The position numbers were made by a program, and so were the translations under genes. Positions 1-47,830 of a stretch of DNA of 47,830 nt are shown piece after piece. The notes beneath the pieces were generated by a model. It made no database searches and was not told the DNA's origin. It saw only the letters and a program-made list of their open reading frames with translations. Each line of letters begins with the position of its first letter. The stretch's first letter is position 1. This stretch comes from Mucidula mucida (lineage: Eukaryota > Basidiomycota > Agaricomycetes > Agaricales > Physalacriaceae): NCBI GenBank assembly GCA_015501055.1, contig JADNYV010000271.1:1-47830 (forward strand), given 5' to 3'.

Positions 1-853
1 ACACGCATGATCTGCCTGAACGGGTTATGACTGGTCGCGTTAGAAGCCGTTTAGGTACGCCACTAAATTGTCCTGCAGTTGCGCTGCTTTCTCAAACTCG
101 CGTATATAGGAATGGTTCGGACAAACTTCACGCCGTACTCGGTAGCTCAGCTGATGGAGATCGTCTCATCGCGGCTGGAAAGCGTGAAACGAGAAGGCGA
201 CTCCGAAGTTATCAATCGAGACGCAATCAGACTTGCAGCTCAACGAGTCGCCAATCTCACTGGCGACGCCCGACGAATCCTGGATGTATGCAGGTATGAC
301 TGTTCTCCTCATTTTCTTACTCCTTTCTCATTCTGCTGTGATTGTCGTAGACGTGCTGTTGAGCTCGTACGCCCCGAGAAGAGAGTGGCTACGTCAAAAG
401 ACATTGTCCAAGTCATGTCGGTCATGCAGAACAACCCCACCGCGGCGTACCTGCGCGATCTAAGCTTCCATGAAAGACTTATGCTCGCATCGCTGGTAAA
501 GTGCGTAAAGCGGGAAGGCGTCGAGGAGATAAAATGGGGCGAGGTTGTTCTCCGAAATTCTACCAACATTGCTGCTTGATTGACGAGTTCTCCTATAGGT
601 CCAACATCAACATCTCATCTACATGGATGTTCTGAGGCAAGCCGACGACCCCAGACGGAAGCCAAACGACTTCGAACTTGGTGTGGTATTACAGTCTCTG
701 GTGGCGTCGAGGGCGATGTTGCTGGAAGACGGGATGGCTGCGTCTAGAAAGGCAGAAGAGGAAAGGAAGGTCATGCTCAACTTGGACCAGAGTGAGGTCG
801 AACGGGTACTCGGAGATGTGGGCGGAGACGTCTGGAAGAAAGTGTTAAATTAA
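1..853 (+). CDS. ORC1: Origin recognition complex subunit 1, C-terminal part
   Basis: This is the 3' end of ORC1, the AAA+ ATPase that helps load the replicative helicase at origins in the nucleus; the 5' part lies outside the window. Translation starts in frame at base 3 with DLPERVMTGRVRSRLG, the end of the ATPase core. Three introns (55-109, 294-350, 544-598) restore a continuous ORC1 reading: NFTPYSVAQLMEI, then ARRILDVCRRAVEL, then NNPTAAYLRDLSFHERLML and the winged-helix end with DDPRRKP and LVASRAML. The third intron has a GTTGTT donor. The stop codon is at 851-853. Identification by motif is strong. No disruption is visible in the part present. Confidence 0.93.
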
Positions 854-975
854 ACGGCGTCTACCTTTTGTTTGTTCTTTCTTCCAAGAGCACTCCACGG
901 TTTGTCTATATGTAGATGCATATAACGTTAAACATTTCCTGTCGCATCAAGGAAGTCGTAAATACGACAGCGCAT

Positions 976-1666
976 TCATATCGCACGCACGGCACTACGC
1001 AGCAACTGATATCCCGATAAACATACAACCAAAAACGTCGCCGCCATGGTCACCACCGTCGGATTTGCCGCGATCCCCGCCAGACTGCTGTTACACACGC
1101 CACATTCCCATCCTGCAGATGATAAGCCCAATCTCACTTCAAGATTAAGAAGACATACCGTCAGCTATCCCCGTGTACGCTTGCGGTGTGTACAACGCGA
1201 ACGTCAAATCGCTATTCACGGCCATATACCCCGCCGCCTGCGTCGCATCGTACCCTCGCTCGTCGCATATCATCAGGGAACACGTTCCCTGAGGGAGGGG
1301 ATTGTCCGAGTGCGCCGTCTGGTACGAATACACGTCCCACACCACTTGCGTCGCGTCGCCCGCCACCACGCCACTATTATCGCCCACGGGATAGGTGTTG
1401 CTATTTTCGCAGGCTGCGGAGACGGTGAGGCTCGTGGGGGTGATGAGCACGGAGGTAAAGTTCCACCCGAATGTGAGAAGATTGTTGGAGGCGATCTTGA
1501 AGTAGGAGGTGGAGGTCGTGAGTGGTTGGGTTATACTTAGGCTGCCGACTTCGGCGCTCGCGGGGATGGAGACGGTGGAGGATCCAGAGGAGGATTGCGC
1601 CGCCGAAGATGAAGCTGCTGTTGAGGACATGATGGGCGTCAAAAGAGAGAAAGAAACGAGGTCCAA
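976..1666 (-). CDS. DUF7137-like secreted or GPI-anchored protein
   Basis: A fungal extracellular protein of unknown function. After a Ser/Ala-rich N-terminus comes a beta-rich domain (SITQPLTTSTSYFKIAS, FGWNFTSVLITPTSLTVSA, DATQVVWDVYSYQT, LMICDERG, LTFALYTPQAYTGIADGW), which I recognise as basidiomycete DUF7137-like. A 46-bp intron (1113-1158) leads to a final exon with a CxxC pair (WECGVCNSS) and a hydrophobic tail (TVVTMAATFLVVCLSGYQLL), as expected for a GPI signal or membrane anchor; the stop is at 976-978. The 5' end is uncertain: the first ATG (1666) gives no convincing signal peptide, so an upstream exon encoding one may be missing from this model. Ser/Thr richness suggests O-glycosylation. 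Confidence 0.72.
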
Positions 1667-1976
1667 AAAGTTTTGCGACCAGTCGCTAACGAGAGCTGCG
1701 CCACTGCGGATACTACGTCACAATTCGAAATCTGATTGTTCTGCACGAGGCACTTCCGGTTCTGTGTAATAAATGCTGTAGCCAAGTCATGTAGCGTGTA
1801 GGATTAGATCAAGAGCGGCAAGAGTGGTGGAGTCAGGCGAACTTGAGAAGGTGTAGGAATCGAAGACAAATCGGAGGTGCTTTCGAGGGAACATACTTTC
1901 CTAAGATACAGCAAATCGTGCATTGATATACATACAGTGAGATCAAGCAAAATGAGAGAAAGCACTGTCGCAGTCG

Positions 1977-2773
1977 TTATGTCTGCCGTCCTCGAGCAGG
2001 ATCGAGAGGCTGGAAGCGCATGTAATATTGTTTGGTGTGGCTCTCCACAAGTTCCTGTGTCGACTCGGGTAAATCCTCGACGAATTGAGCTTTCAAACCG
2101 ACATAAGCTATGTGTAACTGATAGTAACAAAGCTTGCGGTACCCGGTGATCCAGCGAAAAGCGCAAGTGCCGGGACGACTGTATTGGCGGGAACAACAGT
2201 GTTGTCTGCAATCTTTGCACAGTCCTTGATTATCACAAACTTGCCCTAAATTCGTTCAAGACAAAGGAAGTACGAGGAGAAAGCGGAAGCCTTACAATGA
2301 CACACCCCTTGCCTATTTCGACATGGTTCCCTATCGTTGCTGCCTCAACGACCGAGTCTTTACCAATGTGGACATGGTCGCCGACTTTCATTGGGTAGTA
2401 ATTGAAGGCGCCGCGGTACGTTTTATAAGGAGGACTGCAAATGCAAGTTGATCAAAACCTCAATGAAAGGCTTGACCACATACCGCATCACACATCCCTC
2501 GCCAACCAAGCAATACCTTCCCAACGATATGACCACAGCATGGCCTGGCCCAGAACGTCTGAGATCGCCTCTGATAATCGCTGAGCTCGAGATGATAGTC
2601 TTGCCGCCAAGGATGATATTCTGCGGCCCAGCAATGGTCGCTCGGCGCGACACCTTGTTTCCCGTGTCCTAGAAGAGCGCGTCGGTCGTCGTACGCGTTG
2701 ACTATCAGCAAGGCGGTCGCACTGTCTCGATAAACTCGGATTTGGAGTAGTAGATGGGCGGCTCGAGGGACAT
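1977..2773 (-). CDS. DCTN5: Dynactin subunit 5 (p25), copy A
   Basis: p25 is a left-handed beta-helix protein of the dynactin pointed-end complex, which links dynein to cargo. Five exons (2723-2773, 2484-2668, 2296-2434, 2143-2245, 1977-2107) give 202 residues, starting MSLEPPIYYSKSEFIET. The hexapeptide-repeat core is clear: GPQNIILGGKTIISSSAIIRG, SGPGHAVVISLGRYCLVGEG, YYPMKVGDHVHIG, SVVEAATIGNHVEIGKGCVI. The last intron (2108-2142) is only 35 bp but is needed to reach the conserved tail LPESTQELVESHTKQYY. The reading is intact. A nearly identical intact copy lies inverted at 22639-23438; exon differences are few (for example Lys versus Ile after GL in the last exon). It is divergent from the DUF6535 fragment at 3026, so the two may share a promoter. 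Confidence 0.93.
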
Positions 2774-3501
2774 GGTGGTGGTTACAGTTTGACCCTGCCG
2801 GCCTCTTTCGTACCACGCTCACAAAGTCATCGTCTCGACTGTTGGCCTCGAATACACGACTCGATACGCCGGCTGAGCACCTGCGTGAATGGCTCCCTTA
2901 ACGAGGGTATTAACGAGCCACAGGTGACAATGTGCGTTCACACGGATAATCTACGCGTTGTAGCACCATAACACGGACGACGACTCCTACCGTTCTGGGA
3001 CTTGCAGGCTTGAATGCTGCCCAACATGGCTGGTGTAACTCAACACGGTGAGTACGGCCCACTTTCGACAAGGGCGTGGTAGATACTGACATGATCGACG
3101 TATCCAGATGAATATGACAATATTCCCGAGGATGCTTTTGGCGAGGAATGTAGTCCTAACGCCAAGCTCTGGCGGATCTATATGAACGAAGCCCAAATTC
3201 TGGACAACGCGATGACCAAAGACTTGAGTGAGAACGCGGATGTGCTCCTTGTTTTTGTATGTATCGCGATACATTCTAAGCTGCTTCAAATTCAAGTAGG
3301 GTGCACATAGTCTGGTCTTTTTTCCGCGGTCGTTACTGCTTTCGTGGCCATGACCTCTCAAAACCTGCAGATGGAATATGCTCCCATAACTGCAGAGCTG
3401 ATGTTCAAAATGGTTCAGCTCCAGCGGGCGGCTTTGGATGGCTCTGATAGCGCATCCGTACAGCCTTCATCCTGGACTCCCGCCTCCTCTTTCTTGCCAT
3501 C
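1977..3501. repeat. Inverted segmental duplication, arm A
   Basis: This arm holds DCTN5 copy A, the intergenic promoter region and the 5' part of a DUF6535 gene. The mirror arm is at about 22037-23438 on the opposite strand. Similarity starts near the DCTN5 stop codon and ends near 3501 within the third DUF6535 exon, where this arm switches to unrelated AT-rich sequence. The intergenic spacer here is 252 bp, against 132 bp in the other arm. Boundaries were judged by eye. Confidence 0.9.
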
Positions 3502-3793
3502 AAAGGTTGTCGGCGAGTACCCCTTTGTAGAGGACATTCGGTTTCATGCTACGTATACAAAGCAGGAGAAGTTAATCACTGCAATGGGCATTTATGCTGT
3601 TCAAAACAAAGCAAAATTAAATACCATTGAAACACATGTTATAAGGAATCACAACCCGATTTTATTAGCAGCCGCAAACCAATTTCAACCATCAAAAGTT
3701 GAGCTCAAGTTTGTAAAAAATGCGATGGACATCTTCAAAACTGGACGAAGACCTTCAAATATGGCAGTTGATCGCCGTGCAAGTATGTACTAA
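3026..3793 (+). pseudogene. Truncated DUF6535 gene fused to unrelated tail
   Basis: The first three exons (3026-3047, 3108-3256, 3311-3793) match the start of the full DUF6535 gene at 22506: MAGVTQHDEYDNIPEDAFG, then ENADVLLVF, then SGLFSAVVTAFVAMTSQ. Both introns are GT-AG. After TPASSFLPS (about 3501) similarity stops, just before the expected transmembrane segments, and the frame runs on through an AT-rich tail (VVGEYPFVEDIRFHATYTKQ and onward) to a stop at 3791-3793. The predicted 217-residue protein would lack all membrane segments. I read it as a truncated duplicate that captured foreign sequence. It might be translated, but DUF6535 function is unknown. The tail matches no family I recognise. 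Confidence 0.75.
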
Positions 3794-4910
3794 TGAGTCC
3801 TAAATTCAGAATGACTCGAGGTTTCGACACCTTCCGCCTCAAAAATGCCTTGGGCGCCAGGACGGCATACGCAGTTGCCCGATTTGGGTGACCCGCTGGA
3901 GCGCACACCATTGGAGCTGAAGGGTGGAAGGGGCGCTCCTTGGGCGGGTGGCAGATTCAGGGTCCAAAGGGCACCTACACAAGTACTATTATGGAATCCT
4001 CGGGGCACAGGTTTCACTGACATTGACCGCAGTTTCGGGGAATCAAGAATTTGCGGAGGACCTTTTATCAACTAGGTCGCCGGTTCTGGCACTAAAACCT
4101 TGCGAATCAGAATAGTGCTTTGCAGTAGAACCTATTGTAAATACCAAGAAAAACATCAACTCTTTTATCTTGACTCGCCAATGCTTGCCGACCAAGGGCG
4201 GGCAAGCCGCCCTCGTTTGCGTGCATTGGCTCGTGAAGAGGGGGAGGGCAGTCAGTTGCTTAAAGCGGCTCGAGCACCGACTCGAGAAATGAACGGGATA
4301 ATGCTAAAACGCGGCCACACACTGGCCGTGTAGTTTGCGACAGTATCTGCACTATCCAAGGTAATAATCAGAGGCAGAACATCAAATTCTCACAGAACAG
4401 CTGATTGATCCCCGAGAAATGGCACGATTCTTAGATATTTCATACACTTTTTATATGTAATCAAGTAGACCTTGCGACTTTGCAAGGTAAAGTGTCAGCT
4501 TTGATCAAGTCTGCCTAAGGGAGACTGTCATTGTAACAGGGTCTGTGTGTCGAGCGCGTCTTCCCGCGCCAGCAGAAAGTGTCCTTGCTGAACTTTGAAT
4601 GCTGTTTTCAGAATACTATCTTGGGCAGCATTTACCTACAACTACCGGGTACGTGAAGATTTGACACTGTTCCATGGACTCAAGCCATGATATTGGACGT
4701 CTCTTCAACTGAAAACTCGCACTGCTTGCAGTCTCTACTCGACGTATTGTTGATTCAGTAATTCATACTGCCTAAACGTTGCATACAAATGGCTCAAACA
4801 CAAAGTTTCTAGGTGCCCTTGTTCGAATCCTTGCCGAAATATCCAGCTGTACATTGATTCGGATGCCGATCCAAAGTAGGATATGGGTAAAAATGTTCCA
4901 GCCTTATACT
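3794..4910. other. Spacer without recognisable gene
   Basis: About 1.1 kb between the DUF6535 chimera and the 3' end of the eIF4G-like gene. It has only short overlapping ORFs with no family signature on either strand, plus a few short palindromes (for example around 4310-4330). I see no tRNA or clear mobile element. Confidence 0.5.
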
Positions 4911-7584
4911 CTACAACATGGTATGATTGAACAAAACTCGCCTAGCGGAACTAGTATGCTCAAGAAGCTTGGCGCCACTCCCCTCCAACTTCGAAGCTAT
5001 CTGTGTCCGTTGTTCCTCTGAGAGGTCCGCGCCCTGGATCATTATGGCCAGGAGGTTGGGAGCCTTCGGCGCATCAATAGCAATATCGTCCAGGAACTCG
5101 GCAACAGACGCTATGCCTTGCTCGAACGCCGCTGGGGCGCATAAACCCTTGGACGACGCACGCGCAAACAAGTCCCCAACAAGCTGTGCGTCAGCCTCCT
5201 TCGACTTGATCGCAAAAGAAACCAACTTGTCGACCAAGAGGTGATGGTACGATGCGGGTAGTGAGCTGAAGTAGTCTTCTGCCTCATCCAAGTTCCGGAC
5301 CGCGAAGAACTCTTTCAGGTCCTCCTCAATCTTCTTCTTGGCATCCGCGACAGCCATCTCCGGTGCAGCGCTCTCCTCAGTCGGGGATTCCACCTCATCG
5401 TCAGATCCTTGCTCAGTTTCCGCGGTGGTGGATTCCACGGGCTTGGATCGAGGCGCCAACACAAGTTTCTTCCGTTGAGCAAATGCTAACGACAGACATC
5501 AGTCAAAGAAAATCAAGCGAACAAATCATGTAGCATACCTTTTGGTGCAGATGACTCGGCGGAAGCCTCAGAGTTCTGGAGCATCGAGAAGATATTCTGC
5601 GATGAGGAGTTTGTTCGCTCTATTGATTCACGCTTGTCCTTCTTGCCAGAGGAAAAAGTGCTCTGAGAACCAAACGTCATCCGTGCAGTCGAACCCTTGC
5701 TGATTTGGCCGAACTTCGACAAGTCGCCAGCCTTGGGAGGTGCACGAGGCGCGGATCCAGCGGTGGTCCAACCATCTGGACCGACTTGCTGTTGATCTCC
5801 ACGGTCACCGCCGCGTCTGGATCCACCACGAGACATCATCATTTGGCGCTGATACAACTCTTTCTGGGCCTTAACCTCCCTCTCCCTAGGAGCGCTGAGA
5901 AAACCGCGCGCATCTGAACTCATGACCGAAGTTTCACCGACATCTGGAATCCCCGTATCTCTGCGAAAGCTAAACGGAAGCCGATGTGGCTTCGAGAGCT
6001 CCAACAGCTTGGCACGATATTCTTGCGACTTGGCTGCTATCTTCTCGCGTCGCACATCCGACATTCCAGCGCCCTTCATCATGATCGCCAGAAGACCAGG
6101 AGCACTCGGCGCGTCAATCGCGATATCATCAAGGAATTCAGCTGTGAGCGCAAGACCCTCCTCAAACGCCGCTGGGGAACACAACCCCTTCGACGCCGCA
6201 CGGGTGAATAAATCTACCACAAGCCGCGCGTCCGCCTCGGTCGACTCGACAGACGAGTAGACAAGGTCGTCGACTAGTAGATAATGGTGTACGGCTGGTA
6301 ACTCGACGAAGTAGAGTTCTGCCTCCTCCAAGTTCCGAGTCGCGAAAAACTCCTTTTTGTACTGGTGAATCTTCTCCTTTGCCTCGGAAACTGACATCTC
6401 GGAAGACTGGCTAATGTCAGACTCCAATTCACTACTGAACGTGGGGTATCTAGACTGCCTGCATTGGGAGCCATGTTGTGAGGCCTTGTTACTGTCATTT
6501 CGCTTCGCGCCACACTTGCTGCCCATAGAAGTAGCCGAGCGCTTGTCGGCCTTGGAGGAATTGGTGCCAAAGCTGCCCATGCCCATGTTAAAGGAATTGA
6601 AGGCCTTGCCGAACAAGCGTGGAGGGGAACCACTGACGGAAGCTTGACATCGAGGTGCTGAGGCGCGACGACGGCCTGCACCTCCTCGGCTCATGGGGAA
6701 GTTGCCTTCTGCAGGCTCGAGACCAATGTCATCGAGAGGAGGAAGCATATCGGGCTTTTCCTTGCAGATAGACATAAATTGCAACAAGAAAGTACGATCA
6801 TATCTGTAGAATGAACATTATAGAAAGCCCAGCTCGGAGGCAAGGCGCATACCTGAACTTGCCGTCCTTTGCGCCTATATTGAGCTCGGCGCTGGGTTTC
6901 CTAACGCCATCGGGGTAGGGAACGCTACTAAGATCACGGATGATACGAGCAGTAGTGAGTGCAGAGGGGGGGTTTTGGATCGTCAAGAGATCGGTGAGGC
7001 CTGCGGAGGGCAGCTCTGCAGCGACCGTATGATTGGGCGGTGCTTGCTGGGGCGACATTTGTTCAGGTTGCGGCATATACCATCCCGAATAACCATAAGC
7101 AGCATGTGGCTGGCCCTCCATGGGCGCAGGATACTACGCACGAGGTCAGATAAGGTTAATATTAGCTTGATAAACCTACATCTTCTTGACCCCATGGTTG
7201 CTTGGGCGGCTGCATTTGTGGTGGCGACATTTTGGTCGGTGGAGGATGTGAAGATAATCGAGGGCTACCCATCTGAGGAGACCCAGTAGGACCACTAGGC
7301 ATCCGTGAAGCGGCACCGGAAGGGGGCAGCGAAGGGGGTGTCGAAGCCGACGCTGATAACGAGCCCTGAAACAATTTCGCTATATCCACTTTGCCTACCT
7401 TTGTTACCGTAGAGCTCGCTGGTCTGATGCGAGTCTGCACGGCCGATTTGCCATTAACCTGGCTCACTGTAGCCGGACGAGCGCCAAAATATTCGACGCC
7501 TTTAGACTTGAATGGTGGGGTCGGGGTAGGGGCGGGTGATGAAGAAATCGGTGTGTTGACATCGTCAATCGATTCAAAAGACAT
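4911..7584 (-). CDS. eIF4G-like protein with MIF4G replaced by an MA3 domain
   Basis: Four exons (7180-7584, 6853-7133, 5539-6803, 4911-5485) splice in frame to 841 residues. Regions shared with fungal eIF4G, in order: a Pro-rich N-terminus (SIDDVNTPISSSPAP); a stretch ending LNIGAKDGKFR; the eIF4E-binding motif YDRTFLL (about 230-236, consensus YxxxxL-phi); FMSICKEKPD; a Gly/Ser region (MGMGSFGTNSSK); then MA3 domain 1 (about 365-498); the linker MSRGGSRRGGDRG and VGPDGWTTAGSAPR; QRKKLVLAPRSKPVES; and MA3 domain 2 (about 694-826). Canonical eIF4G has the MIF4G HEAT domain where MA3-1 lies; I find no MIF4G remnant. The two MA3 domains are alike (both contain AEFLDDIAIDAP), so MA3-1 probably arose by internal duplication. 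Exon 1 of eIF4G appears decayed upstream, so the start at 7584 is a best guess. It could bind eIF4E and eIF4A without bridging to the ribosome; that is inference. Confidence 0.82.
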
Positions 7585-7643
7585 GGCAGGGCCTGAGCGA
7601 CCAAGTCAGCTCGCTGTACACTGAAAGAAGGATACGCACGTAC

Positions 7644-7760
7644 CCAATTTGGTGACGCCTAAATTACGCAGGGATTTGAAGGTATACGTTGTCCTAGCAC
7701 ACTAGGACGTCAACGAAGGGGACCAAGCTGTTTTGGATGGGAGTCGGGGACGATCGTGCT
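7644..7760 (-). pseudogene. Decayed exon 1 of the eIF4G-like gene
   Basis: Upstream of the eIF4G-like gene, a donor at 7643 and acceptor at 7593 mark a 51-bp intron in the position where the fragment at 12684 has its first intron. The preceding sequence reads RNLGVTKLG, LGQRIP and LPSKTAWSPS in different frames, resembling the exon-1 pieces of eIF4G, but stops and a frame change separate them. Exon 1 is therefore broken in this copy, and translation probably begins at the ATG at 7584. Confidence 0.55.
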
Positions 7761-8439
7761 GCGCAGGACGAGGTCACCACGTTCCAAGTCACAAGTCTAC
7801 TGGATGGAGAGATGAGCTGGAGAGTTTATAGCATATGCCGTCACAAATCATTCTTCTCGACTGAACGTGCTGAACTCTATACTGATGCACAGTCGATTCC
7901 CAGATAGGCTTGGCTGTCGCAGATATGCAGGATTGGGCCGTCATTGTCGAGCAGCAGTTCAGTGTTCAACGTTCAATGAGGTGGCAAGGCGGGCTGAAAA
8001 GAGTCAGGACTCAAGTTTGTTCAAGCGACTTCCAAGTTCCCACGCTCTGGAGCACGTGGAGCCCCTTCATACTGACACCATCACGCGCTTTGAGTCGTCT
8101 GTTCACTCGCAATCCATCTGCGCTGAAAACTGTGGTACTAACACTGCGCTTTTCCTTCAAAGCGTCAGAAGTACGGGTACCTGCCTATACGATCGCGTAG
8201 AAAATGGAACTCGGCTGTGGCACGGATCGCCACACTAGCACGCGACCTGCTGGACTCTCAAGACGATCCCAATCACGCTAAGTATGTGAAATTAATTGAT
8301 AGGGCCTGTCATCAATCTTGTCGACACAATACTACTGCCGTCATCGTTCTGATATTACTTCGCCCTATGTAGGCGTACCCAGTTCGGCTTTGGTAAGTCG
8401 TCGTCTTTCTTCGCTAGTCTTGAGGATCCGCGTAGAAAA
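7761..8439. other. Spacer with unclassified short ORFs
   Basis: About 680 bp upstream of the eIF4G-like gene. The plus strand carries an open stretch at 7910-8200 and a piece near 8205-8270 (TRLWHGSPH in one frame) that resembles the repeat starting at 8440. I recognise no domain. It may belong to the same decayed gene as the repeat that follows. Confidence 0.35.
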
Positions 8440-8900
8440 TGCATGCTGGACTTGGACACTCTAGTATGCTCAATTCAGCTAGCACAAGGCTGTGGCGCCG
8501 GATCGCCCGGATACTACTTGCACGGTCTGCTGGATTTGATCTAGCTGAGGATCCCAAACACATTTTATGAATACCCGACATTGATTTCGGCCATGGCCGA
8601 GCCAAATCCTTGAAAAATTGTCCGTGGAGATTCAATATTGAGAATGAATCCTTCGTTCTCCTCCGAGTCCGTGGCGCTTGCACATTGTCTTCTGCTCAAG
8701 CGCGATATGGGGCGCTCAGCGGCCAGATGTTCAAGGCGCGAAGATCGGTTCATTCCCAAGATTCTTGTGCTCTCTATATTATTGCATCTATACGCGTCCG
8801 CGTTTTCTCCGCGCGCGAGGACGTTGATCCTCTTTGGTGCAATATACATTCTCTTGGGTCATCCCGAATATCTCGTATGTCTGATCATCTCTGACTGTGA
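8440..8900 (+). repeat. Unidentified dispersed repeat, copy 1 (partner at 19027-19410)
   Basis: Several blocks here match the reverse strand at 19.0-19.4 kb, for example GTGGCGCCGGAT near 8491, the block around AATATTGAGAATGAATCC (8634-8651), and TTTCTCCGCGCGCGA near 8804-8818. Predicted peptides also correspond (LYIIASIRVRVFSARED here, LLYIASFRVQGFSARDS in the partner). No intact gene is visible in either copy, so both are probably decayed relics of one unidentified protein gene. Confidence 0.6.
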
Positions 8901-9084
8901 TGAGCAATAGAGTACATTTACTCGGTCCAAGTCGGCACCATCAATCATGAAACGCTGCCTAGCGATTTCGAGTCCCGATGGGAAATCCGTAGATTACTAG
9001 GTAGAATAGCATAATAGATACAACACACCGTAAGTCGTACACAATACCATAAATAAACGGGTACTTTTTAACCAGAGGAGCGCA

Positions 9085-9990
9085 TCAACACATCCTCACG
9101 ACCCACTCCTCGCCCTGTCTAGATATCCTGACCATCTTCCGCTCGCTCTGGTATGTCGTCGTGTCCTGAAACGCGAAATCCAAGTCGTCCTGCGGCTCAC
9201 TGAGGAGGAAGGGGTCGTAGAGGGGGGTTATGTACGATGAAGAAGTGGGAGAAACGGAGTACGGAGATGGAGAGGAAGAAGTGGATGCGGAGTATGAGAG
9301 GGATGGAGTGGATGAGGATGATGTGGTGGGAGTGCAAGTCTCGATTAGGCGGACGCGAACGCCGTCCCCGGATGGACAGGGTACGGCATCAAATGTGACT
9401 TGGATGTCACCGGTTGGATCGGAGGAGATGGATGGGACGAGGCCGAGGGATGGGAGGGCGCAGAGGAGGGCTAGCATGACTGGGTTATCCTCCTTGACCT
9501 CTTCCTCCTTGACGTCCTCCTCCTCCTTCTTAATCGGCTTCCTTGAACGTAACTGCTTATTCTCCGCTTCGAGTTCCGCTACACGACTATCGAGCGAGGT
9601 CAATCTCATTGTCGTAAAAAAGAAGAGGAAAACGTACATTTCCATAGCCTCGAATTCCTCGCGCTTACGCTGACGTGAGAGAAAGGCAGCTGCGCGGTTT
9701 TTTACGAGTCGGGCTTCGCGCTTTGACAGGCCGGAGACGTCCGGCGGTACAAAGTCGCGCGTTGTGCGGGGCTTCTTGGATGGGCGCCCTGCTCGCACTG
9801 GTGCGTCGTCCTCGTCATCGTCGTCGGCATCGCTGTCCTCTGCTGGTGGGGGTCGCTTCCGTGTCTCTCGGACTACGGGCGACGGCTCTGCAAGACCAAA
9901 CAGCTGTGTCGTAGGGAGGCATGTCGGCTGAGGGCCTGGCGAGGGCGACGTTGAAGAGGATGGAGATGGATAGTAGTCCCAGCTGTCCAT
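9085..9990 (-). CDS. bZIP transcription factor
   Basis: Predicted nuclear DNA-binding protein of 284 residues from two exons (9638-9990, 9085-9586). The 51-bp intron lies inside the bZIP and is a multiple of three, so the unspliced reading is also open. Residues 11-30 are Ser/Pro-rich, 51-62 strongly acidic (DSDADDDDEDD), and 66-76 basic (RAGRPSKKPR). The bZIP basic region is at about 88-111, with NRAAAFLSRQRKR carrying the N-x7-R signature, followed by a short zipper (IRVAELEAENKQLRSRK). The C-terminus is rich in Ser/Thr/Tyr. The basic region resembles basidiomycete ATF6/HAC1-like factors, but I cannot assign an orthologue. The ATG at 9990 was preferred because the upstream in-frame extension begins with TTG. 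Confidence 0.85.
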   Translation of the reverse strand: MDSWDYYPSPSSSTSPSPGPQPTCLPTTQLFGLAEPSPVVRETRKRPPPAEDSDADDDDEDDAPVRAGRPSKKPRTTRDFVPPDVSGLSKREARLVKNRAAAFLSRQRKREEFEAMEMYVFLFFFTTMRLTSLDSRVAELEAENKQLRSRKPIKKEEEDVKEEEVKEDNPVMLALLCALPSLGLVPSISSDPTGDIQVTFDAVPCPSGDGVRVRLIETCTPTTSSSSTPSLSYSASTSSSPSPYSVSPTSSSYITPLYDPFLLSEPQDDLDFAFQDTTTYQSERKMVRISRQGEEWVVRMC

Positions 9991-10030
9991 GGCGGGTCGG
10001 AGGCGGTGGTGGACCAAGCTCGCCCCAGGT

Positions 10031-10038
10031 TATATATA
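10031..10038 (-). promoter_or_regulatory. TATA box of the bZIP gene
   Basis: TATATATA lies about 40 bp upstream of the chosen bZIP start codon on the minus strand. The close spacing would give a very short leader if it is used, which also argues for the 9990 start over any upstream start. Confidence 0.45.
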
Positions 10039-11779
10039 CCTGTCCCCCACCACCATCTCACATGCCCCATCTTAACTCATATCCGACTTGCTCCCGAGAA
10101 ACGAGCAAAAAGGAACCCGGCGTAAGGTGGGGTCCGCGGACAAGCAGTGCTGTCCAAATTCGGCTCTTTGCCTTCTGTAAGCCACGGTCCACTCGGACTT
10201 GCTTCTCACCGATCGTGTTGTTGTCACCACGACAGCGCCTGCACAGACGTCGTTACAGACGCGTGCCCGCCTCGTAGCCCTCCCACCGACTCCGCGGCGC
10301 GTCGCTATCTACCTCAATCGCCCTATGCAATCGCCCCTGCCCACCAAACTCGGCGTCCTCATTTCAATGCGATCGAGGTAGATATGCCACTCCTCCAACA
10401 ATGGCCCTCCGTTTCACAGGTACGTAGATCAGAACGGATATAGAACGGATCTCGACGCGTCCTTTAGTCTCTACCTTGGCAATGAACGTTTTCCACTATG
10501 ACGACGGCTTCTGTCTCTGCGAACGCTCACTCTGTATCTCACAAGCTCGCTTCATCCCTGCACACTCCGAGTCTCAATATCTCGTTCTCGTCTCTACCCC
10601 GGACACTGAGTGTAAATCTCCCTCTCCTTTCCATCCCCCTTGACTCTCTGTATTTACTTACTCCATGGATTTGACCGTCCTCGCGTCTCTCCCAATGACA
10701 CGTCTATCCCAAAACGTATCTCTCTCTCTCTTCACTCTCCATGTCACCCGTGCGAGGGTGCAACTTCGACGAGCCATGGCGACCAACACGAGTTTGCGAC
10801 AATACTCGAAGCAATTCCCTCCCTGCATTGAGTATTTGCAGAAAAACGAGGTGGTCTCAGCCCATCAAGAACTGGGCTCAAAGGACAGATAGCAAAATGG
10901 ACGACTTCTATAGTACAGCAAACGGAGGAAACGGTGATGGTGGGATCCAAAAGACGGTTCCCGACGCGGCAGTCGGATATCCTGCATCGTCCAGTGAGAG
11001 AAGATTTCGCCCATCCTCGCACGCCCTCCTAATGTAACGTGCTATCAGTAAGTACCGACGTGAACTTGGCAAGTCTTGATTGAGTACTCTCCTTTTCTCG
11101 ATTTATCACTTGAGCGTTGAACGTTGAACCACGACTGCCTTGTCACTTGTAATCTCAGTCACCGCCCTCCTCCATATACCGGCGTGCCTGAGCTCGCCAG
11201 CGATGACGTCGGATGTACCCGATGCATGACGAACGAGCGCTAGACTGTCGGATTTGCGACGAGCATGCACCGTGTCTCCTCCTGCTCTGACAGCCAAAAA
11301 CACGCAGTATCTCTACTCGCATCATAGGGTAATATAAATTGATTGTTTGTCGACTCGGACTCACCTTTTACGCCTCTGTATACCTATAGGCTGAATAAAC
11401 GCCGGCAGTGCAAAACGTTGAGGCATCAGAGCATCGTATCTACGGTCAAAAGGTTTTGATTCATACACCCCTGAGAACGAAAACGGTCGGCTCGCCATGG
11501 TGCTAAAAATTTGGCACTCGCAACATGATTAGCACTAGCGTGGCCCAGAAATTCAAATGCTGGACCAGTATCAGTTTTCTTCCCTCAACCTCTCCGAATG
11601 TGGACTCCTTCGAATGTCAAGAAGGGGGGCACGTACTCTACCCAGTCTTCCGCGTCTTTCTCTCACCATATACTTACGCACAGGGGATATTGAACGACAG
11701 ACTCAAGAGACCCATTCTTGTGACGAACGCGCCTGTACATGTATTCCCACTCTCTCAAAGCGCACGTGATAGACTATCC
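10039..11779. other. Long spacer without a supported gene
   Basis: About 1.7 kb between the divergent bZIP start and the end of the eIF4G fragment. Plus-strand ORFs at 10665-10892 and 11525-11824 have no recognisable domain, weak start contexts and no clear intron structure. Pyrimidine-rich tracts around 10560-10760 look like promoter or leader sequence. I call no gene here. Confidence 0.45.
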
Positions 11780-12684
11780 TCAATGGCATCCCTCGACACT
11801 GTACATGGCCATTGGAGGATTTAGCGGCGACACATCACGAGGCCGTAAATGGGGACCGACAGGCGGTGGTTCCTGGGGCGGTTGTGTCATATACCATCCC
11901 GCATAACCATAACTAGAATATGGCATTGGCATTGGCTGGCCTTCCATGGGCGCATGATACTACGCACGAGGTTAGATAAGGCTAAAAATTAGCTGGATAA
12001 ACATACACAATATTGACTCCATGGTTGCACGGGCGGCTGCATTTGTGGTGGCGGCATGTTGGTCGGTGGAGGATGTGAAGAAACCCGAGCGCTATCCATC
12101 TGAGGAGGCCTACCAGGACCACTAGGCATTCGCGAAGCGGCACCATTCGGTATTGCGTGCGACGAGGAAGGTTGTGCAGCGACTGCTGGCCGCACACTGG
12201 GGTCAGAACGCCGATGACGAGCCCAGAAACAGTTTCGCTTGCCTATCTTTGTTACTGTAGAGCTCTCCGGTCGTTCGGCGGAAGTCTGCACGGTCGATTT
12301 GCCGTTAACCTGGTCCACTGTAGCCGTAACAGTGCATAGAGACTTGACAGGAGGGGCCGGTGATGAGGGAATCGGTGCATTGACATTGTCAATCGATCCA
12401 AAAGACACGGCAGGGCCTGGGCAGCCACATGATCAGCTCTCTGAACGATGAAGGAAAGAAGCGAACGTACCCTGTTTGATAGCGCTTGTATTGCACGACA
12501 CTTCAGCGCCATCTTTGGGAGATATACCCTGACCTGGACGTCGGGAACGGGTCGGATGGGTTAGGATGTCGTACGGGGGCGGCAAGTGAGATCGTGAAGA
12601 CGAACGCGGGCCTGCTGGACAGGCGGACTTTGATGGGAGCTGTGGAGAATTCTTTGGTACCGTTACAGATGAATATTTACTCAT
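11780..12684 (-). pseudogene. eIF4G N-terminal fragment (exons 1-3 only)
   Basis: Three exons (12471-12684, 12007-12416, 11780-11959) splice to an open 267-residue frame. Exon 1 reads MSKYSSVTVPKNSPQ, LPSKSACPAG and GQGISPKDGAEV, typical of the extreme N-terminus of basidiomycete eIF4G. Exon 2 has SFGSIDNVNAPIPSSP and ASRMPSGPGRPPQ; exon 3 has APMEGQPMPMPYSSYGY and a stop at 11780. Relative to the gene at 7584 it lacks about 10 bp encoding VDIAK, which shifts the frame locally before it recovers. The eIF4E-binding motif and all later domains are missing. It is on the same strand as the gene at 4911-7584 and holds the exon 1 that gene has lost, so the two look like reciprocal remnants of a tandem duplicate. 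Confidence 0.72.
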
Positions 12685-12703
12685 TCTACGCCGTCATCGT
12701 CAA

Positions 12704-13264
12704 TCAACACAACGAAAGCATGTAGAAGAACGCACGATTGAACCACCCCAGCATATCGTACACGAGGGAATGAGTCGTGGTTATTAACTCTACTCGCTCG
12801 AAGTACGTCATCAGCCTTTGCGACATGCCTAGCGCCGCGGTAGCATGAAGGGCAGGTGTTTGCAACACAGCGGCGCGCCATCTGCGGCACACGCGAGAGA
12901 GGACGATGATGATAAAGTGCGTCTCCATGACAGACTCTGCCGCGAGGACACCATAGATGAACACGGTCTGGAGAACCGATGTGGGGAGGCGCCGTATAGA
13001 GGAGAGAATGGCCTCGTGCTGGTCTATAGCGTATCGCTCGCCCATCGTGTCCTGTTCAGCGTTAAGCGCCGCCATTTCGATGCGGAGGCGGCGGATCTCG
13101 ATTACGCGATTCTTCGGATACGAGAGGTAGGTTCTAAGGTTGTGTGCGTCTTCAGGACTCGGAGGCCCGTTGGATGTGAGGAGGTGGTTGAAGGGCGCCG
13201 GCATGGCATATGATTGGGAAACTGGGGCGTTGCTTGAGGGCACTTTGTAGCATTGTGAAATCAT
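12704..13264 (-). CDS. Short F-box domain protein
   Basis: A single-exon 186-residue ORF from ATG 13264. An N-terminal helical stretch (RVIEIRRLRIEMAALNAEQ) precedes an F-box-like core: AILSSIRRLPTSVLQTVFIYG and VLSRVCRRWRAAVLQTPALH. These match the fungal F-box family whose members usually run 400-600 residues with C-terminal leucine-rich repeats. Here the protein ends soon after the F-box, so it is truncated or its later exons have decayed. An intact F-box could still bind Skp1 in an SCF ubiquitin ligase, but a substrate-binding part is not visible. Confidence 0.65.
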   Translation of the reverse strand: MISQCYKVPSSNAPVSQSYAMPAPFNHLLTSNGPPSPEDAHNLRTYLSYPKNRVIEIRRLRIEMAALNAEQDTMGERYAIDQHEAILSSIRRLPTSVLQTVFIYGVLAAESVMETHFIIIVLSRVCRRWRAAVLQTPALHATAALGMSQRLMTYFERVELITTTHSLVYDMLGWFNRAFFYMLSLC

Positions 13265-13856
13265 CTTGATATTGTATTAGCACGCTGACAAGAGATGTAG
13301 CGCTCACCATGAGAGTTGCCTGCTAATTGATGGCCGTCAAGAGAAAGAAGGTCCTACCTGCTGTCGTCATTCCGATCCAAGCTGGCGCGTCTTGCCGAGG
13401 TGCTGAGGGGGACTTGACCTTAAATTCAGGTCCCGCGGCTATCATCATCAATTGAGATTAAATAATAGTATCGAAAAAGTTTTCTTTCTCAGGGCAGAGC
13501 ACCATACATTGTCCAAGCGCGAATTGACGAGAGCTTGCGTTTGTACGTTGGAGTTGTTGACGTTCAAAGACTTTTTGAGACGAATTCCCACGCTCTTGGT
13601 GATCGAACTAAGTACGTGTGTGATGTTGATCGACAAGCTAGCCTGCACCTCTATCTTCATATCTCGCGCTTCTTGCATTCTCCATTCACCCGTCAGTCAT
13701 TTCCTTTATGGTGAATAAACACAAACAAGCTCGTAAATGTATCTCGTGGTCTGCCTCTTTTCATGGCTCTAGCCGCCTTCGATTTAGGCTGCCAAGGAGA
13801 AGGCTGTCGCTGAGAAGGTATCAGCGCCAAATAACGATGTCTCGTGGTGTATCCAG
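13265..13856. other. Spacer without recognisable gene
   Basis: About 590 bp. Overlapping short ORFs on both strands at 13448-13718 show no known motif. I see no mobile-element ends. Confidence 0.4.
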
Positions 13857-13959
13857 ACGGAAGAAACTTGTGTTGGCGCCTCGATCCGAGCTTATGGAAT
13901 CCACCACCGCGGAAAATGAGTAAGGATCTGACGATGAGGTGGAATCCCCGACTGAAGAG
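13857..13959 (+). pseudogene. eIF4G linker relic
   Basis: About 100 bp nearly identical, in inverse orientation, to the linker just before MA3-2 of the gene at 4911-7584 (reading RKKLVLAPRSELMESTTAE, then DDEVESPTEE). A Gln codon has become a TAA stop (13921-13923). Neither side continues into eIF4G sequence, so it is an isolated fragment without coding capacity. Confidence 0.85.
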
Positions 13960-14634
13960 TAATGTGCGCCTGGTCTTTGATTCGGAGGGAAAATGCTTCT
14001 CAATGTCTTGTGGTTGACTTGACGTACTTATATCTGTACTTCGGCAGTGTTTATGCTTCTTACCTGCTGAGCCTCAAGCCGGTCAGTCAAGTGTTCTCAG
14101 TTCTCCCATCTCCCGCGCACTTTCATGACTGCTCACTAGCAGCCCTGCGAGACTTTGTTCACCCTCAAGAATACGGATTGCGGGCGCGGATACACAAATT
14201 AAGTTTTGATTGTCGGCGTCCAGGAAGGAGTAACAGGACTTTCGCCACACATAATTAACTTGCCTGACGCACGTTGTCGTGAAAGTCAAGGTTCCGCGTA
14301 TACGCGTCCTTTGCCAACCGGCGGCATGTAGGTTCCCTTTTCCTTTTCCCTTTTCAGCGCGCAATGACCCAGTCGGCGGGCTTATTGATGGACGTTCCAA
14401 GTCTACTAGTATTTAGTTCTGATTACGACCTTTACTGTGCTGGCAGGCAACTCTCAATTTCGCCAAAAACAATGCTTTGTAGAGATGATCACCGAGAACG
14501 CCGGTAGCGCCGTCATCTCAGCGGATAGAGTGTTCGGGCGCTGCATAGAGTGGCGGAATCGAATCCCTCTTAACACTATACGTTCACTCTCCCTCAGACG
14601 CAGCAATCAGCCGACTGTACCCGCCCTCCTCACA
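13960..14634. other. Spacer upstream of the SDR pseudogene
   Basis: About 675 bp with no recognisable gene on either strand. The last 100 bp before the ATG at 14635 are pyrimidine-rich and may be the old promoter of the dehydrogenase. Confidence 0.4.
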
Positions 14635-15908
14635 ATGGGTTCCGTCATGTCCATGTACGCTGCCAACTGGCCTCCCAAAGCGAAGTGGTTCCTCGACGAC
14701 ATTCCCGACTTGTCCGGCAAGGTGATCATTGTCACTGGTGTGTCTGAGACCTTCCTCAATGCTATATCGACTTAATGTGCTAACTCGCCATCTCTAGGCG
14801 GAAACATAGAATGTCAAAGCCTTGCTTACAAAAAAAGCCAAGGTGTACATCGCCTCTCACGACAAAACTCGTGTCGATGCGACTATCCAGGCACTCCAGA
14901 GCGTAACCGACAACGAGGCGTTGTTCATCGACCTCGACCTCGCGAGTCTCCGTTCTGTCAAGGCCGCCGCTGAGACGTTCCAAAAAACTCGAAAGCAAAC
15001 TCGACGTCCTCATCAACAATGCGTACGCGTTTATATCATCCGCGACGCGTTGTCTCGTTCTTGACTAGTGGGGTAATGATCCCGGATCCTAAAGCGCTCA
15101 CCGCTGAAGGCTACGACCTTCAATTCGGCGTCAACGTCGTAGGAAAGTTGCCGCCGATGGAGGCACCTATCTGATGGGCCACACGCTATCTTTAGGACCA
15201 TACTATTTCACGCGCCTTCTAATACCCCAACTCGAGGCCGCTGGCTCCTCCCGCGTTGTCACGCTCACCTCGCATGGTCATGTTCTCGTCAACGGCATAA
15301 ACTGGGACACAATTATGGACGGTCCTGAACGACGCAACGCGAAACCGTTAGATCTATACAACCAGAGTAAGTTTGTGAGTGACAGTCGCTTTGTAAGCTT
15401 TCTTCCCTTTGACGAAGGGTCTGCGTAGGCAAACATTGTTGTCGCCAACGAGCTCGCGAGGCGGTACGCCGATAAGGGCATTGTATCCACCCAGGCGTGT
15501 TCTGATTGCCACCCAGTCTCCCACGTCATACTAAATCCTGCGTAGGCCTGATCGTCACCAACCTTGGGCGAACGATGTCTCCTACGATCGTAAAAATAGT
15601 CGTACGTGCCCCACTCGGCGCACAAACGACCCACACTAACAATCCGTTATGTAGGGCTACTTGTCATACAACGCAGCGCAAGGAGCGTTGACTTCCCTCT
15701 GGGCTGCAACGTCTCCAGAGACAGCTGATGTGAATGGAAAGGTCAGTTTCTTTTGCTGTTCAGCCTGTCAGTCAACTCACTACTTGCCGCTATGTAGTAT
15801 CTCGTACCGTGGGTACGGATCGGCAGTCCTCATGTAAAAACATCCGATCCCGAGCTTGGAACCATGCTTTGGAATTGGTTGGGGGAGCAGATCAAGGACG
15901 TCAAGTGA
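14635..15908 (+). pseudogene. Decayed short-chain dehydrogenase/reductase
   Basis: The sequence follows a Rossmann-fold SDR of the retinol dehydrogenase/WW-domain oxidoreductase type: WFLDDIPDLSGKVIIVTG at the start, KKAKVYIASHDKTR, NEALFIDLDLASLRSVKAAA, AEGYDLQFGVNVVG, YYFTRLLIPQLEAAG, the YNQSK catalytic motif (YxxxK), and ends LGTMLWNWLGEQIKDVK. Several lesions are visible: loss of most of the nucleotide-binding glycine motif after VTGGN with a stop near 14810; an extra base near 14985 before LESKLDVLINN; an insertion with an in-frame stop near 15140-15175; and a short deletion where STSLHPG is expected near 15485. Remaining introns are still recognisable, so the decay is recent. It would not make an active enzyme. 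Confidence 0.8.
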
Positions 15909-16129
15909 GCTTGTCGTCTGTTCAGTATGGAACTTTTCTTTCGTGTTCTGCTAGGATCAGTGTCCATCATAGTAGACAGATGAGAATGGCAGATGTCACT
16001 AACCAAGACACGTTCTACGACAGCTATCTAACGTGTCGCATCAGTAAATCAGAACATGCCTCATTTCAACAATCGCAGTCAATACCGTCTGTCTGTATGA
16101 ACGATAATTGAAGGCATTTAATTGGTATC

Positions 16130-18145
16130 TCAATCAAACTCCCGCTTCGACAACTCGAATAGCTTCCCCATGACATCCTTCGGGGCGGCCCTCAATCCAC
16201 TGTGCACGAGCTGGTTCGTCACATACTGTTCCGTGTTCTTGATTTTCGCTGCCGTGTCTTGGGCCAAGTCAAAGTCGACATACATGTCATCGAAATATCT
16301 TCACAATTTTGTAAGTCCACCGCAAAGACAGAATGCAAATACGTACGACACACTAGACACCTTCACATCGTTGTTCTTTAATTGCTCCAAGTCAAAGAGA
16401 GGTCCCCATCCATCATATTGCGCGAGAATCTCGGCAGCGCCTTTCAGTGGGCGCAGATTGGCGTAGTCGAAGAACATGTCGGGGAATATCTACGCCGGTG
16501 AGAAAGGCTCGTAATGTGTGTCTTAGGTACATACCATTTCTCCAGTAAAGTATATGGGCTCGGTGTCGGCTAGATTCTTGACAAGGGACCAAGAGAATTG
16601 CGGATAACTGTTGAGCGTTCGGGATGCAGACCATCTAGATGCTTGACTGGATCCGAAAGTCAGAATTGGTAAGTAGAAGAGCAGTGAACGCACCCTTGAC
16701 AGTATATAGGTTCGTGCAAGATGCTGAAAATGGGGCTCCCATCAAACGATTGGGATAGCTCGATGAGCTGTATCGTCTTGTATGTTAGCTTTCCAAACAA
16801 TTCGAGGTCTTTGGATGCTCTGAAAACAAGTTCTATAGGTCGTTCAACTAGATGGCGGAGGGACAGAATACTTAAGACGTACGATGAACACGATCGATAC
16901 CATCTGCAAGAAGACTGAGCTCAAACTGATGGAAGAAGAATAAGAAAGCGTACTATGCATCCCAAAGTCCATCCCGAGATGCTGCCAACGATTAGGCGAT
17001 AACCGACCGCCGTTGGTCACCTTGACCTCGTTCGCTTCGAGGTACGACATGATATCCCGGACCTAGAGCGTATGAGGCGAGAAGTTACGACGAGTGATAG
17101 GTCCTACACGCTTGATATCTTGAGGATACTTCTCATAGTATATCTTGTTCCGCTTGATCACTCTATCTTCGCAAAAGTAAGCTTTAGTACTTCGTAGGAG
17201 AAACGATGACTGACGGACGGTAGCGGCATACACCGGATCGGGATGGGACACAAGCGGAGCTAGCCCTCCAGTAGTGAAGACCTCCTTCAGACCCTCGCTA
17301 TGGAACGACAAGTATGTTATGGCGCAAAATCCTCCAAAGCTCTGGCCGAGGATAGTCCATTTGCGATCTTCGGGGTTAGGTTTATGGCCGAGGAGAATGG
17401 AGCGGATGGCTTCGCAGTCTTTCACTGTAAAAAATAAATAAGACAGCACCAATGATATGAAAGGGCTGACCTATGGAATCGGCGCGGAAGAGTTTGAAGT
17501 AATCTGCAACGTCCTGATTTGTCTTGAGCCGCGCGGGGAGGCTTTCGGGAGAGATATGGGTACTAAGGCCTGTTCCCCGAGGGTCCAGCCAGAGCGTCTA
17601 TGAACCTAGTGAGTTGGACGAGGGATCGGGGACGGTATATTCGTACCTGATATCCTCGCGAATGTATCTGGATGCCAATCTTGTCAGGAAAGGTACACTA
17701 TACTGGTACAGAACTGAATACTTCGGCCGCGTATCCATGTATATCGGCCAATGGGACTTCGTGTCCTGGACCACCTAATCGACATGTTAAAGGATGTATG
17801 GGGTAGATGTCGTGGATGCGCACCTTGCAAGTACAATACTACACACATATGATGTGTTAAAGGAGAAGGTACTGTACAGTAGACAACTATACTGACGAAT
17901 GGGCAGTTTATCCTCTTCTTCGGGAGTCTTGGCCTTGTCTTTTGGAATCATACTGCGTGCAAAGACGCGTATCGTTTCACCCTCAGGCTTCGAATAATCT
18001 AGAGGCAAGTCAAAGAATCTCTCAACAACCTTGATACCGCCTAGCAAAGTCAACAACGGACTTGTTAATCAGAGATAAGCCGACCTTTGAGCGAGTACGT
18101 CTCTAAGGCTTGTGCGTCGTACATGGGCATCGCCATTTGTGTCAT
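16130..18145 (-). CDS. Prolyl iminopeptidase (peptidase family S33)
   Basis: An alpha/beta-hydrolase exopeptidase that removes N-terminal proline from peptides. About 13 short introns splice to an uninterrupted protein. Landmarks in order: LKGGIKVVERFFDLPLDY; YLQGGPGHE (oxyanion-hole GGPG); TLWLDPRGTGLST; the nucleophile elbow WTILGQSFGGFCAITYLSF (GQSFGG); TGGLAPLVSHPDPVY; KRNKIYYEKYPQDIKR; LEANEVKVTNGGRLS; QSFDGSPIFSILHEPIYCQG; FTGEMIFPDMF; YFDDMYVDFDLAQDTAAKIK; and the C-terminal end GKLFELSKREFD. The start is taken at 18145 (MTQMAMPMYDA). An in-frame ATG at 18238 would add 31 Arg-rich residues without acidic residues, resembling a mitochondrial presequence. The 5' flank abuts a broken DCTN5 duplicate on the opposite strand. 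Confidence 0.9.
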
Positions 18146-18249
18146 GGTCGCTCGAAAGGTATATATGCTCCTGGTGGTAGGAAGGAAGCAGCCAGGCCGG
18201 AGCTGTCTCCGCACGGCATGCGATAGCAGAGTTATCATCGGGTGACCAT

Positions 18250-18621
18250 GAGCGTGGTATCGAAAGAGGCCGGCAGGGTCAAACTGCAACCACCATCATT
18301 GCTCGAGCCGCTAATCTATTACCAGTCTATTACTTACTCCAAATCCGACTTTGTCGAGACAGTGCGGTCGCCTTGCTGATAATCAACGCGTACAACGACC
18401 GACGCGCTCTTCTATGACACGGGGAAGAAGGAGTCGCGTCGAGCGACCATTGCTGGGCCGCAGAATATCAACCTTGGCGGCAAAGCTATTTTCTCGAGCT
18501 CAGAGGCGATCTCAGTCTTACTCAGACATTTTGGGCGAGGCCGTGCTGTGGTTATATCGCTGGGAGGGTATTGCATTGTCGGCGAGAGATGTGTGATGCG
18601 GTATGTGGTCAAGCCTTTCAA
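18250..18621 (+). pseudogene. DCTN5 fragment, copy C (broken)
   Basis: Matches the first two exons and introns of DCTN5, plus about 60 bp of promoter sequence (GGCCGGCAGGGTCAAACTG, closer to arm A than arm B). The start ATG is lost, the first intron's acceptor reads TG instead of AG (near 18409), and part of the hexapeptide core is deleted. Similarity ends inside the second intron, where the sequence switches at about 18622 to an eIF4G fragment. Confidence 0.88.
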
Positions 18622-18875
18622 CGAAACTTGTGTTGGCGCCCCGATACAAGCCCATGGGATCCAACACTGCCGACGTTGAGGAAGGATTAGACGATGAGGT
18701 GGAGTCCCCGACTGAGGAGAGCGCTGCACCGGAAAGAACAAGATTGAGGAGATTCTGAAAGAGTTGTTCGCGGTCCGGAAGTTGGATGAGGCAGAAGACT
18801 ACTTCAGCTCACTACTCGCAGTGCACCATCATCTCTTGTTCGACAAATTGGTTTCTTCAGCGATTGAGTCACGAT
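18622..18875 (+). pseudogene. eIF4G linker/MA3 fragment joined to DCTN5 fragment
   Basis: Homologous to the linker and first half of MA3-2 of the gene at 4911-7584, but inverted. It reads KLVLAPRYKPMGSNTAD, DDEVESPTEESAAPE, then after a small deletion ELFAVRKLDEAEDYFSSLL and HHHLLFDKLVSSAIES. The deletion removes the start of MA3 helix 1 and shifts the frame, and the domain is cut off in its middle. It directly abuts the DCTN5 relic without a spacer. Confidence 0.85.
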
Positions 18876-19026
18876 TGAGTCGAATGATCATGGCATACCA
18901 AAGCGAGCGGAAGAGGTTCACTGGATATCTAGACAACGGAAGTGTTTGAAGTATTGTGGACGACTAACGGCGAGTTGTGTATATTATGCTATTGTACGGT
19001 GTACCTAACCAATTAATCTTCGTATT

Positions 19027-19410
19027 TCACATCGGGACTCGAAAAAGTTGCTCATCAACTATACGAGATGCTCGGGCCGACTTACTGCGATTGTACAGAA
19101 CAGAATCGCGCGCGGAGAAACCCTGGACGCGGAAAGAGGCAATGTATAGGAGCACCGTAATTTTGGCAATAAACCGAGCTTCGCAGGTTGAACCATTCGA
19201 CTTACACGCTGAGCGCACAATATCTCGTCGCGCTGGAGTCTTGACCATGAAAACAATGTGCGAACCAAAAGGAACCTGTGAGCCTTGAAGTCGCCACAGA
19301 CTCGCGATCGGAGAACTCAAGAGAATGAAGCTTAATCTCAATGTCGAATGTCCACGCTCAAATTTTGTGGTGAATCCGGCGCCACAGCCGAGTGCTGGCC
19401 GAGCTGAAAT
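19027..19410 (-). repeat. Unidentified dispersed repeat, copy 2 (partner at 8440-8900)
   Basis: The reverse strand matches the plus strand at 8440-8900 in scattered blocks (GGCGCCGGAT, the block around GACATTGAGATTAAGC, TTTCTCCGCGCGCGA). The longest open reading, 104 codons, has no recognised domain. Both copies look decayed. Confidence 0.55.
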
Positions 19411-19677
19411 AACTTGGTCCCAGAAACGCAGAAACGGGCCTTAGGAAGTAGGTAGTACTAATGGTTAGCGCAGAATGTGCAGATGAAGCTTGAAGCTTTG
19501 AAGGGTCAATGGTCATCATTGTTGTTGGTGAGTCGCCTACATCATCCTGTGTAGAGGTGGACCGTAACCATAACCGATTCTACTCATGCTCCTCGACAAT
19601 CATGCTATTTTCTCTCCGACGGTATATCTGACCGTTCTAATCCATCTCATGGGAAGAGTTCTTTGTACCTGATGGAT

Positions 19678-22506
19678 CTAATCTGCGCCGTTTTTGATAT
19701 GCCACATGAAATGGAACATCGACCTAAACAGTGTACATCTAGCGAACACGATACTGTAAGGAATTTGAAGACGCACTGCATCAATGAGTTCAAGACTGTT
19801 ACTCTGTAGACGTTCAATATGTCCCGCCAGAAAATCCCTATAACATTTGACGTGCAACTTGATGTCAGCGATTTGTGCAGGTGTATACACTATCATCCTC
19901 TCACTGTCGAAGTCGAAAAACTCGTATTCGATTGGGTCTATCATGTTTGAGAATGCTTCAAGGCTTGCCAGTGCTGTTTTCCAGCGGGCCTGCGCCTCTT
20001 CGGGGCCAAGGGGACACAATTTGATAATCCTGGTCAGGAGGCTCGTCACGACATCGCGAGTCGCTTGAACAGACCCAAATTGCCCGGTGACAATGAGTAG
20101 CGCCGTATACAGATTAGGTGAATGATACAGATATTCTGCGTATGGGCCAACAAACGTCATGTTGTCCTTGGCGCGCAGTAGACCCTGAACATATGCCGCA
20201 ACAATAGAGATATTGTTGGAAAAGAGAAATTTTGTAGCTCCAAGGAATGCGAAGGCGTCAACCTCAAGAAAGGTGGAATAAGTTGTGTCGACGTCTGAGA
20301 TGCACCAATGTTCAGAAATGATTCGGGAGACTACTAGAGAAGAGAGCTTCAGCGAGTTGGACATGCAATCCACGGAGTTTGGATGCAGCCCCAATCTTAT
20401 GAGACTGTTAATGACATCTTCTGAGATGGGCCATCGATGAAGATGGGGCAAAGGTCCGCGACCAGGCTGATTGCTGTTAGGCCTCATAAAACCTAAAGTG
20501 AACAGGGTTCGCTCGCGGATACGCCAGAGACTGTCGTTTTTATGATGGTCCGCGCGATCAGCGAATAAGTCTGAAGAGAGGATGCGATGAATCACATCCT
20601 TAAAGGCCGTGCTGTCCTCTAGAGACAGGCTGCGTTTCGACAGGATTGCGCGCATATTCCGAAGTGCATCGGTGAACAAGGTGCTGCATGTGTCGCAGGT
20701 TGAAACCTCCTCAGCTAGCCGTGTTTTAGGATCGGAGGAGAGCAGATGATCGAGAACGGAAGTAATAACTCGCGTGTGTACGTCGGATGCTGGAAACTGC
20801 ACAAGGATTGTTGTGTCGGATGCTGGAAACTGCGCAAGGATTGTTGTGTCAATTCGCGCTTGAATGGATGGAAGTATCTCTGGGAACGTGAACACTCCAG
20901 TCCGTTCAATCCGAAAATCTGTAGATCGTGGCAGGCCATCATTCGAGTTACACCACATATAGTGACTCCACAGATAGGAAGCACAAAAGCTTTCGGAATC
21001 GGGACTGTGTTCCGCGTGCAGCGTACACATCGAGGCAAGGTCGACACGATCAAAAAAGTCCTGCCAGGTGTACTGAGGAAGCTGGCATTCATCCATTATC
21101 ACTCGTGAAATCATTTTCGCCGGGGAAGGCCAATTCAGTGGATGATCTACTATCCCGCCATGCATCTCCAGCAGTGAAATAACCAACGTGGACAAAAAAT
21201 TATAGTCATTCTGGTAAAAGCCGCTTGGAACCAGACGAGATGTCAAGGGCGCCTCGGAAGCAAGGATAGGTGGGGTGGCAAGACGGCGCTGAACCTGAAG
21301 GAGACGGTTGACTCTGTTCTCCTGACCAGCTCTTGGTTGGTGAAAATAGTTGATAGGCATCAAGCTCTCTTTCAAGAGTCTGTGATGCTGCTCCCATACA
21401 GTACGCTCAGAATTAAGGACACGTTTAAGTGCAGAGACGCTTTTGGGCGGCACGCTTCCCATGGCTTCAATTACAAGTGCCCGGACAGTGGCATTGGACG
21501 AAGTGCGTAAAAGCCACAATATGGCATCTCCATCGAGGGAATCGATTTGATTCTCTATCGTGCGCTGTTCAACAGCATACAGGGTGGACTCAGATGGACT
21601 GTTATTGGGGAAGAACTGGTGCAAAACAGAGTACAAGATGCTGGAAAGAGGCGTCCGATACGGGCAGGATGGATCAATGGTGGACAGTATTACCGTTGCG
21701 GCGTATGCAAGGAAGGTGAGGATGGTGAGAGTAGCAATAGTGATTGCAAGAGAGGACACAAAAGCGAACAGGAAGACGACGAGACCGACGAGGAACATGA
21801 CTAGACCGATGTGTAGGAGGAAGGGAAGAACACCAATGATGACGGGAATGGACCATTTCTGGAAATTGGTGTAGCGAAACTGGCGGATGCGAACATGGTC
21901 AAGTGCAGTGCCAGAACCCGGGGGTTTCGAGACATAATACGAAACCCATTGCTTTGCGAGTACGGCCATCAAAGCTGCGATAAGACTAACTGTCAGGCTG
22001 GTGAACCAGAGCCCGTTCACGCAGACGTCAGTTAGAGATGGAGAGAAAGAGGCGGTGGGAGTCCAAGATGAAGGCTGTACGGATGCACCGTCAGAGCCAT
22101 TCAAAGCCGCCCGCTGCAGCTGAACCATCTCGAACATCAGCGCGGCAGTTACGGGGACGTAGTCCATCTGCAGGCTTTGAGATGTCATGGCAACAAAACC
22201 AGCAACGACCGCAGAAAAAAGACCAGACTGTGCGCACTCTACTTGAGTCTGGAGCAACGTAGAATTTATTGAGGACGTACGAAAACAAGGAGCACATCCG
22301 CATTCTCAGTCAACTCTTTGGTCATCGCGTTGTCCAGAATTTGAGCTTCGTTCATGTAGACCTGCCAGAGTTTGGCGTTAGGACTACATTCCTCACCAAA
22401 AGCATCCTCGGGAATATTGTCATATGCATCTGGGTGCGTCGGGCATGTCAGCATTACGCTCTTGTCGAAAGTGGCCGTACTCGCCGTGCTGAGTTACACC
22501 AGCCAT
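19678..22506 (-). CDS. DUF6535 membrane protein, full length
   Basis: A basidiomycete-specific family of unknown function. Three exons (22485-22506, 22281-22429, 19678-22227) give 906 residues. The conserved N-terminal domain reads AYDNIPEDAFGEECSPNAKLW, NADVLLVF, SGLFSAVVAGFVAMTSQSLQ, LVQLQRAALNGSD-type sequence, VNGLWFTSLTVSLIAALMAV (TM1), AKQWVSYYVSKP, then two or three hydrophobic segments (VIIGVLPFLLHIGLVMFLVG; SSLAITIATLTILTFLAYAA) and CPYRTPLSSILY. About 650 residues of alpha-helical cytoplasmic-type sequence follow. Intron 1 has a GC donor (GCGAGT), where the truncated copy at 3026 has GT. The gene is intact, and its first third is duplicated at 3026-3501. It shares a 132-bp intergenic region with DCTN5 copy B. 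Confidence 0.88.
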
Positions 22507-23438
22507 GGTGGGCAGTTTTCAAGCCCGGTGTCGAATGCACGACAAACAGCTCATGCAGCATCCTCGACAGGCAGAATGGAAGCTTACGCCTTGTGGTGGT
22601 ACGAAAGATACCGGCAGGGTCAGTCTGCAACCACCACCATGTCCCTCGAGCCGCCCATCTACTACTCCAAATCCGAGTTTATCGAGACAGTGCGGCTGCC
22701 TTGCTGATAGTCAACGCGTACAACGACCGACGCGCTCTTCTAGGACACGGGAAACAAGGTGTCGCGTCGAGCGACCATTGCTGGGCCGCAGAATATCATC
22801 CTTGGCGGCAAGACTATTATCTCGAGCTCGGCGATTATCAGAGGCGATCTCAGACGTTCTGGGCCAGGCCATGCTGTGGTTATATCGTTGGGAAGGTATT
22901 GCTTGGTGGGCGAGGGATGTGTGATGCGGTACGCCGTCAAACCTTTCATTGGAGTTTTTATCAACAACTTGCATTTTCAGTCCTCCTTATAAAACGTACC
23001 GCGGCGCCTTCAATTACTACCCAATGAAAGTCGGCGACCATGTCCACATTGGTAAAGACTCGGTCGTTGAAGCAGCAACGATAGGGAACCATGTCGAAAT
23101 AGGCAAGGGGTGTGTCATTGTAAGGCTTCCGCTTTCTCCTCGTACTTCCTTTGTCTTGAACGAATTTAGGGCAAGTTTGTGATAATCAAGGACTGTGCAA
23201 AGATTGCAGACAACACTGTTGTTCCCGCCAATACAGTCGTCCCAGCACTTGCGCTTTTCGCTGGATCACCGGGTACCGCAAGCTTTGTTACTATCAGTTA
23301 CACATAGCTTATGTCGGTTTGATAGCTCAATTCGTCGAGGATTTACCCGAGTCGACACAGGAACTTGTGGAGAGCCACACCAAACAATATTACATGCGCT
23401 TCCAGCCTCTCGATCCTGCTCGAGGACGACCGACATGA
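22037..23438. repeat. Inverted segmental duplication, arm B
   Basis: Mirror image of arm A (about 1977-3501). It contains the 5' part of the intact DUF6535 gene and the whole of DCTN5 copy B. Because DUF6535 is complete only here, this arm is probably the parental one. Confidence 0.9.
22639..23438 (+). CDS. DCTN5: Dynactin subunit 5 (p25), copy B
   Basis: Five exons (22639-22689, 22744-22928, 22981-23119, 23170-23272, 23308-23438) with the same phases as copy A give 202 residues, again starting MSLEPPIYYSKSEFIET and containing the beta-helix repeats (ILGGKTIISSSAIIRGDLRR; HVHIGKDSVVEAATIG). The 35-bp last intron is conserved. Differences from copy A are mostly silent or intronic; the last exon has Ile for Lys after GL and ends GRPT rather than GRQT. 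Both copies look functional, so this haploid sequence encodes p25 twice. Gene order and spacing to DUF6535 match arm A in reverse. Confidence 0.93.
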
Positions 23439-24725
23439 CGACGTCGCTCCGGGCACATTTTTTGACTTGATCCTACTCTATGTACACTATAGCACCTCTG
23501 CCATTCACTGTCGTAATATCTTGGGGCTAACCCTCCTCAACCCTTCCTTCACTCGTCATTGTCAACATATCTCCTACATGGTACTGAAGGTGGTTCGCCT
23601 CGCCTTATTGACCTTTATTCCCTAGACTCTGAAGAGCACTGATCTCGGAACCCGAATGTTAACACCCGCGCTACAGACGACCAGAGTCCGACAATGCACC
23701 AGGATTTGCTCTTCATTGTAATATCTTCTTGCTCGTCTGTCGAGCAAGGCCAACGCTTTCACGTTCAATGATGATACATTCAAGTGGATTCTGCGACAGA
23801 CCACAGCTCATTTAATGTCTTCAACGCTCGTATACTTCAGAACTGATCTTAGCATGAGCCTTTCGTGCACGCTAAGATCACGCAGGCATGCCGGAGTAGA
23901 GTCGTTCTGCGTCGCCATTGTCATCTCGAGGTGCGTGGGTCCAACAGTGAGATTGAACATTTACATGCGTTTCTTCTGTGACGTGTGCTGCACTCAGCAT
24001 CTTTTCGTTTCAAAAGAAGTTGACTTCGTCAGAAACTTTGCCTCTCGCGCCTTAACAAGTTCTGATGTATCCGGCTTATATATCTTGTCTACAGGCCATT
24101 TGTGGATCAAATAGTTATACGGAAGGCATCGCACGTCGGCGGGATGTGCCTCGAATTTCTAAATGATTATGCAATCCCGCCCATCCCGCCTTTCAATTCG
24201 GCACTGTTGCGTACCGTTCATACGGTCCGGTGTGGAATCCGTGGCCATTCAGTGGGCATGAGTACAACGCATCCGATTGGCTCACTTTGTCTTGCTCATC
24301 TACATATGCTTCGGGCTTATCTTTGTGCGCAACCCTCACGGTCCTGTCGGTTAGGCTGAATGGGGTGATATTTGACGCCGAGTGAGCAATAAGCGCTGCT
24401 ACTATATAGAGGATTTTCCCTCTCCCGGGGTGGATCACACTGTCAGCTTGGGTGGGTCTCAAGTGCATGTTCCCCACAGACCGTGGCCGAAACCTGGTCT
24501 GCTAATTTGGTATCGCGCATACAACATACAGGAGCTGATGGATGGTGTTGAATTGGTGCGGAAAGCCGTTAAGAGGTCCTTGTGGCACGAGAGCAGGAGC
24601 GAGATGACTCACCGTCACGGCGTGACGATAGATCCGTACCTATTTCAGCACCCTATCAATCTCTCTTTAGAATACCCACTACGAACGCACCCATATACCT
24701 CGCCGGTCCTTAATTGCCCTTCGCC
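23439..24725. other. Spacer between DCTN5-B and NMNAT
   Basis: About 1.3 kb. ORFs at 23622-23804 (minus) and 23815-24114 (plus) are short and show no domain I recognise. The sequence beyond the DCTN5 stop is not shared with arm A. I see no terminal repeats. Confidence 0.4.
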
Positions 24726-25816
24726 ATGACCTCAATGCGCACCGAGGACGAGCAGTCATTCACTAATCCGCCAAATTACTCGTTCCCGCATCACCGACTC
24801 AATGCTGTCCTAAGGGACTCACAGAAGACACCCATAGTCCTCGTCGCCTGCGGTTCATTTAGCCCTGTCACCTATCTTCATCTGCGCATGTTCGAGATGG
24901 CCAAGGACTACATCCGACAAAACACCGACTTTGAGATTGTCGGTGGCTATCTCAGTCCAGTCAGTGACATGTACAAGAAGGCTGGCCTGTTGAGTGCCCA
25001 GCACCGGTGAGCATTTTTTTCTTTATTATCTCTGATGGCGACCGCACATCATCCCGTTGCCATTTTCCGAAAGAACTGAACGCGGAATCATACCTCGGCT
25101 AGATGACGTGCTGATTGCGGCCATCCCGAAATTTACGCAGCGTGCTCATGTAAAATTTGTAGGGTGTCAATGTGCTCTCTGGCAGCAGAGGATACATCGT
25201 CATGGCTGATGATAGACTCGTGGGAGGCGTTCCAGTCATACCAGAGAACAGCGGTTGTGCTTGACCACTTTGATCATGAAATAAACACCCTCCGGGGAGG
25301 CGTGAGGACGGAGGACGGGGAGCAGCGAAATGTGCGCGTGATGCTATTGGCGGGTTCTGATCTCATCGGCACGATGAGCGAGCCAGGCGTCTGGAGTTAC
25401 CAAGATGCAAGTTCACATTTATGCACGCCTGAATTTGCTAACGAGTTTTGCAGTTGGATCACATCTTGGGCCGCTATGGCTGCTTCATTGTAGAACGCGC
25501 TGGGACTGATATGGACCAAGCAACCGACAGCCTTGCTCGGTGGCGCCACAACATCTATCTCATCCCGCAGTTGATACAAAATGACGTCTCCAGCACCAAG
25601 GTAAAATGCTGAACAATGATTTGCATTCAGAAAGCTAATTTCACATTCTAGGTTCGACTTTTCATTCGTCGGGGCCTGTCAGTGCGATACCTGTTGCCAA
25701 CACCGGTAGTCGATTACATTGAACAACATGGGCTGTATCAGGAGGAAGGCACTCCGTCGGACAAGGGCAAGGAGCGTGACCAGGCGGGAGGATCGAGGAG
25801 GGAGATCCGTGCATAG
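24726..25816 (+). CDS. Nicotinamide-nucleotide adenylyltransferase (NMNAT)
   Basis: Makes NAD+ (or its deamido form) from NMN or nicotinate mononucleotide and ATP. Four exons (24726-25006, 25163-25406, 25454-25600, 25652-25816) give 278 residues. The nucleotidyltransferase motif VACGSFSPVTYLHLRMFEMA (about 39-58) is present, followed by EIVGGYLSPVSDMYKKAGL, EDTSSWLMIDSWEA, VMLLAGSDLIGTM, LDHILGRYGCFIVERAGTD, and the second ATP-binding motif SSTKVRLFIRRGLSVRYL. Intron 1 is unusually long for this window (156 bp), and intron 2 uses a GC donor (GCAAGT). The Lys/Glu-rich C-terminus is variable in the family. Intact; cytosolic or nuclear location expected. Confidence 0.93.
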
Positions 25817-26316
25817 CAATAACCAAGAAACCTGTATCATGAGACCGCGGAGGTACGCTCCCCGCCCCCTTTCCTACCCCACGACACGTCTAATTCTTGG
25901 GGTATTAGGAGCATCTCATTCCTGGGCTGCGAGGGTCTATGATGAAGCTGTAACATCTGTATTATTCCTTTGACTATCGCCCAAATACCTGTGGACGCTC
26001 GATACTTTATGTTGTATTTTTGGCGCGTTTCGGTATGACTCACTATGTAACGTAGGTCGCGCATGGCTGTGTGTACGGGTTTGCTTACTACTCTACTAGT
26101 ACTAGGCAAAGCGGAATGTAACACGCCGGGGCTCAACGTACAACGCGGAATACATTTCTGCGGTCGACTTAGCGCTGCCGCGTCTACTCAACTGGTGACC
26201 GGTCTACTCAGCCAGATTTGGTGTACCACACGCCTCCTCTGGAAGTAATTTTCAACCTGCCTCGACAGCTGAAGGATGACATCCAGTGATTATCGCTCCA
26301 ATTACTGAGTTCTGAA

Positions 26317-26900
26317 TCATGCGTGTGCCCAGTTACGCACTGCAGAACCGTTGACGGTTTGAACGCCACTAGCGAATCTTGCGTCTCGGGACAGTGGTGG
26401 GTCACGAAACCTGGTCCTGTCATGGAGATTAGCATCCGCAAGTGGATAACCGCTGCAACACCCTTGAATGAGCAGTGACGCGAGGCACACAACACAACGA
26501 ACCCGCTGTTTATAGCCTACATTCGAACAGACATCAAGGACCAGTGCTACGTTTTCCTTGCAATCTACCAGGATAGCGTGACTCTCTGTCTCTACCTCAG
26601 ACGCGCAGAATCGACAATCTCCACTTCCGTGGTATTTTCTTTCGTCTCTGACCCTCACCACGCCGCAAAGCCTCCATTGCAAGGTTGCGGTCTGCGAAGA
26701 CAAGAAGAGTCAACGCTGCCGATGCTCGAACGTCTTGAATTGCATGTAGTCCCGGAACTCCAAAGGCCGTCCCTTCGAGTCCACCATTGCCATCCTTTTA
26801 CGACCTTTTTCACTTTGTGCACTCGCCACGCACATACTCCTCATATGACAGGCGCAACCTATCCTGGACCATATTATGCCCAGGTAGGACTGGCGAGGTC
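26317..26900 (-). pseudogene. Reverse-transcriptase C-terminal relic (non-LTR type)
   Basis: The minus strand reads CRFCASEVETESHAIL, matching the CxFC...VExxxH...C zinc-knuckle-like element found after the reverse transcriptase/RNase H of fungal non-LTR retrotransposons. Upstream in another frame, SAALTLLVFADRNLAMEALR resembles the conserved stretch before that motif. Frames are broken and the catalytic domains are absent. It is a decayed fragment. Confidence 0.55.
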
Positions 26901-27947
26901 AATACCGCTCCAATTCGTCAACTTTGAACAAGGTCGTTCTTGACCAATGACGATATTTCGGGTTTCCACCACCTATCCGTTACTGCCAAGCTAAGTGGCG
27001 ACGTGCACGATGCGTAGAGAAGAGAGAAACCGGTATCAGTGATACCGGGTGGTTAGGCCGGTGAGGCCCCAGCTGGGGAAAGGACCGCAGGCGAAACGAT
27101 TTCCGCCACACCAGGGTGTGGAGCGGAAACCAAACCACGTCGGGCAGCCGAATCTATCTACATGATCGGCAGTGGTTAGACTTGGGCTGGCAGAGTCTCC
27201 ATTAGGCGTCAGCTTTTTCTTTTGGATCTGGATGGCGTGCTGCCTTACCAATGACTACTCGTTCGGTCTTTGACTCTCGAGTCACCGAAGCACTACTATT
27301 AGGCTCAACAAGGCAGCCAACTTCTGCTTTGAGATTGCGAGCGCGTGTAAATAGTCTTCTGGTGTCTCCCGGCGACCGCCGTGACTGTTCGTTCCGAGTC
27401 TAGCTATAGCATTCTTGCTGTCTAGTGCTACTCCTGCCGAAGCACGTCCGAGGTTCTTTTGCCCTAATTTGAGTCATACTTTAGACCTCATGGCTAATCT
27501 GACAGATCAAACGGAAGACAGAGCCTTCGTCCTCTATTCACTACACACCGTAAACACTTCATTTCCGTGTCCGGCACCACCCTTCGGGGAGAGACATCCC
27601 CCATCAGCAATGGCTTATCCCGACGTGAAGTCTCACGACTACTTTGCATCTCTGTCGCTATTGCACGTTCTTCTCTCTCAGCCCTTCTTGGATAGTCTTC
27701 TATCTTGTGCTAAGGCGGCTTTACGAGCACGAAAGGCAATGAGAGTGCATGATCAGTACCGTAATGGCCTGTCAGATGGCGGTCTTCACACGGTTCCTGT
27801 GTCTTCTTTCCCTGGTTTAAAAAAATCTGCACCATCTCCACCGGTCTATCAAACACCGCTGGACTGGGATCCTAGTTCTTAAAGGAAGTGGAGCCGGACT
27901 ACCTATCGATAGCATCCTCCCCATCGTTCTCGAACAGCTTAAACACT
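26901..27947. other. Spacer upstream of the first MFS gene
   Basis: About 1 kb. A 155-codon ORF at 27415-27882 (plus) has no domain and ends just before the transporter; it more likely reflects 5' leader or promoter sequence. A GC-rich stretch at 27040-27130 has short inverted repeats (CCACACCAGGGTGTGG near 27107). Confidence 0.4.
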
Positions 27948-30108
27948 ATGTTGACAGCATCTACCGCGTCTAACGACCAGAAGGGCTCTCTGTCGCCCGA
28001 AACTTCGTCGAATACATCGCTTGATGTCGAAGTGAATGGTACTGCCTCCGAGGACGCTGCGTTTGAACGCCGCACGATGTGTGTGGCCAGCTCATCACCG
28101 ACTTCTCGAATCACATCAACTGATCGTTTCTGACAGTCGACGTGTCGACCTGCGTCTCCTGCCACTGCTTGGGCTCTTGTACGCCCTGGCTCTCATCGAC
28201 CGAACGAACCTCGGGATTGCGCGGGTAACGGGACTGGATCACGATCTGGTTGGTTCTCTTCCCTTACGCCAGTTTCTTCGACGTGATTTGTGATTTCCCG
28301 CGCAGAAGCTGAGTGTTGGCGCGCGGTACAGCATCGTCTCGTGCATCTATTTCGTGCCGTACATTCTCTTGTATGTTAATCTTATCTTCCCGCCGATCCC
28401 GCTGATTGGCTTCATTCATTTGAAGGGAGCTACCTAGTAACGTCGCTCTGAGGAAGGTGGGCGCTCGGAATCTTCTGACCTTCTGCGTGATTGCATGGGG
28501 CGCGGTGCAGTTGGGAATGGGATTCGCGCCCACCTGGGGAGTCTTGGCGTTTTGTCGCGTCCTTCTGGGAGCCTTCGAGGTCCGCATATGTTCCTACTCC
28601 CGCCTTCAGTTCCCCTCCCGCTGATTGCCATGCCTAGGCTGGCTTTTTCCCGGCGCTTGTCTTCATCATTACGACTTGGTTGGCCTTTTTCTTCACCGTC
28701 GCGCGCGTTTGGGGTGCTGATGGTATCTTTTCAAAGGTACAAACGCCATGAGGTCCAGACGAGGTGATTTCAGAAATGTATTCCGCATTGACAAGCGGGT
28801 CTGATGCACGACATGGTTTCAATAGATTGGCGACTATGTATATGACTTCCATTCTCGCCGGGGGCTTCAGCGCCATCTTTGCATATGCTTTAAGTCTTCT
28901 CGCAGGGAAGAGTGGGTTGAACGGCTGGTCTTGGATCTTCGTAAGTGTATAGTTTCTTTTCACAAAAAACAGGCTGCTTACCTATTTGTTGGTAGATTAT
29001 CGAAGGCGCCTTGACCATCTTGTTTGGGATCATCGCCTGGGGTTATCTCCCTGATTTCCCAGACAGAAACGACTTCCTTTCAGCGGAACAGACCGCTCTG
29101 GTCCTGAGACGCGTAGAACAAGACCGAGGAGATGCGCTTCCCGACACCTTGACGCGGGAAAAGCTAGTTATGCATCTTATGGACTGGAAGCTCTGGAGTT
29201 ACGGTGACTATTCAAGATATCGGCGCTCTATATGCCAACTGAACGCGCTTTCAGCGATCATGTATATGTGTGCCACGATTCCGGCATATGCTATAGGGTA
29301 CGCAGAGTCTTCTGTCAGCGCTCCGTTTGCCGATGATGCATCAGCTTCTTCATTACCTCGATCATTGCCAGTATGGGATGGGGTATTGAGATGGTCCTCC
29401 TTCTGGTATGTGTTCTTGTACTCCTAGGCGTGAGCACGGAACTGATGCTGCTTATAATAGTGCGCCCCTCCGTACATATTTGCTGTAAGTGTTGATCGGG
29501 CTAGCGCCACACTTTTTGATGATCCTCGCTGTTAGGCATTGAGTGTACTGTTATTTGCATGGCTGTCCGACAAATATCAGACGAGGGCGGCGTTCTTAGC
29601 TGTGCAAACACTCATGACCATTGTGGGTCTGGCTCTGACTGGATACGTCAAGGCTCCAGGCTGGCGTTACGCTGGTTAGTTCCTTTCGTGGACGCGTTTT
29701 CGCATTTCTGAAGATTTGACAGGTATCTTCCTGGCCAACGCTGGGTCGGCAGGAGATATTCCAGGACTTCTTGCATATGTGCGTTGATCCACCTCCCTTG
29801 TTTTGTCCTCGTGTTCAATACTTCTTCAGTCTTCCAACAACATCCTCTCTCACTCGAAACGCGCAGTAACAACCGCTGTAGTCGTCAGTTTCGGCGGTAT
29901 TGGTGGCATAGTCGCCACGACCATATTCCGGCAACAAGACGCCCCCAGATATCTGCCGGGTATCGTCGCCTCAATATGTTGCCAGGTTGTTCTGTTGGTT
30001 TTACTCGGCATCACGTCTTTGCACTTGTGGCGCCAAAACGCGAAGATCTTGAAGCAGTGTCCAGCTGCGTCGACTGGCGTTCACCCCGGATTCTTGTACA
30101 CGTTGTAA
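27948..30108 (+). CDS. MFS transporter, DAL5/allantoate permease-like, copy 1
   Basis: A 12-TM plasma-membrane proton-coupled anion transporter of the ACS (DAL5) family. About 13 short introns splice into an intact protein from ATG 27948. Landmarks: a charged cytosolic N-terminus (SNTSLDVEVNGTASEDAAFE); RRVDLRLLPLLGLLYALALID (TM1); RTNLGIARVTGLDHDL; VGARYSIVSCIYFVPYIL; ELPSNVALRKVGARN; FCRVLLGAFEAGFFPALVFI; TTWYKRHEVQTR; LAGGFSAIFAYALSLL; GLNGWSWIFIIEGALTILFG; LPDFPDRNDFLSAEQ; CATIPAYAIGFFITSIIASM; and VTTAVVVSFGGIGGIVATTI with FRQQDAPRYLPG near the end. Family members carry allantoate, nicotinate, biotin, pantothenate and other anions; sequence alone does not give the substrate. A paralogue follows in tandem at 30965. 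Confidence 0.9.
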
Positions 30109-30964
30109 TTTTGTCCTACAGTTTTTCTTGATTGTATCTTGATTATCCTCGATCTGCCCAACTACTTACCTTAGTCTATGAGCGTCATTATCAATTCAAT
30201 GAGTGCTTTGAATTGTCTGTTGTGATTAACATGGCCTATTCGGTCATAATGAGGGTCTGGGGCTGGTGTCTGAAGTCCTTGCACATACAATGATTACCGG
30301 TGAAGCGCGTCTGGTCAGAAGGACGAAAGACGAAATACGGGCCCACGATACCAATGCTATGTTACTTATGAACAGATCCAGTGATCGGCGTGTTGACTAA
30401 AGGCCAAACTAGGACCACCATCTACGTCTCCGTTTGATCCACGAAATGCCTCGGCACGACTAGTCTCGACGCCTCGGGAAGTGGGCAGAGGAGTCATCCG
30501 TGGTTTATGATACCTTCCCCCGAATCCTCAATTCCAAATGCGACCGAATCGATCTCCTCATTTACGCCCTCCATTCTTCGCCTGGGACTCCGCCTGGAGA
30601 ACAGACAGGAGGCTCGGAATTTCAGACACCCGCCTATCCTCACTGGCAGCTACGTATGGAGATCGTTGACTTGATATCCGAGTCTAAGCACATCAGAAAT
30701 CGGTAAGTGTTCAGTAGCATCCGATACGTGCACTCTAATGCCTCCCGTGAACTTCTCGCCCTCTTAATCTTCCAGACACGGGGATCTAAATGACAAGCTC
30801 TCGGAGGATACTTATCTGTAATGCCGTGACTGCACCCAGTTCCTGACTTGTGTGCAGGGCGGAATTACCCAGGTATTCGGTGTTCGCTCTTGTTATAAGA
30901 CCTTCCTCATGGCCCGGATTTCTAGCGTGGCTGCTTTCACCCCTTCTTTCTACATACTCTCGCC
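30109..30964. other. Intergenic region between the two MFS genes
   Basis: About 860 bp. An open stretch at 30500-30706 (plus) has no recognised domain. The region presumably holds the terminator of the first and the promoter of the second transporter. Confidence 0.4.
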
Positions 30965-33109
30965 ATGGTCCAAGTTGAGACTCAGACTGGGTCCATGTCA
31001 TCTATCGACTCTCCAAAGGTCGTTCTCCAAGATGATCCAGAAAAGCAGGACGTGAAGATTTCTCTGGATTCAGATATGCCGCCTACTGCGTTCGAACGGA
31101 AGACAATGTATGGTATTTATCACCATCCTCAATTACGTTATTCACGAAGCACGCAGGCGTTGGGTGGACATTCGTGTCCTTCCATTCCTCGCGCTCCTCT
31201 ACATGGTAGCCCTCATCGATCGACTCAATATTGGTGCTGCGCGCACGGCGGGAATGGGGGCAGACTTGGTACATCAGACCTCCTGCCGCACCGGACAAAG
31301 AATTCATCGTCTTTAGGAACTCACCGTGGGCGCCCGCTTCAGCATCGTGACCTGCATGTACTTCATTCCATATATTCTCTTGTACGTTCTTTGACTCCTG
31401 ATCATCTTCACGGCTTCTGATCAATAATACTAGCCAAGTGCCAGGAAACCTCATCCTCCGGAAAATCGGTGTTCGCAACTTCCTTACCTTCATTGTTACC
31501 TCTTGGGGTGCCGTTTGTTTCGCAACAGCATGGGTCAAGGACTGGAAGATGCTCACGTTGTGCCGCGTCCTTCTCGGTGCCATGGAAGTTCGTTATCCGT
31601 CCTTCTCCCTCGAATGCAAGTTAATCTGGATATTCTCTCAGTCAGGATTGTTCCCTGCATTAGTCTACATCATATCAACATGGTCAGTCCGTATCATCTA
31701 CCTTGGGTCAGGTTGGTGAACCAACCATACAGGTATCGTCGACATGAAACGCAGAAGAGGTATGTTTACTCGGACCTATACTATTTCTGAACTAAGCCAT
31801 CGTAACTCGCATTTGTAGAATGGCCTTCTTTTACATGTTTTCTCTGACCATCAGTGGATTCAGTCCGATTATGGCGTACGTCTTCAGCTTATTGGACGGT
31901 AGACAAGGAATTGCAGGGTGGTCTTGGATTTTTGCAAGTGATTCCGCGGATCTGACATTATCGCGCTGATGTTGATATGCTAGATCATTGAGGGCACCCT
32001 TACCCTTTTCCTTGGGGTTCTCACATTCTTCTTCGTACCTGACTTTCCGGACAAGAACAAGTTCCTCAGTGCAGAGCAAACCGCCGTCGTACTAGAGCGA
32101 ATTGAGAAAGACCGAGGGGATTCTCTGCCTGACCCGCTAACGCGCGAGAAGATACTGCATCATTTGAAGGACTGGACGATCTGGACCTATGGTAAGGTTG
32201 AAACTCATGCTTTGGTTTTGCCCACTAAGCCTCCGGGGATCTAGGAATCATGCTCGCGTGTTCTACGGTCCCATCCTATATGCTCGCGTATTTCATTTCT
32301 ATCATTCTGAGTGGCATGGGGTATGGGACAGCTGGTTCCCTGCTTTTGGTTAGTGTCTTTCTTGATTGTTTACTTGAACTCTGTTCATTGAGCCTCAGAG
32401 CGCCCCACCATACGGACCCGCAGTACGTTCACTTGTTTACGCGTACAGATCGGCTTTGACACTGGTTCATTCGCGCAGTTCGCGTCCGCCTTGATTTTTG
32501 CATACTTTTCTGATAGATTGCGCCACCGGAGTGGTTTCATAATCGTGCAAGCCCTCATTTGCATCATAGGCTGCTGCCTCACAGCCTTCCATTCAAGCAA
32601 TCACATTCGCTACCTTGGTACGCCTATTTTGCTAATACCTTTTCTTATGGTCTCGTCAACTTCTACAGGCACCTTCCTCATTAACATAGGCAGCGCTGGA
32701 GCTATTCCTGGAATTCTAGCCTATGTGCGTATAAACTCATCCAGTCGTCTTCGCGCCTGACTCTGTGTACCGTTCTAAAGGGCGCCAATAATGTGGTTTC
32801 TCAAAGCAAGCGGTCAGTACAGAGCGCCCTGACGAGCGGGTTTGCTGGTATTGGTGGTATTATTGCGTCGACAGTCTTCAGAGAGCAAGATTTCCCTAAG
32901 TACATTCCTGGTGAGTTCCGAACAGTAACGGAATTTACTTGGGATTAACGATTCCCTTAGGACTGTGGGTCACAATAGGGACTCAGATAGTCCTCATCAT
33001 CACCGTTCTCATCACGATGATACATTTTTCACGGCTCAATCGACTTATGAGGGAAGGAAAGTTGAAAGAACCGATTCAAGGACAGCCTGGGTTCTATCAT
33101 ACATTATGA
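30965..33109 (+). CDS. MFS transporter, DAL5/allantoate permease-like, copy 2
   Basis: Paralogue of the upstream transporter, also with about 13 introns, most at the same positions. From ATG 30965: N-terminus ending PPTAFERKTM; RWVDIRVLPFLALLYMVALI (TM1); DRLNIGAARTAGMGADL; VGARFSIVTCMYFIPYILF; QVPGNLILRKIGVRN; LCRVLLGAMESGLFPALVYI; STWYRRHETQKR; GIAGWSWIFIIEGTLTLFLG; VPDFPDKNKFLSAEQ; STVPSYMLAYFISIILSGMG; SGFAGIGGIIASTVFREQDF; and the C-terminal LKEPIQGQPGFYHTL. One intron (from about 31937) starts GCAAGT. The copies are clearly diverged, so the duplication is older than that of DCTN5, and their substrates may differ. Confidence 0.9.
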
Positions 33110-33370
33110 GATGTAGAACTCACGGTGACAAAGTAAAATGCCTCTGTACTACTCTAATATCAGGGAATATGAGCGTAGAAGCTACGTTAATTATGAAACT
33201 CTGCTTTGCTTTCCCGCAACTACTTCACATGCGTGTGACCGCGAGTTGCAAACCTTCTGAATCTATGGCGAACCCACACCCGACGGTCGAAGCGTGGCCA
33301 CCTTTCGTCAAGATTAGGGCTCCCAGTATCTAACCTGATCGACCATAAATACTCTACTCCACATACAAGG

Positions 33371-33471
33371 GTTCGGTGCCGTAGCAGTATAGTAGTTATT
33401 GTAGTACGGACCCTGCTGTGTTCTGTTAGGGCTAGACGCAGGCTAAAATATATCTATCTATCTATCTATCT
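33371..33471 (+). repeat. Direct repeat with (ATCT)n tail, left copy
   Basis: About 100 bp containing GTAGTACGGACCCTGCTGTG and ending AAAATATATCTATCTATCT. The same unit recurs at 34497-34590 in the same orientation with a few differences. A unique 3' end followed by a simple tetranucleotide tail suggests the 3' end of a non-LTR retrotransposon; short LTR-like repeats are the alternative. Confidence 0.8.
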
Positions 33472-33673
33472 TTGAGCCAGTTTCCGACCTCGACAATGAT
33501 TATGCCGACTCCTGGAAAAAATTTGACCAGACAGAATTCCGGGTAAGCTTATGCACCTACATCTACGACGCCTTCGAGCAAACGACGACCGAAGAAGAAG
33601 AAGAAGGCGTCTGGTCAGAACAGAGGGGCGGAAGCACAGATAGCGACAACAGTTGAAAACACGGTTCTCGTTC

Positions 33674-33681
33674 AATTGGCT
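33674..33681. repeat. Target-site duplication, left
   Basis: AATTGGCT directly before the left terminal inverted repeat; identical to 34291-34298. Confidence 0.92.
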
Positions 33682-34290
33682 TAGTGTTAGGGGAATTAGG
33701 TAGTGGTAATTTACCTCGGCAAATTAGCATGGTAAATCTCAGGTAAATTACAGTCGACCTGAATATGTCATGTAAATCAGAGTAAATCAGCCTCAGAGGC
33801 TGGGCACCGATATCAGTCCATTTCTTATGCAAAATGGAACACGACTGGGCCAGAAATTGTGCGGCACACAATTTACTGTTACTGGGAACCATTTTGTACA
33901 TCCAATCACCAAAGAAGTCCTCTCAAGGGACATTTCTTGCATGTGATCACTTACTTAAGTGGCGGCCATCACACGACGGCATCATCATTGAAAGACGCCA
34001 CAAAGCTCACGGACTTTGATAGCACAGTATGAACATTGGTGATTGTGGCGAGTAACTGTTGGGCTCTTGTCCCCGGCAAGTCAAAGGTTGGCCGCCTGGG
34101 AGCCTAATTTACATGTAATTGACGGTCATTTTGGGTGCTAATTAGCAGTAAATCTCTTGAGCTCCCGGGGCTGCGCCCCGGACCCCCTTGTGTTAATCTA
34201 CAGTAAATTACACGGTCAATCAGAGGCGTCTTCGAGGCCTCATGTAAATGTCATTGTCAATCAGACAAAAAGCTAATTCCCCTAACACTA
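33682..34290. mobile_element. Non-autonomous hAT-type MITE
   Basis: A 609-bp element with perfect 18-bp terminal inverted repeats (TAGTGTTAGGGGAATTAG), flanked by an exact 8-bp target duplication, the hallmark of hAT transposition. Subterminal regions carry repeated GTAAAT-type motifs (for example near 33708, 33732, 33745 and 33774 on the left; 34148, 34202 and 34244 on the right), as expected for transposase-binding sites. A palindrome around CCCGGGGCTGCGCCCCGG (34165-34182) could form a hairpin. There is no transposase ORF, so mobility would depend on an autonomous partner elsewhere. Confidence 0.92.
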
Positions 34291-34298
34291 AATTGGCT
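34291..34298. repeat. Target-site duplication, right
   Basis: AATTGGCT directly after the right terminal inverted repeat; identical to 33674-33681. Confidence 0.92.
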
Positions 34299-34496
34299 CC
34301 AGCACACCGCCAGCGTTGCGGTCATTGTGTGTTTATGGGATTACGAAAAAGTACCGAAGGCGGGGCGGGACTACAAGACATTATTCAGAAAAAGCGACGC
34401 AGAATGGGTCAAGAGACGAAAGTTGACGCGCGTTGACGAGAAGCGTTGTGGTAACTACGTAACTAACTACTTGAACGTTAACAATGTTGGGATGGG

Positions 34497-34590
34497 ATTC
34501 GGTACCGTAGCAGTACAGTTATTGTAGTACGGACCCTGCTGTGTTCTTTATGGGCTAGATGCAGGTTAAAATATATCTATCTATCTATCT
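34497..34590 (+). repeat. Direct repeat with (ATCT)n tail, right copy
   Basis: Second copy of the unit at 33371-33471, ending in three to four ATCT repeats. It ends 22 bp from the stop codon of the fungalysin gene, so it probably lies in that gene's 3' untranslated region. Confidence 0.8.
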
Positions 34591-34611
34591 TAACCGGCTT
34601 ATCAAAGTACT

Positions 34612-37172
34612 TCACATGCAAGTCGGGTCGACCGTATCATCATCCTGGTGATCCCGTGCGTTCAATCCCAGTCCACGGCTAGCAAACACCCTCTGGAGCG
34701 TGCATCTATTCGCGCCTCCGTAAAGGAGCACGTCAGCCTGGTACCACGCGTCGCGCGCGGACAGAACTGATCGTGATGGTGTCAAAACAGTAGCACGAGC
34801 AAAAGGCAGACAAGAGACTTACAGTCTGGATTACATGGCTGGAGCTGAAGGGCTTCGAGGAAGAGGTGAAGGAACACGACGTTGCCCTCTGTTCCAGTCG
34901 CATCCGTCTTGGCGGTCATGGAGAATCCGTGGTCATTTATAAGAGCGGCGAGAACATTGTGTAACATATTCGCCCAAACCTCCCCGATGGCTAAAGACAT
35001 TCAATTAATACAGTCAAAAAGACAAACAACACGAGCTGAGATTGACCATGAGGTTGATTGAGGATTTGAAGATCGGAGTACCGAAGAGGATTGACGGTCC
35101 TAATATTCTCTTCAGTCAAGCGCCCACACACGAAAACAGTGTACACTTACGCATTCGTGGAATACGGAAACGACCGACCGCCTGCAGGGATATTCAGAAT
35201 GAATGCTGCATAGAAAAAGTCCTTGTTATCAGGGGTACTGGCGGCCCAACTGTGAAGATAGAATCAGCGAGCAAAAACGATATGTTTTTTTAGTATCACC
35301 GACTCCGCCATACTGTCTGACCATCCTTCGGACAAACCTCGTCCTTCATTCGAGCCTTGTAAACACTGGGCACTTCCTCCCCCAGTCATCCTGTTCGTAA
35401 CGCCATGGGTAAACTCGTGGATGATTATATCGTTCTCCAAAGCGCTGTCACGTAAAGGCTGCGACAGTCAGCATGACGGCAAATGAAACTGCTACAGTCT
35501 TACATTGGTGCGGTTGAACAATAACAAGGCTATAGAAGGAGGATTAGATGCGGCTCAAGCAGTCGTTGACAGGTTACTCACTCATAACACCAGACTGGCC
35601 ACTGAGCGCGTGTCAGCACAGAAAATGTAACAACAAGGAACCATAGCGTACTCGGGCGGTGTCGCGAAAAATGCGTTGTTAAAGCCGCCACCGTCCTGGA
35701 CAGAGATTCTGACGGGATCCAGTCCACGACCACCGAGACCAAAGTTATCGTACTGGAAGTTGAAGGCTTTCTGTAGTACAGATAAACATCAGGACATGGC
35801 GGTATAGGCATCTGGGAAACCTGCCTCCGTGAACCCATACCTAGAGCTACGTCAAAATGATAGAAATGAGAAGAACAGTTAGGACTCACAGATACGTGGT
35901 GTCATGCATGCTGTTGACAACATAGAACGCGTTTGCTCGAGCAGCATCCACATTGGTACCGATACGCGGATCTACGGACAAATTAACCTCAAACTCGAAA
36001 CCAGGTCTGCTAGAGTTTGTGCCCGTCTTGAAAGCAAAGGCGTTGTTGCCTCTGAATGAAAATGTGAGGGAGGGCGCACGTAAGAACTGTAGAAATTTAC
36101 ATTGTCGTGCTAGAAAGGCGCGCCACTGGTGAGTTGAAACTTAGCCACGATTCGAAAGCACCCACTTGGATTCGCCGGTACCGTAATCAGACCATCCCAA
36201 GGGCGAAACGGAAAGATTCTCAGGATCAACAACGAGCACTTGACCATCCATCGCAATGTTTTGGTTATCAATGGGGACGACGAGATACTGGTCGCGCTCA
36301 GATCGCAGAGCTCACGTTCCAGCAAAAAGGTTACACACCGTGGCGTGGGCGACATAGTCAACAACCGACACAAGTTCCCCAGAATGCGCGTCAACGAATG
36401 CGTTGTACCATGCATTGGCGGATTCGTTGCGTATCTGCACGGCGTGTATGAGGACCGACGAGTTATCTTCCTTGACGAAGTACTGCAGAGAGGGTTCCCA
36501 ATTGTTGTACTTTCCGCCGAGCATTCTCTCGGCAGTCGATATAGCATCCTCAACAGTGATGGACGGCGTCGAGTGAGCAATGCTCGCTAAAGATACGTGA
36601 GCTCTACCAATAAGAGACGTCGCAAAAAAACGTACAGTAGGAAACAAATGAGGACCCGTACGAAACGACCTGTATGGATAACCGCTCAAATCTGGAAAGG
36701 CCCATCTCGCAATGACGGACAAACTTTATCATCCTTCATTGCAACATTAGCAACAGCGTTGGCGAAAGGAACACCATCCTGAACAAGAAGAGCTTCAATG
36801 AGGATCGCGGTCTGTCGGTTTCGTAGTACATACGTGTGTCTGGCTCAGGTAGGCGTGGCTAACAATGTCACCATCAGACCCCACGCGATACGCGACCTGC
36901 TCTATATCAATGCCCATTTCGGAGGCAAGGAACGAGCAGGCCTTCTCGCCAAAGCTGGCATTTGAGCGCTGGGTCAAAGGGTGGTCAATACCGCCAGAGC
37001 CGAATGTCTGCAATATTCAAGTCGATGTGATTAGGAGCATAGCCTAACAAACCTTGAAAATCGACGGAGGGTGATATGCGTCGATCTTCACGCGGTCGAC
37101 ATGGGTCGACGGAGACCCATAGCCCGCGGACGCCAGGAAGACTGTAGAGAGGATGTTGTGGAAAGCAACCAT
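34612..37172 (-). CDS. Fungalysin, secreted metallopeptidase (family M36)
   Basis: An extracellular zinc protease made as a preproenzyme. ATG 37172 begins a signal peptide (MVAFHNILSTVFLASAGYG). The FTP propeptide follows: DAYHPPSIFK, TFGSGGIDHPLTQRSNASFG, VSHAYLSQTHDGVPFANAVA and SITVEDAISTAERMLGGKYN. The mature domain has NAFYVVNSMHDTTYLYGFTE, FNFQYDNFGLGGRG, ISVQDGGGFNNAFFATPPDG, the zinc site IIIHEFTHGVTNRMTGGG (HExxH), SEGWSDSMA with the third ligand Glu, AIGEVWANMLHNV, TDATGTEGNVVFLHLFLEAL and a C-terminal FASRGLGLNAR. About 16 short introns are needed; one (near the SY|SH junction) is only about 34 bp, and a few junctions are less certain. All splice in frame and no lesion is visible. 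A role in degrading host or litter protein is inferred from the family. Confidence 0.88.
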
Positions 37173-37247
37173 GAGCAAGAGCCTTGCGAGGAGGAGATAC
37201 GGTTCTCGACGAGAAACGATTGAGAGACAAGCCACGAATGACCCAGT

Positions 37248-37253
37248 TTTATA
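37248..37253 (-). promoter_or_regulatory. TATA box of the fungalysin gene
   Basis: On the minus strand GGTATAAAACTGG lies about 75 bp upstream of the ATG at 37172, a normal place for a fungal TATA element. Confidence 0.5.
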
Positions 37254-38040
37254 CCGTCTCTCGGTATAGCGCAAGTCACGGTTAAAATGGAAGCGCTGTC
37301 CTACAGCCTCAGGCCTGTATAGTCCCGGCCATGCATTCTTCGAATCAGTCAGAATGTTAGTTCGGGATTTCAAGCGCCGTTCAGTACTCAAGGTAGTGTG
37401 GAGTTGCGGTTGTACTTTTTTGGAGGATCCATTGACAATCCTCTAGATCTGACGGTGATAGCAGGGGGAAATGGTGACCAAGCCCGGAAAGAGAAGCCGT
37501 TGCGCAGGAACAAACAGTTCAGACGAGGTTTTGAGGCTCCAGGTGAGAACGAGGGCATGAAAGGCACAGATGCCGAGAACATGGCAAGAGGCATAAGACA
37601 TCCGGCAGTCCGCCATTATCCGCTGATCACCCGTGCAATTTCCACGACTGCATCAGAACAATTATCTAGCGTTGTCTAACAGCAAGCTCCGTGCAGCTAG
37701 CATGAGGTTCAGAGGTCTAGTGATTCACAATCCTCAGAGAGGATTACCAAAAAAGGGACGGCGAGAAGTACGGCCTTGGAAGACATATCGAATACCTTCA
37801 CTTTCTTAATTGATAATCTAAGAGTTTCGCAGGGGCGGTGAAATCAACTCCTCATTCGTCCTTGAGCTGGCCGACTTGAACCTGTCGATGCACAAACATT
37901 GTTTCGAATAGTCGAATACACGCTACTGTGACATCGTCGACATAGAATTATGCGAGCTGAACGGCACATACCAAGTGGAAACCCACAATCCTGAGTGGTA
38001 TACAGTAAGTGAGGCGAGGAAATAAATAGAACATAGATCC
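37254..38040. other. Spacer without recognisable gene
   Basis: About 790 bp between the fungalysin promoter and the 3' end of the TMEM70-like gene. Short ORFs at 37388-37679 on both strands have no domain. I see no element ends. Confidence 0.4.
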
Positions 38041-38853
38041 TCAATCTTTCTTGTCCAGCAACTCAAGATGAACGTTAAAGTACCTAAACGAAAGTCAGCA
38101 ATGCTCGACAATAACATGAAGTTGAGCTTACCGAACGACACTCCCGAGAGCATGGCAGTTTCCTTCACCGTTATGCTCCCACTTCACCACCCAGCTTCCA
38201 ATTCTTTCTCCGCTGCCATTGAAAGTCTCTGCCACCGTCTCCTCCGTCCCAGGCTCCGCGCGCTTAGCCTGCGACTCTGGTAACAAGACATGAGTCGGCA
38301 GCTGCCATTTTGCGAAGGGGCGTTGAGTATCGGCGAGAAAATCAGTGTCGTATATCTGCCAATGTTAAATACGGGCGTTGAAGCGAGAGAACACACGCAC
38401 CTTGGTGATGAGCGGCTTCAAGAACAGACTATACGTTGTGATTTCGAGCTCTCCGCCCGGTATGCGACGTAGCGACGTCACGTACGGACGCGTGAAATAC
38501 GAGACCATAGCTGTACTGACAAGAGATGTGGTGACCGCGATGCCTGCCAGGGATATGCGCGCGACGGTGGGGAGGTTGGACTCGATTATAAAGAAGAACG
38601 GGGAGATGGCCGTTGTCGCGCCAAGCGACGACAGAGATAGGATTTTCAACCGGCGGAAAGTCGGTGTGAGCGGGCCTTGATATATGCGCTCGCCTGGCCC
38701 GTTATCCTCCGTTGTAGTCGCCGTCGCCGGTGGTGCAGTGGTCATGCAGCTCACTGTGGTGGAAAGCGGCCGCCATCGAGAAAGTGGGAGACGGCTAGCA
38801 GGGGACCGTGCACAAACTGAGAGCGGTGACCTCAAAAGAAGACGAGGCAGCAT
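38041..38853 (-). CDS. TMEM70/TMEM186/TMEM223-family mitochondrial protein
   Basis: Predicted inner-membrane protein; relatives assist assembly of respiratory complexes. Three exons (38401-38853, 38132-38355, 38041-38083) give 239 residues. The N-terminus is Arg/Ser/Leu-rich without acidic residues (MLPRLLLRSPLSVCARSPAS), a typical mitochondrial presequence. The family core is YQGPLTPTFRRLKILSLSSL, then two hydrophobic segments (ATTAISPFFFIIESNLP; RISLAGIAVTTSLVSTAMVS) forming a hairpin, then RPYVTSLRR and TTYSLFLKPLITKIYDTDFL. The C-terminal part has QRPFAKWQLP and ends YFNVHLELLDKKD. The upstream in-frame extension starts with GTG, so ATG 38853 was chosen. Intact. Which of the three subfamilies it belongs to is not settled. 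Confidence 0.82.
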
Positions 38854-39222
38854 CTGAGCGGGCTGGGTCAAACAAGGATACACAACCGCTTGAGCCGACT
38901 CAATGCGAGCGGCGAATCACAGTGTACTGATTGACAATCAAAGCGTCAATATAACGTTAGCGCTCAAGGTGGTTGGGAAGGTTGAATTGACGCTGCATTC
39001 GCGTCCGTACGGCACCATGTAGCGGCGGCTGCGTCAGCATTCATTTGTGTTCAGATATAACGGGCTCCGAAAAGTAGTCTTGACAATGACCATCGACGAA
39101 TCAGTTATCGGATGCCACTGGCCGAAGTACAAAACTGTGCGACTGTGAATGGCGATTTTCATAGTAGCCCGAAGCTTAGGAGAAAGTTGCTGAAGAAACA
39201 TATATACCACGAAGCTTCAAAG

Positions 39223-40325
39223 TCAGAGTCCTCGCTCCCCAAGGAAACTGATTATAGCATCTCCAATCTCCTCGACATGGTTTTCCAACGCGAAATGCCC
39301 TCCATCCACAAACTTCACCTCCACATCACTCAACAGACCGGACTCTTCAAACGCGGTCGCGCCAGGTGGAATGAATATAGGATCGTTCTTTCCCCAAATC
39401 GCCAGTACTCGTGGTTGTGAGGTTTTGAAGTAATACTGGAAGGAAGGATACAAATCGACGTTGGTTCGATAATCCAAGAATAAATCGAGTTGAATGTTCT
39501 TCTGAGGTAGTTGCGAGAGAAGAGCATAGTCAAGCGTCCGTGTCTCGGGCGGAATTCGCTCGGGATGTGATTCTCCGGTAACATACTACACAGGCGGATG
39601 AGCATCAGAGCATCAGATGCATAACATGGTAAAGCTCACTTGAAATTTGGTACTGTCATACGTGAGGAGAGAGGCTAGAGCTTCGCGCTTCTCCTCCGAG
39701 GTGGGATCAGCCCAGTACGCCTTGATAGGATCCCAGAAAGAACCAAGTCCCTCAACGAACGCATTTCCATTTTGTGATATGATGGCAGCAACAGCATCTG
39801 GGCGTGCCAAAGCCAATCTAATCATCGTTCAGTATTTATCATAGAAATCCGACTTGCAACTGACCTTAATCCGGTCGGCGCACCATAGTCGAAGATGTAG
39901 ACCGAAAACTTGTGCAGCTCCAACTTGTACGTGAACTCTTCAATGGTCTTCGCGATATTGGCGAATGTGTACGTGTAATTCCTGGAATCAGGAACGACTG
40001 TGAAGCCAAATCCTGGAAGGTCCGGCGCCTAGAAAGAGGTTCAATATCCGTCAACTGGCTAAGGACGCGACGAACGTACGATGACATGGTAGTGAGGCGC
40101 CAACTTCGTTATGAGATTGCGATATTGAAAGGACGAAGATGGAAATCCGTGTAGAAGAAGCACGACAGGGGCATCTCGACTACCAGCTTCACGGTAAAAG
40201 AGACGGATTCCGTCGTCGACGGTAACGTTACCAATCTTGGTTGCTGTGAACGACATAGCAGTTGCAACAAGGAGCGCGAGGAGAGCGGCAATGAACAACA
40301 TACAGACACGGACTGATCCTAGCAT
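39223..40325 (-). CDS. Alpha/beta hydrolase with Asp nucleophile, secreted
   Basis: Four exons (40080-40325, 39865-40028, 39640-39817, 39223-39585) give 316 residues. A hydrophobic leader ([18 protein letters not shown]) suggests secretion or membrane anchoring. The fold is clear: [20 protein letters not shown] with oxyanion [14 protein letters not shown], nucleophile elbow [10 protein letters not shown], acid loop IWGKNDPIF and catalytic His in [11 protein letters not shown]. The residue at the nucleophile position is Asp, not Ser, placing it with epoxide hydrolases and haloalkane dehalogenases rather than esterases; the natural substrate cannot be told. The first ATG after an upstream open stretch, at 40325, gives the best leader. 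Intact, transcribed in the same direction as its TMEM70-like neighbour. Confidence 0.87.
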
Positions 40326-40768
40326 CCTTTGTAGTACCACAGAAAGCCCGTCACTGACCTTGGCTGAGTAAGGCGATGGGCAAGCTTGTAAATCCGAAAC
40401 CTGACTTTGTACCAACCAAGTCTCATTCTTGGTCAGCAAATTGGGAAGAGCGCCATTCTGCCCCACTCCTTGTCCATGCCAAGATTTGCCACAAAGAAAA
40501 CCCACCGGTTTGTGCGCAAATGTTTTGTAAGATTGCGGCGAAGGTCCATGGATTATGAGATCGAGAGGGCAAGTTCGAAGTCAATGTCATTGAAGAACGA
40601 AGCTTCTGTACAAAATCTAGTGCAAAACGAATTCTCAACGCACGAATAATTGATGATAGAGAAAACATATTACACAGTGGTCCGGGATGAAAGATTGTGG
40701 GGGAAACAAGGTCGACGCCTTAGGCCATAGGTCTGATTCTCTCACCTTCTTCTTCACATCAAGCTCGG

Positions 40769-41517
40769 TCATGATGACCACAGCTTGCCTATCGGCTTCT
40801 CGACGCCATCTACAAGCCCCTCTACACAACGCCAAACAGCCTCACCCACCTCGTCCTTGCTGTTTCCCGCATCAATCGTAACCCAGTTGACTTCCGATTC
40901 GCCATCTTCCTTTCCCTCTTTGCGTAGCGCCTCGAATACGCCTCGTACCTTCTCTTGCAATTCTTCTTTCTCGTAGCGTTCAGAGCCATAACCGCCGCGC
41001 TCCCGTGCAGCTTCTGCTGATATGTCCAAGAATACGACGAGATCTGGACATGGTAAGCCGACGTCGGGTGCGCGACACCAGGAGAGTGGGAGGCCTTTCG
41101 CGGCGCTGAATGCAATTCCGGAGAAGGCGTAGCGGTCGCATATGACATTGATACCATTGTTTAGCTGGGATATTATGCTGGATCTAAGGAGATATCAATA
41201 TAGATACGGCGCAAAAGAACGAAGACGCTGACGCGAGCTCCCAGCGGTTGGCAGAAAACAGCAGATGTATAACGTGATCGTCAAGCTCAGTTTCGCTTTG
41301 TAGATACGCGTTGATCATTCCTCCAATTTTTGTAGTTCTTTCTAAACGCAGATTGAGCGTGGCGACGCGTTCGAAAAGGTGGAGACAAACCGGGAAACTT
41401 GATGAGTTCCACTTTCTTGCCTTGTTTCATCAGACGCTCCTTCAGTTGTGTTGTCTGGCTGGTCTTTCCTGAGCGGTCGAGTCCTTCAATGACAATAAAC
41501 GCGCCCCGACGCGCCAT
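40769..41517 (-). CDS. CDC8: Thymidylate kinase
   Basis: Phosphorylates dTMP to dTDP with ATP, essential for DNA synthesis. Three exons (41391-41517, 41233-41341, 40769-41183) give 216 residues. The P-loop is [12 protein letters not shown] (about 10-21). [20 protein letters not shown] and [11 protein letters not shown] follow, then the DR(Y/H) motif with lid-associated region [20 protein letters not shown] and the dTMP-site stretch [19 protein letters not shown]. The FPE (rather than FPD) variant after the first intron is seen in other family members. No lesions. Single copy here, with a 3' neighbour in the same orientation. Confidence 0.95.
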
Positions 41518-41787
41518 GATGGTCGTGGTTGGTGGCAGAATCGATGTTCCCTAATAGAGCGCGTTGTTTACCTTTGTCGGTGATCGATCGGTAAGCAAAA
41601 TCAACCTCGAATCATCCCCTCATCATCGACGTTGTACACGGTGGTTCCACGTATTACCACCTCGCTTGAGCCTAAATCAACACATACTACGACTAAGCTT
41701 GCTTGTAATTGCTTTCGACATGATATGCAAGTCACTGGCAAATGCCCTTCTCGACGCACACTGACATCTCTTATAGTGCCCTGTCCA

Positions 41788-43161
41788 ATGGTTCCAACAG
41801 AGCTCCCATCTCTTGATGAGATGGTGAGGAGGAGGACCGCTCTTTCACCTGAACACGAGCAGATTATAAGATCCTTCTTGGACCAATGTCAAAGCTACAG
41901 GTCCAATAACCTGGCGGACGAGCTTGTTCGATTACATCGGGTAGGAGGAACTTCTGACCAAGATAGAAGAGTATGTCCTTATCGCTTCAACTTAGCGGAA
42001 ACCTCTAATGAAAATATGCAGGAAGTTATAGAAAACATCAACTCATGTCTGCGAGAGTTCCGAAAGGCTGAAGAATTCATAAAAGCGTATCAGCCCCTCC
42101 TATTCACAATGCGCTATGTCCCGCCAGAAATTTGGATCTCAATTTTCCGACTTTGCCTGCCCGATCCTTATCTCCAGGATCCCGTGCCAAATCTACCTAC
42201 CTCCCCCGTATACCTCTCTGCTGTTTGTTCCAGATGGCGGCTCATCGTGCAGAGCGACCCATTTCTATGGAGTATTATCCGGATTTCCTTCCCTCGGAAG
42301 CCTTACGGCTGGTTGCATACATCGAAACACGTTTCCAACTCTGGTGCAACACCTCTCCATGTCTATGTGTCCAGTAAAAAGGATAACGCCAGCAAAGATG
42401 ACGTCTCTCTTATCACTGAATTCATCGCTTCCACTGCACATCGCTGGCGCACTCTTCATTACTCCGTCTCCTCTTCCTCGCAGGCGAGGCGGCCATTTGG
42501 GGACGCCCATATGCCGGCGCTCGACTACCTGGTCGTGGAATCTCTTCCGACTTGGTGGACTGATTCACCTGTTGAGACGACGCTCAACCTGCGTCATCTG
42601 GTTTTGAGACCAACGCTCCAACCGCTGCTCACTGTACTCAATATCAAATTGCCACTGCTAACAGAACTGGACGTGACGAACCATCCTCCCACGGATTTCT
42701 TCAACCATTTCTTTCCCCGCCACCCAAAGCTGGTGCGATTGAAGATCACTGTCCCCAGTCGGGTTGTTCAATTCCTCCTCCCAGGACCGCACATGGCCGC
42801 GGTGTTCCTTGAACACCTTCAGGTTTTGCAAATAATCGTACCGTCGAACGCATTCCAGTGGAAACACCAGTACGCCCAGAATGAATTGATTCCATTCTTT
42901 CGCCTTTTCTCGGTACCGTCGTTGCGCCGATTGGAGATTTTGAATGAGGGTCGTGGTTTCGAAGCTTTCCAAGATTTCAACTTGCTCGTTAATTGCCTTG
43001 CCACGCTCCAACCACCTTTACAAAACCTAACTTTGTGCGGATTCGGGCTATTTCCACCGCAGTCTGTGCAGTATGCTAGGGCCAAACTGTCTCTCCAATC
43101 TCTACGATGCCCGAATAACCCTGACTCGGTGTCTCCCAACTTGCTCGATGGCGCCATCTAG
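41788..43161 (+). CDS. F-box domain protein with leucine-rich C-terminus
   Basis: Predicted substrate-recognition subunit of an SCF ubiquitin ligase. Two exons (41788-41970, 42022-43161) give 440 residues; the 51-bp intron has GTATGT, CTAAT and CAG signals but is a multiple of three, so the unspliced frame is also open. A coiled segment (EVIENINSCLREFRKAEEFI) precedes the F-box: LLFTMRYVPPEIWISIFRLC and YLSAVCSRWRLIVQSDPFLW. The remainder has irregular Leu-rich repeats (LKLPLLTELDV-type, FFPRHPKLVRLKIT, LEHLQVLQIIV, LRRLEILNEG, LQNLTLCGFG). This is a greatly expanded family in Agaricomycetes. The ATG at 41788 was chosen; an earlier in-frame ATG near 41725 would extend the N-terminus. Confidence 0.82.
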   Translation: MVPTELPSLDEMVRRRTALSPEHEQIIRSFLDQCQSYRSNNLADELVRLHRVGGTSDQDRRVCPYRFNLAETSNENMQEVIENINSCLREFRKAEEFIKAYQPLLFTMRYVPPEIWISIFRLCLPDPYLQDPVPNLPTSPVYLSAVCSRWRLIVQSDPFLWSIIRISFPRKPYGWLHTSKHVSNSGATPLHVYVSSKKDNASKDDVSLITEFIASTAHRWRTLHYSVSSSSQARRPFGDAHMPALDYLVVESLPTWWTDSPVETTLNLRHLVLRPTLQPLLTVLNIKLPLLTELDVTNHPPTDFFNHFFPRHPKLVRLKITVPSRVVQFLLPGPHMAAVFLEHLQVLQIIVPSNAFQWKHQYAQNELIPFFRLFSVPSLRRLEILNEGRGFEAFQDFNLLVNCLATLQPPLQNLTLCGFGLFPPQSVQYARAKLSLQSLRCPNNPDSVSPNLLDGAI

Positions 43162-43315
43162 CTATCTGGATTGCTTACGGCGAGAAACGTTTGCCGCCCC
43201 ACTCGCTGTCAAGTTTTGGCGGTTAGCGCGAGCACGACATGCTCACATGTTCCGTTAACTATAGTCTAGGATTGCGCCATAATCTATTGACAATTCCGCC
43301 CCCCGCTCGTGGAGC

Positions 43316-43325
43316 CTACTATATA
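43316..43325 (+). promoter_or_regulatory. TATA-like element of the carbonic anhydrase gene
   Basis: CTACTATATAATG lies about 55 bp upstream of the chosen start codon and overlaps the alternative upstream ATG. Confidence 0.4.
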
Positions 43326-43376
43326 ATGCGTGTCTTATCAGTCCTATATCTCACCCGCCCCTCATTATCTACCTCG

Positions 43377-44097
43377 ATGTCGACTACATTTGTTGAACGC
43401 AATGAGCAATATGCTGCTTCATTCGATAAAGGCAGCTTGCCTATGCCGCCGTCCAAACATCTCCTCGTCGGTACGGCTTGTCTTCCTGAAGTCGTGATAT
43501 CCGCTCACAGTCCGGGCAGTGACGTGCATGGATGCGAGAATCAAGTACGCCCTTCGACCTGATTGTGTTGCGGGACTCATCGCACTGACTTCCTATATCA
43601 TCATGAAGCCCAGCGGCGTCGCTCGGAATCGAGCTAGGCGAATCTCACATTGTGCGCAACGCTGGCGGACGCGTGTAAGTCCCTTTATCTCCACGACGCG
43701 ATCGTTCAACGTTGTGACGCCATTCCTTTCAGGAAAGACGCGATTAGGAGTATTGTGGTTTCGCAGCGCCTCTTGGGGACGCGCGAGATCGCTGTCTTCC
43801 ACCACACGGACTGTGGGATGACGACGTTTGAGACGCCTCAGTTGCGCGAGATTGTGAAGAAGGACGACGCTTCTCCGGCTGTGGCTAAGCTTGTGGATGA
43901 TTTCGATTTTTTGGAGTTTAGCAACTTGGAGCTGAGCGTTAGAGAGGATGTCGAGTTTTTGAAGAAGAACCCGCTGCTGTTGAAGGAAACGAAGATTTCG
44001 GGCTGGATTTATCACACCGAGACTGGCAAGGTAAGAGCCATTTTCTTCCACTTGCGCATTTGACTAAAGAATGTTGTAGATCTCGCGAGTTATTTGA
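43377..44097 (+). CDS. Beta-class carbonic anhydrase
   Basis: Interconverts CO2 and bicarbonate. Five exons (43377-43470, 43520-43544, 43609-43674, 43733-44030, 44080-44097) give 166 residues. Zinc ligands and catalytic dyad are in place: VTCMDARIN (Cys, Asp-Arg), AGGRVKDAIRSIVVSQRLLG and VFHHTDCGM (His, Cys). The C-terminal end is SGWIYHTETGK plus a six-codon last exon. It belongs to the short, type-II-like beta-CA group of fungi. A second ATG 51 bp upstream (43326) would add a hydrophobic/basic leader (MRVLSVLYLTRPSLSTS) that might target mitochondria; however, a TATATAAT sequence overlaps that ATG, favouring the downstream start. Intact. Confidence 0.92.
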
Positions 44098-44243
44098 AGC
44101 GGAAAGCAATTGATATAGCATGTCTATGGATAGATTGTACAATTACAACGTCTAAAGCAAATACTTTTGCAATTCTATCTCTATGCGGAAAACTGGAAGG
44201 AAGACGAAGTAGCAATCAATAAATCAATAGTCTAAAGTCTATG

Positions 44244-45116
44244 CTACGTGCAGATCGCATGGCCCCAAGGAGAAGAAACCCATTGACCATACTTCCCCTT
44301 CACTACTAACAGACGCTCGTCCGCGCCATACAGCATCTGCCAAATGTGACTTTGCTCAATATCCTCATCATCGCCGTCGACAGCCCACGAAGACGGAAAG
44401 AGGCTCACGACGAGCGTCTTAAGGCGCGGCTGATCACGCAGGATCTGCTTCACCTCCTCCGCAAATATCTCGTCGTTCTCCTCATTGCCGTTAAGGCGCC
44501 GCGACAACTGGAGGTGCGAGAGGTGCGGACCGCCAAACGACGTGAGGATGTCGGACGGCGCGTGCCACATGTCGCTCGGCTCGCACACGCGCAGCCGGGC
44601 GAGGGAGGGCGCGGCTGAGGGCTCTGCGGAGAGCGGCATGTCCGAGAACTGGCGCACTGTGATGGACGAGAGGATGTCCGGGCGCTTCTCCGCCAGACAC
44701 GTAGTGAGCGCGGGGACTTGGTCTCCATCCGATAAGGTGACGGAGAGCAACCCCTTGCACTGTGGCAGAATTGCCCATATGTCGGCCCATGCGTGCGACT
44801 TGAGGTTGGACGCCATGATATTGAGATGGCGGACGTGCGCGAGTAATGCCGGATTCACGTGCGCCGCGCGAGCGAAGAGCGTCGCGCGACGGGCTGTCTC
44901 TAAGGTGACAGTGTGGTAAAGGATAGTCTTGACAACTCTAGTGATGTCTTTGTTGACCGTGGCAAGCACGCTTGGTTTCGAGTCATCCAAAGCAAGGCGA
45001 ATGATTTCTATGAGAAGCTCCGCGGGAAGATTGAGCAATGGGGATGAATACGCAGATACTAGGGATAGCGAGAACGAGCGCATTCTGCGCTGTGTGGTTG
45101 TGGTGGTCATGGACAT
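44244..45116 (-). CDS. F-box-like protein, single exon
   Basis: A 290-residue uninterrupted ORF from ATG 45116. The F-box-like segment is PLLNLPAELLIEIIRLALDD (about 26-45), followed by KPSVLATVNKDITRVVKTIL. The C-terminal part has Leu-rich repeats (LLAHVRHLNIMASNLK, CKGLLSVTLSDG, LARLRVCEPSDMW, GPHLSHLQLSRRL, QPRLKTLVVSLFP), typical of fungal F-box/LRR proteins that tether substrates to Skp1-cullin ligases. The gene is convergent with the carbonic anhydrase (147 bp between stops). A second Met two codons downstream is possible. Confidence 0.75.
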   Translation of the reverse strand: MSMTTTTTQRRMRSFSLSLVSAYSSPLLNLPAELLIEIIRLALDDSKPSVLATVNKDITRVVKTILYHTVTLETARRATLFARAAHVNPALLAHVRHLNIMASNLKSHAWADIWAILPQCKGLLSVTLSDGDQVPALTTCLAEKRPDILSSITVRQFSDMPLSAEPSAAPSLARLRVCEPSDMWHAPSDILTSFGGPHLSHLQLSRRLNGNEENDEIFAEEVKQILRDQPRLKTLVVSLFPSSWAVDGDDEDIEQSHIWQMLYGADERLLVVKGKYGQWVSSPWGHAICT

Positions 45117-45671
45117 AGCGAGTGAACGGAGACGAGCGCAAAAAAAATCAGCAAGCCAGTTTATAATGCTGGCTTTTTACTAATCCGAGCGTGAGGTTGA
45201 TCGGCCCTGGGCGTTTCCGCCCGGATCAATCCCATCCCGCGTCATTCCAATCCCGAGCCCTACGTCACACTCACAGTCGAGAGCGCCTACGCCACAGTTC
45301 ACTTTCTCTATCGAGCAGGAAAACAGACCAGATGACTGGAAATACTGTGGGCCCCCTGGAGTATCCATGTAACGGAGAGATTCTTTCCTGAATCTTCCGA
45401 GATAAAGGTACCCCTCTAGATCTGCCCATGAAGGTAAGGGGCCACCCCGTATACCCCACCCTTCTCATGCGATTGATTTGTGGGGATAACGCCCTCGCCC
45501 TTAACGTCGAATGGAACCTGATCGTCACAAAAACAGAAACAAAGTTGAGGGTATACAACTAAAGTGTATTAGAGAGGCCTAAACTACATCTATGGAAGAG
45601 GACCTACGATCTACTGGTCATTACTACAATGGTGGAATCAGATAGTGCATAAATATCATCCAATAGGCGTA
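45117..45671. other. Spacer between the F-box gene and TRK pseudogene
   Basis: About 550 bp with no supported gene. Short ORFs at 45191-45558 overlap on both strands and show no motif. Confidence 0.4.
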
Positions 45672-47830
45672 TTAAACTTCTTCACTCTGTCTCCGTGGAT
45701 CTTCCTCGTCCTCTTCCGCCAGGTCTGGACGGGCACTACGTTGTCGCAGATCAAAAGAATCTCCGTTGACACTTTTTTCGTCCACACGACCATTCGGAGT
45801 ATTGGTGAACGTGTGAGAACGCATGGGCTCGCCCAAGTCCTCTTCATGATCTTCATCCCGTTTGAATTCCATAGGGAACATTACGGCGCGATCGATGGCA
45901 ACAGGAAGACCACGGTGGCGGCCTCGAAGCATGACAAGAATTACGATGAGTTTTGATAACGTCCGGAAATCTCCAGAGAATGAGTAATTGGCCTATGAGA
46001 GTCTTTAATTGTGAACGTGAAGAAACGAGAATGGACCAACGTAGGGTAAGCCCAAGCTTAATCCGACAGTGCCATACGCAGACACAAGTTCGAACACTAG
46101 AACAGGACGGTTATCAGAACTCATCCATTCTGGAAGAGACTCGCTACTGACCAAGATTGAAAATATTGAACCACTGGAAATTGTTTTCGTCTTCGAGATT
46201 GTCGCGCTAAACAGATATAAATGACGCCATCTCGAGCTTCGAGTCGTGAAAACCTACTTCGATGATGCAAACCAGGAACAGGGCCAGCCCCAACCACCAC
46301 ATGTCTGCACACAACAATCAACGTCGGCAAGATCAGCAGCTTCAAGCATACCAAAAGCCAACTGTTTTCTTGCGTGCATGGCCAGGTATCTACTCCAGAC
46401 AGCAACCCGGGACCGGTCGCTTGGAACTCAGATTCATTGTCTGATTCCTCCTGAAAGACCCGAGGATTGCTCCTCATAAACGTTCGTCGAGCGCACACTG
46501 AAAACAAATCAGCATCAAGATCTCGCCGGCAGCCCCAACGTAATCATACCTCATGGCGATGGGATCTATGTCGTAGGATCTTGTCAATACGCAGCTCTCG
46601 CGGAGGACAACGTACTCACAGACGCTGACATACATCATAACACATACAAGACTCTACGACGCGTCAGATATACGCAGCCTCAGAGGTAGTATATCTTACT
46701 TGACAGCCGGGGCGAGAGCTGCAAGAGAGACCGTTCCAAATCCCGCTGCTCGTACAGCAATTGCCTGTAAAAGGCCAATCACAAATCGGGTCCCGAGAGG
46801 TATAATTTCAATGGGGGTGTTCCGATATCTAGAACCATGAAGAAGAACCAATCCGTGAAAACTAAAGATCAGCTCGGTCAGCGAAAAAGTGTAGTTAGAG
46901 AACCACAACTCACTTGAGAAAAGTACAATAGTACAAGAAACCAAGTCTGATGGGAGGGAAACAGATATATAAAACAGCGACGTGGATGATCTAAGAGAAA
47001 ATGTAGCGTTTCGTTGGCGCGTTGAATTCTTCGGAACAAATTTCGTTAAAGTCCATCTGCACGTACATGCGTTAAGCGAATGCACTACTTGAAAAAAACG
47101 GCTTACATCGTAAATCGTAAACTGGAGACAAACTCAGGTTAAGCTTCAGTTGAAAGTTTGATATCTGACTTACAAGATAGGCTGTGATTCGTGTGTAAGT
47201 AGAGATTCGGCCGCGCCGCATAAAAGACACTAGCAGTATTGCCGGCTAAGATGAGAATGATCATGAAAAAGATCATCGGGTATGCCTTTTGAAATGGAAC
47301 CATGGAAGTATCGACCAACGACATTCCCGTATTCGTATATGAAGAAACAACCTGAAAAGCAGAAAACCCACGTTGTATTTAGTGTATCATGGAGCGCCGG
47401 TGGGCCGAAGTTCCGCTCTCCACTCCTCCCGGGCGATATACGGCGCAATGACAACGAACGCCAACATCTGCAAACCAAAGTGATACTACAGACCCTCCGT
47501 TAACACAAGGGAGAAAAAAGACACAACCAGGAAGGATCCACAGAAGCGCATTCAGCGCACGGTACTCGACGCCACCCAGTTCCTCGATCTGATTGTTCGT
47601 CAAAGTACGGGAACGCCGGAGTTGCGGCCTAACGACGGCATCAAAGGAGATGTACGGAACCATCTTCGCACCAGCCATAATTGCTCCCCCGCGCTGAGAC
47701 GCGATGGTCGTCGTCAATGGAACCGTCACAGTCCGTGTTAATTGCCGTTTGACGCCGGGAAAGAACTTGTCGACAACTCTCCCTATAATCTCGTGAGGCC
47801 ATGGGGAAGCCTCGAACCCGCTATGCTTCG
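45672..47830 (-). pseudogene. TRK1: TRK-type potassium transporter, 5' part outside window, frameshifted
   Basis: Fungal TRK proteins import K+ at the plasma membrane. Conserved blocks are in order: VTVPLTTTIASQRGGAIMAG, NNQIEELGGVEYRALNALLW, AFVVIAPYIAREEW, NFGPPALHDTLNTTW, VVSSYTNTGMSLVDTSMVPF, AYPMIFFMIILILAGNTA, NETLHFLLDHPRRCFIYLF, FTDWFFFMVLDIG, IEIIPLGTRFVIGLLQAIAV, RAAGFGTVSLAALAPAV, RSTNVYEEQS and a C-terminal RGRHRGLPVAIDRAV with an acidic tail. The blocks do not share one frame: single-base shifts are needed near 47410, 47355, 47020, 46815, 46645 and 46465, and introns do not explain them. All other intact genes here splice cleanly, so I read this as a pseudogene rather than poor sequence, although assembly indels remain possible. 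Confidence 0.72.

Follow-up and report, generated by a model that had tools for sequence, protein, structure and literature searches.

Can a scaffold of translation initiation lose a required domain and still be kept as a gene, and what would the resulting protein do? The question is raised by a copy of the eIF4G gene in the mushroom Mucidula mucida, in which an MA3 domain occupies the place of MIF4G. In normal eIF4G, MIF4G is required for translation, and MA3 is a regulatory eIF4A-binding site (accessible text of PMC3850090). The copy lies in a stretch of 47,830 nucleotides on contig JADNYV010000271.1 (the whole stretch is here called the window). The original prediction was of a spliced gene whose protein keeps the eIF4E-binding motif, the eIF4G linkers and two MA3 domains, has no MIF4G, has not simply decayed and could act as a translation repressor, in a layout not known to the original predictor from described eIF4G variants.

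Gene structure and domains

Rebuilt from the DNA, the frame has exactly the 841 residues that had been predicted. It lies on the minus strand, as do all its parts given below, and is spliced from four exons (7584-7180, 7133-6853, 6803-5539 and 5485-4911) across three introns, each of which has GT at its start and AG at its end. Exon 1 (7180..7584) opens with an ATG that replaces the GTG (Val) of the normal gene and keeps the SFxSIDDVNxPISSSPA box. In position, intron 1 (7134..7179; 46 nt) corresponds to the normal gene's intron 2, and intron 2 (6804..6852; 49 nt) to its intron 3. Exon 2 (6853..7133), between them, lacks about 340 residues present in normal eIF4G, the K/E-rich part included; the N-terminal 77 residues of the normal protein are also missing from the copy. 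Neither loss figured in the original prediction. Exon 3 (5539..6803) carries, in order, the eIF4E-binding motif, a linker, the first MA3 domain (MA3-1), a unique stretch and a second linker. Intron 3 (5486..5538; 53 nt) has the position of the normal gene's last intron. Exon 4 (4911..5485) contains the second MA3 domain (MA3-2; 5025..5345, residues 698-804) and runs through the stop codon at 4911; the block that includes MA3-2 is 94% identical to the MA3 exon of normal eIF4G.

The domain content was examined with Pfam and with profiles built from the same fungus's normal gene. With Pfam, residues 185-247 match eIF_4G1 (E 3e-17) and two stretches match MA3, and the fungus's own profiles place the eIF4E region at residues 188-251, MA3 at 369-474, the linker at 546-639 and MA3 again at 698-804; NCBIfam gave nothing useful. 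The motif YDRTFLL (6782..6802; residues 230-236) is kept within the eIF_4G1 match (PF12152), and the box aligns with the eIF4G chains of 6FBZ/6FC0 and 1RF8, which we take to be Chaetomium and yeast eIF4G solved bound to eIF4E. MA3-1 (6068..6385; residues 369-474) is flanked on both sides by eIF4G linkers, as had been proposed, with SKxGxKRNDSNKASQHGS upstream and SRGGSRRGGDRG...QQQVGPDGW downstream. The latter (5573..5854; residues 546-639), which is 93% identical to normal eIF4G, corresponds to the linker that joins MIF4G to MA3 in the normal protein. A second MA3 is thus present besides the C-terminal one, at the position of MIF4G. It is separated from the next linker by about 48 codons (5866..6010, in frame) that match nothing elsewhere in the genome and that the original prediction passed over; between the two MA3 domains lie 223 residues.

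MIF4G itself is missing. Pfam gives no MIF4G match up to an E of 1, and neither does the fungus's own MIF4G profile, which gives the normal gene nearby a score of 5e-153; with both profiles silent, a hidden or diverged MIF4G is ruled out. Since MIF4G was tested for and is absent, the copy is no eIF4G scaffold. For MA3-1 an MA3 fold is predicted, with a pLDDT, by blocks, of 95-98 in the core, and the best structural matches are the MA3 domains of PDCD4 and eIF4GI. The acidic pair aligned with that of PDCD4, presumably the eIF4A-binding face, is kept in MA3-1.

Genomic setting and the normal gene

The search of the Mucidula mucida genome (59.9 Mb, 1047 contigs) for a canonical eIF4G was successful. 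The normal gene (P0001; 1448 aa, with MIF4G and one MA3) lies at C61:434938-439592 on a matching contig, and the translation of the spliced gene is identical to P0001. It is found about 56 kb from that contig's version of the copy and 2.2 kb beyond the end of the window's match. Along C61:371106-432723 the window is collinear, with about 95-99% identity except in gaps, including one of 14 kb, and in diverged stretches, among them 1.5 kb with 73% identity; we therefore take the window to be the second haplotype of this region. On the C61 haplotype the copy has the same layout, minus 90 bp in frame (window 5364..5453). As the same introns and the same MIF4G-free exon occur on both contigs, an artefact of gene model or assembly is ruled out.

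The genome gave at least seven MIF4G and at least eight MA3 profile matches. Among them are the normal eIF4G, both contigs' versions of the copy and three other MIF4G loci (C160 and C668 being counted as one), two of which also have MA3. These three are presumably of the UPF2, CWC22 and NOM1 types, the MA3-bearing two being CWC22-like and NOM1-like. No PDCD4-like gene was seen among the MA3 matches listed.

Several further features of the stretch were observed. About 14 kb at C61:410210-424087 is missing from the other haplotype (window 39202-39205). Genes or gene fragments of DUF6535 flank the copy on both sides (window 19681-22305, minus strand, and 3311-3790, plus strand), and their parts contain inverted repeats: window 1973-3501 matches, inverted, near C61:393.2-394.6 kb, and window 22037-23442 matches near C61:373-374.5 kb.

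Public annotation of the copy is incomplete. The only public model among the matches listed, P0139 of the C61 allele, has 289 aa, corresponding to the last 289 residues of the copy. It begins inside the unique stretch, at the Met of residue 524, and has neither the eIF4E box nor MA3-1; it implies the same intron 3 and agrees with the 90-bp deletion of C61. Among the matches listed, in which proteins of 463-1472 residues were admitted, there was no full-length model. Automatic annotation can therefore hide such genes, the sole public model found covering about the last third of this one.

Origin of the copy

The three introns kept from the normal gene mark the copy as a DNA duplicate of eIF4G, and the resemblance is beyond chance because the C-terminal block (linker and MA3-2) is 95% identical to the normal gene in DNA over 911 bp. 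Most of the first exon, a 180-bp piece, the K/E-rich region already described and MIF4G have been lost. Upstream of the new start, a Val-to-Met change, what is left of the last part of the normal first exon and of its intron (7585..7711) has decayed, with indels of 14 bp and 1 bp. At the internal junction, the eIF4E exon runs directly into sequence that, in the normal gene, lies within the MA3 exon.

Block by block, the copy has diverged from the normal gene to very different degrees. The dS is 0.18 in the N-terminus, 0.46 in the eIF4E region and about 2, near saturation, in MA3-1, and only about 0.07-0.09 in the C-terminal block; in identity, linker and MA3-2 stand at 93% and MA3-1 at 64%. 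By eye, a tract of about 40 bp in MA3-2, common to both alleles, has eight differences from the normal gene, five of which are the MA3-1 sequence. From this tract and the patchy divergence, we infer an older duplicate partly refreshed by gene conversion. At eight sites in the C-terminal block the window allele agrees with normal eIF4G while C61 differs, and at none is the reverse the case; six of the eight adjoin the 90-bp deletion (window 5300-5360 versus C61), where recent gene conversion is possible.

Three more eIF4G-derived fragments are found in the window, an N-terminal piece and inverted linker/MA3 pieces (11804-12720, minus strand; 13732-13959 and 18623-18870, plus strand), and some of them contain stops. 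The stretch is thus a local hotspot of eIF4G duplication. Two other sources of MA3-1 were considered. Descent from another MA3 gene is not supported, as MA3-1 sits among mushroom eIF4G MA3 domains in a tree from which the CWC22-like and NOM1-like MA3 were left out, although its exact position there has a branch value of just 0.42. A nearby inverted MA3 fragment (C61:389614-390093) is not supported as the source either, its DNA being 83% identical to the normal MA3 region and that of MA3-1 69%.

Relatives in other mushrooms

To place the layout, 243 proteins were compared, drawn from the best 120 of 123, all 48 of 48 and the best 120 of 278 matches. Among these listed matches, 7 have an eIF4E region without MIF4G (four with one MA3, three with none), 12 have at least two MA3 matches, several of them partial, and 81 are fragments with MA3 alone; an eIF4E region with two MA3 and no MIF4G occurs in 0 of 243. 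The claim that the layout had not been described therefore holds for the exact combination among the proteins listed, and does not hold for its elements, since eIF4G copies without MIF4G and eIF4G with tandem MA3 are both predicted in other mushrooms. In print, no MIF4G-less fungal eIF4G was found in the titles and abstract openings of the matches listed, which is no proof of absence.

MIF4G-less copies occur also in Armillaria, Athelia and Daedalea, all as predicted proteins in which a predicted intron could mimic the loss of MIF4G. Those of A. ostoyae, A. solidipes and A. gallica (P0013, P0142 and P0146) are 85-92% identical and have a common MIF4G-less layout; P0142 and P0146 start directly downstream of the eIF4E motif and fall outside the count of seven. 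An MA3 tree was built from 125 domain copies of the first 138 proteins together with the Mucidula copy, short matches being dropped and P0142 and P0146 absent. In this tree P0013 groups with Armillaria and Desarmillaria and not with Mucidula, the Athelia copies group with Athelia, and the Daedalea MIF4G-less copy joins the additional MA3 domains found in Daedalea and Rhodofomes. Because the MA3 of the MIF4G-less copies group with their own lineages, the losses of MIF4G look independent across mushrooms; one ancestral MIF4G-less gene is not supported by the tree for P0013, P0023, P0053 and P0108.

Other rearrangements were seen among these proteins. The last MA3 of P0121, P0041, P0033 and P0122 forms a well-supported clade across Daedalea and Rhodofomes. 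In Armillaria ostoyae, P0105 and P0013 have adjacent locus tags (ARMOST_01238/01239), so that a BTB protein with an eIF4G-like N-terminus and MA3 stands beside the MIF4G-less copy. In P0073, P0088, P0115 and P0124, from other mushrooms, pieces of eIF4G are fused to kinase domains.

Decay or constraint

That the frame has not simply decayed, as originally argued from its length, is borne out by several measures. Both alleles keep it open and conserve its splice sites, and the deletion in one of them stays in frame. All nine coding indel events relative to the normal gene are multiples of three, against none of six in the decayed exon and introns (a neighbouring 4+2 pair being taken as one event, and six gaps at block edges and the stop excluded); by simple arithmetic, the chance of such a split is 1 in 5005. 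A model of neutral drift over half of dS, in which the dS of MA3-1 is set to 1.0 and gene conversion is left out of account, gives P = 0.0006 for zero stops across all blocks. The dN/dS ratios, which include the normal gene's own constraint, are 0.13 (0.07-0.24) for MA3-1, 0.31 (0.19-0.51) for the eIF4E region, 0.59 (0.29-1.14) for the N-terminal block and 0.45 (0.21-0.97) for the C-terminal block. The last two are close to what neutrality allows, and the amino-acid identity of both blocks falls within the range simulated for neutral drift over half of dS. The alleles differ at 10 nonsynonymous and 5 synonymous sites (NG86 0.62), five of the nonsynonymous ones adjoining the deletion; these differences look near neutral, and neither demonstrate nor exclude present constraint.

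The copy is thus a real, unusual eIF4G paralog, for which several explanations compete. It may be a relic of local segmental duplication with no present function, in which duplication and shuffling of eIF4G pieces, with some refreshing by gene conversion, left a frame that is open because most of it is young or was formerly constrained. The neighbouring eIF4G fragments, some with stops, the decayed start exon, the near-neutral allele differences with a 90-bp deletion in one allele, and the patchy divergence suggestive of conversion all fit such a relic, and the low dS of the C-terminal block leaves little time for decay. However, although MA3-1 and the eIF4E region have diverged further, they are constrained and free of stops, coding indels keep the frame while those next door do not, and the deletion in the other allele stays in frame. 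A functionless relic is a serious possibility, if a doubtful one. It is improbable that only the 3' half is a gene, encoding the linker and one MA3 from the internal Met below 5' debris that is not translated: P0139 has exactly this extent, with matching intron 3 and deletion, but exons 1-3 have kept an open frame and their splice sites in both alleles, and MA3-1 is constrained. Distinctly improbable is a non-repressive part in eIF4F, whereby the protein would bind eIF4E at the cap and bring eIF4A to selected mRNAs, or pass them to normal eIF4G. The kept eIF4E box, linker and MA3 would suit such a helper, as would the regulatory eIF4A binding of MA3 in normal eIF4G (accessible text of PMC3850090); the domain required for translation is absent, though, and two MA3 domains are the composition of the inhibitor PDCD4.

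A possible brake on translation

The best single explanation, plausible and held tentatively, is that a nearby duplicate of eIF4G has lost MIF4G, has a second, diverged MA3 in its place, and encodes a protein that would tie up eIF4E and eIF4A and so repress cap-dependent translation. In this proposal a full-length mRNA would be made, the eIF4E box would capture eIF4E, and both MA3 domains would bind eIF4A in the manner of PDCD4; with MIF4G absent, the resulting eIF4E/eIF4A complex would be a dead end from which the small ribosomal subunit is not recruited. The proposal draws on known parts. One MA3 of PDCD4 alone inhibits, and efficient competition takes both (accessible text of PMC3850090), while an eIF4G1 fragment without MIF4G is described as a dominant repressor, provided that eIF4E and PABP are both bound (preprint PMC13081929, accessible text). 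Taken with the requirement for MIF4G and the regulatory role of MA3, these points suggest a brake. Against it, the original start exon has decayed and no longer supplies a start, so that the frame opens at the Val-to-Met change; the allele differences (10:5) carry no sign of present constraint; the only public model found has neither eIF4E box nor MA3-1; the MA3 domains are far further apart than the fewer than 20 residues seen in PDCD4; and repression by the human fragment depends on PABP binding, which may limit the analogy.

A wider version of the proposed brake, which we consider unlikely, is that in mushrooms, in one of which no PDCD4 was detected, eIF4G has repeatedly been converted into an antagonist of itself by cutting out MIF4G and keeping the eIF4E site and the eIF4A-binding end, with Mucidula adding a second MA3 in place of MIF4G so that one protein blocks both partners, a fused 4E-BP/PDCD4 derived from the very scaffold that it opposes. 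If the Mucidula protein is made and works as proposed, it would show how a scaffold can become its own inhibitor through loss of one domain, and the predicted MIF4G-less copies in other mushrooms open the question to comparison.

Comparison with known systems

Measured against normal eIF4G, the copy has the PF12152 region with its Y-x4-L-phi motif, the linkers, a C-terminal MA3 and three common intron positions, but differs in having two MA3 domains in place of one, in lacking MIF4G (PF02854) and in its two N-terminal losses. DAP5/eIF4G2 is likewise an eIF4G paralog with an altered domain set, with the opposite loss: its eIF4E site is gone (accessible text of PMC9977666) and MIF4G is present (4IUL), whereas the copy keeps the box and lacks MIF4G. 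Among mushrooms, the Armillaria paralogs share with the copy the eIF4E region after the motif, the linker, MA3 and the lack of MIF4G, but have one MA3 and are predicted proteins only. The Daedalea and Rhodofomes proteins (P0121, P0122, P0033 and P0041) resemble it in having two or three MA3 domains, but keep MIF4G, and their last MA3 forms a clade of its own.

With PDCD4, which inhibits translation in animals, the copy shares two MA3 domains, predicted to have the same fold, and the acidic pair. It differs in their spacing (the PDCD4 chains cover 157-305 and 323-450), in the eIF4G origin of its MA3 and in their being joined to an eIF4E-binding box. By descent it is evidently not a PDCD4, because both MA3 fall among mushroom eIF4G MA3, in a tree that contained no PDCD4, and the remainder is eIF4G. 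Like repressors of the 4E-BP type, the copy combines an eIF4E-binding motif with the lack of a MIF4G scaffold. The N-terminal eIF4G1 fragment made by enteroviral 2A resembles the copy in having the eIF4E-binding part and no MIF4G (accessible text of PMC13081929), but is a protease product, whereas the copy is a gene. The fragment presumably comprises the N-terminal part only and has no MA3. The copy may thus act as a fusion of 4E-BP and PDCD4; if made and working as proposed, one gene would join both known brakes on initiation, the capture of eIF4E and the capture of eIF4A.
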